The position numbers were made by a program, and so were the translations under genes. DNA of 64,000 nt from Luteibacter sp. 9135 (GTDB taxonomy: Bacteria; Pseudomonadota; Gammaproteobacteria; Xanthomonadales; Rhodanobacteraceae). The notes beneath the pieces were generated by a model. It was not told where the DNA came from. It did no database searches and saw only the letters and a program-made list of their open reading frames with translations. Positions 1-64,000 of the stretch are shown piece by piece. The stretch's first letter is position 1, and each line of letters starts with the position of its first letter. The stretch is from NCBI RefSeq assembly GCF_000745005.1, contig NZ_JQNB01000001.1, positions 372,001 to 436,000 on the forward strand. Direction: 5' to 3'.

Positions 1-331
1 CGTGCTGCTCGTCATCACCACCATGATGACCACCGGCACCGTGGCCGTTTACAGCATCGTGGCCATCGGCCTGTTCAACTCGATCATGTTCCCGACGATC
101 TTCTCGCTGGGTATCGAGCGCATGGGTCCGCTCACCAGCAACGCGTCGAGCCTGCTGATCATGGCCATCGTCGGCGGCGCGCTGATCCCGGTCATCCAGG
201 GCGCGGTCGCCGACCACATCGGCCTGCAGCACGCCTTCTTCATCCCGCTCATCTGCTACGCGTACATCGTGTTCTACGGCCTGAGCGGCTCGAAGATCCG
301 CAACGTCCCGGTCGCCGCCAAGGCCGGTTGA
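1..331 (+). CDS. Sugar/H+ symporter of the major facilitator superfamily, 3' end only
   Basis: Only the last ~110 residues are present; the reading frame is open to the window edge, so the start lies outside. Visible are three hydrophobic helices and the stretch [25 protein letters not shown] (shown in part), which is typical of the FucP/GluP (fucose, glucose/galactose) branch of MFS symporters, where the [10 protein letters not shown] segment is strongly conserved. The gene stands 72 bases before a fructokinase and an AGE-family sugar isomerase on the same strand, so a role in importing mannose or a related hexose across the inner membrane is inferred. The substrate cannot be read from this fragment. 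Confidence 0.8.
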
Positions 332-403
332 CGCTCGTCACGACGGCCGGCGCCCGCCGGCCGTCGTGCTTCCCCTTCCCTGTCCCCAAGGACACGCGTA
401 CGC

Positions 404-1384
404 ATGTCTTCCATCCTCTGCTTCGGCGAGGCGCTGATCGATTTCCACGCACAGCCCCAGGGCGGCGCCGGTCAGCCTCCCGCCTTCGTTCCGTTTGCCG
501 GTGGCGCTCCCGCCAACGTCGCGGTCGCCTCCGCCCTGCTGGGCGCCAAAGCCCGTTTCGCCGGCATGCTCGCCCGTGACATGTTCGGCGACTTCCTGCT
601 CAAGAGCCTGACCGACCTCGGCGTCGGCACCGACGATGTCGCGCGTACCGACGAGGCGCGCACCGCGCTGGCCTTCGTCGCGCACGACGACAAGGGCGAC
701 CGCAGCTTCAGCTTCTATCGTCCGCCCGCGGCCGACCTGCTGTTCCGTCCTGAGCACTTTCGCGCCCAGGCGTTCGACGATCTGTCGATCTTCCACGTCT
801 GCTCCAACTCGCTCACCGAGGCCGCGATCGCCGCGACTACGGTCGAAGGCATGCGCCGCGCCCGCACGGCCGGTGCGCTGGTCAGCTTCGACATGAACCT
901 GCGTCCGGCCCTGTGGCCGAAGGACGAGGCACCGTTGCCCCGTCTGTGGGAGACCCTGCACGAAGCGGACGTGATCAAGCTCAGTGCCGAAGAGTTCGCG
1001 TTCATCCACACCGACGCCGACACCGATGATGCCGTGCTTGCCCGGCTGTGGGAGGGCAAGGCCCGCCTGCTGCTGGTAACCGACGGTGGTGAACCGATGC
1101 GCTGGTTTACCCGCGCCGCAAGCGGCGAGCTGTCCGGCTATGCCGTCGAGGCCGTGGACACCACGGCTGCGGGCGATGCGTTCGTCGGTGGCCTGCTGTC
1201 GCGCCTGGACCACGAGGGCGTCACCCCGGCCAGCTTCGACGCGTTGATCGCCGATGAAGCCCGCCTGGTCGAGCTGATCCGTTTTGCCGCCGCCTGCGGT
1301 GCGATCACCGCGACCCGCAAGGGCTCGTTCACCGCCATTCCCGACCAGGCCGAAGTGAAGGCCTTCATGGAGAAGCACGCATGA
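404..1384 (+). CDS. Fructokinase, PfkB/ribokinase family
   Basis: This 326-residue protein is of normal length for a PfkB-family sugar kinase. The N-terminal signature GGAPANVA is at residues 33-40. The C-terminal signature DTTAAGDAF is at 252-260, with Asp258 as the expected catalytic base; the usual DTxGAGD has Ala255 in the Gly position, a minor variant. FGEALIDF at 7-14 is typical of the fructokinase branch. The likely reaction is ATP-dependent phosphorylation of fructose to fructose-6-phosphate in the cytoplasm. The ATG has a weak AAGGA about 12 bases upstream. The 3' end overlaps the next gene by 4 bases (ATGA), so the two are translationally coupled. Another hexose kinase activity is possible, but the neighbouring mannose isomerase gene favours fructose. 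Confidence 0.88.
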   Translation: MSSILCFGEALIDFHAQPQGGAGQPPAFVPFAGGAPANVAVASALLGAKARFAGMLARDMFGDFLLKSLTDLGVGTDDVARTDEARTALAFVAHDDKGDRSFSFYRPPAADLLFRPEHFRAQAFDDLSIFHVCSNSLTEAAIAATTVEGMRRARTAGALVSFDMNLRPALWPKDEAPLPRLWETLHEADVIKLSAEEFAFIHTDADTDDAVLARLWEGKARLLLVTDGGEPMRWFTRAASGELSGYAVEAVDTTAAGDAFVGGLLSRLDHEGVTPASFDALIADEARLVELIRFAAACGAITATRKGSFTAIPDQAEVKAFMEKHA

Positions 1385-2604
1385 CGACTGTCCCCCGCCC
1401 CGATTTCCATTCCGTTGACGTCCTCCGCGACCATGTCGCGAAGACAATGGCCTTCTACAAGCCGAACGAGGTCGATCCGGCCGGCGGCTTCTTCCAGTAC
1501 TTCAAGGACGACGGCTCGGTCTACGACCGCGGCCATCGCCACCTGGTGTCGAGCACGCGCTTCGTCTTCAACCATGCCATGGCCTACCTCGAGTTCAACA
1601 AGCCCGAGGACAAGGACCTGGTCATGCACGGCCTGACCTACCTGCGCAAGGTGCACCTCAACCCGGAGACCGGCGGTTACGCCTGGACGATCGCCGACGG
1701 CAAGCGCGACGACCAGATGAACCACTGCTACGGCCTGGCCTTCATGCTGCTGGCCTATTCCTGCGGCGTGAAGGTCGGCTTCGACGAGGCACGCGCGTGG
1801 CAGGGCGAGATCTGGGACCTGCTCGAGAAGCGCTACTTCGAGCCGGAGTACGGCCTGTACCGCGACGAGGCGGACAAGGACTGGAACTTCACCGGCTATC
1901 GCGGCCAGAACGCCAACATGCACATGACCGAGGCCATGATCGCCGCGTGGGAAGCCACGAAGGAGGATCGTTACCTCGATCGCGCGCTGCTGCTGGCCGA
2001 GAACATGACCCAGCGCCAGGCCGGGCTCACCCCGCAGAAGCTGGTGTGGGAGCACTACCACAGTGACTGGACGATCGACTGGGAATACAACCTCGACAAC
2101 CCCAAGCACCTGTTCCGCCCCTGGGGTTTCCAGCCCGGCCACCAGACCGAGTGGGCGAAGCTGTTGATGATGCTCGATCGCTACACCAAGGGCACGCCGA
2201 AGCATGAGGACTGGCTGGTGCCCACCGCGAAGCACCTGTTCGACGAGGCCCTGGCCAAGGCCTGGGACAACGAGCACGGCGGCATCGCCTACGGTTTCTC
2301 GCCCGAGGGCGATGTCTGCGACGACGACAAGTATTTCTGGGTACAGGCGGAATCGCTGGGCGCTGCGCAGCTGCTGTTCGAAACCACGGGCGAGAAAAAG
2401 TACGACGAGGCCTACGAGAAGATCTGGGCCTACAGCTGGCAGCACTTCGTCGATCACACGTACGGCGCCTGGTATCGCATCCTCAAGCGCAACAACGAAA
2501 AATACGACGACGAAAAGAGCCCCGCCGGCAAGACGGACTACCACACCATGGGCGCCTGCTACGAAATCATGGCCTCCCTCCGCCGCATGCAAAAAACCGC
2601 GTAG
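1381..2604 (+). CDS. AGE-family sugar isomerase, probable D-mannose isomerase
   Basis: This 407-residue protein belongs to the N-acylglucosamine 2-epimerase (AGE) alpha/alpha-barrel family. Residues matching the active site I recall for the YihS/mannose isomerase subgroup are all visible: Arg60 (RHLVSSTR), His181 (NMHMTEA), His254 and Glu257 (PGHQTEW) and His388 (KTDYHTMG). Family knowledge says this subgroup interconverts unphosphorylated mannose and fructose. Together with the upstream symporter and fructokinase this gives a short mannose pathway: uptake, isomerisation to fructose, phosphorylation to fructose-6-phosphate. The start ATG overlaps the fructokinase stop. The stop codon TAG is part of a REP palindrome. 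A cellobiose epimerase or a strict AGE epimerase is less likely given the neighbours. Confidence 0.87.
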   Translation: MTTVPRPDFHSVDVLRDHVAKTMAFYKPNEVDPAGGFFQYFKDDGSVYDRGHRHLVSSTRFVFNHAMAYLEFNKPEDKDLVMHGLTYLRKVHLNPETGGYAWTIADGKRDDQMNHCYGLAFMLLAYSCGVKVGFDEARAWQGEIWDLLEKRYFEPEYGLYRDEADKDWNFTGYRGQNANMHMTEAMIAAWEATKEDRYLDRALLLAENMTQRQAGLTPQKLVWEHYHSDWTIDWEYNLDNPKHLFRPWGFQPGHQTEWAKLLMMLDRYTKGTPKHEDWLVPTAKHLFDEALAKAWDNEHGGIAYGFSPEGDVCDDDKYFWVQAESLGAAQLLFETTGEKKYDEAYEKIWAYSWQHFVDHTYGAWYRILKRNNEKYDDEKSPAGKTDYHTMGACYEIMASLRRMQKTA

Positions 2605-2629
2605 GAGCGCACGACGTGCGCGATCCCTC
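2601..2629 (+). repeat. GTAG-type REP palindrome overlapping the epimerase stop codon
   Basis: The unit begins GTAGGAGCGCACGACGTGCG, a GTAG head followed by an imperfect palindrome, and ends CCTC. Bases 2602-2604 (TAG) of the GTAG head are the stop codon of the preceding gene. The same unit recurs at 35388, 53290, 53361, 57006, 57157 and 63942. The GTAG head is the hallmark of REPs spread by RAYT (REP-associated tyrosine) transposases; none is encoded here. Confidence 0.85.
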
Positions 2630-2662
2630 AATGGCCCTACCGCGAGGGAAGCCGCAAATCAT

Positions 2663-2697
2663 GTTCTGGCGGGCGGTTCCGTACCGCCCGCCAGAAC
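2663..2697. terminator. Strong hairpin between convergent genes
   Basis: A perfect 15-base stem (2663-2677 with 2683-2697) has a 5-base loop. It lies between the 3' ends of the isomerase (plus) and ku (minus). There is no U-tract on either side, so it is at best a non-canonical terminator or mRNA 3'-end stabiliser. The rest of 2630-2793 shows nothing recognisable apart from a duplicated GGCTCTAG motif near 2698-2720. Confidence 0.5.
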
Positions 2698-2793
2698 GGC
2701 TCTAGGCCCTGGGCTCTAGACACCCCATCCCAAAGCCACCCGTCCAAGACAACCCATACCCGCCAGACCCGCGACGATAATCGCCGCACCGTA

Positions 2794-3816
2794 TCACCCC
2801 GCCCGACGCCTGGTCGGCGCCTTACGTGAAGCCCCCTTCCGTGCCGGATTCTTCTTCGCGACCGTCTTCGCGGGCGCTGCCTTGGCGGGCGCTGCTTTGG
2901 CGGGAGCCGCTTTCTTCGCCCCGCCCTTCGCCGCTGCTTTCTTCGTGGCAGGCTTGCCGTTGGCGGCTTTCTTCACCGGCATCTTCTCGGTTGGCGTCGT
3001 CTTCGCCGGTGTGCGCGTCTTCGCGCCCAGGCTCTTCTTCAGCAGCGCCATGAAGTCCACCACATTGGTGGTGGCGTTCTCCGGCGTATGGTCGTCATCG
3101 TCGTCCACGGTCGTCCTGACGCCCTTGCTCTTGAGCCGCTTCTCGATGGCGCCACGCAGCTTGTCGCGGAACTCGTCGCGATAATCGCCGGGCGACCAAT
3201 CCGCCGCCATGGACTGGATGAGGTCGGCAGCCATCTCGATTTCACGGGGCGAAATGCGGTAGGCCGTTACGGCCTTGTCCGGCAAGTCGTAATCGCTCAG
3301 GTCCACGATCTCGGACTGGTAGCGCAGGATATTCAGCACCAGGCCGTCGCCCTGCGGCATCACCGCGGCCAGGTATTCCTTGGTACGGATGACCACACGC
3401 GCGATCCCGATCTTGCCGGTCTTCTTCAGGGTTTCGCGCAGCAGTACGTAACCCTTCTCGGCCTTCTTCGCCGGCAACAGGATGTAGGGCTTCTCGAAAT
3501 ACGACGGCGCGATGGAACCGGCATCGACAAAGGCGTCGATCTCTACCGTTTCGTGGGCATCGCTGGCGGCGTTCTTGATGTCCTCTTCCTCGAGGACCAC
3601 GTAGCTGCCTTTCTGGTACTCGAACGCCTTGACGATGTCCTTCCAGGGGACTTCCTCGCCGGTCTCGGCATTGACCCGCTCGTAGCGCACCGGCGTATTG
3701 CTGCGCTGGTCGAGCATGCGGAAATGCAGGTCGTTGCGACGTTCGCCCGACATGAGTCGGATCGGCACGTTGAGCAGGCCGAACGATAACGTACCGGTCC
3801 AGATGGGGCGTGCCAT
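2794..3816 (-). CDS. ku: Bacterial Ku, double-strand-break end-binding protein
   Basis: This 340-residue protein opens with the family signature MARPIWTGTLSFGLLNVPIR. Ku homodimers encircle broken DNA ends and recruit the LigD ligase in bacterial non-homologous end joining. Residues 1 to ~255 form the Ku core. The tail from ~265 is rich in Lys, Ala and Pro with AAPAK/KAAPA repeats, resembling histone H1-type tails, and probably binds DNA non-specifically. The open frame runs further upstream, but this ATG matches the family N-terminus and has GAGG about 9 bases before it; the extension is antisense to the next gene's 3' region. No ligD lies in the window, whereas ku and ligD are often adjacent. 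Confidence 0.95.
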   Translation of the reverse strand: MARPIWTGTLSFGLLNVPIRLMSGERRNDLHFRMLDQRSNTPVRYERVNAETGEEVPWKDIVKAFEYQKGSYVVLEEEDIKNAASDAHETVEIDAFVDAGSIAPSYFEKPYILLPAKKAEKGYVLLRETLKKTGKIGIARVVIRTKEYLAAVMPQGDGLVLNILRYQSEIVDLSDYDLPDKAVTAYRISPREIEMAADLIQSMAADWSPGDYRDEFRDKLRGAIEKRLKSKGVRTTVDDDDDHTPENATTNVVDFMALLKKSLGAKTRTPAKTTPTEKMPVKKAANGKPATKKAAAKGGAKKAAPAKAAPAKAAPAKTVAKKNPARKGASRKAPTRRRAG

Positions 3817-3884
3817 ACAGGCGATCCTCGGGCGGCGGATGAGCGCCGAGGATCGCCCCGATGGCGTGCAGGTAACGCCAACGC

Positions 3885-5795
3885 CTAGTTCGCGTCGTCG
3901 ATCACGGGCAACTCGATCGCGCTGGCCTTGCCCGGCGCATGCCATACCTGCTGCGTGGCCTTGCGGTAATCGGCAGGCCTGGCGAAGAAGATATTCGGCA
4001 CGAAGGTCTGCGGGTTGCGATCGTAGAGAGGGAACCACGACGATTGCACCTGGACCATGACCCGATGTCCGGGCAGGAAGGTGTGATCCACAGTAGGCAG
4101 GCCGAAGCGGTAGGGCAGCGGCGTGTCGGGCGTGAGCGGTTTAGCCTCGGTGAATCCCTCGCGGTAGCGGCCACGCAGGATGTCCATCGACACTGCCAGT
4201 TCGTACCCGCCCATCGTGGGGTTGGAGGCGTTGGTCTCCGGATAGACATCGATCAGCTTCACCACCCAATCGCTGTCTGTGCCGCTGGTGGAGGCGTAAA
4301 GGTCGACCTGGGGTGCGCCTGCCACCCGCAAGGGTGCGGTGAGCGGCTCGGTCATGTAGGTCAGGACATCCGGGCGACCGTCGACGAAACGCTGGTCCTG
4401 GACCAACCATGTCGTCCACGACTGACGATCGGCAAAATGGACCGGGCGCGGTACGTAGGGCACCGGCTTGGCCGGGTCGGACACATAGGTGTCATAACCC
4501 GGCGCAGCGGCCGTCGGCGCCGAAAATGACAACTTGCCATTGGCATTGAAGTACAACGGCCGGGTCTTTTTCCCCTGCGGCCAGGACGAAAAGCGATCCC
4601 AGTGGTTCTCGCCGGTGTTGTAGATCAGCACAGGCGGCGTCTTCGCCTTCGGCGCGCCGTCCAGCAGGTACTGGTTGAAGAACGGCAACAAGACATCGCG
4701 CCGGAACTGCAACGCGGTGTCGCCGTCCCACGCCAGCGCGCCCAGCGAGGCACCGTTGTAGTTGACCTGGCTGTGGCGCCACGGTCCCATGACCAGGTAA
4801 TTCATGTTGTTGGCGCGGTCCTTGGGTTCGACCGCCTCATAGCTGTGGATCGCCCCCCACATGTCCTCCTGGTCCCACAGGCCCTGTATCCACATCACCG
4901 GGACTTTCAACGGCTGCCGCGCCATTTCCTTGTCGAGTGCCTGGCCCTGCCAGTACGCGTCGTAGGCCGGATGCTCGCTCAGCTTGTGCCAGTAGGGCAG
5001 TGCGTCGAGGCCCGCGGCACGGGCGTAATCGCCTGCGGAGCCTGCCTGCAGGAAGTTGGTGTAGTCGTCGTAACCGGCCCGGCTGATGGCCTCGCCCTTG
5101 GCACGCCTGGCGTTCTGGCCGGCGATGTAATCGAAGTTGGTCTGCCGGAACGCGCCGTAATGGAACCAGTCGTCGCCCATCCAGCCATCCACCATGGGGC
5201 TTTCGGGTGCGGCCACCTTCAGCGCCGGATGCGGGTTGACCAGCGCCATGACGACGGTGAAACCCTCATAGGACGAACCGATCATGCCGACCTTGCCGTT
5301 CGACTCGGGCAGGTTCTTCGTCAGCCAGTCGATGGTGTCGTAGGCATCGGTGGAGTGATCCACCGCCGATGTGTTGAGCGGGCCGTGCAGCGGGCGGGTC
5401 ATGACGTAGTCGCCCTCGGACCCGTACTTGCCGCGGATATCCTGGAAGACGCGGATGTAGCCGGCATCGACGAATACCTCGTCACCCTGCGGCAGCACGT
5501 CGCGCATCGTCGTGGCATCGGCCCGGCTGGTCCGGCCATCGGCGTCGTAAGGCGTGCGTGTCAGCAGGATGGGGGCATGGTGGGCGTTTCGGGGAATCAC
5601 GATCACCGTATGCAGCTTGACCCCGTCGCGCATGGGGATCTCGACCACACGCTTGATGAAGTCGTCGGCGGCGGTGGGACCGGCAAAGCTCGCCGGGATA
5701 TCCGGCGTCATCGGTGCGGTCTGGGCATGGGCCAGGCCGGCGGTCACGGAGAACGAGAGCGCCAGCAGGCGCGGCAGGAGCGAGCGGGATGTCAT
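3885..5795 (-). CDS. Secreted alpha-amino acid ester hydrolase, CocE/NonD family
   Basis: This 636-residue serine hydrolase has a signal peptide ending LAHA-QT near residue 24. It matches, almost in register, the Xanthomonas citri alpha-amino acid ester hydrolase as I recall it (637 residues; Ser174, Asp307, His340, carboxylate cluster Asp208, Glu309, Asp310). Here the nucleophile is Ser175 in GSSYEG, the acid Asp308 in WDQED, the histidine His341 in GPWRHSQ, and the amine-binding carboxylates Asp209, Glu310 and Asp311. Such enzymes hydrolyse or transfer esters and amides of alpha-amino acids, including beta-lactams with an alpha-amino side chain. The carboxylate cluster separates them from cocaine esterases and glutaryl acylases. 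Export to the periplasm or outside is expected. The physiological substrate is unknown. Confidence 0.9.
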   Translation of the reverse strand: MTSRSLLPRLLALSFSVTAGLAHAQTAPMTPDIPASFAGPTAADDFIKRVVEIPMRDGVKLHTVIVIPRNAHHAPILLTRTPYDADGRTSRADATTMRDVLPQGDEVFVDAGYIRVFQDIRGKYGSEGDYVMTRPLHGPLNTSAVDHSTDAYDTIDWLTKNLPESNGKVGMIGSSYEGFTVVMALVNPHPALKVAAPESPMVDGWMGDDWFHYGAFRQTNFDYIAGQNARRAKGEAISRAGYDDYTNFLQAGSAGDYARAAGLDALPYWHKLSEHPAYDAYWQGQALDKEMARQPLKVPVMWIQGLWDQEDMWGAIHSYEAVEPKDRANNMNYLVMGPWRHSQVNYNGASLGALAWDGDTALQFRRDVLLPFFNQYLLDGAPKAKTPPVLIYNTGENHWDRFSSWPQGKKTRPLYFNANGKLSFSAPTAAAPGYDTYVSDPAKPVPYVPRPVHFADRQSWTTWLVQDQRFVDGRPDVLTYMTEPLTAPLRVAGAPQVDLYASTSGTDSDWVVKLIDVYPETNASNPTMGGYELAVSMDILRGRYREGFTEAKPLTPDTPLPYRFGLPTVDHTFLPGHRVMVQVQSSWFPLYDRNPQTFVPNIFFARPADYRKATQQVWHAPGKASAIELPVIDDAN

Positions 5796-5889
5796 GGCAA
5801 CGGAGTCCTAGGGCAGCAGGCAACCGCCCTAGCGTGCCGCATTCGTGGCGGGGCGGCCACGCCCGAAGGGGCGAGCACGACGATCGTGC

Positions 5890-5921
5890 AAAAAAAAGCC
5901 GCTCCGAAGAGCGGCGTTTTT
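5890..5921 (-). terminator. Intrinsic terminator after the small lipoprotein gene
   Basis: A 7-base stem (5898-5904 with 5909-5915) with CGAA loop is flanked by A8 on the left and T5 on the right. On the minus strand this is a hairpin followed by eight U residues, directly downstream of the lipoprotein stop at 5959. It could also act on the plus strand. Confidence 0.85.
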
Positions 5922-5958
5922 CTCATCAGGCCCCGAAGGACCCCGACGATGGACGAAC

Positions 5959-6186
5959 TTACTGGGCCGGAGCGGTCGAAGCCGGAGCCGGGGCAGTAGC
6001 CGTGGCAGCCGGTGCGGTGGTGGCGGCAGCCGGGGCATCGGCCGGCATCGAAGCCGGAGCGGCAGCCGGTGCGGTGGCGGCAGCAGCCGGGGCGTCGGCG
6101 GGGGCGGCGTTGTCTTCCGACTTGTTGCAGCCCGACAGGGCGGCGACGGCGACGAATGCCAGGGCGGCGATGGAAATGACCTTCAT
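5959..6186 (-). CDS. Small Ala/Pro-rich lipoprotein
   Basis: This 75-residue protein starts MKVISIAALAFVAVAALSGC, a lipoprotein signal with lipobox LSGC and Cys20 as the acylation site. After a short polar stretch (NKSEDN) the mature part consists almost only of Ala, Pro, Thr and a few Asp, with repeats such as ADAPAAA and TAPAA. Such a tail is probably extended and disordered, perhaps spanning periplasm or peptidoglycan. The start is set by AGGAG 9 bases upstream of the ATG, and the gene has its own terminator. No family could be assigned. The composition makes ORF calls in the other frames unreliable; the lipobox, the ribosome site and the terminator support this frame. Confidence 0.8.
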   Translation of the reverse strand: MKVISIAALAFVAVAALSGCNKSEDNAAPADAPAAAATAPAAAPASMPADAPAAATTAPAATATAPAPASTAPAQ

Positions 6187-6497
6187 GATTCTTTGCTCCT
6201 CAATGTGTAATACATAAACGGGTACGTCGTGGAAATCCTGCCCGGAAGGCAGCATGCCCCAGAGTAGCCGCGTCGGCAGGCGGTTGGAACTCGCATCCTC
6301 GATAAAACCGTCCGAAGATAGGCTCTCCTAGGATGCAACGACAATAATGAAGCGTGGATGTCCGGCGGCGCAGCGCTAGACGTGCTCGCAGACATTTTCA
6401 GAATAATCGCGTTCCCCCCTCGGAAGCCAGTCCCTATTCTGTCAGCTGGAAGTTGCCATCGGCGCCCTGCCGATGACCAGACAAGGAGAAAGGCCTC
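6187..6497. other. Divergent intergenic region, lipoprotein / autotransporter
   Basis: This 311-base gene-free stretch holds the control regions of both flanking genes. TATTCT at 6435-6440 could be a -10 for the autotransporter, without a convincing -35. No operator, RNA gene or repeat was recognised. Confidence 0.4.
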
Positions 6498-9482
6498 GTG
6501 AGCACCCCCCAACCCTCCCGCATCTCGCGGCGCACGCCGCAACGCCGGCGTTACCTCGCCGCCATGGTCGGTGCCGTCCTGGCGCCGGTCGCCGGTGCGG
6601 CACCGCCACCCTGGATCGTCGACGGTGGCATCCTCGACATCCCCGGCGAAGCCTTCGAAACCCGCGGCGAGTCGGAATCCGTGCTCCTGATCAGAGGCGG
6701 TGGTGGCGCCACGGCGCGCAGGGCAATCCTCGAAACCTACGGCGACTCCGCCAGCGCCGTCGAGGTACGCGGCGCGGGCAGCACGTTCGAGATGGCCGGC
6801 GGCACCCTGGAAACCCACGGCGGCGGCTCCGCGGCCCTCTGGGTCCAGGGTACCCGACGCGCGAATGTCGCACTGCGCGATGTCGCCCTCGTGACAGAGG
6901 CCGGCGTCGCGCGCGGCGCCTACTTCAACCAGGACGGCGCCGACGGGCAGTTCATCCGTGGCAGCGTCACGACCACCGGCAATACGTCCATCGGTGTGCT
7001 CGCGGAAAACGGCGGCAGTTTCTCGCTGGCGGGCACGCAGGTTCTCACGACGGGGAAAACCTCGCACGGGGCCGAAGCCACGGGTGCCGACTCGTCGCTG
7101 CGCGCCAGCAAGGGTGCCACCATCACGACCCAGGGCGAGGGCGCGGCAGGCGTCAACATCGGCGCCCAGGCAGTGGCAACGATCGCTGACAGCACCATCC
7201 TTACCCACGGAGCCTATGCGCCGGCACTGGCCGGGCAGGAGCAGAGCGGCACGGTCACCGTGCTCGACACCTCACTCACCACGACCGGCGACAACGCGCG
7301 CGGCGTCACCACGGCAGACGGCGCCAACATGCGCCTGGAAAGCACGCGGATCGACACCGCGGGCGCCGGCGCGACCGGCGTGGACGATCGCGCCTCGTCG
7401 GTCGTGCTGATCGACGGCGAGGTATCCACGCGCGGCGACCGGGCGTACGCAGTCAACGCCCGGGGCGGCGAGTACGCCGGCCGCAACCCCCTCGTCTCGC
7501 TCACCGGCACGGCGCTCAAGACGGCCGGCATTTCCGCGCACGCCGTGCAGGCCCTGGGCGGAGGCGAAGTCCGCCTGATCGAAGCCACGGTGACCACCAC
7601 CGGCGCAACCGCACACGGCATTGCGACCAGTCAGGGCACCGTCCGCGCGGACGATACACAGGTCATGACGCACGGTGCCGGCGCGTATGGCGCCGTCTTG
7701 CTGGGCGGCGGCAACCTGTATGTCGACGGGGGCAGCATCGGCAGCGAGCACACGGCGGTGCTCCGCCTTCGCGATCCCGGCACCGTACGCTTCGCCCATG
7801 GAGCACGCCTCGACGGTGCCGAACATGGCCTGATCGATGTCGATCCGGCGTCCTCGCTTCCGTTCACCGTGGTCCTGGACGAAAACGCGCAAGCCTCTGG
7901 CGATATTCGCACCGCAAGCCCATCCACTTCGCCTTCCGCGCAGGCCAGCGGACTGTCCCTGGCCATCAGCCGTCGTGCCTCCTGGACCGGCGCTACCACC
8001 ATCGTCCGCGACGTCACGCTCGACAGCGGTGGCACGTGGAACGTCACGGCCGACAGCGAGATCGCCAACCTGCACCACCAGGAAGGCACGCTGGCTTTCG
8101 CTCCCGCTGCCGCGGGCACGTTTCTCCACCTGACGATCCGGGGCGACTACCACGGACAGGACGGCCTTTTCGTCATGCGCGCGCGCCTGGGCGACGATGG
8201 CTCACCCGCCGATCTCATCCATGTGCGGGGCAACGCCTCCGGCTCCGGGCGCATTGCGGTCACCTCTCTTGGCGGTACCGGTGCGGAGACCGTGGACGGT
8301 ATTCCGCTGATCCGCATCGATGGTCGCTCCGATGCGGTCTTTCGACTGGACGGCCGCGCTGTCGCCAGTGCCTACGAGTATTTCCTGCACAAGGGTTCGG
8401 CTCGCGCACCCGGCGACGGCAACTGGTACCTGCGCTCGTCTCGCGAGCCCGACCCCATCGTCGATCCGGCGATCGAGCCCCCCGTCACGACGACACCGGA
8501 AAACCCTGACATCGATCTACCGGCGGACGTGCTTCCACCGCTACCGCTGCCGCAGACACCGCGCGTCCTGCGTCCGGAGGTTGGCACCTATCGCGCCAAC
8601 CAGACTGCCGCGCTGGACATGTTCCAGGGTGGGATCGGCGGTGGCCAGGACGACGAGCACGACGATGCCCGAAAAAGTGTCTGGGTGCGCTTCGATCGCC
8701 GACACACGGCGTTCGACATCGGCCACCAACTCACGTCGACCAGCGGATCGAGCGAACTCACCCTCGGCGCCGACCTTCTCCGCGGCGCCTCGGATGCCGA
8801 GGGTTACGCCGGCGTCATGGCATCGACGGGCCGCGCCGACACAGGCGCCCGGTCCCGTGTCACGGGTTACGCCGCCAAAGGCCGCGTCCGCGGTTCGGCA
8901 GGGGGGCTGTACGCGGGTATCCGCACCGACAACGGCATCTACGTCCGCGGGTGGACCCAATACGCCCACCTCAGTCAGCGCGTGGAGGGCAGCGCGTTGC
9001 GCATGGAGCGTTACGGCAGCGGCAACCTCAGTGCCAGCATCGAAGCAGGCCGACGCTGGCGCCGCGCGCTCAATCCCGATACCGATGTCTACCTCGAGCC
9101 GCAGGCGCAAGTCACGGCCATGCGCCTGAGCGGTGGCGCGCATCGCGAGGCCAACGGCACGCAGGTGGCTTCGCTACACGGTAGCGGGGCCACCGCACGC
9201 CTGGGTCTTCGTGGTGCGGCGCGCTGGCACACGCCGTCCGGACACACGGCGTCGCCTTACTTCACGGCCAGCTGGCTGCGTCGCCTGGGCCACCTGGATG
9301 CCACCCGCTTCGACGACGACGCGTTTTCCGCCGGCGTGCCACGCAATGCATACGCCATAAAACTGGGGCTCACCTTCCTCCGTGCCACGCACTGGCGGAT
9401 GTGGACCGATGTCGAAACGCGCTTCGGTGCCAACGGCTACCGCCGCGTGACGGGCAGCCTGGGTATCCGACGGGTCTGGTGA
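6498..9482 (+). CDS. Autotransporter (type Va) with beta-helical passenger and C-terminal barrel
   Basis: This 994-residue protein starts at GTG with AGGAGA 8-13 bases upstream. A signal peptide (RRRYLAAMVGAVLAPVAGA) ends near residue 34. Residues ~40-480 carry many imperfect turns of the form T-T-G-x-x-A-x-G-V/A, rich in Thr, Gly and Ala, as in pertactin-like beta-helices. A Pro-rich linker (~655-685, e.g. LPPLPLPQTP) precedes the barrel domain from ~residue 725 (VWVRFDRRH) to the end. The barrel contains the typical AGIRTDNGIYVRGWTQYA and SASIEAGRRW blocks and ends in Trp, the usual outer-membrane assembly signal. No Cys, protease triad or RGD was seen in the passenger, so adhesion or autoaggregation is likelier than enzymatic activity. 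The gene is monocistronic. Confidence 0.9.
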   Translation: MSTPQPSRISRRTPQRRRYLAAMVGAVLAPVAGAAPPPWIVDGGILDIPGEAFETRGESESVLLIRGGGGATARRAILETYGDSASAVEVRGAGSTFEMAGGTLETHGGGSAALWVQGTRRANVALRDVALVTEAGVARGAYFNQDGADGQFIRGSVTTTGNTSIGVLAENGGSFSLAGTQVLTTGKTSHGAEATGADSSLRASKGATITTQGEGAAGVNIGAQAVATIADSTILTHGAYAPALAGQEQSGTVTVLDTSLTTTGDNARGVTTADGANMRLESTRIDTAGAGATGVDDRASSVVLIDGEVSTRGDRAYAVNARGGEYAGRNPLVSLTGTALKTAGISAHAVQALGGGEVRLIEATVTTTGATAHGIATSQGTVRADDTQVMTHGAGAYGAVLLGGGNLYVDGGSIGSEHTAVLRLRDPGTVRFAHGARLDGAEHGLIDVDPASSLPFTVVLDENAQASGDIRTASPSTSPSAQASGLSLAISRRASWTGATTIVRDVTLDSGGTWNVTADSEIANLHHQEGTLAFAPAAAGTFLHLTIRGDYHGQDGLFVMRARLGDDGSPADLIHVRGNASGSGRIAVTSLGGTGAETVDGIPLIRIDGRSDAVFRLDGRAVASAYEYFLHKGSARAPGDGNWYLRSSREPDPIVDPAIEPPVTTTPENPDIDLPADVLPPLPLPQTPRVLRPEVGTYRANQTAALDMFQGGIGGGQDDEHDDARKSVWVRFDRRHTAFDIGHQLTSTSGSSELTLGADLLRGASDAEGYAGVMASTGRADTGARSRVTGYAAKGRVRGSAGGLYAGIRTDNGIYVRGWTQYAHLSQRVEGSALRMERYGSGNLSASIEAGRRWRRALNPDTDVYLEPQAQVTAMRLSGGAHREANGTQVASLHGSGATARLGLRGAARWHTPSGHTASPYFTASWLRRLGHLDATRFDDDAFSAGVPRNAYAIKLGLTFLRATHWRMWTDVETRFGANGYRRVTGSLGIRRVW

Positions 9483-9490
9483 ATCATGTT

Positions 9491-9516
9491 TCCGGATCGC
9501 CGCAAGGCGATCCGGA
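9491..9516. terminator. Hairpin between autotransporter and rhtA-like gene
   Basis: A perfect 11-base stem (9491-9501 with 9506-9516) is closed by a GCAA tetraloop, 8 bases after the autotransporter stop and 29 bases from the 3' end of the convergent exporter gene. No U-tract follows on either strand, so termination is inferred from position and stability only. Confidence 0.5.
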
Positions 9517-9545
9517 GCATCAGGTTGCCTCAGCCCACAACGTCA

Positions 9546-10424
9546 TCACCCCACGACTTCGGGGGACACCGCCACGGAACGCTTCGCGGTAACGGTGCTG
9601 CCGATGGACGCCAGCACGATGCAGCCGATGGCCAGCCACTGCGACAGCGCGAGTATCTCGCCGAGCAGCAGCATCGCCAGCAAGGAGGCCACGGCAGGCT
9701 CCAGGCTGACCATGATGCCGAAGGTCTCACTCGGCAATCGTTTTAACGCCATCATCTCCAATGACATGGGAATGGCGCTCGATATCACCGCCACGCCCAG
9801 GCCCGCGACCAGCACGCCCGGCTCGAACAATGCCGCACCGGCATGCATCACGCCAAACGGCACGACGACGAGGCTCGCCGCCACCAGTCCGAGCGACACG
9901 GAATGGCCGGCGTGCAGGTGCCCGGCCTGTTTACCGAAGACGATATACAGGCCCCAGCAAACCGCCGCACCCAGGGCGAACATCACGCCGGTCGTATCGA
10001 CGGTACCCCGCCCGCCCAGCGGCAGCAGCATGGCAAGCCCGACCACGGCGCAGGCAAGCCAGACAAAATCCACCGCACGGCGCGAACCGATCATGGCGAC
10101 CGCCAGCGGCCCGCTGAATTCGATGGCGACGGCCACACCAAAGGGAATGGTCTTCAGGGCCATGTAGAACAACAGGTTCATGACACCGAGCGTCAGGCCA
10201 TAACGGACCACGAAGCCCGCATCGCGCCGGTTCAGCGGCCATCGCCAGGGTCGCCACACCACCAGGAGTACCAACGCTGAGAAACCCACCCGCAGGGCCG
10301 AAGTGCCTTCGGCGCCGATGAGCGGAAACAGCGTCTTCGCAAACGACGTACCGATGCACAACGACGTGACCGAGCCGAGCACGGCAAGGGCCGGCAGCCA
10401 GAGAGGGACGGGGCGGGAATTCAT
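9546..10424 (-). CDS. rhtA: EamA/DMT transporter of the RhtA type (threonine/homoserine efflux)
   Basis: This 292-residue protein has about ten hydrophobic helices and two EamA repeats. It aligns along its whole length with E. coli RhtA (295 residues, from memory). Shared blocks include SFAKTLFPLIGAEGTSALR, GVAVAIEFSGPLAVA, SRRAVDFVW, LPLGG, SLEMMALKRLP and LLGE. RhtA exports threonine, homoserine and some analogues across the inner membrane. The ATG at 10424 starts in the family position (MNSRPVPLWLPALAVLGS). The gene is single and convergent with the autotransporter. It is divergent from the aminotransferase with about 120 bases between. Substrate range is inferred from the family only. Confidence 0.85.
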   Translation of the reverse strand: MNSRPVPLWLPALAVLGSVTSLCIGTSFAKTLFPLIGAEGTSALRVGFSALVLLVVWRPWRWPLNRRDAGFVVRYGLTLGVMNLLFYMALKTIPFGVAVAIEFSGPLAVAMIGSRRAVDFVWLACAVVGLAMLLPLGGRGTVDTTGVMFALGAAVCWGLYIVFGKQAGHLHAGHSVSLGLVAASLVVVPFGVMHAGAALFEPGVLVAGLGVAVISSAIPMSLEMMALKRLPSETFGIMVSLEPAVASLLAMLLLGEILALSQWLAIGCIVLASIGSTVTAKRSVAVSPEVVG

Positions 10425-10545
10425 GCCGCCACTTTAACGAGATGGGAGCACGCATGCCATCGATCGTTTGGCCGTCCATCGGGGAGGCAGCTGGAGAAAC
10501 CCGACCCGCAGGTTTTATAGTTCGCGGTCGCACGGAGATTTTCGC

Positions 10546-11676
10546 ATGACCGCCCTTCCCGACTTCCGCCTGGAAACCTATTTTTCGCGCTGGGAATTCC
10601 GTGCGCGCTATAACCTGGCCGCATCGGACGCACAGAGCATGACGTTGTCGGCCTTGCTGGAACTTGCCGAGCCAGCGGATCGCTTCGCCTTCGAATCGCT
10701 TTCGCTCGGCTACACCCAAACCTACGGCGAACCCGCGCTGCGCGATGCCATCGCCGCCACCTACGAGCAGCGTCAGGCGGCCGATGTGCTCTGTTTCGCG
10801 GGTGCCGAGGAAGGAGTCTATGTAGCCATGCGCGTGCTGCTGGAACCGGGCGACCATGCCATCGTTGTCACGCCCAACTATCAGTCTGCGGAAACCGTAC
10901 CTGCCGCGATTTGCGCAGTTACCGGCATCGCCCTCGATCCCGACGACGACTGGTCGCTGGACATCGACGCCGTTGCAGCAGCAATCCGGCCGAATACGCG
11001 GCTTGTGTCGATCAACTTTCCACACAACCCGACCGGCAAGATCCTCGAGCGCGAGCGCTTCGACGCCCTGGTCGCGCTCTGCCGCCGACATGGCATCTGG
11101 CTGTTCAGCGACGAGGTCTACCGGGGGCTGGGCGCCAGTGGCAGCATGCACCTGCCACATGCCGCCGACGTGTACGAACGTGGCGTCTCGCTCGGCGTGA
11201 TGTCGAAAGCCTATGGTCTTCCAGGACTGCGCATCGGCTGGATCGCCTGTGCCGACCGTTCCCTGCTACAGCGCATGGAGCGTTACAAGCACTACACGTC
11301 GATCTGCAATGCGGGCCCGTCGGAACACCTCGCACTCATCGCCCTCAAGGCCGGCAACATCATCCTCGAACGCCAGCGTCGTCTCCTGGACGCGAACCTG
11401 GCCTTGCTCGACGCGTTCTTCGCCACGTGGCGAGATCGCTTCGCGTGGTATCGACCGGACGGAGGCTGCATCGCCTATCCACGCTATCTCGGCTCGGAGG
11501 GGGTGGATGCATTTGCGGCATCGCTGGTCGAAGAAGCCGGCGTCCTGCTGCTGCCGGCAACCCACTACCGGTCGACCTTGACGCCCACGCCGACGGATCG
11601 CTTCCGCATCGGGTTCGGTCGCACCGATCTCGCGGAGGGCCTTGACGTGCTATCTGGTTACGTGAGCCGCATGTAG
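10546..11676 (+). CDS. PLP-dependent class I/II aminotransferase, substrate unknown
   Basis: This 376-residue fold-type I PLP enzyme shows NFPHNPTGK at 157-165 (cofactor binding), SDEVYRGL from 188, the Schiff-base lysine Lys221 in VMSKAYGLPGLRIGW, and Arg229 for the phosphate. GYTQTYGEPALRDAIA near 56-70 is the usual N-terminal substrate loop. The ATG at 10546 has GGAG 8 bases upstream; the longer open frame has no such site. The protein resembles a group often labelled simply aminotransferase, which also includes capreomycidine synthase-like enzymes. Neither sequence nor neighbours (an amino-acid exporter on one side, ssb on the other) fixes the substrate. Confidence 0.87.
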   Translation: MTALPDFRLETYFSRWEFRARYNLAASDAQSMTLSALLELAEPADRFAFESLSLGYTQTYGEPALRDAIAATYEQRQAADVLCFAGAEEGVYVAMRVLLEPGDHAIVVTPNYQSAETVPAAICAVTGIALDPDDDWSLDIDAVAAAIRPNTRLVSINFPHNPTGKILERERFDALVALCRRHGIWLFSDEVYRGLGASGSMHLPHAADVYERGVSLGVMSKAYGLPGLRIGWIACADRSLLQRMERYKHYTSICNAGPSEHLALIALKAGNIILERQRRLLDANLALLDAFFATWRDRFAWYRPDGGCIAYPRYLGSEGVDAFAASLVEEAGVLLLPATHYRSTLTPTPTDRFRIGFGRTDLAEGLDVLSGYVSRM

Positions 11677-11730
11677 CCCGTGTGCGGTGTCCCAGGCTCA
11701 CGCTGGACACGTGACGAAGCAGGCACCCCA

Positions 11731-11763
11731 AATAAAACGGGCGCCCCTGCACAAGGGCGCCCG
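11731..11763 (-). terminator. Intrinsic terminator of ssb
   Basis: On the minus strand a 9-base GC stem (11755-11763 with 11738-11746) is followed by TTTTATTT. It begins 29 bases after the ssb stop. Confidence 0.9.
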
Positions 11764-11791
11764 TGACACACTCGGAACGGGACAGTGAGGC

Positions 11792-12418
11792 TTAGAACGG
11801 GATATCGTCGTCGTCGAAGCCTTCGTTGACCGGGGGTGCCGAGCGCTGCGGAGGCGCATTGCCCCCGCGCGGCTGACCGTAGTCGTCGCCACCGCCACGT
11901 TGCTGACCACCGCCGCCACCGCCGTAGTTGCCGCCGCCACGCTGCTGGCCACCACCGCCGCCACCTGCAGCGGCACCGCCACCACCGCCGAAGTTGCCGC
12001 GCGACGGCTGGCGCGCGCCACCGCCCTGCCCGCCAGCAAAGCTACCGCCACCGCCACCGCCACCGCCACCTTCGCCACCGCCCTGACCACCGAGCATCTG
12101 CATCTCGTTTGCGATGATGTCGGTCGAGTAGCGCTCGATACCGTCCTTGTCGGTGTACTTGTCGGTGCGCAGCGAGCCCTCGATGTAGACCTGACGGCCC
12201 TTCTTGAGGTATTCGCCGGCGATCTCGGCGAGCTTGCCGAACAGCTTCACGCGGTGCCACTCGGTCCGCTCCTGCTTCTCACCGCTCTGCTTGTCGGTCC
12301 AGGCCTCCGAGGTGGCCAGGCGCAGGCTGGTGATCGCCGTGCCGCTGCCGGTGTAACGGGTCTCGGGGTCCGCGCCGAGGTTGCCGACGATAATGACCTT
12401 GTTTATGCCGCGTGCCAT
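11792..12418 (-). CDS. ssb: Single-stranded DNA-binding protein
   Basis: This 208-residue SSB has its OB-fold in residues 1-110: [37 protein letters not shown] and [20 protein letters not shown] are conserved. A long linker (~112-190) is nearly all Gly with Gln, Arg and Asn. The C-terminal tip is DDDDIPF, the acidic peptide that binds replication and repair partners. SSB coats single-stranded DNA as a tetramer in replication, recombination and repair. The start is the ATG at 12418 with GAGGG about 8 bases upstream; the longer open frame upstream is not homologous. The gene is monocistronic with its own terminator. Confidence 0.97.
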
Positions 12419-12530
12419 GGATTTCCCTCGTAATTCGTATCGTAGGACGACCGGGTAGTTTGGGCGATGGCCGCCATGACCGCAAACGCTGGATTGCGGG
12501 CCTCCGCCGGGCCGTTGTGTGGTCCCAGTC

Positions 12531-13058
12531 TCATTCCCATCTGATCTGGACCACGGCCGAGGCGCCGGCGGCACCCGCCTGCAGCGGGCCAACGCGCACA
12601 TAGCGGGCCTCGAAGGCCAGCCTGGCCTCTCCTTGGCCCCAGTCGAACCCCACCGCCGTCTTGCCATCGGGCAGGACGGCCTCGCCCGTGCCGGTGCGCA
12701 GCTCGATGGCGACGCCGCCCGCCCCGCCGGCGACGGCGAGGAATCGTGCGTCGGGTGCATAGGACGGAGCCCGTACGGTGACCGTGGCCCGAGAGGCCCC
12801 GATGCAGTCCACCGCGATGAAAGAGCCGCCTCGCCAGGCACTTGTCGCCCCGGGTTGGGCCAGATCGGCCATCGTCACACTGCCCAGGTCGATCCGGAGC
12901 CGGGCGTTAGAGAGGACGCAGGACGGGGTCACGGCACCCGTGACCTCGAAATCCAGCGTGTCGTCAGCGCACAGGGTCGGCGAGACCAGCGCCGCCGCCA
13001 AAGCAAGTGTCAGACGGCGACGATGGCCGGACATCGTGTCGATGTTCCCCGCCGTCAT
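12531..13058 (-). CDS. Minor fimbrial subunit, last gene of the chaperone-usher operon
   Basis: This 175-residue secreted protein has a signal sequence ([19 protein letters not shown]) and a pilin-like mature part: [16 protein letters not shown] near the mature N-terminus, a second Cys (VDCIG), and a C-terminal beta-strand ending VVQIRWE. The two cysteines are spaced as in the disulfide of type-1-like pilin domains. The ATG overlaps the usher stop (ATGA) and has AGGAG 7 bases upstream, which fixes the start. The length fits a single pilin domain, not a two-domain lectin adhesin, so it is probably a tip, adaptor or terminator subunit. Nothing shows which. Confidence 0.75.
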
Positions 13059-15496
13059 TGGCAATCTCCTTCGTGCTGTTCGAGCGTGCCCTGCTGTCGG
13101 ACGGACTTCATCCTCAGGACGCAGCCACCGGCGCCCACGCCGGACCAGCGGACGGTGATGGGCGAGGGGCTTTCATCCCAGCGGACCAGCGCCCTGCCAC
13201 CCTGCCCGACGAAGCCCATCGAGCGGCCCTGGCTATCGATCACCTCGGCGCCGAACGGCAGCGGCATGCCATCGCGCATACGCCCGGCGATCAGGACCGT
13301 GGCATGGGCTTCCGTGTCGAACGGCAACAGGACAACTGCCCCGGCCGTGGGGACGACCCGCGCCTGCGTGGCGGCGAATGTGATGCCCAGAGGGAGACCT
13401 GTCGGGTCGATGTCGACGTGGTTCCAGCGGTAGGGGGCAAGGTCGGGAAGCACGGCATAGCCACGGCGATCGATTTGGCCGAGCGACGATGTGGTTAGCC
13501 GTGCCCCCGTGGCATGCCGCGCACGGACCAGCCCCATCGCCTCGCTCAGGTGAGGAGCGAGCGTCACGCCTCCCGCATGGATGATGGCTGCGCCCGAGGC
13601 GGACAGCGACGCGGACGATGCACCGGTCGACCGGCTGATGGCGAAGCCGATGTCCCCGCCGCCCGACGCGCGTGATGTCGAGACATCGAAGCGCCCGCCC
13701 GGAGCACGACCGGTAGCCATCGACGCGGCGTAGGCCCATCCACGAGGTTCCTGGGTAGCTCCCGTTACGCCGGCCTGCCACTCACCGCCCCGTTCGTCGG
13801 GACGCCAGGCGAATCTTGCCTGGGTAAGGCCAGCGCGCCCTCCCAATGGCACCGATACGGAGACCTGGCCTTCCGTGGCACCCGAGGGTCCGCCGCCCAA
13901 GGCGCCCCGGCGATAACGCCGGCGGAACGACAGGTCGAGGGCCACGGAGGCCCACAGGCGACTCCATGTCAACGTGAGGTCCGAGACGGAAGCGTCGCCC
14001 GATCGTGAGAGATGCGACAGGCCGACGCCTAGAGCACTGCCGTTTGCCCCGAGCGACCGTTGATAGAGCGTGTCGACGCGCTGCTCCCTCGCCCGTCGCA
14101 AACGGGACATCCGCGCTACGGGCCGTATAGGCACGCCACGATGCGGACCGCCGTGCGTGCTGCCCTGCGTGACGCCGACAGAGAGCAGGCTGTCGTCACG
14201 CCAGCGTACGCCGTAGCGACCGCGCCAGCGGGATTCGCCGGGACGACCTCGGCGGCGGCTGGCGTGCGTGCCGTCCAGAGAGAAACCGCCGTGGCGTGTA
14301 TCGATGGCCGCACCTGCAGCCAGCCAGCGGCTGTCGCGCACGCGGCGATGACCCGCGTACAGCGTTACACCGTGCGAAAGGCCCTGCCGCCAGAGCGCCT
14401 GGACCAATGGCGCGTCACGTCGACCTGCCAATGGCGAACGGCCGACGGCTACCGCGAAACGATGCTCGCTTTCGGACAGCAGTTCCGGCATGGGCGAATA
14501 GGGCACACGCATCTGACGTCGGCCACCCCGCTCCTCCTCGATGTCGACGACCAGGTCGCCACCCTGCGCGGACGCGGGAAGATCGTCGAGTACGAAGGGA
14601 CCCGCGGGCACGGATAACTCCCTCAGGAGCGCCCCTCCCTGGGAAATGCGTATGCGCGCGCGACTGGAGGCGACGCCACGTACCACGGGCGTGTAGCCGA
14701 TGCTGCCGCGCGGGCTCATCCGGGCATCGCTGGCCAGTTGGATGCCTCGACCCCGAAGTGGATCGAATAGATCACCGGCAAGCGAGAGATCGCCTACGCG
14801 CCACGACGCATCCATCGCTTCAAAAGGATGCTGGAGGAACGTCTGCGTTGAGCGATAGCGTCGACCGGTCATCGCACCCGAGTGCCGTAACCGCCATGGC
14901 CCGACGTTGAGCCCCGCATCGCCGGCCAGGAACATCGAGCGCCGGTGCCTTCCCCGTGACGACGCGTCCTGCATGTTGAGACGCCAGCCCAGTAACCCGG
15001 CCGCGATACCCTGACCCCACTGATGGCGCGGTGGGACGCCACGCCGCCGACGCACCAGCAGGGCCTGCGGAATCTCGACGTCGAGGCGCTGCTCGGCAAC
15101 GTCCAGATGGGTACGCGCGCCCGGGATGCGATGGCCCAGCGGCGCGCAGGGATCGTCGTCGCCCGGAATACTCGTTGCCGCCAGACCGGCACGCTCCAGT
15201 TCGGCACGCCCCAGACAAGGAACGGCATCGCTTCCTGGTGCACGCTCGACGAAGCGCATGGAGCGACGTGCCTGCCACTCGTCGTTCAACCATAGATCGA
15301 CGTCGTAGACGCCGGGAAGCACGGCGTTACCATGCCGAAATCGCGAAAGATCGACCGTCATCGCCGAACCGCCCGGCAGAAAGCTGGCATCGAAGTCGAC
15401 CGCCTTATCATCCTGGGCGTGGGCCCATCGCGCCAGCATGGCAAGCATGCCCGCCACCAGGCGGATGACATGCCACGGTTGCCGTCGTCGCGCCAT
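13055..15496 (-). CDS. Outer-membrane fimbrial usher
   Basis: This 813-residue protein has a signal peptide ending RWAHA-QD and the usher hallmarks: FDASFLPGGSAMTVDLSRF, then GVYDVDLWLNDEW in the N-terminal domain. A translocation barrel with many alternating strands follows, including RGIQLASDARMSPRGSIGYT and APVVRG-like plug residues. The C-terminal domain includes GAEVIDSQGRSMGFVGQGGRAL. The usher assembles chaperone-bound subunits and threads the fibre through the outer membrane. The ATG at 15496 directly precedes the signal peptide; the extra open frame upstream runs into the chaperone gene. It starts 16 bases after the chaperone stop and overlaps the minor subunit gene by 4 bases. It is slightly short for an usher but no domain seems missing. 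Confidence 0.92.
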   Translation of the reverse strand: MARRRQPWHVIRLVAGMLAMLARWAHAQDDKAVDFDASFLPGGSAMTVDLSRFRHGNAVLPGVYDVDLWLNDEWQARRSMRFVERAPGSDAVPCLGRAELERAGLAATSIPGDDDPCAPLGHRIPGARTHLDVAEQRLDVEIPQALLVRRRRGVPPRHQWGQGIAAGLLGWRLNMQDASSRGRHRRSMFLAGDAGLNVGPWRLRHSGAMTGRRYRSTQTFLQHPFEAMDASWRVGDLSLAGDLFDPLRGRGIQLASDARMSPRGSIGYTPVVRGVASSRARIRISQGGALLRELSVPAGPFVLDDLPASAQGGDLVVDIEEERGGRRQMRVPYSPMPELLSESEHRFAVAVGRSPLAGRRDAPLVQALWRQGLSHGVTLYAGHRRVRDSRWLAAGAAIDTRHGGFSLDGTHASRRRGRPGESRWRGRYGVRWRDDSLLSVGVTQGSTHGGPHRGVPIRPVARMSRLRRAREQRVDTLYQRSLGANGSALGVGLSHLSRSGDASVSDLTLTWSRLWASVALDLSFRRRYRRGALGGGPSGATEGQVSVSVPLGGRAGLTQARFAWRPDERGGEWQAGVTGATQEPRGWAYAASMATGRAPGGRFDVSTSRASGGGDIGFAISRSTGASSASLSASGAAIIHAGGVTLAPHLSEAMGLVRARHATGARLTTSSLGQIDRRGYAVLPDLAPYRWNHVDIDPTGLPLGITFAATQARVVPTAGAVVLLPFDTEAHATVLIAGRMRDGMPLPFGAEVIDSQGRSMGFVGQGGRALVRWDESPSPITVRWSGVGAGGCVLRMKSVRQQGTLEQHEGDCQ

Positions 15497-15512
15497 GGGA
15501 TGCCGTTCCTGT

Positions 15513-16241
15513 TCATGGCGTCGCGTCGGCCTGCCCAGGGACAAGGGCACCGAAGTCGTTGATCGACGCATAGGACACGCGTGCGTGGTGCCCGGCCGTC
15601 GCGGTGTCCGGCAAAGCAAACCGCGTTGTCGCACCGGGTTCGACCATGCCACCGCCCAGCGACCAGGACCCGACCTTCGCGTCGTCGGCGAGCAGCGACA
15701 CGTCGTTAAATGAAACGACATAGGGCGAGGCGTTGTGCACCTGCACCGCAGGGCGACCTGCCTCACGCACCAGCGACCATTGCAGTTTTTCCGTCGCACG
15801 CACGACAGGCAGGACGAGGTCGCCCGGCCGGTGGAAGAGTTTCAGCCGGTGGCGGAAAGCGAACTGCAGAAGGTTCTGGTCGGTAGCGCCCTCGGCTCTC
15901 GGTGGGATTTCCAGGACATTGAGCCAGTAAAGCTTCTCGTGGTCCGTAGGGAGCGTATCGCCGGCGTGCACGATACGCAGCGTATGACCCTGGCCCGGAT
16001 CGATACGAAACACGGGCGGCGTCATGACGAATGGGCTCCTTGCACTCTGCGGCGTCGACGCTTCGTCGCCGTCGTCGATCCACGCCTGCACCAGCGCCGC
16101 TTCTTCACCCTTGTTCTGGATACGGACGGCCACATCGCGCTGTTGAGCGGGGAAGACGATGCGCGTGCCGCTGATGACCACGGCAGCATCCAGACCGGGC
16201 GAGAACAGGCTGGCGGCGACAATCAATGGAATAAGACGCAT
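15513..16241 (-). CDS. Periplasmic pilus-assembly chaperone
   Basis: This 242-residue PapD/FimC-type protein has signal peptide MRLIPLIVAASLFSPGLDA and two immunoglobulin-like domains. Recognisable are GTRIVFPAQQRDVAVRIQNK (N-terminal strands with the conserved Arg), the hydrophobic F1-G1 region around PPVFRIDPGQGHTLRI, and YWLNVLEIPPRA in the linker region. It donates a strand to fimbrial subunits in the periplasm and carries them to the usher. AGGAG lies 5 bases before the ATG, fixing the start. The gene follows the major pilin after 29 bases and precedes the usher by 16. Confidence 0.93.
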   Translation of the reverse strand: MRLIPLIVAASLFSPGLDAAVVISGTRIVFPAQQRDVAVRIQNKGEEAALVQAWIDDGDEASTPQSARSPFVMTPPVFRIDPGQGHTLRIVHAGDTLPTDHEKLYWLNVLEIPPRAEGATDQNLLQFAFRHRLKLFHRPGDLVLPVVRATEKLQWSLVREAGRPAVQVHNASPYVVSFNDVSLLADDAKVGSWSLGGGMVEPGATTRFALPDTATAGHHARVSYASINDFGALVPGQADATP

Positions 16242-16270
16242 GGGAACTCCTGTAAGCAGGGTCGGCGACA

Positions 16271-16825
16271 TCAGTCGTAGACGATCTGGAAGCCGACACT
16301 CGAGTTGGCCGTGCCCGCCGTGGCACCGCCGAGACTGATGTAACGGGCGATAAGAGGAATGGACGCCTTGTGCTCCTTGATCTCCACGCTCGGGGAATCC
16401 TGCGTGTAGAGGTTGATCGACTTGCCCGTGCTGTCGGCGATATCGACTTGCACATTGGATGCCGCATCCGCCGCCGGCTCCACATTGAGATGGCCGCTGA
16501 CGGGATCGAGCAAGGGGCTGGCCGGATCGAACCGCACCTTGGCCTTCAGGCCATCCACGCATTCGTCGTTGCCGCCCACCAGAATGACGAAGCCGCGATC
16601 GCCCGCGGTCTGGTTGACTGTGGCGAGGCTTGCCGCACTGATGCGGTCGAGGGCCACGACCTTCCTGGCCGCTCCCGTGCCGGGCATGACGTTTTCCACC
16701 TTGCAGGTGGTGGCTTCGATGCGTCCGGTGATCTGGAGGGTGCCGTCGTTTTGCGCCAGCGCGGGCAGGGACGCGACGAGCGCGAACGATACGACGAACA
16801 TCGAAGAAGCGGGTTTCCTGTACAT
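16271..16825 (-). CDS. Major fimbrial subunit (type 1-like pilin)
   Basis: This 184-residue protein has a signal peptide (MYRKPASSMFVVSFALVASLPALA) and a mature pilin domain. GTLQITGRIEATTCKVE at the start carries the first Cys, DECVDG the second, and SVGFQIVYD closes the protein with the penultimate Tyr that chaperones recognise. The start is ATG 16825, preceded by AAGAGG; a TTG nine bases upstream would only add three residues. As first gene of pilin-chaperone-usher-subunit it should be the most abundant product and form the fibre shaft. No operon-specific regulator or phase-variation element is visible between 16826 and 16967. Confidence 0.9.
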   Translation of the reverse strand: MYRKPASSMFVVSFALVASLPALAQNDGTLQITGRIEATTCKVENVMPGTGAARKVVALDRISAASLATVNQTAGDRGFVILVGGNDECVDGLKAKVRFDPASPLLDPVSGHLNVEPAADAASNVQVDIADSTGKSINLYTQDSPSVEIKEHKASIPLIARYISLGGATAGTANSSVGFQIVYD

Positions 16826-16967
16826 GGACGGCAACCTCTTGGAAGGAGAGAAGGGTGCGCGGCATGACGAACGAAATACGACGCGCAGGCCAAGTCTGAC
16901 CGCACGTTCCTGCGTGAATCGATATGGCTATTCTGAAAAGGGGATGACAGCCGAAGACCGTAAAGCG

Positions 16968-18173
16968 TCAGACGGACTCGTCTGCCGCCACGCCCGGCGT
17001 ACCCGCGATGCGCCGCGTCCCGTACACCACGAGCGGCAACCAGAGCAGGGCGAACGCCGCCGCGCCACCGAACACGCCATAAAGGCCGAGCCTGCCGAGT
17101 GCCAGCCCACCCAGCGCGCCGCCGACGAACGCGCCGAAGAATTGCGACGTGGAGTACGCGCCCATGGCCGCACCCCGCAGCGCGGCGGGTGCCAGGCGCG
17201 ACACCAGGCTGGGCATGGCGGCTTCGAGCAGGTTGAAGGCGGCGAAGAAGAACGTAGCCGCCACGCCAAGGACGACCAGGTGGTTGCCGCCCCACGCCAT
17301 GCCAGCCAGGGACAGGCCGAGTACGAAGACGCAGCCGACGATCACACGGGTCGCGCGCTCGATGTCACGCATCCGCGGCAGCAGCGCTCCCATGGCCACC
17401 GCGGCCAGGGTCAACACGGGCAGGTAGAGCATCCAGTGATGCGCCACGGGCAGGTGCAGCACGTCGGTGAGCAGCAGGGGCAGACCGACGAAGGACGCCG
17501 TCAGCAACGCATGCAGGAAGAAGACGGATCCGTTCAGGACGAGCATGCGCGTGTCCACGAACATCGATGCCAACGTGCGCCAGGTCACCGTCATCGGCAA
17601 CGCCTGACACGCCGGCGTGGGCACCTGCCAGCAGAGCATGACGATGGCAGCGACCGCCAGGAGCGAGGTCAAACCGAACAGCCCCGGAAGACCGGCGATC
17701 GCCTCGAGCGGTGGTCCGAGAACGAGCGCGAGCAGGAAGGACATGCCGATGCTCACCCCGATGATGCCCATCACTTTGCCGCGATTGGCCTCGCAGGTGA
17801 GGTCGGCGGCCAGTGCCGTCCCGGCGCCAGCGACGGCCCCCATGCCCTGCAGGGCTCGCCCGAGCACGATGCCGGTCAACGTATGCGAAAGCGCGGCGAC
17901 GACCCCGCCCACCGCGAAGACCACCAGACCCAGCGTAATGGCCGGCTTGCGACCGATCCGGTCTGACAGCAGACCCAGGGGAATCTGCAGGCACATCTGC
18001 CCGATGCCGTAAACGCCAAGGGCGAGCCCGATCAGCAAAGGCGTGGCACCCGGCAGGGCCCGCGCATACACGGAAAACACCGGCAGGATCAGGAAAAGCC
18101 CGAACAGGCGAAGGCTGATGACGCCCGCCAGCGTCAGCGCGCTACGCCGCTCCAGGGAACTGAGTTTGCTCAC
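16968..18173 (-). CDS. MFS transporter, YajR-like
   Basis: This 401-residue protein has twelve hydrophobic segments. Motif A, GLLSDRIGRKP, is between helices 2 and 3, and the helix 4-5 region carries GRALQGMGAVAGAGTALAADL. Similarity is to the drug/H+ antiporter family containing E. coli YajR, but the C-terminal cytoplasmic domain of YajR is absent because the protein ends shortly after helix 12. The substrate is unknown. It is divergent from ispB with 129 bases between and lies upstream of the fimbrial operon on the same strand, with a gap of 142 bases. Confidence 0.85.
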   Translation of the reverse strand: MSKLSSLERRSALTLAGVISLRLFGLFLILPVFSVYARALPGATPLLIGLALGVYGIGQMCLQIPLGLLSDRIGRKPAITLGLVVFAVGGVVAALSHTLTGIVLGRALQGMGAVAGAGTALAADLTCEANRGKVMGIIGVSIGMSFLLALVLGPPLEAIAGLPGLFGLTSLLAVAAIVMLCWQVPTPACQALPMTVTWRTLASMFVDTRMLVLNGSVFFLHALLTASFVGLPLLLTDVLHLPVAHHWMLYLPVLTLAAVAMGALLPRMRDIERATRVIVGCVFVLGLSLAGMAWGGNHLVVLGVAATFFFAAFNLLEAAMPSLVSRLAPAALRGAAMGAYSTSQFFGAFVGGALGGLALGRLGLYGVFGGAAAFALLWLPLVVYGTRRIAGTPGVAADESV

Positions 18174-18302
18174 CGACAGGGTCCGGGCGAATCACCCGCG
18201 AGGGGCGTCGACCGACGATTATACGGGCCCCATCCGAATCCACGGCGAAACCACGTAGCAGACCCTATACTGTGGGCTGATTTGCCGCACGCGACCCGAT
18301 AG

Positions 18303-19301
18303 ATGGACTCCATAGCATCCCGCTCGACCTCCCTCGACTTCGCCGACGTCCGTGCGCTGGCCGCCGACGACATGAGGTACGTCGACACGTTGATCCGCCA
18401 GCGGCTGTCCTCGGATGTGGTCCTGATCAATGCGATTGCGGACCACATCATTGCCGGCGGCGGCAAACGGCTCAGGCCGATGCTGCACGTTCTTGCGGCC
18501 CGTGCGGCGGGTTATGCGGGCGAGCAACACGCCAAGCTGGCGGCCATCGTCGAATTCATCCATACCTCCACGCTGCTGCACGACGACGTCGTCGACGAGT
18601 CGGACATGCGACGCGGACGCAAGACGGCCAATGCGTTGTGGGGCAATGCCGCCAGTGTCCTGGTAGGCGATTTCCTCTACTCGCGCTCGTTCCAGTTGAT
18701 GGTCGAGCTCGACGACATGCGGATCATGCGCATTCTGGCCGACACCACCAACACCATCGCCGAGGGCGAGGTGCTGCAGCTGCTCAACATCGGCAATGCA
18801 GACGTGGACGAAACCGCCTACCTCGCCGTCATCGAACGGAAGACCGCCGTGCTGTTCGCCGCCGCGACCGAACTCGGCGGCGTGCTGGGTGGCTTGCCCG
18901 AGGCGCAGGTGGCAGCGCTACGGCGCTATGGGCTGGAATTGGGCTATGCCTTCCAGATCGCCGACGACCTGCTCGACTATGTCTCCGACACGGAAACGCT
19001 GGGCAAGAACATCGGCGACGATCTCGCCGAGGGCAAGCCCACCCTGCCCCTGATCTATGCCATGCAGGTGGCCGACGACGACCAGTTGAAGTCGTTCCGT
19101 CACGTCATAGAGCACGGCGGACTGGACTCGCTCGACCGCATCGTGTCGGCCATCCGGGATTCGGGTGCGATCGAGCGCACGTACGAGAAGGCCGTGATCC
19201 ATGCCAGGGCGGCGCGCGAAGCGCTTTCAGCGTTGCCCGCCTCGCCTTACCGCGACGCACTGGCGGCGCTCGCCGATTACTCGGTCGAACGCCGCTTCTG
19301 A
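18303..19301 (+). CDS. ispB: Octaprenyl diphosphate synthase (ubiquinone side chain)
   Basis: This 332-residue trans-prenyltransferase has both aspartate-rich motifs: DDVVD at 94-98 (LLHDDVVDESDMRRG) and DDLLD at 221-225 (FQIADDLLDY). GGGKRLRPM near 52-60 binds isopentenyl diphosphate. It elongates farnesyl diphosphate with isopentenyl diphosphate to the polyprenyl tail of ubiquinone in the cytoplasm. Two ubiquinone hydroxylase genes lie about 1 kb downstream on the other strand. TATACT at 18266-18271 is a plausible -10 without a good -35. The 3' end lies 4 bases from the convergent hydrolase gene. Tail length (octa- or other) cannot be read with certainty. Confidence 0.94.
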   Translation: MDSIASRSTSLDFADVRALAADDMRYVDTLIRQRLSSDVVLINAIADHIIAGGGKRLRPMLHVLAARAAGYAGEQHAKLAAIVEFIHTSTLLHDDVVDESDMRRGRKTANALWGNAASVLVGDFLYSRSFQLMVELDDMRIMRILADTTNTIAEGEVLQLLNIGNADVDETAYLAVIERKTAVLFAAATELGGVLGGLPEAQVAALRRYGLELGYAFQIADDLLDYVSDTETLGKNIGDDLAEGKPTLPLIYAMQVADDDQLKSFRHVIEHGGLDSLDRIVSAIRDSGAIERTYEKAVIHARAAREALSALPASPYRDALAALADYSVERRF

Positions 19302-19305
19302 CGGA

Positions 19306-20103
19306 TTATTTCCGCGTGGCGAACGACTCGCTCAGCCACGCCCGCATAGCGGTGTAGGCCCGCTTGGCCACCTTGTCGTCGTAGCGGCAATTGCCGGTTG
19401 GCGAGGTGGCTTCCTTCTCCGTGAAGCAGTGCACGGCGCCGCCGAAATCCGTCGAGGCCCAGTCCACCTTGCCGCCGCGCATCTCCGCCTCGAACGCGGC
19501 GCGCTGCTCCGGCGGCACGTTGGTGTCGTCCGCACCATTGAGCGCCAGCACGTGCGCATGAATCTGCGAAGCGAGCTTCGGATCGTCGGTGGAGAGCAGG
19601 CCGTGGAAGCTCACCACCGCGGCCAGGTCGGCGCCCGTGCGCGCAAGGTCCAGCACGGCCGAGCCACCGAAGCAGAAGCCGATGGCGGCAAGGCGCATCG
19701 GATCGATCGGCGCGTTCTTTTCCTGGGCCTTCAGCTCATCGAAGGCACGCGTGACACGCTGGCGCATGATCGTGCGGTCGGCGTACAACGGCTTCACCGC
19801 GACACCGGCCTCGGCCTCCGAGGTGGGTCGGATATCGCCGCCGTACATGTCAGTCAGGAGGATGACGTAATCCTTGCCCGCGATCTCCTTGGCCTTGGCC
19901 ACGGCGCGGTCGTTGACGCCGAACCAGTTCGGCACCATGACCAGGCCGGGCCGTTTTCCGGCCACCGCGTCGTCGTAGACGAGGACACTCTTGAAGGTCA
20001 CGCCGTGATCGGTCCATTGGACCGGCCGCGCGACCATGGCCGCGGAAGCGGCGTCCATGGAACCCAGAACCACTAAGGACAAGGCTAGCAGCGTGCGGCG
20101 CAT
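19306..20103 (-). CDS. Secreted dienelactone hydrolase-family protein
   Basis: This 265-residue alpha/beta hydrolase has a probable signal peptide (MRRTLLALSLVVLGSMDAASA). The dienelactone hydrolase nucleophile motif GFCFGG places Cys144 as nucleophile, with acid Asp192/193 (NGADDTNVP) and His225 (GGAVHCFTEKEA). Most enzymes of the family are cytoplasmic; the leader suggests the periplasm here. Start choice: the ATG at 20103 has GGGGAG 8 bases upstream, whereas the ATG at 20109 lies only 2 bases from it. The natural substrate is unknown. Confidence 0.85.
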   Translation of the reverse strand: MRRTLLALSLVVLGSMDAASAAMVARPVQWTDHGVTFKSVLVYDDAVAGKRPGLVMVPNWFGVNDRAVAKAKEIAGKDYVILLTDMYGGDIRPTSEAEAGVAVKPLYADRTIMRQRVTRAFDELKAQEKNAPIDPMRLAAIGFCFGGSAVLDLARTGADLAAVVSFHGLLSTDDPKLASQIHAHVLALNGADDTNVPPEQRAAFEAEMRGGKVDWASTDFGGAVHCFTEKEATSPTGNCRYDDKVAKRAYTAMRAWLSESFATRK

Positions 20104-20167
20104 CGGCATCACTCCCCGGAAAGCGCCTAGCATAGGCGCCCCGGGGGCGTCACGGCCAGTCGTCCGG

Positions 20168-21379
20168 TCAGCGACCCGCGGCGTGCCTGGCCAGCGGCCG
20201 CTTGAGCGGCGCCAGTGCGTTCACCAGGCGCATGCCCAGGCCACGCGCCGCGACCAGCGGGGGGGATGTCCAGCCGTAAACCCGCCCCAAGGCATCGAAC
20301 GACCAGGCATCGATGCCGTTGGCACTGCCGCGCCGCCGCGCGTAACGCCGCAATACATGCGACGCGCCGATATCACGCCCGGCATCGCGCGCAGAGACCA
20401 GCGTATCGCGCAAGGCCTCGACGTCGCGCAGGCCGAGGTTCACGCCCTGCCCGGCGAGGGGGTGCACCGCGTGCGCCGCGTCGCCGAGCAGCACGGTACG
20501 GCCGGATTGATAGCGGTCGGCCAGGCGCAGGCGAAGCGGGAACGCAGCGCGACGGCCGACCGACAGGATCTGCCCGAGCCGGAAGTCGCTGGCTACACCG
20601 AGCGCATCGCGGAAGGCCTCGTCATCCAGGCCCATGACCCGATCGGCCTCGGCATCGGGCAGTGTCCAGACAATGGAACTGCGGCCGTCACCCAGCGGCA
20701 GTAGGGCGAGGGGGCCGGAGGGGAGGAAGCGCTGCCAGGCCGTGCGCTCGTGGGGATGCGCCGTGGTGACATGCGCCACCACGCCACGCTGTGCGTAGTC
20801 GTGTCCGTGGGTGTCGATTCCCACCATGGCGCGCAGCGGCGAGTCAGCGCCGTCGGCGGCCACGACCACGCGTGCCGCGATGAGCCGGCCATCGTCGAGT
20901 TCGAGCTGCGCGCGATCCTCACGCTCGGTGTAGCCGACCACCGCCGCGGGCACGACGCACTGGACACCGGCGTCTTCCAGGGCACGCCACAGGACCGACT
21001 GCACCAGCGTGTTCTCGACGATGTAGCCGAGCACGTCGCGCCCCTCGTCGGCGGCGTCGAAACGCAACGCGGCGCCGGTCTCGGCATCCCAGACCGCCAT
21101 GTGTTCGTAGCCGGAGGCACGTGCGTCGCGAATGCCGGCCCAGGCGCCCAATGCGTCCAGCAGCAGCACCGACGACGGGGCGAGACCGACCACGCGCAGG
21201 TCGAGTTCGTCTTCCGCACGCCAGGCCGCCGGTTCGCGCGCATCGACGAGCGCGACCGCGAAACCCGCCCGGGCCAGCGCCAGCGCCGCCGCTGCACCGA
21301 CCATGCCACCGCCGACGACCGCCACGTCGAGCGGACCGGCGCGGCGACGCGACGAAGGGGTCAGGCCGAGGTCGCTCAT
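20168..21379 (-). CDS. UbiH/UbiF/VisC-family FAD hydroxylase (ubiquinone biosynthesis)
   Basis: This 403-residue flavin monooxygenase has the dinucleotide motif VAVVGGGMVGAAAALALARAG, ADGADSPLR (DG motif) and LLGDAAHAVHPLAGQGVNLGLRD (GD motif). These class A aromatic hydroxylases add oxygen to the ubiquinone ring in the cytosol or at the membrane. It follows ubiH with an ATGA overlap, so the pair is co-translated. It is the paralogue in this pair with the full GDAAHxxHPLAGQG motif, fitting UbiI (C5) or UbiF (C6) in gammaproteobacteria. Which ring carbon it acts on cannot be told from the sequence, so no symbol is given. The open frame upstream overlaps ubiH and is not part of the gene. Confidence 0.9.
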   Translation of the reverse strand: MSDLGLTPSSRRRAGPLDVAVVGGGMVGAAAALALARAGFAVALVDAREPAAWRAEDELDLRVVGLAPSSVLLLDALGAWAGIRDARASGYEHMAVWDAETGAALRFDAADEGRDVLGYIVENTLVQSVLWRALEDAGVQCVVPAAVVGYTEREDRAQLELDDGRLIAARVVVAADGADSPLRAMVGIDTHGHDYAQRGVVAHVTTAHPHERTAWQRFLPSGPLALLPLGDGRSSIVWTLPDAEADRVMGLDDEAFRDALGVASDFRLGQILSVGRRAAFPLRLRLADRYQSGRTVLLGDAAHAVHPLAGQGVNLGLRDVEALRDTLVSARDAGRDIGASHVLRRYARRRGSANGIDAWSFDALGRVYGWTSPPLVAARGLGMRLVNALAPLKRPLARHAAGR

Positions 21380-22587
21380 GGTGTCGGCTCGCGCACGGCG
21401 AACGGGGCGTTCGCCCGAAAGCCCATGCCGCGACGGCTTAGCGTATGGCGCAAGGGTGGCACACGATCCAGCGCCAGCATGGCCAGCGAACGCAAGGGCC
21501 CCAGCAGGGGCTGGTCGAGACAGGCCAGGCGGACCAGGCCGTGGCTCATCGCCATCGTGCCGTCCCGGTCCGGCGCCCGACGTTTTGCGTACTCGGCAAG
21601 GAGCGACGGCGCGCCCGGGTCGTCGGCCACGGCCACGAGTTCGGCGAGGGTCAGCGCATCGCGCAGGCCCAGGTTGAACCCCTGTGCGCCGATGGGATGC
21701 ACCGTCTGCGCGGCATTGCCGACCAGCACCGCGCGGTCGGACGTGACCGCGGACGCCGCCACGCGACGAATGGGATAGGGCGAGCGCTTGCCGGGACGCG
21801 TCAATCGCCCCAGCCGCCAGCCGAAGCGCTCCTGCGCCAGCGCGCAGAAGGCGGCATCGTCCATGGCCGCCACCGCATCGGCCTGGTCGGCGGCGACGGT
21901 CAGGACCACCCCGATGCGTCGATCCGCCAGCGGCAACACCGCCACCGGACCGGCGTCGGTAAAACGCTCGAAGGCCCGCCCACCCGGATCGCGCCCCGGC
22001 GTAAACGTACTGACGAAGAGAGCCTGGTCGTAGTCGTACTCCTGGGTGGCGATACTCAGCTGTGAGCGCACCCCGGAATGCGTGCCGTCCGCGCCGACCA
22101 GCAACGACGTGTGCAGGGTGCGCACGCCGCCCTGCGTCGCCACTTCCACCGCCCAGCCATTCCCTTCGGAACGTATCCGCTCCACCCGTCCAGGCGCCAG
22201 CCGGGTCAGGTGCCGACACCGGTCGAGGCGGGCCAGGAGCGCCGCACCCAGTTCGCGCGCGGGCAGCGTCCAGCCGAGCGCGTCCACGCCTTCGTCAGTG
22301 GCGCTCATGCGGACACTGCCGAAATCGCCGGACCGGCTGGTATGGATATGCGTGATCGGCGTGGCGCGATGCTCCGCGAACGCCCAGACGCCGATGGCAC
22401 GCAGGCCGTTCACCGTGGCGCGCGCCAGAGCGAGGTTGCGCTCGTCGTAGCTGGGCTGCTGCCCGACGGTAGGGGCGGCCGCCTCGATCAGCACGGCGGG
22501 CACGCCGGCCGCGTCCAGCGCGATGGCGAGGCTGGCACCGACCAGGCCGCCGCCGACGATGAGGATGGGTTCGGGTGTTGGGCTCAT
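21376..22587 (-). CDS. ubiH: 2-octaprenyl-6-methoxyphenol hydroxylase
   Basis: This 403-residue FAD monooxygenase has ILIVGGGLVGASLAIALDAAG at 8-28, YDERNLALA near 47 (the UbiH-type variant), VGADGTHSGVR, and LVGNAAQTVHPIGAQGFNLGLRD. In the last motif Asn-Ala-Ala-Gln replaces Asp-Ala-Ala-His, as is usual in UbiH. It hydroxylates the ubiquinone ring at C1. It is the promoter-proximal gene of a two-gene operon, with its stop overlapping the next start. It is divergent from the cobalamin adenosyltransferase gene with 84 bases between. Confidence 0.92.
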   Translation of the reverse strand: MSPTPEPILIVGGGLVGASLAIALDAAGVPAVLIEAAAPTVGQQPSYDERNLALARATVNGLRAIGVWAFAEHRATPITHIHTSRSGDFGSVRMSATDEGVDALGWTLPARELGAALLARLDRCRHLTRLAPGRVERIRSEGNGWAVEVATQGGVRTLHTSLLVGADGTHSGVRSQLSIATQEYDYDQALFVSTFTPGRDPGGRAFERFTDAGPVAVLPLADRRIGVVLTVAADQADAVAAMDDAAFCALAQERFGWRLGRLTRPGKRSPYPIRRVAASAVTSDRAVLVGNAAQTVHPIGAQGFNLGLRDALTLAELVAVADDPGAPSLLAEYAKRRAPDRDGTMAMSHGLVRLACLDQPLLGPLRSLAMLALDRVPPLRHTLSRRGMGFRANAPFAVREPTP

Positions 22588-22671
22588 GGCGGAATCATAC
22601 CGCCGCCGCGTGAATGCGCCGGCGTTGTGGCCCCCTGCCGCAGGGGTTGCCGCGCTGGCTAGAATGTGTCC

Positions 22672-23232
22672 ATGGCCAATCGACTCTCCAAGATCTACAC
22701 CCGCACCGGCGACGACGGCAGCACCGGCCTCGGCGACGGCAGCCGCACCGGCAAGGATTCCCTACGGGTGACCGCCTACGGCACCGTCGACGAACTCAAC
22801 AGCACGATCGGCCTGACGCTGGCGGCCGATGGCGTGGACGACGATGTCCGCGAGGCCCTGGTCCAGATCCAGCACGAGCTGTTCGACCTGGGCGGCGAGC
22901 TGTGCATCCCCGGCATGGCGATGATCCAGGCCGCGGACATCGACCGCCTGGAAACCGTCCTCGACGGCTTCAATGCCGACCTGCCGGCACTGAAGGATTT
23001 CATCCTGCCCGGCGGCGGCATGGCGGCCGCCACCTGCCACGTCGCCCGGACGGTCTGCCGGCGCGCCGAGCGCGATGTGGTGGCCCTGTCCCGCGACGAG
23101 GCCATCCGCCCCGAGGCGCAGCGCTACCTGAACCGGCTCTCCGACCTCCTCTTTGTTCTCGCCCGTGTCCTGGCAAGGCGCAGCGGGCATGGCGAGGTGC
23201 TCTGGCAGCACGTGCGCCGCCCGCGCGGCTGA
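22672..23232 (+). CDS. Cob(I)alamin adenosyltransferase, PduO type
   Basis: This 186-residue four-helix ATP:cob(I)alamin adenosyltransferase has the PduO N-terminal loop KIYTRTGDDGSTGLGDG, RVTAYGTVDELNS, FILPGG, the helix with CRRAERDVV, and YLNRLSDLLFVLAR. It transfers the adenosyl group of ATP to cob(I)alamin to give coenzyme B12. The start is taken at ATG 22672, as MANRLSKIYTRTGDDG fits the family; a GTG six bases upstream is in frame. No strong ribosome site is seen. The adjacent genes give no sign of de novo B12 synthesis, so a salvage role is inferred. Confidence 0.93.
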   Translation: MANRLSKIYTRTGDDGSTGLGDGSRTGKDSLRVTAYGTVDELNSTIGLTLAADGVDDDVREALVQIQHELFDLGGELCIPGMAMIQAADIDRLETVLDGFNADLPALKDFILPGGGMAAATCHVARTVCRRAERDVVALSRDEAIRPEAQRYLNRLSDLLFVLARVLARRSGHGEVLWQHVRRPRG

Positions 23233-23381
23233 GTCGGCGGTGTAAGCTCGCGGGGCCGGAGCGGCGATCGACGCCGCGCCTCAGGATGGGGTTCATGCTC
23301 ATGGGTGACGTGCCATCGTGCCGCCGCATAGGGGATTCTGCTAAGTTGGCCGCCTTTCGTAACCCGGATAAGACCCCGCCC

Positions 23382-25961
23382 GTGACGTCACGCATCAGCA
23401 TCCTGCCTAAACGCCGCCTGCTGGCGACCGCCGTCGCCCTCATCGTCTCGGCCCCTGCCTGGCAGGCGCAGGCCCAGAGCGCCCCGACCCAGGGCGAAAC
23501 GCGCGCCGTGGCACCGGTGGCGTCCACTGTGCCTGTCGCACCGGTGGCCTCCACGCCGAACGCCGCCATGGCGCCTGCGGAGACCTGCCCGCTGGGCTCG
23601 TTCATCTGCCCGCCCCGCCCGATCAGCTACGCGTTGTGCCGTCCGAACGCCATGCTCGACTTCTACGAGCCCGGCGTCACCAGAGACAGCACGCTGCGCG
23701 ACACCGCGGTGACCGATGTCCATTCGGGCATCGACGACGGCAACGCCAGCGGCGTCAAGGTCGAAAGCCCGGAGCCCAACCTCTACCACATGACCGGCGG
23801 CGTCCGCCTGGAGCGCGCCGACCAGGTGCTGCGCGCCAACGACGTCACCTATAACTCCGATTCCACGGCCTACGACGCCAAGGGCAACGTGAAGTACCAG
23901 GAGGCCGGCATGCTGGTCTCCGCCGACCGCATGACGGGCACCACCACGCCCAACGACGGCGATGCGTACAACGTGCGTTACCAGCTGTTGCAGTCGCGTG
24001 GCAACGGCGTGGCCGACCACGCGAAGATCATCGACCCGCAGCACGGCCGCTTCCAGATGGCGTCCTACTCCACCTGCGACATCGGTTCCCGCAAGTGGGA
24101 GTTCCGCGCCAAGACGATCAACCTGAACAAGGAAACCGGCGTCGGCGAGGCACGCAGCGCCACGATGCGCGTCATGAACGTGCCCGTCGCCTACCTGCCC
24201 TACTTCACGTTCCCGCTGGACGATCGCCGCAAGAGCGGCTTCCTGTATCCGACGTTCGGCTCGTCCAGCCGTTCGGGCATGTACCTCAACCTGCCGTACT
24301 ACTGGAACATCGCACCCAACTACGACGCGACGATCACGCCGGGCTACTACAGCGACCGTGGCTTCCTGCTGGGCACGGAGTTCCGCTACCTGCTGCCGCG
24401 CTCCAACGGCACGTTCGACCTGCAATACATGGCGCACGACAAGGGCCCGGACCAGGACGAGAGCGGTACCAGCGATCGTGACGGCTCCAAGCAGCGCTAC
24501 CTGGTCCAGATCACCAACTCGACCAACCTCGGCGCCGGCTTCAGTCTTCTCGCCAACATCAACCATGCGTCCGACAACCAGTACTTCCGCGACTTCAGCA
24601 ACGACCTCTATCAGTCGGCCGTCGGCATCCTGAGCTCGAGCGTCTATGTCTACAAGGGCGGCAAGTACTGGAGCGCTTCGCTGGGTGCGGACGATTACCA
24701 GAACGTGGACGCCGGGCTGCCGAACTGGGTGGTGCCGTACCGCCGCTGGCCGCGCGCGACGTTCAATCTGCAGGCACCGCTGAACAACTGGCTCGACGTG
24801 GGCGTCGATTCGGAAGCTGTGGCTTTCCGCAAGATCGACAAGCAGCCGTTCACCCCACAAAATCTCGGCACGCTGGGCCAGGTCGACGGCAACCGGCTCG
24901 ACCTTGCGCCCTACCTGGCCGCCGACTTCTCCGGCGCCTCGTGGTTCATCCGGCCGCGCGTCGAGTACCGCTACACCGATTACCGTCTGGATTCGGACTA
25001 CCAGTACTACCATTTCGCGCAGCAGAGCCCGTCGCGCTCCGTCCCCATCAGTAGCCTCGACGCCGGCCTGATCTTCGACCGGCAGACGAGCCTGTTCGGC
25101 ACCAGCTACACGCAGACGCTCGAGCCGCGCCTGTATTACCTCTACGTGCCGTACCGCAATCAGTCCAACCTGCCTACGTTCGACACCAACGCGATGTCGT
25201 TCGATTTCTGGCAGCTGTTCACCACCAATCGCTTCTCCGGCGCCGATCGCCAGATGGATGCGAACAACCTGACCGCCGCGCTGACCACGCGACTGCTCGA
25301 CGACACCGGCGTGGAGCGCCTGTCGGCCAGCATCGGCCAGATCAAGTACTTCAGCGATCAGAAGGTGCAGATGCCAGGCGTCGCGCCGACCGACTTCAGC
25401 CGGTCCGACTACGTCGCCCAGCTGGGCGTTCAGTTCAACGACAAGTGGCGCCTGAACAGCTCCTACCAGTGGAACCCGAACAAGCAGCCCAGTACCTACG
25501 TCAACGACCAGAACATGATCTATAACTCCGGGCGCAACACCGACCTGGCGACGGTCATGGTCCAGCGCCGTATCAAGGGCGACGGCATCGTCAACTTCTC
25601 CTACCGGTACCGCCGCGGCGTCATGGAACAATTCGACACATCCGTGGTCTTTCCTGTGTCGGAGCGCTGGCGCGCGCTGGCCCGCTGGGTCTATGCCCGC
25701 CGGGACATCGTGCCGGTCACCTTCAACGGCGGCCTCCCGTTTACCACCTTCGACTACTCGCACCGGACCCTGGAAGCCGCGGTGGGTATCGAGTACGACA
25801 GCTGCTGCGTCGCCTTCCGCGTGCTCGGTCGCCACTACGTACACGACTACCTGCGCGAGACGGACAACGCGGTGATGTTCGAGGTGGAATTCAAGGGCTT
25901 GGGCTCGCTCAACCCGCAATCGGGCGCCTACCTGCGCCGTGCTATCCTTGGCTATCAATAA
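23382..25961 (+). CDS. lptD: LPS-assembly outer membrane protein LptD
   Basis: This 859-residue protein (from GTG 23382) has a signal peptide RRLLATAVALIVSAPAWQAQA. An N-terminal OstA-type beta-jellyroll (~110-320) contains MTGGVRLERADQVLRANDVTYN, and the barrel contains PYFTFPLDDRRKSGFLYPTFG and PYYWNIAPNYDATITPGYYSDRG. Cysteines at CPLGSFIC near the mature N-terminus, YSTCDIG, and a CC pair near the C-terminus (YDSCCVAF) fit the inter-domain disulfides of LptD. With LptE it inserts LPS in the outer leaflet. Start is uncertain: in-frame ATGs at 23286, 23295 and 23301 exist, but GTG 23382 sits at the right distance from the signal peptide. It is first in an lptD-surA-pdxA-rsmA-apaG-apaH string, 30 bases before surA. 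Confidence 0.94.
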   Translation: MTSRISILPKRRLLATAVALIVSAPAWQAQAQSAPTQGETRAVAPVASTVPVAPVASTPNAAMAPAETCPLGSFICPPRPISYALCRPNAMLDFYEPGVTRDSTLRDTAVTDVHSGIDDGNASGVKVESPEPNLYHMTGGVRLERADQVLRANDVTYNSDSTAYDAKGNVKYQEAGMLVSADRMTGTTTPNDGDAYNVRYQLLQSRGNGVADHAKIIDPQHGRFQMASYSTCDIGSRKWEFRAKTINLNKETGVGEARSATMRVMNVPVAYLPYFTFPLDDRRKSGFLYPTFGSSSRSGMYLNLPYYWNIAPNYDATITPGYYSDRGFLLGTEFRYLLPRSNGTFDLQYMAHDKGPDQDESGTSDRDGSKQRYLVQITNSTNLGAGFSLLANINHASDNQYFRDFSNDLYQSAVGILSSSVYVYKGGKYWSASLGADDYQNVDAGLPNWVVPYRRWPRATFNLQAPLNNWLDVGVDSEAVAFRKIDKQPFTPQNLGTLGQVDGNRLDLAPYLAADFSGASWFIRPRVEYRYTDYRLDSDYQYYHFAQQSPSRSVPISSLDAGLIFDRQTSLFGTSYTQTLEPRLYYLYVPYRNQSNLPTFDTNAMSFDFWQLFTTNRFSGADRQMDANNLTAALTTRLLDDTGVERLSASIGQIKYFSDQKVQMPGVAPTDFSRSDYVAQLGVQFNDKWRLNSSYQWNPNKQPSTYVNDQNMIYNSGRNTDLATVMVQRRIKGDGIVNFSYRYRRGVMEQFDTSVVFPVSERWRALARWVYARRDIVPVTFNGGLPFTTFDYSHRTLEAAVGIEYDSCCVAFRVLGRHYVHDYLRETDNAVMFEVEFKGLGSLNPQSGAYLRRAILGYQ

Positions 25962-25991
25962 GTGGGGCAGGTGCCCCGGGCTCCCTATTCG

Positions 25992-27368
25992 ATGAAGCAG
26001 ATCCTCTCGTACTCCCTGCTCGCCGCCTCCCTCTTGGTGGCGATGCCCTCGGCCCATGCCCAGTTGATGCCTTCGGCCCAGCCGACGACGTCGGGCGCGA
26101 CCGCCGGCAACGGTTCCATCGACCGCATCGTCGCGGTGGTCGAGGAAGACGTCATCCTGCAGAGCGAGCTGGACGAGGCCATCAACGCCATCGTCCGCCA
26201 GTACGCCTCGAATCCGGGCCAGCTGCCGCCGAAGGACGTCCTGGCCCGCCAGGTGCTCGACCGCCTCATCCTGATGAAGCTGCAGGTCCAGCGCGCCAAC
26301 GACCAGAACATCCACGTGTCCGACCAGGACATCGACCAGGCGGCCACCAACGTGGCCCAGCAGAACAAGATGAGCCTCGACCAGCTGCGTGCGGCAGTGG
26401 AGCAGGACGGCTACAGCTACGCAGCGTTCCGCCAGCAGCTGTCCGACCAGATCATCGCCCAGAAGCTGCACGAGAGCGTGGTGCGCGACCAGGTCACCGT
26501 CACCGACGCCGAGGTCAACAACCTGCTGGCCAGCCCGAGCTACAAGGCCGGCGAGGTCCACCTCGCGCACATCGCCATCAGCACCCCCGCCAATGGCGGT
26601 GCCGCCGACATCGCGCAGGCGGAAGCCAAGGCCGCCGAGGCGATCAAGGCGATCAAGGGCGGCATGGACTTCAACGCCGCGGCCATCCGCTTCTCCGACG
26701 CGCCCGACGCGCTGGACGGCGGCGACCTGGGCTGGCGCCGCCTGGACGAAGTGCCGCCCGCCTTCGCGGACGCTGTCGCCACCCTCAAGCCGGGCGAGAC
26801 CACCGCCGCCCTGCGCGGTCCCACTGGCTTCCACATCCTGAAGCTGGTCGACACGCGCGCGCCGGGCCGCCAGATCGTCACCGAGTATCACGCCCGTCAG
26901 ATCCTCATCAAGCCGTCCGAGCTGGTCACGCCGGAGCAGGCCGAGAAGAAGGCGCAGGACCTGTACACGCGCATCGTCGACAAGAAAGAAGATTTCGCCA
27001 AGCTCGCCAAGGATGAGTCCAAGGACAACACCACGGCGAACAACGGCGGCGACATGGGCTGGTTCGCCAAGGATGCCTGGGGCCAGGCCATCGCCACCCA
27101 GGTCGAGCAGCTGAAGGACAACGAGGTCTCGCACCCCATCCAGACGGATGCCGGCTGGATCGTCCTGCAGCGCCTGGGCTCACGCCAGAGTGACCTGACC
27201 GACCAGCTGCAGCGCGACCAGGCCCGCCAGGCCATCGGCAACCGCAAGGCCGACGAAGCCTACGAGAACTACCTCCGTGAGCTGCGTTCCACGTCCTTTG
27301 TCGATATCCGCGTGCCTGAGCTGAAAGATCCGAGCGACAAGCCGGCAAGCACGGCCTCCACGCCGTAA
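25992..27368 (+). CDS. surA: Periplasmic chaperone and peptidyl-prolyl isomerase SurA
   Basis: This 458-residue protein has signal peptide MKQILSYSLLAASLLVAMPSAHA. The SurA N-terminal domain (IDRIVAVVEEDVILQSELDEA) is followed by two parvulin domains: the first ~185-290 (VHLAHIAIS, LGWRRLDEVPPAFADAV, GFHILKLVD), the second ~300-405 (YHARQILIKPSELV, GDMGWFAKDAWG, GWIVLQRL). SurA escorts unfolded outer-membrane proteins such as LptD across the periplasm, so its position right after lptD is functional as well as conserved. ATG 25992 is chosen because it starts the signal peptide; a GTG start at 25962 would add ten residues before it. Confidence 0.96.
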   Translation: MKQILSYSLLAASLLVAMPSAHAQLMPSAQPTTSGATAGNGSIDRIVAVVEEDVILQSELDEAINAIVRQYASNPGQLPPKDVLARQVLDRLILMKLQVQRANDQNIHVSDQDIDQAATNVAQQNKMSLDQLRAAVEQDGYSYAAFRQQLSDQIIAQKLHESVVRDQVTVTDAEVNNLLASPSYKAGEVHLAHIAISTPANGGAADIAQAEAKAAEAIKAIKGGMDFNAAAIRFSDAPDALDGGDLGWRRLDEVPPAFADAVATLKPGETTAALRGPTGFHILKLVDTRAPGRQIVTEYHARQILIKPSELVTPEQAEKKAQDLYTRIVDKKEDFAKLAKDESKDNTTANNGGDMGWFAKDAWGQAIATQVEQLKDNEVSHPIQTDAGWIVLQRLGSRQSDLTDQLQRDQARQAIGNRKADEAYENYLRELRSTSFVDIRVPELKDPSDKPASTASTP

Positions 27369-27375
27369 CACCGAC

Positions 27376-28371
27376 ATGACCGCGACCACCCTGCCACGGC
27401 TCGCCGTCACCGCCGGCGAGCCTGCCGGGGTGGGACCGGAGCTGGTTGCCCGCCTGGCCGCCAGCGATCTCCAGGCCGACCTGGTCGCTATCACCGACCG
27501 GCAGTTACTGAGCCGCGCGGCCGCCGCCGCCGGCGTCACCCTCCATATCGACGACGATACCGGCCAGCGCATCGGCAGCCGGGCGCCCGGGCACATCCGC
27601 GTGCAACACGTGCCGTTGGGCACCGTGGAGACCTGGGGCCACCCCGACCCACGCAACGCGCGCCACGTGCTGGACATGTTGGCCGCAGCCGCCGACGGGT
27701 GTGCCGTGGGCGAGTTCGATGCCGTGGTCACCGGCCCCGTGCAGAAATCCAGCATCAACGAGAGCGGCATCGCCTTCAGCGGCCATACGGAGTTCTTCGC
27801 TGAACGCGCGGGCGTCGACGTGGTGATGATGCTGGCCAGCCCCGAACTGCGCGTCACCCTGGTCACGACCCACCTGCCCCTGTCCGCCGTGCCCGCGGCG
27901 GTCACCGCGACGCGTATCGAACGCACGCTGCGCATCGTGGCGCGTGTACTGGTGCAGGATTTCCGCCTGACCCATCCGCGCATCGCCGTGCTCGGCCTCA
28001 ATCCGCACGCGGGCGAGGGCGGCCACATGGGCCGGGAAGAGTTGGACACCATCATCCCGTTGCTGGATCGACTGCGCGGCGAAGGCATGATCCTGCTCGG
28101 CCCGCTGCCGGCCGACACGGCCTTCGTTCCCGCCATGCGCCAGCACTACGACGCCGTGCTGGCGATGTATCACGACCAGGCCCTGCCCGTGCTCAAGAGT
28201 GAAGCCTTCGACCGCACCGTCAACGTGACGCTGGGGCTGCCTTACATCCGTACCTCGGTAGACCACGGCACGGCGCTGGACCTCGCGGGCACCGGCCGCG
28301 CGGATCCGGCCAGCCTGTTCGCCGCCACCCGCCTCGCCATCGACCTCGCCCGCCATCGGGCCACGCCATGA
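27376..28371 (+). CDS. pdxA: 4-hydroxythreonine-4-phosphate dehydrogenase
   Basis: This 331-residue PdxA begins RLAVTAGEPAGVGPELVARLA. It has the metal-binding histidines in FSGHTEFFAERA, HYDAVLAMYHDQALPVLK and IRTSVDHGTALDLAGTGRADPAS. It oxidises 4-phosphohydroxy-L-threonine with NAD(P)+ in pyridoxal phosphate synthesis. It starts 7 bases after surA and overlaps rsmA by 4 bases (ATGA). Confidence 0.96.
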   Translation: MTATTLPRLAVTAGEPAGVGPELVARLAASDLQADLVAITDRQLLSRAAAAAGVTLHIDDDTGQRIGSRAPGHIRVQHVPLGTVETWGHPDPRNARHVLDMLAAAADGCAVGEFDAVVTGPVQKSSINESGIAFSGHTEFFAERAGVDVVMMLASPELRVTLVTTHLPLSAVPAAVTATRIERTLRIVARVLVQDFRLTHPRIAVLGLNPHAGEGGHMGREELDTIIPLLDRLRGEGMILLGPLPADTAFVPAMRQHYDAVLAMYHDQALPVLKSEAFDRTVNVTLGLPYIRTSVDHGTALDLAGTGRADPASLFAATRLAIDLARHRATP

Positions 28372-29147
28372 ACGCACGCCCCAAAAAGAGTTTCGGCCAG
28401 CACTTCCTGCACGATAAGCGCTACATCGATCGCATCGTCGCGTCCGTCGCACCCAAGGACGGCGACACAGTGATCGAAATCGGACCGGGCGAAGGCGCCA
28501 TGACAATGCCCCTACTGGCCGTGGCAAAGCGCATGACGGCGATCGAGCTGGATACCGACCTCATTCCCGGCCTGCAGGCGCGCGCGGCCGCCATCGGCGA
28601 ACTACGCATCGTGCACTCGGACGTGCTCAAGGTCGATTTCACGGCGCTGGCCCATGAACTTGGCGCGGAGCGCCTGCGCATTGCCGGCAACTTGCCGTAC
28701 TACATCTCCAGCCCGATCCTGTTCCACTGCGTAGCCCACGCCTCGGCCATCCAGGACATGCACTTCATGCTGCAGAAGGAAGTCGTCGACCGCATGGCCG
28801 CCGAGCCGGGCAGCAAGGTCTACGGGCGCCTCAGTGTCATGCTGCAGCTGGCCTGCAAGGTGACGCCGCTCTTCACGGTGCCGCCGGGCGCATTCCGGCC
28901 GCCGCCGAAGGTCGACTCCGCCGTGGTCCGGCTGGTACCGCTCCCTCCCGAGGCGTTGCCCACGGGCGATCCGGTACGCATTCATGCGGTCGTGAAGGCC
29001 GCGTTCGCGATGCGACGCAAGACGCTTTCCAACACGCTGAAGGGCATCGTGGACGAGTCGACGATCCGTGAACTCGGCATCGATCCGCGTGCACGCGCCG
29101 AAACGCTGGCGCCGATGGACTTCGTGAAGCTGGCAAACGCGAGCTGA
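28368..29147 (+). CDS. rsmA: 16S rRNA dimethyladenosine transferase (A1518/A1519)
   Basis: This 259-residue KsgA-type methyltransferase has RPKKSFGQHFLHDKRYIDRIV at the N-terminus, SAM motif I EIGPGEGAMTMPLL, motif IV NLPYYISSPILF, and the C-terminal FRPPPKVDSAVVRLVPL and RRKTLSNTLKG. It dimethylates two adjacent adenines in helix 45 of 16S rRNA late in small-subunit assembly; loss gives kasugamycin resistance in other bacteria. Translationally coupled to pdxA. Confidence 0.97.
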   Translation: MNARPKKSFGQHFLHDKRYIDRIVASVAPKDGDTVIEIGPGEGAMTMPLLAVAKRMTAIELDTDLIPGLQARAAAIGELRIVHSDVLKVDFTALAHELGAERLRIAGNLPYYISSPILFHCVAHASAIQDMHFMLQKEVVDRMAAEPGSKVYGRLSVMLQLACKVTPLFTVPPGAFRPPPKVDSAVVRLVPLPPEALPTGDPVRIHAVVKAAFAMRRKTLSNTLKGIVDESTIRELGIDPRARAETLAPMDFVKLANAS

Positions 29148-29199
29148 GCGCGTTCAGGGCATACTTGCCCACCCCCTTCCCGTCCCCGACAATCCCTCC

Positions 29200-29583
29200 A
29201 TGAACTCTAAACAGCCCTACACGATCGACGTGGAGGTCGAAACCCGCTTCGTTCCCGACCAGTCGCAGCCCAAGGACAACCGCTACGTGTTCGCCTACAC
29301 GATCACGCTGCGTAACGCGGGCGAGTCCGGTGCACAGCTGCTGACACGGCACTGGGTGATCACCGATGCGAACGGCAAGGTCGAGGAAGTGCGCGGCGAC
29401 GGCGTGGTCGGCGAGCAGCCGTGGATGCGCCCCGGCGAATCCTTCGAATACACCTCCGGCGCCGTCTTGGAGACCTCGGTCGGCACGATGGAGGGCAGCT
29501 ATCGCATGGTGGCCGACGACGGTACGCACTTCGATGCCCCGATCGCACCCTTCGTGCTTTCGATCCCACGCACGCTCCACTAG
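29200..29583 (+). CDS. apaG: ApaG domain protein
   Basis: This 127-residue protein is at full family length. Its fibronectin-III-like ApaG fold shows DVEVETRFVPDQSQPKDNRYVFAYTITLRN, LLTRHWVITDANGKVEEVRGDGVVGEQP and PGESFEYTSGAVLETSVGTMEGSYRM. Its biochemical role is unsettled; it usually lies beside rsmA and apaH, as here, with gaps of 52 and 63 bases. Confidence 0.94.
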   Translation: MNSKQPYTIDVEVETRFVPDQSQPKDNRYVFAYTITLRNAGESGAQLLTRHWVITDANGKVEEVRGDGVVGEQPWMRPGESFEYTSGAVLETSVGTMEGSYRMVADDGTHFDAPIAPFVLSIPRTLH

Positions 29584-29646
29584 GATCGAAGCCATGGATA
29601 GTGTGCATGCCCGCGCCGACAACGGCGCGACGGAGCGACAGGACTG

Positions 29647-30498
29647 ATGGCCGTCTACGCGATCGGCGATGTCCAGGGTTGCTACCCCGAACTCCAGCGC
29701 CTGCTGGAGAAGCTTCGTTTCGACCCGTCGAACGACAAACTTTGGTTCTGCGGCGATTTGGTCAACCGCGGCGGTGAGTCGCTGGCCACGCTGCGGCTCA
29801 TCCACTCGCTGCGCGACAGCACCATCATCACGCTGGGCAACCACGATCTCTCGCTGCTCGCCATCGGCCAGCGTCGCGAGGACGCACAGCAACGGGTCAA
29901 CCCCGAGCTGCGCGAAGTGCTGTTTGCCGACGATGCCCCGGTGCTGCTCGAGTGGCTGCGCATGCAGAAGCTGCTGCACCACGACGAGACCCTGGGCTGG
30001 ACCATGATCCACGCGGGCCTGGCGCCCATGTGGACGCTGCGCCAGGCCCAGCGCGCTGCCCTGGACGTCGAGCGCGAGCTTGGCGGCCCGCGTCACCAGC
30101 GGCTGCTGAAAAACCTGTTCGGCAATCGTCCGCCCGGCTGGAACAACCGCCTGCAGGGTGTGGAGCGCCACCGCGCCACCATCAATACGCTGACCCGCAT
30201 GCGCTATTGCGACGTCACCGGTCGGATCGACTTCGAAGGCAAGGGCACCCCCGGCACGCAGAAACCGGGCATGTATCCCTGGTTCGAAGTGCCGGGCATG
30301 CGTCGCCGCGAAACCCGGATCGTCTGCGGCCACTGGTCCGCGCTGGGACGGTTCGCCGGCCTGGGCGTCTATGCGATCGACACCGGCTGCGTCTGGGGCG
30401 GACAGCTCACCGCCCTGCGCCTGGACACCGAGGAGCCGGAATACATCACCGTGAATGCCGAGCCGCATCGGCAGAAGCCCAAGGGCGGCGGCGACTGA
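29647..30498 (+). CDS. apaH: Symmetrical bis(5'-nucleosyl)-tetraphosphatase (Ap4A hydrolase)
   Basis: This 283-residue calcineurin-type metallophosphatase has all metal-binding motifs: GDVQGCYPEL (GDxxG), CGDLVNRGGES (GDxxxRG), LGNHDLSLLA (GNHD), MIHAGLAP and CGHWSALGR. It splits Ap4A into two ADP, limiting this alarmone and Np4-capped RNA. Last gene of the lptD string; a very stable bidirectional terminator follows. Confidence 0.96.
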   Translation: MAVYAIGDVQGCYPELQRLLEKLRFDPSNDKLWFCGDLVNRGGESLATLRLIHSLRDSTIITLGNHDLSLLAIGQRREDAQQRVNPELREVLFADDAPVLLEWLRMQKLLHHDETLGWTMIHAGLAPMWTLRQAQRAALDVERELGGPRHQRLLKNLFGNRPPGWNNRLQGVERHRATINTLTRMRYCDVTGRIDFEGKGTPGTQKPGMYPWFEVPGMRRRETRIVCGHWSALGRFAGLGVYAIDTGCVWGGQLTALRLDTEEPEYITVNAEPHRQKPKGGGD

Positions 30499-30512
30499 CC
30501 GATAACGACCGA

Positions 30513-30564
30513 CTGCCTGATAAAAACAAACCCGCCTTTCGGCGGGTTTGTTTTTATCAGGCAG
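30513..30564. terminator. Bidirectional intrinsic terminator, apaH / secA
   Basis: A perfect 24-base stem (30513-30536 with 30541-30564) encloses a TTTC loop. Each arm holds a GC core and an A or T run (AAAAACAAA / TTTGTTTTT), so a U-tract is produced on both strands. It serves apaH (stop 30498) and secA (stop 30578), which converge here. Confidence 0.95.
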
Positions 30565-30577
30565 GGCCACCCTGTTT

Positions 30578-33301
<2,724 letters not shown>

Positions 33302-33402
33302 CGATCATCCGGATCTGAAACGAAAAAAAGGGCGCCGGAAGGCCTGAAGCCGAGCGGCACGAAGGGACGATCATACTACGCCCGCCCCTGGCTTTCCTCG
33401 GG

Positions 33403-33420
33403 GTGGCGGCATGCCGCCAC
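33403..33420. repeat. Perfect palindrome between M23 peptidase gene and secA
   Basis: GTGGCGGCATGCCGCCAC reads the same on both strands and lies 15 bases after the peptidase stop and about 100 bases before the secA start. No U-tract follows. It may be a weak terminator or a protein-binding site for secA control. Confidence 0.4.
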
Positions 33421-33435
33421 GGATTCAAGGCCGGA

Positions 33436-34368
33436 TCAGCGGTGGCTGCGGACGAAGGCCAGCGGATTGACCACCTGATCGTGGTACCAGACCTCGAAAT
33501 GGACGTGGGACCCGGTGGAGCGGCCCGTTGAACCGGCCTTGGCGATCACGTCGCCCACCCTGACCCGCTCGCCCGGGGTGGCGACGATGGCGCTGTTGTG
33601 GGCGTAACGGGTCATGTACCCGTTGCCGTGGTCGATTTCGACGACATCGCCATAGCCGCTGCGCTGACCGGCAAAGGTGACCATGCCTTCGGCGACCGCC
33701 GTCACCGGCGTACCCGTCGGGGCGGCGATGTCGATGCCCGTGTGCCGGGCACTGTGCCCGCTGAAAGGATCGGGGCGACCGCCAAAGTACGACGAGATGT
33801 AGCCGTTCACCGGCATGCCCGTCGGCCGCAGGCTGGACTCGATCCGGCGATCCATGAGCATGTCACTCAGTGCCTCGAGCTGGACCTGCTGGGTATCGAA
33901 CTGGCCCGATAATCGATCGATGCCGCGATCCAGCGATCCTGGCAGGGTATAGGCGTCGCCAGCAGCGGTCGGCTCCGGACCACCCTGCCCCGGCACCTCA
34001 TCGAAGTCGAACTCGCCGGCGTCGAGCTTGCCCACCTGGGTCAAGCGCTCGCCCAGCGCGTTCAGGCGAATGGATTGGGCCTGCAGCTGGCCCAGCTTCA
34101 CGGCCAGGGCATCGAGGTCTCGCTGTGCGTCTCGCCGGATCTGTGCAACCTGGGCATCCTGGTCGCCCACCTGCTGCTGAAGACCCTGGATATGACCGAG
34201 GGCACGGCCGCGGGGACTGGCCACGGCAAGGGCAACCACCGCGCCGACGCAGGCAATGGCCAGCACACTGGCCAGGGCGACAGCGGCCATCTTGCAGCGA
34301 AGGCGCCGGCAGGAGAGGTCCAGCGTTTTCGGTCCTTTCTGACCGCGTGACACGAGTATGATCTGCAT
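33436..34368 (-). CDS. Membrane-anchored M23 (LytM-type) peptidase
   Basis: This 310-residue protein has an N-terminal cytoplasmic stretch, one membrane helix (~27-50), a coiled-coil region (~56-112) and a C-terminal M23 domain. The zinc ligands are complete: His209 and Asp213 (RHTGID), His290 in SHVHFEVW with catalytic His288, and His257 in YAHNS. It should therefore be an active peptidoglycan endopeptidase in the periplasm, not a degenerate activator like EnvC or NlpD. The open frame continues upstream, but ATG 34368 with GGAA nearby starts the hydrophobic anchor correctly, and further extension would run through dciA. It is divergent from dciA with 29 bases between and lies upstream of secA. 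Confidence 0.92.
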   Translation of the reverse strand: MQIILVSRGQKGPKTLDLSCRRLRCKMAAVALASVLAIACVGAVVALAVASPRGRALGHIQGLQQQVGDQDAQVAQIRRDAQRDLDALAVKLGQLQAQSIRLNALGERLTQVGKLDAGEFDFDEVPGQGGPEPTAAGDAYTLPGSLDRGIDRLSGQFDTQQVQLEALSDMLMDRRIESSLRPTGMPVNGYISSYFGGRPDPFSGHSARHTGIDIAAPTGTPVTAVAEGMVTFAGQRSGYGDVVEIDHGNGYMTRYAHNSAIVATPGERVRVGDVIAKAGSTGRSTGSHVHFEVWYHDQVVNPLAFVRSHR

Positions 34369-34397
34369 ACGTTCCACATCGAAAAGTCCATCGGCCC

Positions 34398-34856
34398 ATG
34401 CCACCGCCGTCCAAGCCGTCCCGCCATGCCACCCGCGGACTGAAATCCATCGTGGACGTGGGACCCGTCGCGTCGCTCGCCGCCAAGGCGCGCGAACTCG
34501 ACCAACTGGACCGCCAGCTGCGCGCGACCCTGCCCTCGCCCATGCGCGACCACATCCGCTTCGCGGACCTGCGCGATGGCCGACTCGTCTTCCTGGCCCC
34601 ATCGTCGGCCTGGGCATCGCGGGTGCGCCTTTACCAGACGCAGATCCTCGAAGCCGCCCGCGCCATGGGCGCGAAGGCCTACTCGGTCGCCGTGAAAGTG
34701 GCACCCTTGCCGCCCGTGGAGGTCATTCCCGACCGGCACAAGCCGCTTTCCGCCGGTGCGGCCAGTCACCTCCGGTCCGCCGCGGCGTCGCTGTCCGATC
34801 CCACCCTGCGGGATCTCTTCCTCTACCTGGCTCTCCAGGCAGACAACGAAGATTAA
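34398..34856 (+). CDS. dciA: DciA-like DUF721 protein, probable DnaB-helicase operator
   Basis: This 152-residue DUF721-domain protein has the conserved core: DHIRFADLRDGRLVFLAPSSAWASRVRLYQTQIL (shown to mark residues ~50-85), which corresponds to the SxxWAxxLR...IL pattern. DciA is the ancestral protein in bacteria lacking DnaC or DnaI that helps load or run the replicative helicase. Its position beside secA and lpxC is common in gammaproteobacteria. It is a single gene, divergent from the M23 peptidase. Assignment rests on domain and context, not on full-length similarity. Confidence 0.8.
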   Translation: MPPPSKPSRHATRGLKSIVDVGPVASLAAKARELDQLDRQLRATLPSPMRDHIRFADLRDGRLVFLAPSSAWASRVRLYQTQILEAARAMGAKAYSVAVKVAPLPPVEVIPDRHKPLSAGAASHLRSAAASLSDPTLRDLFLYLALQADNED

Positions 34857-35100
34857 TCAAGCACTTACCGTTCACCATTGCGAATGCGTAAGTCGTACCG
34901 CACCCGGGAGGTGGCGAACTTTATAGCATGCATTCACAAAGGGAGCACCTGAGGTGCACGCCTGATTCACATTCTCCTACGGCTATCGGAACCATAGGGC
35001 CAAGTCGCGGTGGTGACTTATTGCGTAGATAGCGGTCGGTTCTTGTAGGTACAAAACTGGCGGGCCTCTGGCATCGTGCTCGGCCTGGGGCCTGGGAGTG

Positions 35101-35343
35101 AGAGCCGGCGGGTGCCACCCTCGGGGCCGGTAGCCGCAGGCGAGGGCTTCGCACGGACAAGGCCGCGTAGCGGGGCCGGCCAGGACGGCCGGCCATTTTC
35201 GCTGAGCCATGGATGGCGAATTGAAATCCCCGGGGCGAAGCCCGACCCGGGCCCGAAGGGCAATAGATATACGGCCGCGCCAGCGGCCTTTCCTTTTCGG
35301 GTCGCCGCAGGCGTGGCCCCGAGGGGGCGACCCGCCGGCTCTT
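35101..35343 (+). repeat. ~240-base inverted-repeat-bounded intergenic element, copy A
   Basis: Bounded by AGAGCCGGCGGGT... on the left and ...ACCCGCCGGCTCTT on the right. Arms match over about 24 bases but differ in the middle (GCCA against CGCC). Inside is a GGCCGGCC hairpin (around 35175-35196), then GCCATGGATGGCGAA, then GC hairpins. Core sequence is close to copy C in the same orientation. Confidence 0.85.
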
Positions 35344-35387
35344 GCGCCAGAGCACACGGCACACGAAACCCTTATCGCGAAAAGATG

Positions 35388-35410
35388 TCGCGCACATCGT
35401 GCGCTCCTAC
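35388..35410 (-). repeat. GTAG-type REP palindrome
   Basis: Read on the minus strand it is GTAGGAGCGCACGATGTGCG followed by CGA, the same family as at 2601 and 53361. It lies between copy A of the large repeat and the lpxC terminator. Confidence 0.8.
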
Positions 35411-35430
35411 GACGCATGCGCGAACAAACG

Positions 35431-35458
35431 AAAAACCCGCCTCGGCGGGCGGGTTTTT
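35431..35458 (-). terminator. Intrinsic terminator of the lpxC transcript
   Basis: An 11-base stem (35431-35441 with 35448-35458), whose ends are A5 and T5, lies 31 bases after the lpxC stop. It likely ends the whole mraZ-to-lpxC transcription unit. Confidence 0.9.
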
Positions 35459-35488
35459 CGGGTCGCTTGTGTGTCGTCGGGCTTCGGC

Positions 35489-36400
35489 TTAAACCGCCTG
35501 GGCGGGATGGGCGTAAGAGATCGGCGCCTTGGCCGGGTCCTTGAAGCTGACTTCTTCCCACGCCGCGGCATCGGCCATCAGGCTGCGGAGAAGCTTGTTG
35601 TTGAGCTCGTGCCCCGACTTGTGCGCGGAGTACGCGCCGATCAGGCTGTGGCCGAGCATGTAGATGTCGCCGATGGCGTCGAGGATCTTGTGCTTGACGA
35701 ACTCGTTGTCGTAACGGAGGCCGTCTTCGTTCAACACGCGGTAGTCGTCGAGCACTACGGCGTTGTCCATCGAACCGCCCAGCGTGAGGTTGCGCTCACG
35801 GAGCATTTCGATGTCACGCATGAAGCCGAACGTACGGGCACGGCTGACTTCCTTGACGAACGAGGTCGTCGAGAAATCCATCTCGGCCTGCGAGTTGCGC
35901 TTGTTGAAGAGCGGGTGGTCGAACTCGACAGAGAAGCCGACCTTGAAACCGTCGAACGGCTCCAGCTTTGCCCACTTGTCACCGTCCTTGACGATCACCG
36001 GCTTCTTGATACGGATGAAACGCTTGGCCGCGTCCTGCTCCTCGATGCCAGCGGACTGGATGAGGAAAACGAACGGACCGGCGCTGCCGTCCATGATCGG
36101 CACTTCCGGCGCCGACAGGTCGACATACGCGTTGTCGATGCCCAGGCCGGCCATGGCGGAGAGCAGGTGCTCGACCGTCGAGACGCGAACCTCGCCCTGG
36201 ATCAGCGTGGTGGAGAGACGCGTATCACCGACGTTTTCCGGGCGGGACTTGAGCTCGACCGGGGGATTGAGGTCGGTGCGGCGGAACACGATACCCGTGT
36301 TCGGCGCGGCCGGACGAAGCGTCATGTACACCTTGTCGCCGGTATGGAGACCGACGCCCGTGGCGCGAATGATGTTCTTGAGCGTGCGCTGCTTGATCAT
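35489..36400 (-). CDS. lpxC: UDP-3-O-acyl-N-acetylglucosamine deacetylase
   Basis: This 303-residue LpxC has all active-site residues one position before the E. coli numbering: zinc ligands His78 ([12 protein letters not shown]), His237 and Asp241 (HKILDAIGD), base Glu77 and His264 (KSGHELNNK). It catalyses the committed step of lipid A synthesis. It follows ftsZ on the same strand after 321 bases that include hairpins, so it may have its own promoter besides read-through from the cluster. Confidence 0.98.
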
Positions 36401-36721
36401 GTTGGGTCGAACCTTGTTGGCAGCAGCCTAAAGTAGCGGTCATCCTAACACAGTCTTAACCTGCGAATAAACAAACCAGACGGTACAGTCCAGTGTCGCT
36501 TCACTGTTCCTTCAGCATGAAGGACAGGCGATTCTCACCGCCCGTGCGACCGAATTGTTCGTCCTGTCAATCATTTACAAGCTGCTGAAATACGGTCCGC
36601 TTTTCCGTCGACGAAACGGGGACGCTCCGCCACCCGGACGGGACGGCGGCGGAGCGTCGGTCAACCCGGCGTCGTGCCGGGTCGTCCTCACGTTGTCCTT
36701 AACGTGCCTTGGGGTGGTGCG
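36401..36721. other. Gene-free region between ftsZ and lpxC
   Basis: About 320 bases. The part nearest ftsZ holds tandem hairpins (36621-36682). The rest (36401-36600) is comparatively AT-rich and probably carries an lpxC promoter, though no convincing -35/-10 pair was found. No gene or known RNA is seen. Confidence 0.5.
36621..36682 (-). terminator. Tandem hairpins after ftsZ
   Basis: Two stems follow the ftsZ stop on the minus strand: a 7-base stem (36664-36670 with 36676-36682) and an 11-base stem (36621-36631 with 36648-36658) followed by CCCCGTTT. The U-tract is weak, so partial termination or attenuation ahead of lpxC is likelier than a complete stop. Confidence 0.5.
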
Positions 36722-37906
36722 TCAGTCGGCCTGGCGACGCAGGAAAGCCGGGATGTCGAGGTAATCGATCGCCGGCTCGGCGTTCTTCGACGGGGCCGGC
36801 TCCGAACGCACCGACGGCACGGCGTCCGACTGCGCGTAGTCGACCACTTCGTTGCCAGTACCCGTGCGCAGCACCACCGGACGCGGACGCTGGCGCATCT
36901 CGACCTGCTGCTGCACCGGCTGGCGAACCGGCTGCTTGGCCGTGGCGCCGACGCGGTTGAGGCCGGTGGCGACCACCGTGACGCGGACGTCGTCCTGCAT
37001 TTCCGGGTCCAGCGAGGTGCCGATCACCACGGTCGCGTCTTCCGAGGCGAAGTCGTGAATCACGCGACCGATCTCGTCGAACTCGCGCATGGTCAGGTTC
37101 GGACCGGCGGTGACGTTGACCAGGATGCCGCAGGCACCGGCCAGGTTGACGTCCTCGAGCAGCGGGTTGTTGATCGCGGCCTCGGCGGCGGCCTGGGCGC
37201 GGTCGTCGCCGCGTGCCGTGCCGGAGCCCATCATCGCCATGCCCATCTCGCTCATGACCGTGCGCACGTCGGCGAAGTCGACGTTGATCAGGCCCGGGGC
37301 CGTGATCAGGTCGGCAATGCCCTGCACGGCGCCCTGGAGCACGTCGTTGGCGGCCTTGAACGCGTTGAGAAGGGTGACCTCACGACCCAGCACCGAAAGC
37401 AGCTTCTCGTTCGGCACGGTGATCAGCGAGTCGACGTGCTGCGAAAGGTCCTCGATACCCTTGAGGGCGACCTGCATGCGACGACGGCCCTCGAACGGGA
37501 ACGGCTTGGTCACGACCGCGACGGTCAGGATGCCCTTTTCCTTAGCCAGCTGCGCGACGACCGGCGCTGCGCCGGTGCCGGTGCCACCGCCCATGCCAGC
37601 GGTGATGAAGACCATGTCCGCGCCTTCGAGCATTTCCTCGATGCGCTCGCGATCTTCCAGCGCGGCCTGGCGGCCGACTTCCGGATTGGCGCCCGCGCCC
37701 AGGCCCTTGGTGACGTTGCCGCCCAGCTGGAGATGCGTGCGCGAGGCGCAGCTCTTCATCGCCTGCGCGTCGGTGTTTGCGACGACGAACTCGACGCCTT
37801 CGATGTTGGAGTTGACCATGTGGGCCACGGCGTTACCGCCACCACCACCCACGCCGATGACCTTGATGACCGCATTCGGTGCCAGCTTTTCGATGAGTTC
37901 AAACAT
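36722..37906 (-). CDS. ftsZ: Cell division GTPase FtsZ
   Basis: This 394-residue tubulin homologue has the nucleotide-binding [10 protein letters not shown] at 19-26 and the tubulin signature GGGTGTG at 106-112. After a variable linker rich in Arg, Gln and Pro comes the conserved C-terminal peptide [14 protein letters not shown] (381-394), which binds FtsA and ZipA. It polymerises into the Z-ring at mid-cell. GGAGG about 8 bases before the ATG gives a strong ribosome site, in keeping with high FtsZ demand. The 134-base gap to ftsA, the largest in the cluster, is where an extra ftsZ promoter would be expected. Confidence 0.99.
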
Positions 37907-38040
37907 TTCCCGTCCTCCGCAGAACTTTTAGTTTTTTTGGTTTATGTCCCTTGCCCGACTCCTGTCGGCCATGGGTTGCGGGCCATCCTGCTGCCCCGGC
38001 GCCCCCCTTCCATCGGGCACCGACTAATTCGATACGATGC

Positions 38041-39276
38041 TCAGAAATTCTTGGTGAACCAGCTTCGGAACTTCTCGACCATGCTGCCGACATTGCCGGC
38101 GGCGGAATGCGTGTGGCGCGCGGCACCCGTGGAGCGCGACCCGTGCAACAGCAGGCCGACGCCCGTGGAATGCAACTCCGTGGAGACCACATCGCCCAGG
38201 CCGGACACATGCTGGGGCACGCCGACGCGCACCATCTTGTGGAAGATTTCCTCGGCAAGCTCGAGTGCGCCTTCCATCCGCGACGCGCCACCGGTCAGCA
38301 CGATGCCGGCGGCGACGAGGCTTTCGTAACCCGAGCGGCGCAGTTCGTCCTGCACCATCTCGAAGATCTCCTCGTAGCGGGCCTGCACCGACTGGGCCAA
38401 TGCCTGTCGTGCGAGGCGACGCGGCGGGCGATCGCCGACGCTGGGGACCTGGATGGTTTCTTCCGCATGCGCCAGCTGCGCAAGCGCGCACGCGTATTTG
38501 ATCTTGATCTCTTCCGCGTGAGCGGTGGGTGTGTGCACACCGTAGGCGATGTCGTTGGTCACCTGATCACCACCGACCGGCAGCGACTTGGTGTAACGAA
38601 TCGCACCCTGCGTGTAGATGGCGATATCGGTGGTACCCGCGCCGATGTCGACAAGGCACACGCCGAGTTCGAGCTCGTCCTCGGTCAGTACCGCTTTCGC
38701 GCTGGCCACAGCGGCCGGCACCAGCTCGTCCACCGACAACCCGCAACGCTGGATGCACTTGGAGATGTTCTGCACCGCGCTGGCCGCACCCGTGACCAGA
38801 TGCACGCTGGCTTCCAGGCGCACGCCGCTCATGCCGACCGGATGGCGGATGCCGTCCTGTCCGTCGATACGGTATTCCTGCGATTCCTTGTAGAGCACCT
38901 TGCGGTCGGCAGGGATCGCCACTGCGCTGGCGGCTTCCAGCACCTGCTCCAGATCCGCAGCCATGACCTCGCGGTCGCGAATGGCCGCGGTACCGTGCGA
39001 GTTACGCGTTTCCAGGTGGCTGCCCGAGATGGAAGCGTAGACCGAGCGGATGTCGCAGCCGGCCATCAGCTCGGCCTCTTCCACCGCACGCTGGATGGAA
39101 TGCACCGTCGATTCGATATCCACCACCGAGCCGCGCTTCATGCCGCGCGACACATGCGTGCCGATGCCGATCACTTCGATCGGTTCGCCCGGCTCGTACT
39201 CGCCGACGATCGCGACGACCTTCGACGTTCCGATGTCGAGGCCGACGACGAGCTGTTTGTCGTTCTTGTTTCTCAT
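38041..39276 (-). CDS. ftsA: Cell division protein FtsA
   Basis: This 411-residue actin-like protein has VVGLDIGTSKVVAIVGE (phosphate 1), VDIGAGTTDIAIY (phosphate 2), GIVLTGGASRMEG (adenosine) and the C-terminal amphipathic helix VEKFRSWFTKNF that tethers it to the membrane. It links FtsZ filaments to the membrane and the division machinery. ATG 39276 is the family start; the open frame upstream overlaps ftsQ. It starts 8 bases after the ftsQ stop. Confidence 0.98.
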   Translation of the reverse strand: MRNKNDKQLVVGLDIGTSKVVAIVGEYEPGEPIEVIGIGTHVSRGMKRGSVVDIESTVHSIQRAVEEAELMAGCDIRSVYASISGSHLETRNSHGTAAIRDREVMAADLEQVLEAASAVAIPADRKVLYKESQEYRIDGQDGIRHPVGMSGVRLEASVHLVTGAASAVQNISKCIQRCGLSVDELVPAAVASAKAVLTEDELELGVCLVDIGAGTTDIAIYTQGAIRYTKSLPVGGDQVTNDIAYGVHTPTAHAEEIKIKYACALAQLAHAEETIQVPSVGDRPPRRLARQALAQSVQARYEEIFEMVQDELRRSGYESLVAAGIVLTGGASRMEGALELAEEIFHKMVRVGVPQHVSGLGDVVSTELHSTGVGLLLHGSRSTGAARHTHSAAGNVGSMVEKFRSWFTKNF

Positions 39277-39284
39277 GATCCTGC

Positions 39285-40025
39285 TCAACTTCCGACCTTG
39301 GGTGTGGCCGTGGTTTCCGGCTGCGGCCACCGGATGGCGAATCCGTTGGTGTAACGAAGGTCGGCGTAGGCGAAACCGCCATGCCGACCGGCGACGAGTT
39401 GGGGGTAGACATCGAGGAACCGCGCCAGGCGACGGTCGGCCTGCTCGCGATCGCCGATCACGATTTCCGCGCCACTTTCCGCGGTGACGCTCCAGCTGCC
39501 ACGCTCGCTGAGGCTGACGCCGACGATCGACAGGCCGGTGCGGCCTTCGAACGATTTCTGCGCCTGCGCGTAGAAGCTCACCACCTCGGCCAGGCGCGAA
39601 TCCGGTCCGCGCAGGCGCGGTAGATCGCCCATCTGGTCGGCGCCCGGCGCATCGAAAACGAGGCCCTGCCGACTGATCAGGCGATCCTCGTTCCAGCGCG
39701 CGAACGGCTGCCGTTCGTAGATGCGGACCAGCAGGGTATCCGGCCAGCGCTTGCGCACTTCCACCGACTCCACCCACGGCAGGCTGCCGATGGAGTGGCG
39801 CACGGCTTCCAGATCGGTGGCGAAGAACCCCTTGCCGAGGCTCGGCAGCACGGCGCTGCGGATCTGCTCCGCACTGACATGGGCGAACTCCGCCTCCACC
39901 TTCAGCTGCGTGACGGGCCAACGGCCGGCGGCGAACCAGCCCTGCATGACGCCGACCACGGGCAACACCACCAACGTGATGGCGATGCCCCAGGCAACCA
40001 GACGCGTGGCGGCTGAACCCCTCAT
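39285..40025 (-). CDS. ftsQ: Cell division protein FtsQ
   Basis: This 246-residue bitopic protein has one membrane helix ([20 protein letters not shown]), a POTRA domain ([31 protein letters not shown], residues ~38-70), and the FtsQ domain with [30 protein letters not shown]. It scaffolds FtsL and FtsB in the divisome. The ATG overlaps the ddl stop (ATGA), which decides the start over two upstream candidates. Confidence 0.95.
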
Positions 40026-40999
40026 GCGCGGGCCGCCTCCCGTTCCATCGAGGTTTCCAGCACGCGCCAGCAAAGTTCGGCATAGCTCAGCCCGGCGACG
40101 GCGGCCGCCTTGGGCACCAGCGAATGCGAGGTCATGCCTGGCGCGGTGTTCACTTCGAGCAGCCAGTTCTTGCCATGGCGGTCGCGCATGACATCCACGC
40201 GACCCCAGCCGAAGCAGTCCAGCGCGTCGAAAGCCTGCAGCGCGAGCGCGCGCATCGCGTCTTCCGCGTCACCGGACAGGCCGGGCACGAGGTACTGCGT
40301 GTCTTCGGCCACGTACTTGGCGTTGTAGTCGTAATACTCGCCCTTGGGCACGATCTTGATCGTGGGCAGCACTTCGCGACCCAGGATACCGACGGTGAAC
40401 TCCCCACCTTCGTTGCCGTCGCCCTCGATCAGTGTTTCCATCAGCATGTCGCCCGGGTAACGGCGGGCCAGTTCGACGGCCGCATCCAGGCCGGCTTCGT
40501 CGAACACGCGCGTGACGCCCACGCTGGACCCTTCCCATGCCGGCTTCACGATCAGCGGAAAACCGACATCTCGGGCCGCGGCATGCACGTCCGCGCCGCG
40601 TGGCAACGCCCTGAACTTCGGGGTGGGCAGGCCGAGTGCGATCCACACCTGCTTGGCGCGCACCTTGTCCAGCGACAGCGCCGAACCGAGTACGCCGGAA
40701 CCGGTATAAGGCACGCCGAGCGACTGCAAGGCACCCTGCAGCTCGCCGTTCTCGCCGCCTGCGCCGTGCAGGATATTGAAGACGCGGGCGAAATGGCCGG
40801 CGCGCACCGCATCCAGCAAGGCGGGAATACCATCGATGGGGTGTGCATCCACGCCGAGCGAACGCAGCGCCTCGAGGACGCCACGGCCGGAGTCGAGCGA
40901 CACCTCGCGCTCGGCGGAATTGCCACCCAGCACGACGGCCACGCGGCCGAAACCGGCGGCGTCGTTCACGATGCGGGGAAAGCGGTCGGAGCGGTTCAC
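40022..40999 (-). CDS. ddl: D-alanine-D-alanine ligase
   Basis: This 325-residue ATP-grasp ligase has [20 protein letters not shown] at the N-terminus, [23 protein letters not shown], the flexible loop with EFTVGILG, and [24 protein letters not shown] with metal-binding Glu and Asn. It makes D-Ala-D-Ala for the pentapeptide. The length and dcw location match the DdlB branch. It overlaps murC and ftsQ by 4 bases each. Confidence 0.97.
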
Positions 41000-42435
41000 G
41001 GAGACGTCCTCAGGTGGCCGACACCGGCCAGGTCGATGGCCGCCGCGCCGATGTCGCCGGCGCCGAGCAGCATGATCAGGTCGCCGTCGCGCGCGAGCGC
41101 CGACAGCGTGTCGCGCAGGTCGCGCGGATGGTCGACCAGCACCGGGTCGGTCTTGCCGCGGGCACGGATCGCGCGGGCCAGTGCCTTGCCGTCGGCGCCC
41201 GGAATGGGCGCCTCGCCCGCCGGGTACACCTCGGTCAGCACCAGCACGTCGACCTCGGCCAGGACGTTGGCGAAATCGTCGAGCAGGTCGCGCGTACGGC
41301 TGTAGCGGTGCGGCTGGAAGGCTACGACCAGGCGACGATCGGCCCAGCCGCCGCGGGCGGCGGCGAACACCGCGGCCAGCTCGCGCGGATGGTGGCCGTA
41401 ATCGTCCACGAGCAAGGCGCTGCCGCTATCCAGCGCGATCTCGCCGCGCCGGTGGAAGCGGCGTCCCACGCCTTCGAAACGTGCCAGCGCGTGCGCGATC
41501 GCTTCAGCCTCCACGCCGAGCTGCCAGCCGACGGCGGCCGCGGCCAACGCGTTCTGCACGTTATGCCGGCCAGGCAGGTTGAGAGTCACCGGCAGCGTAC
41601 CGTCCATGCCTGGAAGGTGCAGGTCGAAGTGCATCTCGAAACCGATCTGGCGGACGTGGGTGGCCGTGACGTCGGCACCGGCGTTGTCCACGCCGTAGGT
41701 CATCACGCGGCGCGAGGTGTCCTGCGCCAGCTTCGCGGTTTCCTCGTCGTCGATGCACAGCACCGCCATGCCATAGAACGGCAGGCGATGCAGGAAATCG
41801 CTGAAGGCCTTCTTCACCAGCGCGAAATCGCCCTGGTAGTTCTCGAGGTGATCGGCATCGATGTTGGTGACCACCGCCATCACCGGCGACAGCATCAGGA
41901 ACGAACCGTCCGATTCGTCCGCTTCGGCCACGAGGTACTGGCCCGTGCCCAGGCGCGCATTGGCACCCGCGGCATTGAGCTGGCCGCCGATCACGAAGGT
42001 CGGATCGTAGTCGGCCTCGGCCAGCACACTGGCGACCAGGCTGGTGGTGGTGGTCTTGCCGTGCGTACCCGCGATGGCGATGCCACGACGAAAACGCATC
42101 AGCTCGCCGAGCATTTCCGCACGCGGCACCACGGGGATGCGCGCGGTGAGCGCGGCGACCAGTTCGGGATTGTCCTGGCGGATGGCGCTGGAGGTGACGA
42201 CCACATCCACGCCGTCGATGTTGGCCGCCTCGTGACCGATGCACACCGTGACGCCGAGCCCGGCCAGGCGTTCGGTGGTGGCCGAGGGCGCGCGATCGGA
42301 GCCGGACACGCTGTAACCGAGGTTGGACAGCACCTCGGCGATGCCGCTCATGCCGACGCCGCCCACGCCGATGAAGTGGACACGGCGGAACGAGGTCATG
42401 AAATCGTCGTGGGCGCGCAAACGACCGGGCGTCAT
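40996..42435 (-). CDS. murC: UDP-N-acetylmuramate-L-alanine ligase
   Basis: This 479-residue Mur ligase has [28 protein letters not shown] (UDP-substrate domain), the ATP loop [36 protein letters not shown], and [13 protein letters not shown] with FQPHRYSRT. It adds L-Ala to UDP-MurNAc. ATG 42435 overlaps the murG stop (ATGA); an internal ATG at 42399 would also match the family, so the first twelve residues are the less certain part. Confidence 0.97.
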
Positions 42436-43535
42436 GCGGAAACCTCCATGCAATGACGGGCAATCGTGGATGCGGCGTCGGGCTTGGCCAGCGTGCGGGA
42501 CGCGATGGCCGCGGAAAGGATCTGCCGGCGATCGGCCAGCATGTCGGATAGCAGGTGGGCGAGCATGTCGCGCGCACCGCTCTGTGCAAGGGTAGCGTCC
42601 GCCACCAGCCGTGCACCGCCGGCATCGACCATCGCCCGCGCATTGGCGGTCTGGTGATCGTCCACGGCATGCGGAAAAGGCACCAGCAGCGCTTCGAGGC
42701 CGGCCGCGCAGAGTTCGGCCACGGTCAGTGCGCCGGCGCGGCAGACGACGACGTCGGCCCACTCGTACGCACCGGCCATGTCGTCGATGAAGGCGACGAT
42801 GTTGGCGGCGATACCGGCTTCGGCGTAGGCGGCACGGGCGTCTTCGAGGCCGCGCTCGCCGGTCTGGTGCACCACTTCCGGCTCCAGCCGGTCGCCCTGA
42901 CCGTTATCGGCCATCCGGCGAAGCTCGGCCAGTGCCGCAGGCACGGCCATGTTCAGCGTGCGCGCACCGAGGCTGCCGCCCAGCACGAGCAGACGCGGAC
43001 GGCCCGTACGACCGGTCATGCGCAGCTCGGGCGGCGACAACGCCGCGATGCGTGAACGCACCGGGTTGCCGACCCACTCGCCGTTGGGCAGTACGTTGGG
43101 GAAACCGGTCAGTACTTTGCGCGCGAAACCAGCCAGCTTGCGATTGGTGAAACCGGCCACGGCGTTCTGCTCGTGCACCACCAGCGGGATGCCCGCGAGG
43201 CGCGCGGCCACGCCGGCCGGTCCGGCCACGTAGCCGCCCATCGACAGCACGCAGGCCGGACGCAGGCGACGCAGCAACGCGAGCGACGCGAACAGTGCTC
43301 GCACCAGCATCACCGGGGCCATGAGGCGTGTCTTCAGGCCCTTGCCACGCAAGCCGCCCACGGCAATGGTGTGCAGGTCCAGGCCGTGCGCGGGCACCAC
43401 GCGGGTTTCCATGCCGCCTTCGGCACCCAGCCAGGCCACGGGCATGCCGCGCGAACGCAGTTCGTCGGCCACGGCCAGGCCGGGGAAGATATGGCCGCCG
43501 GTACCGCCGGCCATGATCAGCACCGGGCGCGTCAT
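42432..43535 (-). CDS. murG: Lipid II-forming glycosyltransferase MurG
   Basis: This 367-residue GT28 enzyme has [20 protein letters not shown] at 7-26, [38 protein letters not shown] and the UDP-GlcNAc site [37 protein letters not shown] (~265-300). It transfers GlcNAc to lipid I on the inner face of the membrane. Overlaps ftsW and murC by 4 bases each. Confidence 0.97.
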
Positions 43536-44752
43536 GCCGCACCCCCGAACGCCGCTGAATCCGGCACGGCGTTGGCCGGCAGGCGCACGGCGGTCTGTCG
43601 CGCGTCTTCCGCGCGGTTGATCTCGAAGGTGGCGCGCAGCAGCACGCCGACCATGGCGCAGGTCATCAGCACCGACGAGCCGCCGGAGCTGATCAGCGGC
43701 AGGGTCAGGCCCTTGGTCGGCAGCACGCCCAGGTTCACGCCGATGGACACCATGGCCTGGAAGCCCAGCATCAGCGAGATGCCGTAGGCCACGTAACCGG
43801 AGAAGCGCTGTCCGAGCTCGACGCCCTTGAGGCCCATGTACAGGCCGCGGCCCACCAGCACGATATAGAGGAAGATCACCGTGACGATGCCGGCCAGGCC
43901 GAGTTCTTCGGCCAGCACGGCAAGGATGAAGTCGGTATGCGCCTCGGGCAGGTAGAACAGCTTCTGCACGCTGGAACCCAGGCCCACGCCAGTCCATTCG
44001 CCACGGCCCACGGCGATCAGTGCCTGGGTCAACTGGAAACCGTCGTTGAACGGATCCTTCCACGGATCGAGGAAGGACGTCAGGCGCTTGATGCGGTAGT
44101 CCTCGGCGGTGGCCGCGTAGATCAGCGCCGGCACCAGCGGCGTCGCCAGCACCAGCAGGTTGCGCATGCGCGCGCCGGCCAGCCATACCATGCCCACCGT
44201 GGTGGCAACCACGAGCGCGGCCGAACCGAAGTCGGGCTGGGCGAGCAGCAGCAGCACGATCAGGCCCGCCACGCCCACCGGCTTGACCACGCCGAAGAGG
44301 TCGTATTCGACGCCTTCGCGATGACGGACCAGATAACTGGACAGGTAGCCGACCAAGATCAGCTTCACCGCTTCCACGGGCTGGAAGCTGGTCACCAGCA
44401 GGTTCACCCAGCGGCGCGCGCCGTTGATGCGCATGCCGAACACGGGCAGGAACACCATCAGCAGCATGATGACGCCGAACAGCAGCAGCAGGAAGCTGTG
44501 CTTTTCCAGCACCTTCAGTTCCGTGCGCATGGCGGCCGCGGCCAGGCAGCCGCCCAGCACGAGGAACACGAGGTGGCGCTTGAGGTAGTAGAAGGCACCC
44601 TGGTGCGAGCCATCGGCCACCGCGATCGAGCTGGACGTGACCATGATCACGCCCAGCGTCGCCAGGGCGAGCGCGGCCAGGAGCAACGGGAGATCGAAGC
44701 TCCCGCGGGGGCCCTGACGGCGTTTGGCCTGTTTGTTTCCGAAGCCGAACAT
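43532..44752 (-). CDS. ftsW: SEDS peptidoglycan glycosyltransferase FtsW
   Basis: This 406-residue protein has about ten membrane helices and SEDS-family blocks: SSSIAVADG, QPDFGSAALVVATTVGMVWLAGA with the catalytic-loop Asp, WTGVGLGSSVQKLFYLPEAHTDFILAVLAEELG, and GLTLPLISSGGSSVL. With FtsI it polymerises septal peptidoglycan. The upstream mraY stop lies 6 bases before its start. Overlaps murG by 4 bases. Confidence 0.97.
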   Translation of the reverse strand: MFGFGNKQAKRRQGPRGSFDLPLLLAALALATLGVIMVTSSSIAVADGSHQGAFYYLKRHLVFLVLGGCLAAAAMRTELKVLEKHSFLLLLFGVIMLLMVFLPVFGMRINGARRWVNLLVTSFQPVEAVKLILVGYLSSYLVRHREGVEYDLFGVVKPVGVAGLIVLLLLAQPDFGSAALVVATTVGMVWLAGARMRNLLVLATPLVPALIYAATAEDYRIKRLTSFLDPWKDPFNDGFQLTQALIAVGRGEWTGVGLGSSVQKLFYLPEAHTDFILAVLAEELGLAGIVTVIFLYIVLVGRGLYMGLKGVELGQRFSGYVAYGISLMLGFQAMVSIGVNLGVLPTKGLTLPLISSGGSSVLMTCAMVGVLLRATFEINRAEDARQTAVRLPANAVPDSAAFGGAA

Positions 44753-44758
44753 GATCGC

Positions 44759-45841
44759 TTAGCGCACCTTCAACGTGGCGAGACCGATGAGCACCAGCAC
44801 GACGCTGATGATCCAGAAGCGGACGATGACCCGCGGCTCGGGCCAGCCCTTCAATTCGAAGTGATGGTGGATGGGCGCCATGCGGAAGATGCGCTTGCCG
44901 CGCAACTTGAAGCTGCCGACCTGGAGCATCACCGAAGCGGTTTCCATGACGAACACGCCACCCATCACCAGCAACACGATTTCCTGGCGCACGATCAGCG
45001 CCACGCAGCCGAGCGCCGCGCCGATGGCCAGCGCGCCCACGTCGCCCATGAACACCTGGGCCGGATACGTGTTGAACCAGAGGAAGCCGAGGCCGGCCCC
45101 GGACAACGCGCTGCAGAAGATGGCCAGCTCGCCGGCGCCCGGGATGGCGGGGATACCGAGATATTCGGAAAACAGCTTGTTGCCGGCGAGGTAAGCGAAG
45201 ATGCCCAGCGCACCGGACACGAGCACGCTCGGCATGATCGCCAGCCCGTCCAGGCCGTCGGTGAGGTTCACCGCGTTGGAGAACCCGACGATGATGAAAT
45301 AGCCCACCACGATGAACAGCAGGCCGAGCGGGATCGCCACCTGCTTGAACAGCGGCACGTACAGGGCGGTTTCCGCCGGCAACTGGTGGGTCTGATAGAG
45401 GAACACTGCGGCACCCAGGCCGAACACCGACTGCCAGAAGTATTTCCAGCGGCTGGCCAGCCCGCGGCTGTCCTTCAGCACCAGCTTGCGGTAGTCGTCG
45501 TAGAAACCGATCACGCCGAACAGCAGCGTCACGGCGAGCACCACCCACACGTAGCGATTGGACAGGTCGGCCCACAGCAGCGTGGCGATGCCTACGGCGA
45601 ACAGGATCAGCAGGCCGCCCATGGTCGGCGTACCGGCCTTGGACAGGTGCGTCTGCGGACCGTCGCTGCGCACCACCTGCCCTGCCTTCAGCGCGGCCAG
45701 CTTGCGGATCAGCAACGGACCCAGCAGCAGCGAGACCGACAGCGCGGTGAGCGCGGCCATGATCGCGCGAAAGGTGATGTACTGGAAAAGATGCACGGAC
45801 GTGAAGTGCCGAGCCATCCATTCCGCCAGTTCAAGCAGCAT
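44759..45841 (-). CDS. mraY: Phospho-N-acetylmuramoyl-pentapeptide transferase
   Basis: This 360-residue ten-helix membrane enzyme has [15 protein letters not shown], the aspartates in [48 protein letters not shown] and [22 protein letters not shown]. It transfers phospho-MurNAc-pentapeptide to undecaprenyl phosphate to give lipid I. Its start lies inside the 3' end of murF with an 11-base overlap. Confidence 0.98.
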
Positions 45842-47195
45842 CGGAGGCTCCTTCAGCGTATTTCTTCATCGCCGCCACGACCCGGTCCATGCCGGAGGAA
45901 CGTGACCCCTTCACGAGGCAGGTAACGCCCTCGTGAACCTGCACGCAGGCCGCCTCGATCAGCGCCTCCTGCGTAGCGAAATGCTGTGCGCCCGCACCGA
46001 ACGCCTCGACGGCCGCCGCGCTCTTGGCACCCGTGGCGAGCAGGCGTTCGATGCCGCGGCGGTGCGCGAGATCGCCGATGCCGGCGTGCAGTGCCAGTGC
46101 GTCCGGGCCCAGCTCGGCCATGTCGCCGAGCACCAGCCAGCGCTCGCCCTGGGCCAGCGCCAGCGTGTCGATCGCGGCGGCGGCGGAACCGGGGTTGGCG
46201 TTGTAGCTGTCGTCGATGAGCGTCCAGCCACCCGCCATCGGTTCACGCTGGAGGCGCCCGGCCACGGGCGGCACCTGCTCCAGGCCTTCAACGATGCGGG
46301 CCACCGGCACGTCCAGCGCGATGGCAATCGCCGCGGCTGCCAGCGCATTGGCCACGTTGTGCCGCCCGGGCAGCGGGAGGTGAACATCACCGTCGCCGTG
46401 CGGCGTGGACAGCACGAAATGGGTGCCGTCGATGCGTTCCTCGACGATATCCGCACCGATGTCCGCGCGATGGTTCAGCGCATAACGCAGCACCCGGCGC
46501 GCACCGGCCAGGTTGGTGAACAACCCACCGAAGCGCTCGTCGTCCGCGTTGATGATCGCCACGCCATCGGCCGACAGCATCTGGTACAGCGCGCCCTTGG
46601 TCTCGGCCACGCCTTCCAGCGTGCCCATCCGCTCCAGGTGCGCGGGTGCGATGGAGGTGACCAGGCCGATATCCGGGCGCGCGATGGCGGCCAGGTACTC
46701 GATGTCGCCCGGCTTGCCGGCGCCCATCTCCAGCACCGCGTACTGAGTGCCTTCGGGCATCGCCAGCAAGGTCAGCGGCATGCCGATCTCGTTGTTGAAG
46801 TTGCCTGCGTTGACGTGCGTGCGGCCGTGGCGCGAGAGGATCGATGCCGTGAGCGTCTTCACCGTGGTCTTGCCGTTGGAACCGGTGATGCCGACGACAC
46901 GGACATGGCTGTTGGCACGCGCGGCGCTGGCCAGGTCGCCCAGGGCGGCCTGGGTGTCGTCGACGATCACCTGGGGGATCGACGCGTCGACCGGACGGGT
47001 GACCAGCGCGGCGACGGCACCGCGCGCCGCTGCGGCGGCCACGAAATCGTGCGCGTCCACGCGCTCGCCGGGCAGCGCCACGAACAGGTCGCCGGCCTTC
47101 AGCGTACGGGTATCGATCGAGAAGCCGCTCACCTCGACATCGGCGCCATGCAGGCGGCCGCGGGTCCAGAGGGCGACGGCGGACAGGCGCATCAT
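45831..47195 (-). CDS. murF: UDP-MurNAc-tripeptide-D-Ala-D-Ala ligase
   Basis: This 454-residue Mur ligase has [18 protein letters not shown], the ATP loop [54 protein letters not shown] and [11 protein letters not shown]. It completes the UDP-MurNAc-pentapeptide. ATG 47195 overlaps the murE stop (ATGA); a second ATG follows directly. The 3' end overlaps mraY by 11 bases. Confidence 0.97.
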
Positions 47196-48685
47196 GCGCG
47201 GGCTCCTTTCTTGCCGGATTCCATCGCCTCGCGGGCGACGGCGAAGTCGTCGAACGGCCGCTTGCCGTCCGGGCCTTCCTGATAGGTTTCGTGACCCTTG
47301 CCGGCGATGAGCACGACGTCGTCGGCCTTTGCATCGGCCAGCGCCAGGGCGATAGCCTGGGCGCGGTCGCGCTCCACCATCGCGGTATCGGGATGGGCGA
47401 AGCCGGTCACGATCTGGGCGACGATGGCGTCGCCGTCCTCGGTGCGCGGGTTGTCGTCGGTGACGATCACCACATCGGCCAGGCGCTCGGCAATGGCGGC
47501 CATGAGCGGGCGCTTGCCCTGGTCGCGGTCGCCGCCGGCGCCGAACACGCAGATCAGCTTGCCCTTGGTATGCGAACGCAGCGCCAGCAGCGCCTGCTTG
47601 AGGGCATCGGGCGTGTGCGAGTAATCCACGACCACCAGCGGCTTGCGCCCGTCGCCGCCAAGACGGCTCATGCGTCCGTTCACCGGCTGCAGGGATTCCA
47701 GCGCGGCGTGGATACGCTCGAACGGTTCGCCCAGCGCGCCGAGCACGGCAGCGACGGCGAGCAGGTTGGCCACGTTGAACCGGCCCAGCAGGCCGCTGCG
47801 CACCGTACGCATGCCCCAAGGCGTATCCAGGTTGAACGACAGGCCCTTGGCCGAGGTGACCACGATGTCCGCGCGTACCTCGGCATCCTTCGCGGTGCTG
47901 TCGGTGGCCATGGACGTGCGCAGCCGGACCACACCTTCTGGCAGGCCCTTGGCCAGCTTCGCGCCGAACGGATCGTCGATGTTGACCACCGCGGCGGAAA
48001 GGCCCGGGAACGCGAACAGGCGGGCCTTCGCCGCGCCATACGCTTCCATCGTGCCGTGGTAATCCAGGTGGTCGCGGGTGAGGTTGGTGAACACGGCGAT
48101 GTCGAACGCCACGGCGTTGACGCGCCCCTGCTCCAGCGCGTGCGAGGAGACTTCCATCGCCACGTGCGTGGCACCGGCGTCGCGGAATTCGGCCAGGCGC
48201 GTCTGCATGCTGATAGCGTCGGGCGTTGTCCGTTCGCCCTCGGCGATCGCGCCGTGCAGGCCGGCGCCGAGCGTGCCGATGGTGGCCGGCTTGCGACCGA
48301 GGAACGCCAACGCTTGCGCGATCAGCTGTACCGTGGAGGTCTTGCCGTTGGTGCCGGTCACGCCGACGACGTCGAGCGCGGCCGACGGGTCGCCATGGAA
48401 CCGGGCGGCAAGCGCACCGGCCTTGTTGCGCAGGCCATCGACGGCGATCACCGGCACGCCGGGCTCCACCGCAGCGAACGGCGGCTCGGCCAGCACGACG
48501 GCGGCCCCCTGCGCCACGGCCGTCGCGGCGAAGTCGATGCCATGGCCCTTGCCGCCGCGCAGGGCGACGAAGGCCTGGCCGGCCGTCACCTCGCGCGAAT
48601 CCAGCGAGAGACCGGACACGACGATATCGCCGGCGCCTGGGGCGTCGGCGATATCGCGGAGCAGGTCGGTAAGGGCGAGGGTCAC
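47192..48685 (-). CDS. murE: UDP-MurNAc-dipeptide-meso-diaminopimelate ligase
   Basis: This 497-residue Mur ligase has GTNGKTS at 111-117 (ATP loop) and the DNPR motif at 411-414, which marks meso-diaminopimelate specificity as opposed to lysine. TTPDAISMQTRLAEF and VDYSHTPDALKQAL are also conserved. It starts at GTG 48685, which overlaps the ftsI stop (GTGA); no ATG fits the family N-terminus. The peptidoglycan of this organism is therefore of the DAP type. Confidence 0.97.
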   Translation of the reverse strand: MTLALTDLLRDIADAPGAGDIVVSGLSLDSREVTAGQAFVALRGGKGHGIDFAATAVAQGAAVVLAEPPFAAVEPGVPVIAVDGLRNKAGALAARFHGDPSAALDVVGVTGTNGKTSTVQLIAQALAFLGRKPATIGTLGAGLHGAIAEGERTTPDAISMQTRLAEFRDAGATHVAMEVSSHALEQGRVNAVAFDIAVFTNLTRDHLDYHGTMEAYGAAKARLFAFPGLSAAVVNIDDPFGAKLAKGLPEGVVRLRTSMATDSTAKDAEVRADIVVTSAKGLSFNLDTPWGMRTVRSGLLGRFNVANLLAVAAVLGALGEPFERIHAALESLQPVNGRMSRLGGDGRKPLVVVDYSHTPDALKQALLALRSHTKGKLICVFGAGGDRDQGKRPLMAAIAERLADVVIVTDDNPRTEDGDAIVAQIVTGFAHPDTAMVERDRAQAIALALADAKADDVVLIAGKGHETYQEGPDGKRPFDDFAVAREAMESGKKGARA

Positions 48686-50490
48686 GGCACCACCTCTTCC
48701 GCCGCGCTGTCGTCCGCCTGCGGCGGCGGCGCATTGGCCGTGCCGATCAGGCCGCCCTGGCTGGGGCCCCCGACATACCAGCGACCCACGTTGTCCGGCG
48801 GGATATCGAGCAGGCGCACCGCGCCTTCCATCACCTGGGCGAACGCGGGGCCGGCCACCGAACCGCCGTAGTAATGGCCACCCTGCGGGTCGTTGATGAC
48901 CACCACGGTGACCAGGCGCGGATTGCTCGCCGGGATCATGCCGACGAAGAGCGAGATGTAGTTCTTCGCGAAATACCCGCCCACGGAGAACTTGTGTGAC
49001 GTACCGGTCTTGCCGGCCACGCTGTAGTTGGCGACGGAGGCGAAACCGTAGCCGGTGCCGCCCGGCTGCAGCACGGTTTCCAGCATGCGGACCAGTTCGT
49101 GCGCCACCTCGGGGGTGATCACCTGGTTGGGCGGGTTGTCCGCGCCCTTGATGAAGCTGGGTGCACGCAGCGCACCACCGTTGGCGATCGCCGCGTAGCC
49201 GGTGGCCAGCTGCAGCGGCGTCACGCTCAGGTTGTAGCCGTAGGCCATGCGCGACTTTTCGATCGGCTTCCAGGTGCGGCTGACAGGCAGGTAGCCCGCC
49301 GCTTCACCGGGAAATCCGCTGCCCGTGCTGTTGCCGATGCCGAACGACTTCCACATGGAGTAGAGGAAATCGGTGTCGAGCGTCATCGCGATCTTGGCGG
49401 CGCCGACGTTGGACGATTTGGTGATGACGCCGGTGGGCGTCAGCGTGCCCCAGTTGTGCGTGTCGCGCACGGGGTGGCCACCCATCATCCAGGTGCCCGG
49501 CGAGGTCTCGATCATGGGCGAGGTGGGCGTGTACTTGCCGCTGGTGAGCGCGGCGGCCATGGTGAAGGCCTTCATCGTCGAACCCGGCTCGACCACGTCG
49601 GTGACCGCGCGGTTGCGGCGGTCGCCCGGGGAGCTGCCGCGCACGGCATTGGGATTGAACGACGGCAGGTTGGCCATGCCCAGCACTTCGCCGGTATGGA
49701 CGTCCATCACCACGATGGAGCCGGAGTCGGCCTTGTTCTTTTCCAGCGCATCCTTCAAAGCGCTGTACGCCAGGTACTGGATGCGGCGGTCGATGGACAA
49801 CGTGATGTCGCGACCCGGCTGCGGCTCGCGCACCAGTTCGACGTCTTCCACCACATGGCCCATGCGATCGCGGATGACCCGCTTGGCGCCGGGCTTGCCC
49901 GACAGCCACTCGTCGAAGGCCAGTTCCAGGCCTTCCTGGCCGTGGTCGTCGATGTTGGTGAAGCCGAGGATGTGGCTGTTCACCGCGCCCGACGGATAGT
50001 AACGACGGTACTCGCGCTGCGATGAAATGCCAGGGATCTTCAGGTCGACGATCGCCTGCGCATCTTCCGGACGCAGCTGGCGGGCGATGTACATGAATTC
50101 CTTGTCCGCGCGCTGTTCGATCTTCTGCTTCAGGTCGTCGGCGTCGACGTGCAGCGCCTTGGCCAGCTCGGGAATGCGGTCGGCGTTCTCCAGCACTTCC
50201 GGCGGATTGGCCCAGATCGAGGCGACCGGCGTGGACACGGCCAGCGGCTCGCCGTTGCGATCGAAGATGGTGCCACGCGACACGGCGATAGGCATCTCGC
50301 GCAGGAAGCGCGCATCGCCCTGGTCCTGGTAGAACTGCTTGCGGACCACCTGCAGGTCGAACGCGCGCACCACCAGGCCGGAGGCGGCCACGCACAACAG
50401 CGCGACGATCACGGTCATGCGCTTGCGCGGGCTGGGGCCCTGGCCGCGACGGCGGCTGGGCACGACGGGCTTGCCGTAGCGGGCCTTCAT
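48682..50490 (-). CDS. ftsI: Division transpeptidase FtsI (PBP3)
   Basis: This 602-residue class B PBP has a short cytoplasmic tail, a membrane helix (~25-43), the pedestal domain with RGTIFDRNGEPLAVS, and a transpeptidase domain with SxxK at Ser304-Lys307 (EPGSTMKAF), SSN at 359-361 and KTG at 494-496. It cross-links septal peptidoglycan with FtsW. The start at 50490 overlaps the ftsL stop. A C-terminal extension after ~570 is rich in Gly, Pro and Ala (GGPSQGGLIGTANAPPP). Confidence 0.98.
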   Translation of the reverse strand: MKARYGKPVVPSRRRGQGPSPRKRMTVIVALLCVAASGLVVRAFDLQVVRKQFYQDQGDARFLREMPIAVSRGTIFDRNGEPLAVSTPVASIWANPPEVLENADRIPELAKALHVDADDLKQKIEQRADKEFMYIARQLRPEDAQAIVDLKIPGISSQREYRRYYPSGAVNSHILGFTNIDDHGQEGLELAFDEWLSGKPGAKRVIRDRMGHVVEDVELVREPQPGRDITLSIDRRIQYLAYSALKDALEKNKADSGSIVVMDVHTGEVLGMANLPSFNPNAVRGSSPGDRRNRAVTDVVEPGSTMKAFTMAAALTSGKYTPTSPMIETSPGTWMMGGHPVRDTHNWGTLTPTGVITKSSNVGAAKIAMTLDTDFLYSMWKSFGIGNSTGSGFPGEAAGYLPVSRTWKPIEKSRMAYGYNLSVTPLQLATGYAAIANGGALRAPSFIKGADNPPNQVITPEVAHELVRMLETVLQPGGTGYGFASVANYSVAGKTGTSHKFSVGGYFAKNYISLFVGMIPASNPRLVTVVVINDPQGGHYYGGSVAGPAFAQVMEGAVRLLDIPPDNVGRWYVGGPSQGGLIGTANAPPPQADDSAAEEVVP

Positions 50491-50759
50491 CGACGCACCA
50501 GCTGGATGTCCTGCGGCTTCGGCGTGAACATGCCGAGCTTGCCGCGCGCGTCGGCATCGATGCGGCTGGGCTCGGCGTAGGTGGCCTGCTCCAGTTCGAG
50601 GCGTCCGTACTCCACGCCCAGGTCGTCCTTCTGGCTTTGCAGCCGCGACAGTTCGACGAACAGCACGCGGCTTTCGTGGCGCGTCCACACCACCCCGATG
50701 GCGCTGGCGATGACCGCCAGCAGCAGGAGGGAGAGGCAGATGGCGCCGAAGACCTTCAT
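50487..50759 (-). CDS. ftsL: Cell division protein FtsL
   Basis: This 90-residue bitopic protein has one helix (FGAICLSLLLLAVIASAIGVVW) and then a leucine-rich coiled coil (ESRVLFVELSRLQSQKDDLGVEYGRLELEQAT) that pairs with FtsB. Overlaps rsmH and ftsI by 4 bases each, which fixes both start and frame despite a longer open frame upstream. Confidence 0.95.
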   Translation of the reverse strand: MKVFGAICLSLLLLAVIASAIGVVWTRHESRVLFVELSRLQSQKDDLGVEYGRLELEQATYAEPSRIDADARGKLGMFTPKPQDIQLVRR

Positions 50760-51679
50760 GCAAGCTTCTCCGCGACGCGCAGCACGGCGGAACGCGAACG
50801 CGGATTCGCGGCCACTTCGGCGTCGGAGGGAAAGATCGCCTTGCCGACCGATTTCAGGCGGGCCAGCTTCGCTTCGGTCGGCGGGCCGCGACGGCTGCCC
50901 TGCACACGGCCTTCGTGCGAGCGGATGAACTGCTTCACCGTGCGATCTTCCAGCGAATGGAAGCTGATCACGGCAAGGCGGCCACCGATGGTGAGCAGTT
51001 CGAGGGCGGCCTCCAGGCCACGCTCGACGGAATCCAACTCGGCGTTGACCCGGATTCGCAGGGCCTGGAACGTGCGCGTGGCGGGATTTTTCCCCGGCTC
51101 GCGGCGACCGACGCAACCGGCGACCAGTTCAGCCAGTTCCGCGGTGCGCGTGATGGGGGCGGTGGCGCGGCGCTCGACGATCACCTTGGCGATGCGGCGG
51201 CTGAAGCGCTCCTCGCCGAAGCGCCAGAGCACGTCGGCGATATCGAATTCAGAGGCCTCGGCAAGGAACTCGGCGGCGCTGATGCCGCGCGTGGTATCCA
51301 TGCGCATGTCCAACGGCGCGTCGGCCATGAAGCTGAAGCCGCGGCTGCGATCGTCCAGCTGCGGCGAGGACACGCCGAGATCGAGCAAGATACCGTCGAG
51401 GCCTTCCGCCAGCTCTGGCCATTCGCCCATGGTGGCGAAGTTGTCATGGCGCAGCGCGACGCGCGGATCGGTAGCCAGGCCGGCTTCGGCCACGGCGATC
51501 GCCGACGGGTCACGATCCATCAGGAACAGGCGGCCCTCGGCGGAGAGACGGGCAAGGATCGCCGAGGCATGGCCCCCGCGACCGAACGTCCCATCCAGAT
51601 AGCGTCCGTTCCCGCGCAAGGCGAGGCCCTCCACCGCTTCGTCGAGCATCACCGGGATGTGCACATCGCGCCCCGCCAT
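50756..51679 (-). CDS. rsmH: 16S rRNA (cytosine-1402-N4) methyltransferase
   Basis: This 307-residue MraW-type enzyme has HIPVMLDEAVEGL, the SAM motif YLDGTFGRGGHASAIL, LLDLGVSSPQLDDRSRGFSFM, PLDMRMD, FQALRIRVNAELD and VISFHSLEDRTVKQF. It methylates N4 of C1402 in 16S rRNA. ATG 51679 is taken by family alignment. GTG at 51685 has GGAG at better spacing (6 bases) and would add two residues, and GTG 51709 is also in frame, so the exact start is open. Confidence 0.95.
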   Translation of the reverse strand: MAGRDVHIPVMLDEAVEGLALRGNGRYLDGTFGRGGHASAILARLSAEGRLFLMDRDPSAIAVAEAGLATDPRVALRHDNFATMGEWPELAEGLDGILLDLGVSSPQLDDRSRGFSFMADAPLDMRMDTTRGISAAEFLAEASEFDIADVLWRFGEERFSRRIAKVIVERRATAPITRTAELAELVAGCVGRREPGKNPATRTFQALRIRVNAELDSVERGLEAALELLTIGGRLAVISFHSLEDRTVKQFIRSHEGRVQGSRRGPPTEAKLARLKSVGKAIFPSDAEVAANPRSRSAVLRVAEKLA

Positions 51680-51726
51680 CGCCACATCCCGCTCCCGTTC
51701 CACCAGCACCTCGAATTAGTTCGTCG

Positions 51727-52173
51727 TCACAACCGCAGTTCCGCCATGTCATCGCTGATGTCTTCTTCGCCGATGGTCTGGCGGATCTTCGCGAGGTGGG
51801 CCTGTTCGCTCCAAAGCTCGAACTTGTTGCCCATGCCCAGCAGGACGGCTTTTTTCTCCAGCCCCGCCGCCGCCCGCTGACTGGATGGAAGGAGGATGCG
51901 TGCGGCCCCGTCGGGTTCGACGATGGACGCGGCACCCACCAGCTTCATCTGCAACGCGCGATGGACGGCCTTGACGCTGGGCAGCGCGTTGACCTGGTCG
52001 CGCACCTGTTCCCACTCCGCGTACGGAAAGATCCAGAGGCAACCGGCATCGAAGGGGTTGTAGGTAATCACCAGACGGTTCGCACAGGCGTCGGCCACCA
52101 GATCCCGATACGAGGTCGGGATCGTCAGACGACCCTTGTCGTCGATCGTGATGGCTGTCTCACCTTGGAACAT
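51727..52173 (-). CDS. mraZ: Transcriptional regulator MraZ
   Basis: This 148-residue protein has two AbrB/SpoVT-like half-domains: [15 protein letters not shown] (11-25) and [23 protein letters not shown] (~90-112). MraZ forms ring-shaped oligomers that bind TGGG repeats upstream of its own gene and usually represses the division cluster. Matching repeats at 10-base period lie between the promoter and this start. First gene of the cluster; rsmH begins about 47 bases downstream. Confidence 0.97.
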
Positions 52174-52186
52174 TGTCTACTGGCCG

Positions 52187-52221
52187 CCCCACCGAAACCC
52201 ACGATTTCACACTGGGGCCCA
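52187..52221 (-). promoter_or_regulatory. MraZ operator (TGGG repeats at 10-base period)
   Basis: On the minus strand the pentamers TGGGC (52217-52221), TGTGA (52207-52211, degenerate), TGGGT (52197-52201) and TGGGG (52187-52191) are each separated by exactly 5 bases. This is the known MraZ site form TGGGN-N5-TGGGN. The array covers the expected transcription start and early leader, so binding would block initiation. Confidence 0.85.
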
Positions 52222-52249
52222 CGATAGTCTCGGCACCTGAGACTGTCAA
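52221..52249 (-). promoter_or_regulatory. Sigma70 promoter of the dcw cluster
   Basis: TTGACA (complement of 52244-52249), a 17-base spacer and TATCGT (complement of 52221-52226) give a perfect -35 and a 4/6 -10 at optimal spacing, upstream of mraZ. Transcription should start near 52214. Confidence 0.85.
52226..52244. promoter_or_regulatory. Inverted repeat within the mraZ promoter spacer
   Basis: AGTCTC (52226-52231) and GAGACT (52239-52244), 7 bases apart, fill the space between -35 and -10. A dimeric repressor or activator could bind there. No known regulator is assigned. Confidence 0.5.
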
Positions 52250-52356
52250 GGAAATTTTTCTTGTGAATCAAGGAGAAAGGGCAGGTTCATGACCAATTCC
52301 AGCCGTTTATGAGGAAGGGGCGGGAGGTGGTTGAATCATTGGAGTTTTTTGCGATT

Positions 52357-52377
52357 CACACCGTGATTTACGGTGTG
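52357..52377. promoter_or_regulatory. Palindrome upstream of mraZ
   Basis: CACACCGT, 5-base spacer GATTT, ACGGTGTG: a perfect 8-base inverted repeat about 145 bases upstream of the mraZ start site. It has the size of a dimeric transcription-factor site. The rest of 52250-52470 shows nothing assignable. Confidence 0.4.
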
Positions 52378-52471
52378 TGTGTCGCGTGAAATGGGCGGCG
52401 GGGCTGAACTCACGTTCACTCAACCCGGCCTCCACCGATGTGACGACGGCACTCACCCGTATTCCACATGC

Positions 52472-52501
52472 AAAAACGGCGCCGTCGCGAGACGGCGCCG
52501 T
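52472..52501 (-). terminator. Intrinsic terminator of rnpB
   Basis: On the minus strand an 11-base stem (52491-52501 with 52476-52486) with a GCGA-type loop ends in a U-tract (52472-52475). It starts 14 bases after the rnpB 3' end. Confidence 0.9.
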
Positions 52502-52514
52502 CACAAGAAGAGAA

Positions 52515-52877
<363 letters not shown>

Positions 52878-52884
52878 AGCCCGG

Positions 52885-52890
52885 ATTGTA
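52885..52890 (-). promoter_or_regulatory. -10 box of rnpB
   Basis: TACAAT on the minus strand ends exactly 7 bases before the predicted rnpB 5' end. The -35 region (~52908-52913) has no clear consensus. Confidence 0.65.
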
Positions 52891-52961
52891 CGGCATAACG
52901 CGATATCGGCGATGGCTTGGGGCTCGCCTTTGGCATCGCGTTGGGCCTTGGGCCGTGGAGC

Positions 52962-53201
52962 AAGAGCCGGCGGGTAGCCCCCTCGGTGCCACGCCTGCGG
53001 CGACCCGAAAGGGAAGGGCCGCTCCGCGGCCGTTTGTCTATTGCCCTTCGGGCCCGGGTCGGGCTTCGAACGGAGGTTTCCGATTCGACCTCCTGTCTCA
53101 GCGGAAACGGCCGGCCGTCCTGGCCGGCCCCCTTCGGGCTTTCTCCGTTCGAAGCCCTCGCCTGCGGCTACCGGCACCGAGGGGGCTACCCGCCGGCTCT
53201 T
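52962..53201 (-). repeat. 240-base inverted-repeat-bounded intergenic element, copy B (core inverted)
   Basis: Left arm 52962-52985 and right arm 53178-53201 are perfect 24-base inverted repeats beginning AAGAGCCGGCGGGTAGCC. The core is the reverse complement of copies A and C. An extra internal 15-base stem pairs 53061-53075 with 53143-53157. Its left flank (52929-52970) matches that of copy A in the same orientation at 33 of 42 positions, and lies just upstream of the rnpB promoter. Confidence 0.9.
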
Positions 53202-53289
53202 CCTCAAACTGAGGTGGCGTGTTGGGCGAGCAGCGCGTGGGGTGAACGAGTAGCGGTCGGGGTACGGCGTCAGCGCTTTGTTTTGGTTG

Positions 53290-53313
53290 TTCGCGCACAT
53301 CGTGCGCTCCTAC
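53290..53313 (-). repeat. GTAG-type REP palindrome
   Basis: Minus-strand unit GTAGGAGCGCACGATGTGCG + CGAA. It forms a head-to-head pair with the plus-strand unit at 53361, 47 bases away. Confidence 0.8.
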
Positions 53314-53360
53314 GCCGGAGGTAGGGTCGGTCTATTCAACGTCTGATCCACCGGCTGTGT

Positions 53361-53390
53361 GTAGGAGCGCACGCGTGTGCGCGAACCCTC
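53361..53390 (+). repeat. GTAG-type REP palindrome
   Basis: Plus-strand unit GTAGGAGCGCACGCGTGTGC continuing GCGAACCCTC; partner of the unit at 53290 in a BIME-like inverted pair. Other sequence in 53202-53498 shows nothing recognisable. Confidence 0.85.
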
Positions 53391-53498
53391 AACACCACCC
53401 AAGGCGGCTGATACCGTGCGCATCAGGCAAGCGAGCGTTCCCAACAACGAAGCGAAACCTGGCTCTTAGCTTTTCCCACACGCAACCTCAGTCCGTGA

Positions 53499-53738
53499 AA
53501 GAGCCGGCGGGTGCCACCCTCGGGGCCGGTAGCCGCAGGCGAGGGCTTCGAACGGACAAGGCCCGAAGGGGGCCGGCCAGGACGGCCGGCCATTTTCGCT
53601 GAGCCATGGATGGCGAATCGAAAATCCCCGGGCGAAGCCCGACCCGCCCCGACGGGGAATAGATAAACGGCCGCGGAGCGGCCCTTCCTTAGCGGGTCGC
53701 CGCAGGCGTGGCCACGAGGGTGGCACCCGCCGGCTCTT
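53499..53738 (+). repeat. 240-base inverted-repeat-bounded intergenic element, copy C
   Basis: Left arm 53499-53522 and right arm 53715-53738 are perfect 24-base inverted repeats beginning AAGAGCCGGCGGGTGCCA. The core has a GGCCGGCC-AGGAC-GGCCGGCC hairpin, GCCATGGATGGCGAA and several GC hairpins, and follows copy A closely. It lies about 90 bases before rsmI. Confidence 0.9.
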
Positions 53739-53827
53739 GCTCTAGGGCTCTAGGGCTCCAAAGCTCTAACCCCCCACACCACCAAATCCACTTCTACAAT
53801 GCCCAGCCACGCCCACCGGATGCACCG

Positions 53828-54655
53828 ATGACCCAGCCCCGCCCCGGCACGCTCCATGTCGTCGCCACCCCCATCGGTCACCGCGACGATATCGCCGCCC
53901 GCGCCATCGAGACGCTGCGGCGGGTGAAGGTCATCGCCGCGGAAGACACCCGGCACACCCGCCCGCTCTTGCAGCACCTCGGCATCGACACGCCACTGGT
54001 GGCCCTGCACGACCACAACGAGCGCACCGCCGTCGACGGCCTCGTCGAACGCATGCGAGCCGGGGACGACGTGGCGCTGGTCTCCGATGCGGGCACGCCC
54101 CTGATCAGCGACCCGGGCTTCCGCCTGGTGCGTGCCGCTCGCGCTGCGGGATTGAGGGTCAGCCCTGTGCCCGGCCCCAGCGCCGTGATCGCCGCGCTGT
54201 CGGTGGCCGGTCTGCCCAGCGACCGCTTCGTTTTCGAGGGGTTTCTGGCAGCCAAGGCCGGCGCCCGGCGGGCGCGCCTCGCCGAGCTTGCCGGTGAGTC
54301 GCGCACGCTCATCTTCTACGAGTCGTCGCATCGCATCCTCGAATCCCTGGAAGACATGCGGGAGGCGTTCGGTGCCGACCGCGAGGCCGTCGTTGCGCGC
54401 GAGCTGACCAAGATGTTCGAAACGGTGCTGGACGGCTCGCTGGCGGCGCTGGTCGAGCGCGTGGCGGCCGACCCGAACCAGCAACGTGGCGAGTTCGTGG
54501 TGATGGTGGCCGGTCGCGAGGCCGGCGAAGACGAGCGCCTGGCCGAGGGACTGCGTGTCTTCGCCATCCTGAAGGACGAACTGCCGCCCGCCCGGGCGGC
54601 CAAGCTCGCCGCCGCCATCACCGGCGCGCCACGCAAGGCGCTCTACGGGACGTAA
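53828..54655 (+). CDS. rsmI: 16S rRNA (cytidine-1402-2'-O) methyltransferase
   Basis: This 275-residue tetrapyrrole-methylase-fold enzyme has GTLHVVATPIGHRDDIAARAIETL, AAEDTRHTRPLLQHLGI, LVSDAGTPLISDPGFRLV, VPGPSAVIAALSVAGLPSDRFVFEGFL and FYESSHRILESL. It methylates the 2'-O of C1402, the same nucleotide that RsmH, encoded about 2 kb away, methylates on N4. ATG 53828 starts the family N-terminus; the longer frame upstream lies in repeat DNA. Confidence 0.96.
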   Translation: MTQPRPGTLHVVATPIGHRDDIAARAIETLRRVKVIAAEDTRHTRPLLQHLGIDTPLVALHDHNERTAVDGLVERMRAGDDVALVSDAGTPLISDPGFRLVRAARAAGLRVSPVPGPSAVIAALSVAGLPSDRFVFEGFLAAKAGARRARLAELAGESRTLIFYESSHRILESLEDMREAFGADREAVVARELTKMFETVLDGSLAALVERVAADPNQQRGEFVVMVAGREAGEDERLAEGLRVFAILKDELPPARAAKLAAAITGAPRKALYGT

Positions 54656-54756
54656 GCCTCGTCCTGCCTCACGCGGGCCTCGCGGGGCGATGGGCTATCA
54701 TCCGGTCGTTTCGGCGCCGCCAGGGGGCCGACGTGCCCATCAAGGACTCACTAGCG

Positions 54757-56559
54757 ATGCGACCGATTCGTGCCTCGATCCTCGGCCTCCTGATCTGCGC
54801 CGGCCTGGCCGGCTGCGTGACCCAGGGCGGCGTCCAGCCACAGGGTGCCGCCCCTTCGGGTGAGGCGACTCAGGCGGCGCAGGCCATGTACATCAAGGGC
54901 CAGTTCGACCAGGCCGCCCAGGCCTACCTCGCCCTGGCCGCGCAGGACGGCGATCGCCGCGATTACTACAAGCTGCTGGCCGCCGAGTCGTACCGCCAGG
55001 AGGGCGCGCTGGATCGGGCCGCCCCCATCGTGGCCGATATCCGTCGCCCGCGACTGGAAGGCGAAGACTCGCTGCGACTGGACGCGCTGCGCGCCGAAAT
55101 CGCCCTGAAAAACAATGATCCGGCCACGGCGCTGTCGCTGACCGGCAAGCCCGCCACCCGCGTATCGCCGCAGGTCGCGCAGCGGCTGGCCGAGCTTCGC
55201 GCGCGTGCGCAGGCCGCGTCGAACGACCCGTGGAGCGCGGCGCAGACCCGGATGGAGCTGGACGGCCAGTTGCGCGGCATCGACCGCGAGCAGAACCGCC
55301 AGCAGATCCTCGCCCTGCTTACGGGCCTGGGCGCGCAGCCGCTGGCCGACCGCAGCGCCGCCCTGTCCGCCAACGACCCCATGAAGCCGTGGGTGGTGGA
55401 AGCGCAGTCGCAACTCGGCAGCGTGTCCCGCTCGCCGGCCGTGCTCGACCAGGCCGTGGGCACGGTCAGCGGCGATAAAGGCGTGCGGGAAGGCTATAAG
55501 GTGCCCGGCAAGGTGGCCCTGCTACTGCCGCTGAGCGGCCCGCTCGCCGGTGCCGGCGCCGCCATCCGGGACGGCTTCTTTACCAACTACGTGGATGCCG
55601 GTCGCACCGGTGCCGCGCGTCCGGAGGTTGCCGTGTACGACTCGGGCAACGACGCCGCGCACGCAGTGGCTGCCTACGACAAGGCCGTGGCCGAGGGCGC
55701 GCGCTTCGTCGTCGGCCCGCTCAACCGTGACGGTGTGTCGGCCATCTTCGCCAAGGGCGCGTTGCCCGCGCCGATGCTCACGCTGAACTATCCCAACGAC
55801 AACAAGAACCTGCCGCCGTCGGGCGCGAACGAGTTCGGCCTGATCCCGGAGACCGAAGGCGCGCAGGTCGCCGACCACATGGCGGACCGTGGCATGAAGA
55901 CGGCTACCGTCATCGTGTCGACGGACGATTTCGCCCGTCGTGCCGGCAACGCCTTCAAGGCCGAGTGGCAAGCACGCGGCGGCACGCTGGCGGCCCAGAT
56001 CACGCTCGACTCCGGCAGCATCGACTTCGCCTCGCAGCTGTCCGAGCCTGTCGGCCAGGACCCCGACACCAGCGGCGTCTTCATCAGCATGAAGCCGCCC
56101 CAGGCACGCCTGCTGATCCCGCAGCTGCGCCTGGCCAAGAACACCCTGCCCGTTTTCGCCACCTCCCATGTCTATGGGGGCAGCGACGATCCGACCGCGG
56201 ATCGCGACCTGGAAGGCGTGGAATTCTGCGACGCGCCGTGGCTGTTCGATGCCCAGCCGGGCCTCGCCCGGCGCAGCGAGCTGAGCAACGCCATTCCGGC
56301 AACGCGCGGCGTCACCGCACGCCTGTTCGCCTTCGGCATGGACGCCTGGGGCCTGGTGCCCTACATCGACTGGATGCGCGGCCACCCGGGCAGCTACCTG
56401 CCGGGCGCGACGGGCCAGCTGGTGGCGGATGAGTTCGGCCGGGTACGGCGCGTACTCATCTGGGCGCGCTTCGCCGACGGCGTGGCCCGTCCGGTCGCGG
56501 GTAGCCTGGAGCTCGAAGCGCCGGCCACGGCCCCCAGCGTGGAAAGCGGCGGGGCCTGA
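54757..56559 (+). CDS. lpoA: Outer-membrane lipoprotein activator of penicillin-binding protein 1A (LpoA)
   Basis: This 600-residue LppC/LpoA-family protein has a lipoprotein signal with lipobox LAGC (Cys20). A TPR-like helical N-terminal domain (~35-235) has ALxAQDGDRRDYYKLLAAESY. The C-terminal domain, from KVALLLPLSGPLAGAGAAIRDGF (~250), has a periplasmic binding-protein fold. In E. coli LpoA crosses the periplasm from the outer membrane and activates PBP1a. The frame opens at a GTG (54733), but ATG 54757 with AAGGA 10 bases upstream gives a proper lipoprotein signal. Confidence 0.93.
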   Translation: MRPIRASILGLLICAGLAGCVTQGGVQPQGAAPSGEATQAAQAMYIKGQFDQAAQAYLALAAQDGDRRDYYKLLAAESYRQEGALDRAAPIVADIRRPRLEGEDSLRLDALRAEIALKNNDPATALSLTGKPATRVSPQVAQRLAELRARAQAASNDPWSAAQTRMELDGQLRGIDREQNRQQILALLTGLGAQPLADRSAALSANDPMKPWVVEAQSQLGSVSRSPAVLDQAVGTVSGDKGVREGYKVPGKVALLLPLSGPLAGAGAAIRDGFFTNYVDAGRTGAARPEVAVYDSGNDAAHAVAAYDKAVAEGARFVVGPLNRDGVSAIFAKGALPAPMLTLNYPNDNKNLPPSGANEFGLIPETEGAQVADHMADRGMKTATVIVSTDDFARRAGNAFKAEWQARGGTLAAQITLDSGSIDFASQLSEPVGQDPDTSGVFISMKPPQARLLIPQLRLAKNTLPVFATSHVYGGSDDPTADRDLEGVEFCDAPWLFDAQPGLARRSELSNAIPATRGVTARLFAFGMDAWGLVPYIDWMRGHPGSYLPGATGQLVADEFGRVRRVLIWARFADGVARPVAGSLELEAPATAPSVESGGA

Positions 56560-56587
56560 TCCCGCCGGCGCGAACCGGGAGGTTCGC

Positions 56588-56962
56588 GTGACCGCACCAA
56601 CGAAGACCGCCACACCGCGCCGCGCCACCGGAGATCGTTTCGAGGGCGCGGCGTTGTCGTTTCTGCGAGCCAGCGGCCTGCGACTGGTGCAGGCCAACTT
56701 CCTCTGCCGCCATGGCGAGATCGACCTGATCATGCGCGAAGGCCCCATCCTGGTCTTCGTCGAGGTGCGCTACCGACGCAATGCCCGCTTCGGCGGCGCC
56801 GCGGCCTCGGTCACCGCCGCCAAGCGCCGCAAGCTGATCAGCGCCGCGCACCTGTGGCTGGGCTGGCATCCGCACGATGCCCATCGTCCCTGTCGTTTCG
56901 ACGTGCTGGCCTTCGAAAGCGATACCGCGGAGTGGATACGCGGCGCGTTCGACGCGGGGTGA
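56588..56962 (+). CDS. yraN: UPF0102 protein YraN, nuclease-like
   Basis: This 124-residue protein has the family pattern RRATGDRFEGAALSFLRASGLRLVQANFLCRHGEIDLIMREGP (N-terminal half), then VFVEVRYRRNARFGGAAASV. GEIDLI and VEVRYR match the acidic and basic residues of a PD-(D/E)xK nuclease core, but activity is not established for the family. The start is GTG 56588, with GGGAGG 5-6 bases upstream. The rsmI-lpoA-yraN order is widely conserved and is transcribed away from rnpB. Confidence 0.92.
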   Translation: MTAPTKTATPRRATGDRFEGAALSFLRASGLRLVQANFLCRHGEIDLIMREGPILVFVEVRYRRNARFGGAAASVTAAKRRKLISAAHLWLGWHPHDAHRPCRFDVLAFESDTAEWIRGAFDAG

Positions 56963-57005
56963 AGGACATAGGGAGGTGGGGACGTGGGGACATCGGTTCG
57001 TCGTT

Positions 57006-57035
57006 GTAGGAGCGCACGCACGTGCGCGAATCCTC
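57006..57035 (+). repeat. GTAG-type REP palindrome
   Basis: GTAGGAGCGCACGCACGTGC followed by GCGAATCCTC. It is paired tail-to-tail with the minus-strand unit at 57157, 121 bases away, between yraN and the HAD gene. Confidence 0.85.
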
Positions 57036-57156
57036 ACGAACGATGCCGTACTCATGCGGGATGCGGGCGGTTTGGGGCGTCTGACGAGCGCACGTCGGAT
57101 GCACGGAAACGCTGGCTCGTTTAGACGTTTGGCTTCATTCGCCTTGGTTCGGTGCT

Positions 57157-57186
57157 GAGGGTTCGCGCACGTGCGTGCGCTCCTAC
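57157..57186 (-). repeat. GTAG-type REP palindrome
   Basis: On the minus strand GTAGGAGCGCACGCACGTGC followed by GCGAACCCTC, the inverted partner of the unit at 57006. A run of nine C lies just beyond (about 57205-57213). The stretch 56963-57248 has no gene. Confidence 0.85.
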
Positions 57187-57248
57187 CCACCCACCCGCGC
57201 CAGATGCCCCCCCCCCGCTGGATGCAAGGTCATGGCGATCCTGGCGGG

Positions 57249-57920
57249 TCAGGTGGCGCGGGAAAACCTCTCGGCGGGCATCGAGGCCAGGTCGCCGATG
57301 GCGTCGATCGTGATATCCGGCGGGGCGGCTTCGAGGTCCGCGCCAGCGGCCGCCGCGTAGTGGCCCTGCCTGACGAAGACGGTCGTGACCTTTTCGCCCA
57401 TGAGCTTCTTCATCGCCACGAGGATGCGCGGCTTGTCGTCGACCATGACGTAATGGTCGGCCGGGTAGCGACGTTGCATGTCGTCGAGCATGTCCTCCTT
57501 GTGCACGTAGATCAGCACGTCGCCGCGGAAGGCGTCCCACAGGCCGGCGCGGCGAATCTTCCGCGGCTGGAACACCGTGTCGCCGTCGGACATGATCACC
57601 GGCCGTCCCATTGTGCGTACATGGTCCACGGCCTCCAGCGCGCCGGTGAAACGACGCTCGTCGAAGGGGTAATCGAGGAGGAAGAAGGCGAGGTCCATGT
57701 ACGGCGTGGCGCCGTCGTTGCCGCGCAGCCGCTGCAGCGTGCCGAGGTAGTCCGCGTAGCCGACCTGGCTGCGGATCTCCTTGTCGATGGCGTTGTAACG
57801 GTCGCGGCCGTCGACACCGACGGCGTGCTCGAGGCGCGCCGCGAGGTCGGCGCCAAAGCGGTCGTTGTCGAGCAGCGTGTTATCGACGTCGAACAGGAAA
57901 ACGAGGGAATCGTGGGGCAC
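57249..57920 (-). CDS. HAD-superfamily phosphohydrolase
   Basis: This 223-residue protein has HAD motif I FDVDNTLLDND (nucleophile Asp11, acid Asp13), motif II VIMSDGD, a lysine in the FQPRKIRRAGLW region, and motif IV YVMVDDKPR. An alpha-helical C1 cap lies in residues ~25-95. It should be a Mg-dependent phosphatase or beta-phosphoglucomutase-like enzyme in the cytoplasm. No substrate is suggested by sequence or neighbours. About 74 bases separate it from the GGDEF/EAL gene upstream on the same strand. Confidence 0.85.
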   Translation of the reverse strand: MPHDSLVFLFDVDNTLLDNDRFGADLAARLEHAVGVDGRDRYNAIDKEIRSQVGYADYLGTLQRLRGNDGATPYMDLAFFLLDYPFDERRFTGALEAVDHVRTMGRPVIMSDGDTVFQPRKIRRAGLWDAFRGDVLIYVHKEDMLDDMQRRYPADHYVMVDDKPRILVAMKKLMGEKVTTVFVRQGHYAAAAGADLEAAPPDITIDAIGDLASMPAERFSRAT

Positions 57921-57994
57921 GGGGCATCCTTAGCGCGGGTACGTCGACCGTTGTACATGGGGCCGGGTCATACCGATGCGAAGCCCCGGATCGA

Positions 57995-60736
57995 TCATGC
58001 CCTGCGCGGCGGCACCAGTGACAGTCGTTTGCCGCCGGCCGCCTTGTTCGGCGCCAGCAGCCGTTCGATCTCGTCGGGCGGCAGCGGTCGCGAATAAAGA
58101 AAGCCCTGCCCTTCCTGGCAACCGGCACGCAGCAGGAATTCGTGCTGTGCCTCGGTCTCGATGCCTTCGGCGATGGTATGCAGGTCGAGGCTGCGCGCGA
58201 TGGCCACCATCGCCTCGGTGATCGCCACATCGTTGCCGTTGTCCGGCAGGCCGGTGACGAACGAACGGTCGATCTTGAGATATGCCACCGCGGGCAGCTT
58301 GAGGTAGGCCAGCGACGAATAGCCGGTACCGAAGTCGTCGATGGCCACGCCCACGCCCAGGTCGTGCAACGACTGCATCGAGCGCTCGGTGTCTTCACCC
58401 AGGCGCAGGATCGCGCTTTCGGTCAATTCCACCAGCAGCCGCTCCGGCGCGATGCCGGCCGTGCACAGCGCCTCGCTAACGGCCGGCAGGAAGTCCGGAT
58501 GACCGAAGGAACTTGCGGACACGTTCACCGCCATGCGCAGCGACGGCATGTGGGCATCGTCCCAACGTTTCAGCTGCGCACACGCGGCACCCAGCACCCA
58601 ATGGTCGATCTGGCGGATCAGGCCCAGGCTTTCCGCGATGGGAATGAACTCGTCCGGCGGCACGTTGCCGCGGTCGGGGTGGCGCCAGCGTATAAGGGCT
58701 TCCACCGCCACGATGCGTCCGGTTTTCATTTCCACGCTGGGCTGGAACACCAGCACGAATTCCTTGCGTGACAGCGCCTGGCGCAGTTCGGAAGCGAGCT
58801 TGAGGCGGCGTCGTGCATCGGCGTGCATCTTCGGCGTGTAGAACCGCAGCGCGTTGCGTTCCTCGGTCTTGGCCACATACATGGCCGCGTCGGCATGCGC
58901 GATCAGTGTGACCGCGTCGTTGCCGTCCAGCGGGTAACCGGCAATGCCGATGCTGGCGCTGACGAACAGCTCGTAGTCGCCCAGGTCGAACGGTCGGGCC
59001 AGCGCGGCAAGGATCGCCTCGGCCACCGTGAGGGCCTCCTCGCGCGAGCGCAGGTCGGCGAGCAGCACGGTGAACTCGTCGCCACCGATGCGCCCGGCAA
59101 CATCGTGCGGCGCGAGCTGGGCGCGGATGCGCTCGGCCACACGCATCAGCAGGGCGTCGCCGGTGGCGTGACTGTAGCTGTCGTTCACCACCTTGAAAGC
59201 ATCCAGGTCGACGAACAGCACGGCGACCGCCCCGCGCTGGTGCGCGGCCCGCGTGATGCCCTCGGCACAGCGCCGTTCGAATTCCGAGCGGGTCACCAGA
59301 CCCGTCAACGGGTCGTGGTTGACCATGTGCTGCAGGCGCTGGCGGTCGGCCTTGCGCGCGGTGATGTCGGACACGACGGCCACGTAGTGCTGCGGGCGCC
59401 CTTCGCTGTCGCGGATGGTGCTGATGCTGAGCATCTCCGGATAGGTGGTGCCGTCGGCGCGCCGGCTCTCCACCTCGCCCAGCCAGTTGTCGCCGGCCGC
59501 GATGTCGTCCCAGAGGCTTTGCGGCAGCGGACGGCCGTCAGGCAGGCTGCGGGTCGCGTCGAAGCGTGTGCGACGCAACGCCTGCAGCGGGATGCCGGTG
59601 AGCTTGGTGTGCGCCGCGTTGGCCGTCGTCACCCGCCGGTCGGCATCGGCGATGATGACGCCCTCGGCGATGCTGGCCAGCGCTTCGGAGGCGATCTTGC
59701 GCTCCTGCTCCATGGCCACCCGGTCGGAAATGTCCCGCACGATAGCCTGCGATACGTGACGCGAGCCCCACACGACGAGGCTGCTCTGGGTCTCCACCGG
59801 CCGCACGCTGCCGTCGCCGTTGCGCAGCGAACCCACGCCGGCATACACCGATCCCTCGACGAACAGGCTGGCCAGCCGGATGCCGATCAGCTCACCCGGC
59901 TGGCAACCGGCCCACGCGGCGGCGCGATGGTTGGCGTCCAGGATGCGCCCCGAGGCCTCGTCCACCATGTAGATCGCATCCGCGGCGCTGTCGAACAGCA
60001 GGCTGTAGCGTTCCTCGGTCCCGCGGATGCTGGCGAGTATCCGCTGGGCCATGCGCAGCCATAGCAGTGACGCCAGCGCCGCCACACCCAGCACGGTGAA
60101 GAACAGCACCCGCCCCAGCCACGAGGCGCCGTTGGCGATATACAGCGAGAAGGCCTTCGCGCGCGGTTCGATGTAGCTGTTGAGCGCACCGATGCGTCGG
60201 TGCTCGTCATCCAGAAGCTGCTGTGACGGCAGACCGCCGCCGTAGGCGTGCTCCAGACGGTTGGCGATCTGGTCGATCTCCGCCAGGCTGCTGTCCACTG
60301 AGCGCCACTGGGCGATGGCTTCGCGGACATAAGGCATGCCGTCGAAGTGACGAAAAATGAAGACCATGCCAGGAATGGCCTCGGGGATGACACCGCCCTG
60401 GGCGAAACCCTCTTCCACGGCCTCCTTGCTGTAACGGCCGCTGGCAATGGCGTCGCGGGAACCGCGGTCGGCCATCAGCACGGCGAAGTTGCGGCGGAAG
60501 TCGGCCAGATCGCCCGGCCGGCCATGCGCGGCATATTCGTCCAGGTCGATCACCGCCTGTTTCTGCGCCTTGGCCCAAAGACTCTCGCCGTTGAGGAAAC
60601 CGGCGAGAGTCACCTGGGTCTGCAGGGCAACCCACGTCAACGCGAGAACGAGGCCCACGACGGCCACGAGCGCATAGGCCAGCGGCCTGAGGCGCCGGGA
60701 CAGCGGTTGGGGGTGAATGGCATCTACACGACGCAT
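57995..60736 (-). CDS. Membrane PAS-PAS-GGDEF-EAL cyclic-di-GMP enzyme
   Basis: This 913-residue protein has two membrane helices (~18-40 and ~206-228) framing a periplasmic helical sensor region. A PAS domain (~240-345) and a second PAS domain (~348-465) follow, then GGDEF (GRIGGDEFTVLLADL, motif 551-555) and EAL (VAVEALIRWRHP, motif 679-681; DDFGTGYSSLAYL at 800-812; KIDRSFV). Both catalytic motifs are intact, so either synthesis or breakdown of cyclic di-GMP, or both, is possible. The inhibitory RxxD site expected five residues before GGDEF reads APHD and is lost. Start: ATG 60736 with GAGGA 4-5 bases upstream. Confidence 0.93.
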   Translation of the reverse strand: MRRVDAIHPQPLSRRLRPLAYALVAVVGLVLALTWVALQTQVTLAGFLNGESLWAKAQKQAVIDLDEYAAHGRPGDLADFRRNFAVLMADRGSRDAIASGRYSKEAVEEGFAQGGVIPEAIPGMVFIFRHFDGMPYVREAIAQWRSVDSSLAEIDQIANRLEHAYGGGLPSQQLLDDEHRRIGALNSYIEPRAKAFSLYIANGASWLGRVLFFTVLGVAALASLLWLRMAQRILASIRGTEERYSLLFDSAADAIYMVDEASGRILDANHRAAAWAGCQPGELIGIRLASLFVEGSVYAGVGSLRNGDGSVRPVETQSSLVVWGSRHVSQAIVRDISDRVAMEQERKIASEALASIAEGVIIADADRRVTTANAAHTKLTGIPLQALRRTRFDATRSLPDGRPLPQSLWDDIAAGDNWLGEVESRRADGTTYPEMLSISTIRDSEGRPQHYVAVVSDITARKADRQRLQHMVNHDPLTGLVTRSEFERRCAEGITRAAHQRGAVAVLFVDLDAFKVVNDSYSHATGDALLMRVAERIRAQLAPHDVAGRIGGDEFTVLLADLRSREEALTVAEAILAALARPFDLGDYELFVSASIGIAGYPLDGNDAVTLIAHADAAMYVAKTEERNALRFYTPKMHADARRRLKLASELRQALSRKEFVLVFQPSVEMKTGRIVAVEALIRWRHPDRGNVPPDEFIPIAESLGLIRQIDHWVLGAACAQLKRWDDAHMPSLRMAVNVSASSFGHPDFLPAVSEALCTAGIAPERLLVELTESAILRLGEDTERSMQSLHDLGVGVAIDDFGTGYSSLAYLKLPAVAYLKIDRSFVTGLPDNGNDVAITEAMVAIARSLDLHTIAEGIETEAQHEFLLRAGCQEGQGFLYSRPLPPDEIERLLAPNKAAGGKRLSLVPPRRA

Positions 60737-60794
60737 CGCTTCCTCGGGTCTCGCACTAACCTGATATTGCGCTATAAGACGCCCAACATGCGAG

Positions 60795-61571
60795 TTACGC
60801 GGCAACCACGTTCGACGTGCGAACCGGGGCCGCCGCATCCATGCAACGGTCGAGCGTGATGCTCATGCCCACGTAACTGCGACTCACACACTCCCTGATG
60901 TGCTCGATCCGGTCCACCGGGGGGTTCGATCCCAGCAGGGTACACACGATCTCGAGCGCTTCCCATGGATGGGTATCGTCATAGGCCGCGTGAAGCTGAA
61001 GCCAACGGAGGCCGGCTTTGCGGCACGAAATCGGCAGACTCGCCGCGTAGGCCTGGCTGTCGTAGATGATCTGCGACCAGTCGCCGGTCGCCCCCTCCAC
61101 GGCGTAGTTGGTGGCGGCAATGCCCGCGGCCAGGGAGTCGTCCCGGCTGACCTCCTCGCACCAGTTGGCCAGGACCTGGCTGCCCTTGGGCGGCTCCGCC
61201 GTCAGGACGTCCTGGCGGGACACGCCGGCGGACTCGGCCCAGTTGAGCCAATACTCGGCGTGGTTCTGTTCCACGCGGATGTTGCGCACCAGCCACCGGC
61301 GGGCCAGGTCGTCGCCCGGACTGCGGCCGTACCGCGTCTTGAGCAGGCTGTGCGACATGTAACCCGGAAACCGCTCGATGACCGGCCACACACCGACCAT
61401 GAAGTTACGTGTGGTCACCGGATCGAGCGTCGCCGTCTTCATCGCTTCCCACATGTCGTGGCGGACGAGTTGTCGCCGGGCATCCTCGCAAGAGGACACC
61501 ATGTCCTGGGTCCAGGTGGGGTAGCTGGCGATATCGGTCTGCGGCCCCGTGAGTTCGAAGCGTGCGTTCAT
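60795..61571 (-). CDS. undA: UndA-like diiron enzyme, probable 1-alkene (1-undecene) synthase
   Basis: This 258-residue heme-oxygenase-like diiron protein matches Pseudomonas UndA (261 residues, from memory) over its whole length. Shared blocks include ASYPTWTQD, RRWLVRNIRVEQNHAEYW, IAATNYAVEGATGDWS and LHAAYDDTHPWEALEIVCTL. The metal ligands are at the same numbers as I recall for UndA: Glu101, His104, Glu159, His194, with Asp198 and His201 completing the second iron site, and Glu66 nearby. UndA cuts medium-chain fatty acids (mainly dodecanoate) by oxidative decarboxylation to a terminal alkene, a volatile. ATG 61571 has GGGAG 8 bases upstream. It is a single gene, 58 bases before the GGDEF/EAL gene on the same strand. 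Product chain length is inferred. Confidence 0.88.
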   Translation of the reverse strand: MNARFELTGPQTDIASYPTWTQDMVSSCEDARRQLVRHDMWEAMKTATLDPVTTRNFMVGVWPVIERFPGYMSHSLLKTRYGRSPGDDLARRWLVRNIRVEQNHAEYWLNWAESAGVSRQDVLTAEPPKGSQVLANWCEEVSRDDSLAAGIAATNYAVEGATGDWSQIIYDSQAYAASLPISCRKAGLRWLQLHAAYDDTHPWEALEIVCTLLGSNPPVDRIEHIRECVSRSYVGMSITLDRCMDAAAPVRTSNVVAA

Positions 61572-61800
61572 AGTGGATCTCCCTAAAGATCTGCTAGCCA
61601 TGGATGGAAGGTCCGGACAGGCCGGGGTTGACCCGCAGCCCGCCCGTGCCGACCCCCTTGCGGGGCCGGACGATCATTAGGGCACAACCCCGGTTGGGCT
61701 TTCCTGCGGGTCGGTGTCTGCCGCTCTGGCCCATCCGTCATGCACACACGGGACGGTTCCCGGTTTATGGTGGGCGCCCTTTCCTTCGTTGGACTCGTCC

Positions 61801-63852
61801 ATGGCAAACCTTCACCGGATTCTCGCGACCGCCATTTCCTGCGGCCTCGCTTCCGCCGCGGCGATGGCCGCGCAGCCCGTGGGCGTCGATCTCAAGGGCA
61901 TGGACCGTTCGGTGCAGCCCGGCGACGACTTCGACGGCTTCGCCAACGGCAACTGGCGCAAGACCGCGCAGATTCCGGCCGACCGTGCCAGTACCGGCGT
62001 GTTCCTCGAGGTGTTCGAGAAGGCCGAGAAACGCAACGCCGAGCTGATCAAGGCCGCGGGCGAAGGCCATCCGGCGGCGGGCAGCAACCAGCGCCTGATC
62101 GCCGATTACTACAAGGCATACATGGACCAGGCGGCGATTGAGAAAGCCGGTCTCGCCCCACTGAAACCGGCACTGGACGCGATCGACGCGATCGGTGACA
62201 AGGCCGCCCTGTCCACGGCCCTGGGCGCCCAACTGCGCGCCGATGTCGACCCGATCAATGCGACCAACCTCGACACCGGCCACCTGCTGGGCCTGTTCGT
62301 CGCCCAGGGCCTCGAGGATCCGACGCGCAACATGCCTTACCTGCTGCAGGGCGGCCTGGGCATGCCCAATCGCGATTACTACCTGAAAACCGACAAGGAC
62401 ATGGTCGAGACGCGTGGCAAGTACGCCGCCTACGTCGAGGCCGTGCTGAAGCAGTCGGGCACGCCCGACGCCGCCGCCAAGGCCAAGGCCGTCATGGCCC
62501 TGGAAACGAAGATCGCGCAGGCGCAGGAATCCATCGTGGACAGCGAGGACATCCACAAGGCGAACAATCCGTGGCCGCGCACCGCCTTCGCCAGCAAAGC
62601 GCCCGGCATCGACTGGAACGCGTATTTCAAGGCGGCCGCGCTCGACGACCAGCCGACTTTCATCGTCTGGCAGCCCGGTACGGTGACGAAGTTCGCCGCG
62701 CTGGTCGCCAGTGAGCCGCTGGGCACCTGGAAGGCATGGCTGCGTTTCCACACAATCAACGAGAACGCGTCCGGCCTGCTGCCCAAGGTGTACGACGACC
62801 TCGCCTTCGGCTTCTACGGCAAGGTGCTCACGGGCACGCCGCAGCAGCGCGAGCGCTGGAAGCGTGGCATCGGCCGCGTCGACACCGACTTGGGCGATGC
62901 CGTGGGCCAGATCTACGTGAAGCAGTACTTCCCGGCGTCGTCGCGCAGCGAAGTGCAGGACATGGTGAAGAACATCCTGAAGGCGTTCGATGCACGTGTC
63001 GACACGCTCGCCTGGATGTCACCCGCCACCCGGCAGAAGGCCAAGGCCAAGATCGCTACCATCAAGGTCGGCGTGGGCTACCCGGACACCTGGCGCGATT
63101 ACTCGACGCTGGAGATTCATCCGGACGACGCGCTGGGCAACCACCAGCGCGCCGAACTGGCCGAGTACCGGCATCAGGTCGCCAAGCTGGGCAAGCCGGT
63201 GGACCGCGACGAATGGTGGATGACGCCGCAGACGGTCAACGCGGTGAACCTGCCGCTGCAGAACGCGCTGAACTTCCCGGCTGCCATCCTGGAAGCGCCG
63301 TTCTTCGATCCGAAAGCGGACGCCGCATCCAACTACGGATCGATCGGCGCCGTGATCGGGCACGAGATCAGCCACAGCTTCGACAACACCGGCGCCGAGT
63401 TCGACGCGCAGGGCCGCCTGGCCAACTGGTGGACCGACGCCGACCAGAAGCACTTCAAGGATGCGGGCCAGCGCCTGGTCGAACAGTTCAACGCCTACGA
63501 ACCGCTGCCCGGCCTGCACATCAACGGCCAGCAGACCCTGGGCGAGAACATCGCCGATCTTTCCGGACTCACCATCGCCTATGCCGCCTACAAGGAAAGC
63601 CTCCACGGCAAGCCCGCCCCGGTGATCGACGGCCTGGACGGCGACCAGCGCTTCTTTCTTGCCTTCGCGCAATCGTGGCGTAGCAAGACCCGCGACGCGG
63701 CAATGCGCGCCCAGGTGATCGGCGATGGCCACGCACCCGGCGAGTTCCGCGCGCAGACGGTGCGCAACCTCGACCCCTGGTACGACGCGTTCAAGGCGAA
63801 GCCCGGGCAGAAGCTGTACCTCGATCCGAAGCAGCGCGTCAAAATCTGGTAA
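61801..63852 (+). CDS. Secreted M13-family (neprilysin-like) zinc metallopeptidase
   Basis: This 683-residue protein has signal peptide ILATAISCGLASAAAMA, an N-terminal M13 domain (VDLKGMDRSVQPGDDFDGFANGNWRKTAQIPAD) and the catalytic domain with HEISH at 521-525 (GAVIGHEISHSFDNTGAEFD) and ENIAD at 582-586. These supply two His, one Glu and a supporting Asp for zinc. It ends VKIW, the family's conserved Cys/Trp-type end. It should cleave peptides in the periplasm or outside. ATG 61801 directly begins the signal peptide. Divergent from undA with 229 bases between, in which no gene is seen. Confidence 0.93.
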   Translation: MANLHRILATAISCGLASAAAMAAQPVGVDLKGMDRSVQPGDDFDGFANGNWRKTAQIPADRASTGVFLEVFEKAEKRNAELIKAAGEGHPAAGSNQRLIADYYKAYMDQAAIEKAGLAPLKPALDAIDAIGDKAALSTALGAQLRADVDPINATNLDTGHLLGLFVAQGLEDPTRNMPYLLQGGLGMPNRDYYLKTDKDMVETRGKYAAYVEAVLKQSGTPDAAAKAKAVMALETKIAQAQESIVDSEDIHKANNPWPRTAFASKAPGIDWNAYFKAAALDDQPTFIVWQPGTVTKFAALVASEPLGTWKAWLRFHTINENASGLLPKVYDDLAFGFYGKVLTGTPQQRERWKRGIGRVDTDLGDAVGQIYVKQYFPASSRSEVQDMVKNILKAFDARVDTLAWMSPATRQKAKAKIATIKVGVGYPDTWRDYSTLEIHPDDALGNHQRAELAEYRHQVAKLGKPVDRDEWWMTPQTVNAVNLPLQNALNFPAAILEAPFFDPKADAASNYGSIGAVIGHEISHSFDNTGAEFDAQGRLANWWTDADQKHFKDAGQRLVEQFNAYEPLPGLHINGQQTLGENIADLSGLTIAYAAYKESLHGKPAPVIDGLDGDQRFFLAFAQSWRSKTRDAAMRAQVIGDGHAPGEFRAQTVRNLDPWYDAFKAKPGQKLYLDPKQRVKIW

Positions 63853-63856
63853 GCGA

Positions 63857-63888
63857 CCGCCGCCGGCGTTCCACCGCGCCGGCGGCGG
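63857..63888 (+). terminator. GC hairpin after the M13 peptidase gene
   Basis: A 12-base perfect stem (63857-63868 with 63877-63888) with 8-base loop starts 4 bases after the stop. No U-tract follows, so termination is tentative. Confidence 0.5.
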
Positions 63889-63941
63889 CACCACGACAAC
63901 GCCCTGCACAACGGCAACGTACTGAACAACGACAACGCCAT

Positions 63942-63965
63942 GTAGGAGCGCGCGTGCGCGCGCGA
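63942..63965 (+). repeat. GTAG-type REP palindrome
   Basis: GTAGGAGCGCGCGTGCGCGC followed by GACA, a variant of the family with GCGC in place of GCAC. The rest of 63889-64000 shows nothing else. Confidence 0.75.
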
Positions 63966-64000
63966 CATGTTTTCGCGACACCCCGGAGCTGGCGCGCCAG

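Follow-up and report, generated by a model that had tools for sequence, protein, structure and literature searches.

The intergenic element E of Luteibacter sp. 9135 is a structured, strand-specific repeat, a conclusion that is well supported, as is the likeness of its core sequence to the RNA family TwoAYGGAY (Rfam RF01731). Its sequence leads us to favour, if only slightly, a reading in which E is a dispersed, palindrome-packaged, lineage-specific and enlarged variant of a TwoAYGGAY-type RNA that probably binds CsrA. The window, by which we mean the whole stretch of 64,000 nucleotides analysed, spans positions 372001-436000 of a genome assembled as one contig of 4,485,268 bases.

Three copies of E are found in the window, all of them where the first-pass annotation had placed them and two exactly 240 nt long (52962-53201 and 53499-53738); the third, at 35101-35343, has 243 nt. 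The 52962 (-) and 53499 (+) copies are the two halves of one inverted pair, located between the start of rnpB and rsmI. The 240-base element holds as an element, whilst the actual unit is this larger inverted pair. The inverted ends, first put at 24 bases, are present as arms of 28 to 33 bases: 29 nt at 97% (53499/53710), 33 nt at 97% (52958/53173) and 28 nt at 89% (35101/35315). A hairpin described as conserved, GGCCGGCC, is found in all three copies; the segment GCCATGGATGG, attributed to each, occurs in two, and the 52962 copy has GACAGGAGGTC instead. The features are as follows:

53499-53738, + strand (inferred to be the strand that folds): full-length copy of E, 234.4 bits with model R1
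52962-53201, - strand: copy of E, inverted partner of 53499-53738, 236.2 bits with model R1
35101-35343, + strand: copy of E, single at its site, 194.6 bits with model R1
53202-53498, no strand: middle of the pair, 297 nt, with REP-like hairpins
53499-53527, + strand: P1 closing stem, 5' arm, from arm alignment and covariation
53710-53738, + strand: P1 closing stem, 3' arm, from arm alignment and covariation
53541-53642 (genome 425541-425642), + strand: TwoAYGGAY-like core domain
53571-53591, + strand: hairpin 1, GGCCGGCC-AGGAC-GGCCGGCC, with its loop GGA at 53580-53582
53603-53614, + strand: hairpin 2, GCCATGGATGGC, with GGA at 53608-53610
53601-53602 and 53615-53616, + strand: GA flanks of hairpin 2
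53059-53159, - strand: core domain of the 52962 copy
35142-35245, + strand: core domain of the 35101 copy
52921-52940, + strand: outer flank repeat GGCTCGCCTTTGGCATCGCG, resembling the outer flanks of many loci in this genome

E is nearly palindromic, matches on both strands and is crossed by open reading frames on both strands. A protein-coding reading was considered and rejected, being opposed by stem covariation and by the presence of reading frames in multiple frames of a GC-rich palindrome.

The fold is carried by covariation. In an alignment of 37 copies from 16 Luteibacter genomes, made from sequence alone and giving 66 consensus pairs, double changes that keep pairing occur in 44 of the 66, in the arms and inner helices alike, a number reached in none of 500 shuffles. 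With the named structure 96.4% of cells are paired, compared with 36-49% when it is slid along the alignment, and 345 cells show double changes against a shuffle mean of 92. The class-wide core behaves similarly in an alignment that was fitted to the structure: 33 of 35 pairs covary, with 95.4% of cells paired against 37-44% when slid. In the arms, AAGAGCCGGCGGGT shifts to AGAGCCGTCGGCC or GAGCCCTCGGCTGTC and the partners match. On the E strand of 138 copies, G-U exceeds A-C by 75 to 27 (states distinct per genome, which are not independent events), and this excess indicates a single folding strand. The window copy gives z -7.5 when folded as RNA and z -7.7 as DNA, values too close for folding energy to tell RNA and single-stranded DNA apart. 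The first-pass annotation had left a MITE-like element, a structured RNA and a DNA-protein site equally open; a strand-specific folded nucleic acid is now strongly supported by covariation, by the G-U polarity and by a terminator-like hairpin on the same strand in relatives.

Across the genome, a search by BLAST (scoring the best 40 of 92 candidates) and by the pattern of the arms, followed by a best-strand profile, identified at least 61 full or partial copies of E at 30 loci of the 4.49 Mb, of which 46 are full length; since similarity guided the choice of loci, this is a minimum. The arm 13-mer, allowing one mismatch, has 62 + 61 genome sites, compared with 8 + 10 for a reversed control. 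This excess and the dozens of copies argue that the family is not due to chance, and the proposed whole-genome search returned dozens of further copies where finding none had been named as the contrary outcome.

A minus copy lies to the left of a plus copy at 27 of the 30 loci (24 as '-+', three as '--+') and the opposite order occurs at none; the remaining three have only plus sequence, split at one of them, and no inverted partner. The middle of the pair measures 282-329 bases in 18 of the 27, is shorter in two and is enlarged to 836-2803 bases in seven (L101, L105, L110, L113, L118, L119 and L121). REP-like motifs are found in the middle of all 27 pairs. Comparison of 23 of the loci showed that the two ends of the middle are two different conserved stretches and that the outer flanks often carry GGCTCGCCTTCGGCATCGCG-like repeats. 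In another Luteibacter genome, G018, 248-250 bases separate the copies in seven of nine pairs examined. Of the seven enlarged middles two were examined, L101 (the same locus as L059) and L113 (L060), and these hold IS110-family transposase and rve/HTH_Tnp_1 genes, the latter presumably IS3-like. The transposase genes look like later insertions and the pairs may thus be insertion hot spots; the idea that the whole element is itself an insertion sequence was rejected. By heuristic ORF calls, for which no background was computed, 24 of the 30 loci are downstream of one or more genes and 13 are flanked by convergent genes. On the chromosome, the loci are concentrated in the two mid-arms, with few around dif or on the side opposite to it (harmonic 2; post hoc test, p 0.0004); dif is placed at 3309836, where the sequence has one mismatch to the consensus.

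At the gathering cut-off, Rfam finds only RNase P in the window. Below it, the window copy matches RF01731 with 33.0 bits at 53571-53624, the cut-off being 43. When the best 21 candidates per genome were scored, the highest value in this genome was 33.5 bits, and sub-threshold matches fell inside E copies in nine of nine cases here and in eight of eight in G003. In a search limited in the same way, seven of 117 genomes of the family gave matches at E 0.01 and three exceeded the cut-off, and there were no matches in 14 control genomes. A copy of E in G048, from another genus of the same family, reaches 43.8 bits.

TwoAYGGAY has been listed for human gut, gammaproteobacteria and Clostridiales (PMC2864571) and was predicted in 2014 to bind CsrA, the tandem GA in its stem being noted (PMC4333381). 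E shares with the family (clan CL00106) its occurrence in gammaproteobacteria, two adjacent GGA-loop hairpins, a stem enclosing both, and tandem GA mismatches in one stem; strict AYGGAY is present in some copies only, among them the window copies 35101 and 53499, whose hairpin 2 has AUGGAU. It differs in its score of 33 bits against 43, in an extra 29-bp closing stem and 3' domain, in its dozens of copies in inverted pairs, and in that most copies have no terminator-like tail. The TwoAYGGAY-like character of the core is well supported, yet the window copies are not formal members of RF01731. The earlier impression that E is undescribed must accordingly be qualified: its core is related to a known family, and a match to a catalogued family, named beforehand as a contrary outcome, occurs in the window only below the cut-off. 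No report of E from Luteibacter, or of a multicopy TwoAYGGAY or CsrA repeat, was recognised among the open-licence PMC papers listed, and plasmid and phage collections gave no match to E.

The conserved loops point to CsrA. Among 140 full-length Luteibacter matches, a few of them from loci with a match on each strand, GGA is present in hairpin 1 in 135 and in hairpin 2 in 138, and CA(N)GGA in 102 and 137, respectively. One of the five exceptions in hairpin 1 is a simple change to CGA; the other four, and both exceptions in hairpin 2, seem to be matches that are rearranged or on the reverse strand. E has two further hairpins, which are C(GNA)G triloops with a variable middle base (in 123/150 and 81/150), and GGA occurs in their loops in 0/150 and 38/150. 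GA is conserved on both sides of hairpin 2. The GGA loops of hairpins 1 and 2 lie 28 bases apart, a distance that a single CsrA/RsmA dimer could span. There is one csrA gene in each of 23 Luteibacter genomes. PMC7652899 gives an ANGGAN hexaloop and the SELEX consensus RUACARGGAUGU, the core of which agrees with variants of hairpin 2 such as ACAGGGATGT. The GGA in the two inner loops thus has the look of a CsrA/RsmA signature, and the two hairpins of candidate CsrA docking sites. In G048, four of five cores examined are without GGA in both loops and the fold persists, which indicates that loss of the motif need not entail loss of the fold. In one G048 pair (L233) GGA is gone from both loops of the minus partner, and both loops of the plus partner keep CATGGATG; is this a split of function between the partners?

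Beyond Luteibacter, a core model with 101 positions has matches in 17 of 274 gammaproteobacterial genomes and 16 of 222 genera, this genome included, with at least two matches in 13 of the 17. Inverted pairs of cores occur in other genera (G340, G253, G240 and G370, and in the opposite order in G036). GGA is present in both hairpins in 42 of 43 core matches from 21 genomes, three training loci included. As the model had been trained on GGA loops, a GGA-masked version was used, which matched 15 of 369 genomes at E 1e-5. Outside two training loci, 33 of 36 masked-model matches, in 17 of 17 genomes, have GGA in both loops, although these loci are mostly common to the first search, L237 closely resembles the training sequences and neighbouring loop letters were left unmasked.

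In the other genera, an AT-rich, terminator-like hairpin follows the core within 200 bases 3' on the same strand in 35 of 42 cases, and lies 5' in one of 42 (one of the 43 cores, with short flanks, was dropped). For E in Luteibacter such a downstream hairpin is found in 2/140, with 90 bases tested rather than 200. A tail of the form GGTTACTTTTCTCTGG..CAGAGAAAAGTGAC (L252, 1660-1700), or a similar one, follows the core in many other genera; tails of this type are a common source of spurious ORFs. A family-wide search with model R1, scoring the best 10 per genome, gave matches in 119 of 197 genomes, among which the weak ones from other genera may reflect GC-rich palindromes of another kind.

Conservation of site and of sequence part company. 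Loci from six genomes and one locus of a seventh were compared, and in 15 cross-genome locus pairs, representing 13 sites, the genes on either side match at more than 100 bits. Best copy identities at a shared site were 0.62-0.86 in 16 comparisons, of which two involve L140, a locus not flagged as gene-matched on both sides, and two, with G019, have no background. In 12 of the other 14, the share of other locus pairs that were at least as alike ranged from 16% to 98%; for L090-L082 and L143-L152 no other pair was as alike, to two decimals. Within genomes the mean identity is 0.84-0.97, and the nearest neighbour comes from the same genome for 124 of 135 copies. Shared sites together with own-genome resemblance imply that sites persist and that sequences are homogenised or copies replaced, and we infer that concerted evolution, by gene conversion, or copy turnover keeps the copies alike. 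E or its remnants are found downstream of lpxC in 10 of 23 Luteibacter genomes, and the lpxC-dciA site of the 35101 copy holds a pair in G018 and G019. E lies near rsmI in this genome only (1/22, within the flanks examined), and at the rnpB-rsmI site the relatives have diverged too far to give an empty site exact to the base. In G018 the lpxC locus (L083, 4334-4747, minus strand) also has a match to sRNA Xoo8 at 70.6 bits, under the Rfam cut-off of 90.

In the mechanism that we propose, the strand running from 53499 to 53738 would fold into a closed, branched structure whose core displays the two GGA-loop hairpins. In Luteibacter, E would have spread to intergenic loci as inverted pairs around a REP-containing middle, an arrangement by which a transcript crossing from either side would carry one sense E, and gene conversion or turnover would keep the copies alike. 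Read-through or local transcripts carrying E might then serve as a distributed CsrA decoy, might tie mRNA 3' ends to CsrA, or both. Transcription of E and the decoy effect are presumed, and CsrA binding is predicted from the motif; the decoy role and the logic of the pair are put forward as hypotheses. There are no sigma-70-like sites in 52700-54000, a weak result as shuffles also give about none. Against this mechanism, RC(E), the reverse complement of E, and E could pair over about 240 bases on one read-through transcript. The known sponges CsrB and RsmX/Y/Z resemble E in their GGA hairpin loops, hairpin 2 being CANGGANG-like; unlike them, each unit of E has just two such hairpins, and E occurs in many scattered copies with no known promoter or regulator.

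A bolder version, which we offer tentatively and consider possible rather than probable, is that the repeat family forms a genome-wide CsrA sponge: a TwoAYGGAY-type RNA would have been amplified, with inverted pairs exposing a decoy whichever way they are read and conversion homogenising copies while their stems co-vary, and similar decoy families would exist in other gammaproteobacterial genera. E connects TwoAYGGAY, a family whose function is unproven, with intergenic repeats of high copy number, and raises the testable question of whether a global RNA-binding regulator can be titrated by a repeat family. It is also an example of apparently concerted evolution in a structured, non-coding bacterial repeat, in which compensatory stem changes differ between species and are common to many copies within a genome.

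The main rival is a selfish foldback or MITE-like repeat, in which the pair moves as one unit of some 780 bases, a REP doublet enclosed by inverted ends of 240 bases each, and is spread in trans, for example by a Y1/RAYT-type transposase, with the fold and loops serving single-strand DNA recognition. We judge this rather unlikely. In its favour are the minus-plus arrangement at 27 of the 30 loci, the REP-like motifs in every middle, a single Y1_Tnp gene, at 1697503, flanked by these REPs on either side, the patchy distribution among genomes of the class, the presence next to rsmI in this genome only, and the G048 cores without GGA. Long inverted ends, intergenic position and the lack of a gene of its own are indeed shared with MITEs and foldback transposons. 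Set against this, visual inspection of the flanks of 23 loci showed no target-site duplication, and no transposase belonging to E was seen, in line with the first-pass annotation, which had recognised the MITE-like ends and had likewise noted neither duplication nor transposase; many sites are common to several species, with copies there homogenised; the inner structure covaries; strict GGA is confined to two loops; and in other genera the terminator-like hairpin stands on the same strand. Moreover, this genome's REP motif, GTAGGAGC, is absent from all three window copies. It occurs eight times in the window, twice in the pair middle (53306-53313, - strand, and 53361-53368, + strand). A bare GTAG, found once in the 53499 copy (53529-53532), is not conserved across other genomes. 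E resembles REP/REPIN sequences with their RAYTs as a dispersed intergenic palindrome with REP-like motifs within each pair, and differs from these short hairpin units in being 240 nt long and multi-branched.

Two further explanations are much less probable. E could be a bidirectional transcript-end element, the long RC(E)-middle-E hairpin protecting the 3' ends of read-through mRNA or being cut by RNase III; the complementarity of RC(E) and E and the frequent position downstream of genes or between convergent ones would suit this, yet three loci have no inverted partner and conserved inner GGA loops would not be needed, and we regard it as improbable. Least probable of all is a chromosomal element acting as DNA, such as a cruciform, a site for a nucleoid protein or gyrase, or a BIME-like sequence. 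Near-palindromy, matching on both strands and the mid-arm distribution are consistent with it, but the G-U over A-C polarity and the asymmetry of the loops show that one strand matters. BIME, ERIC and BOX are, like E, dispersed palindromic intergenic mosaics, and we know of no sequence relation between them and E. REP-like hairpins of the form GTAGGAGCGCAC..GTGCGC lie in the window at 2601-2621, 35390-35410 and 53293-53313.
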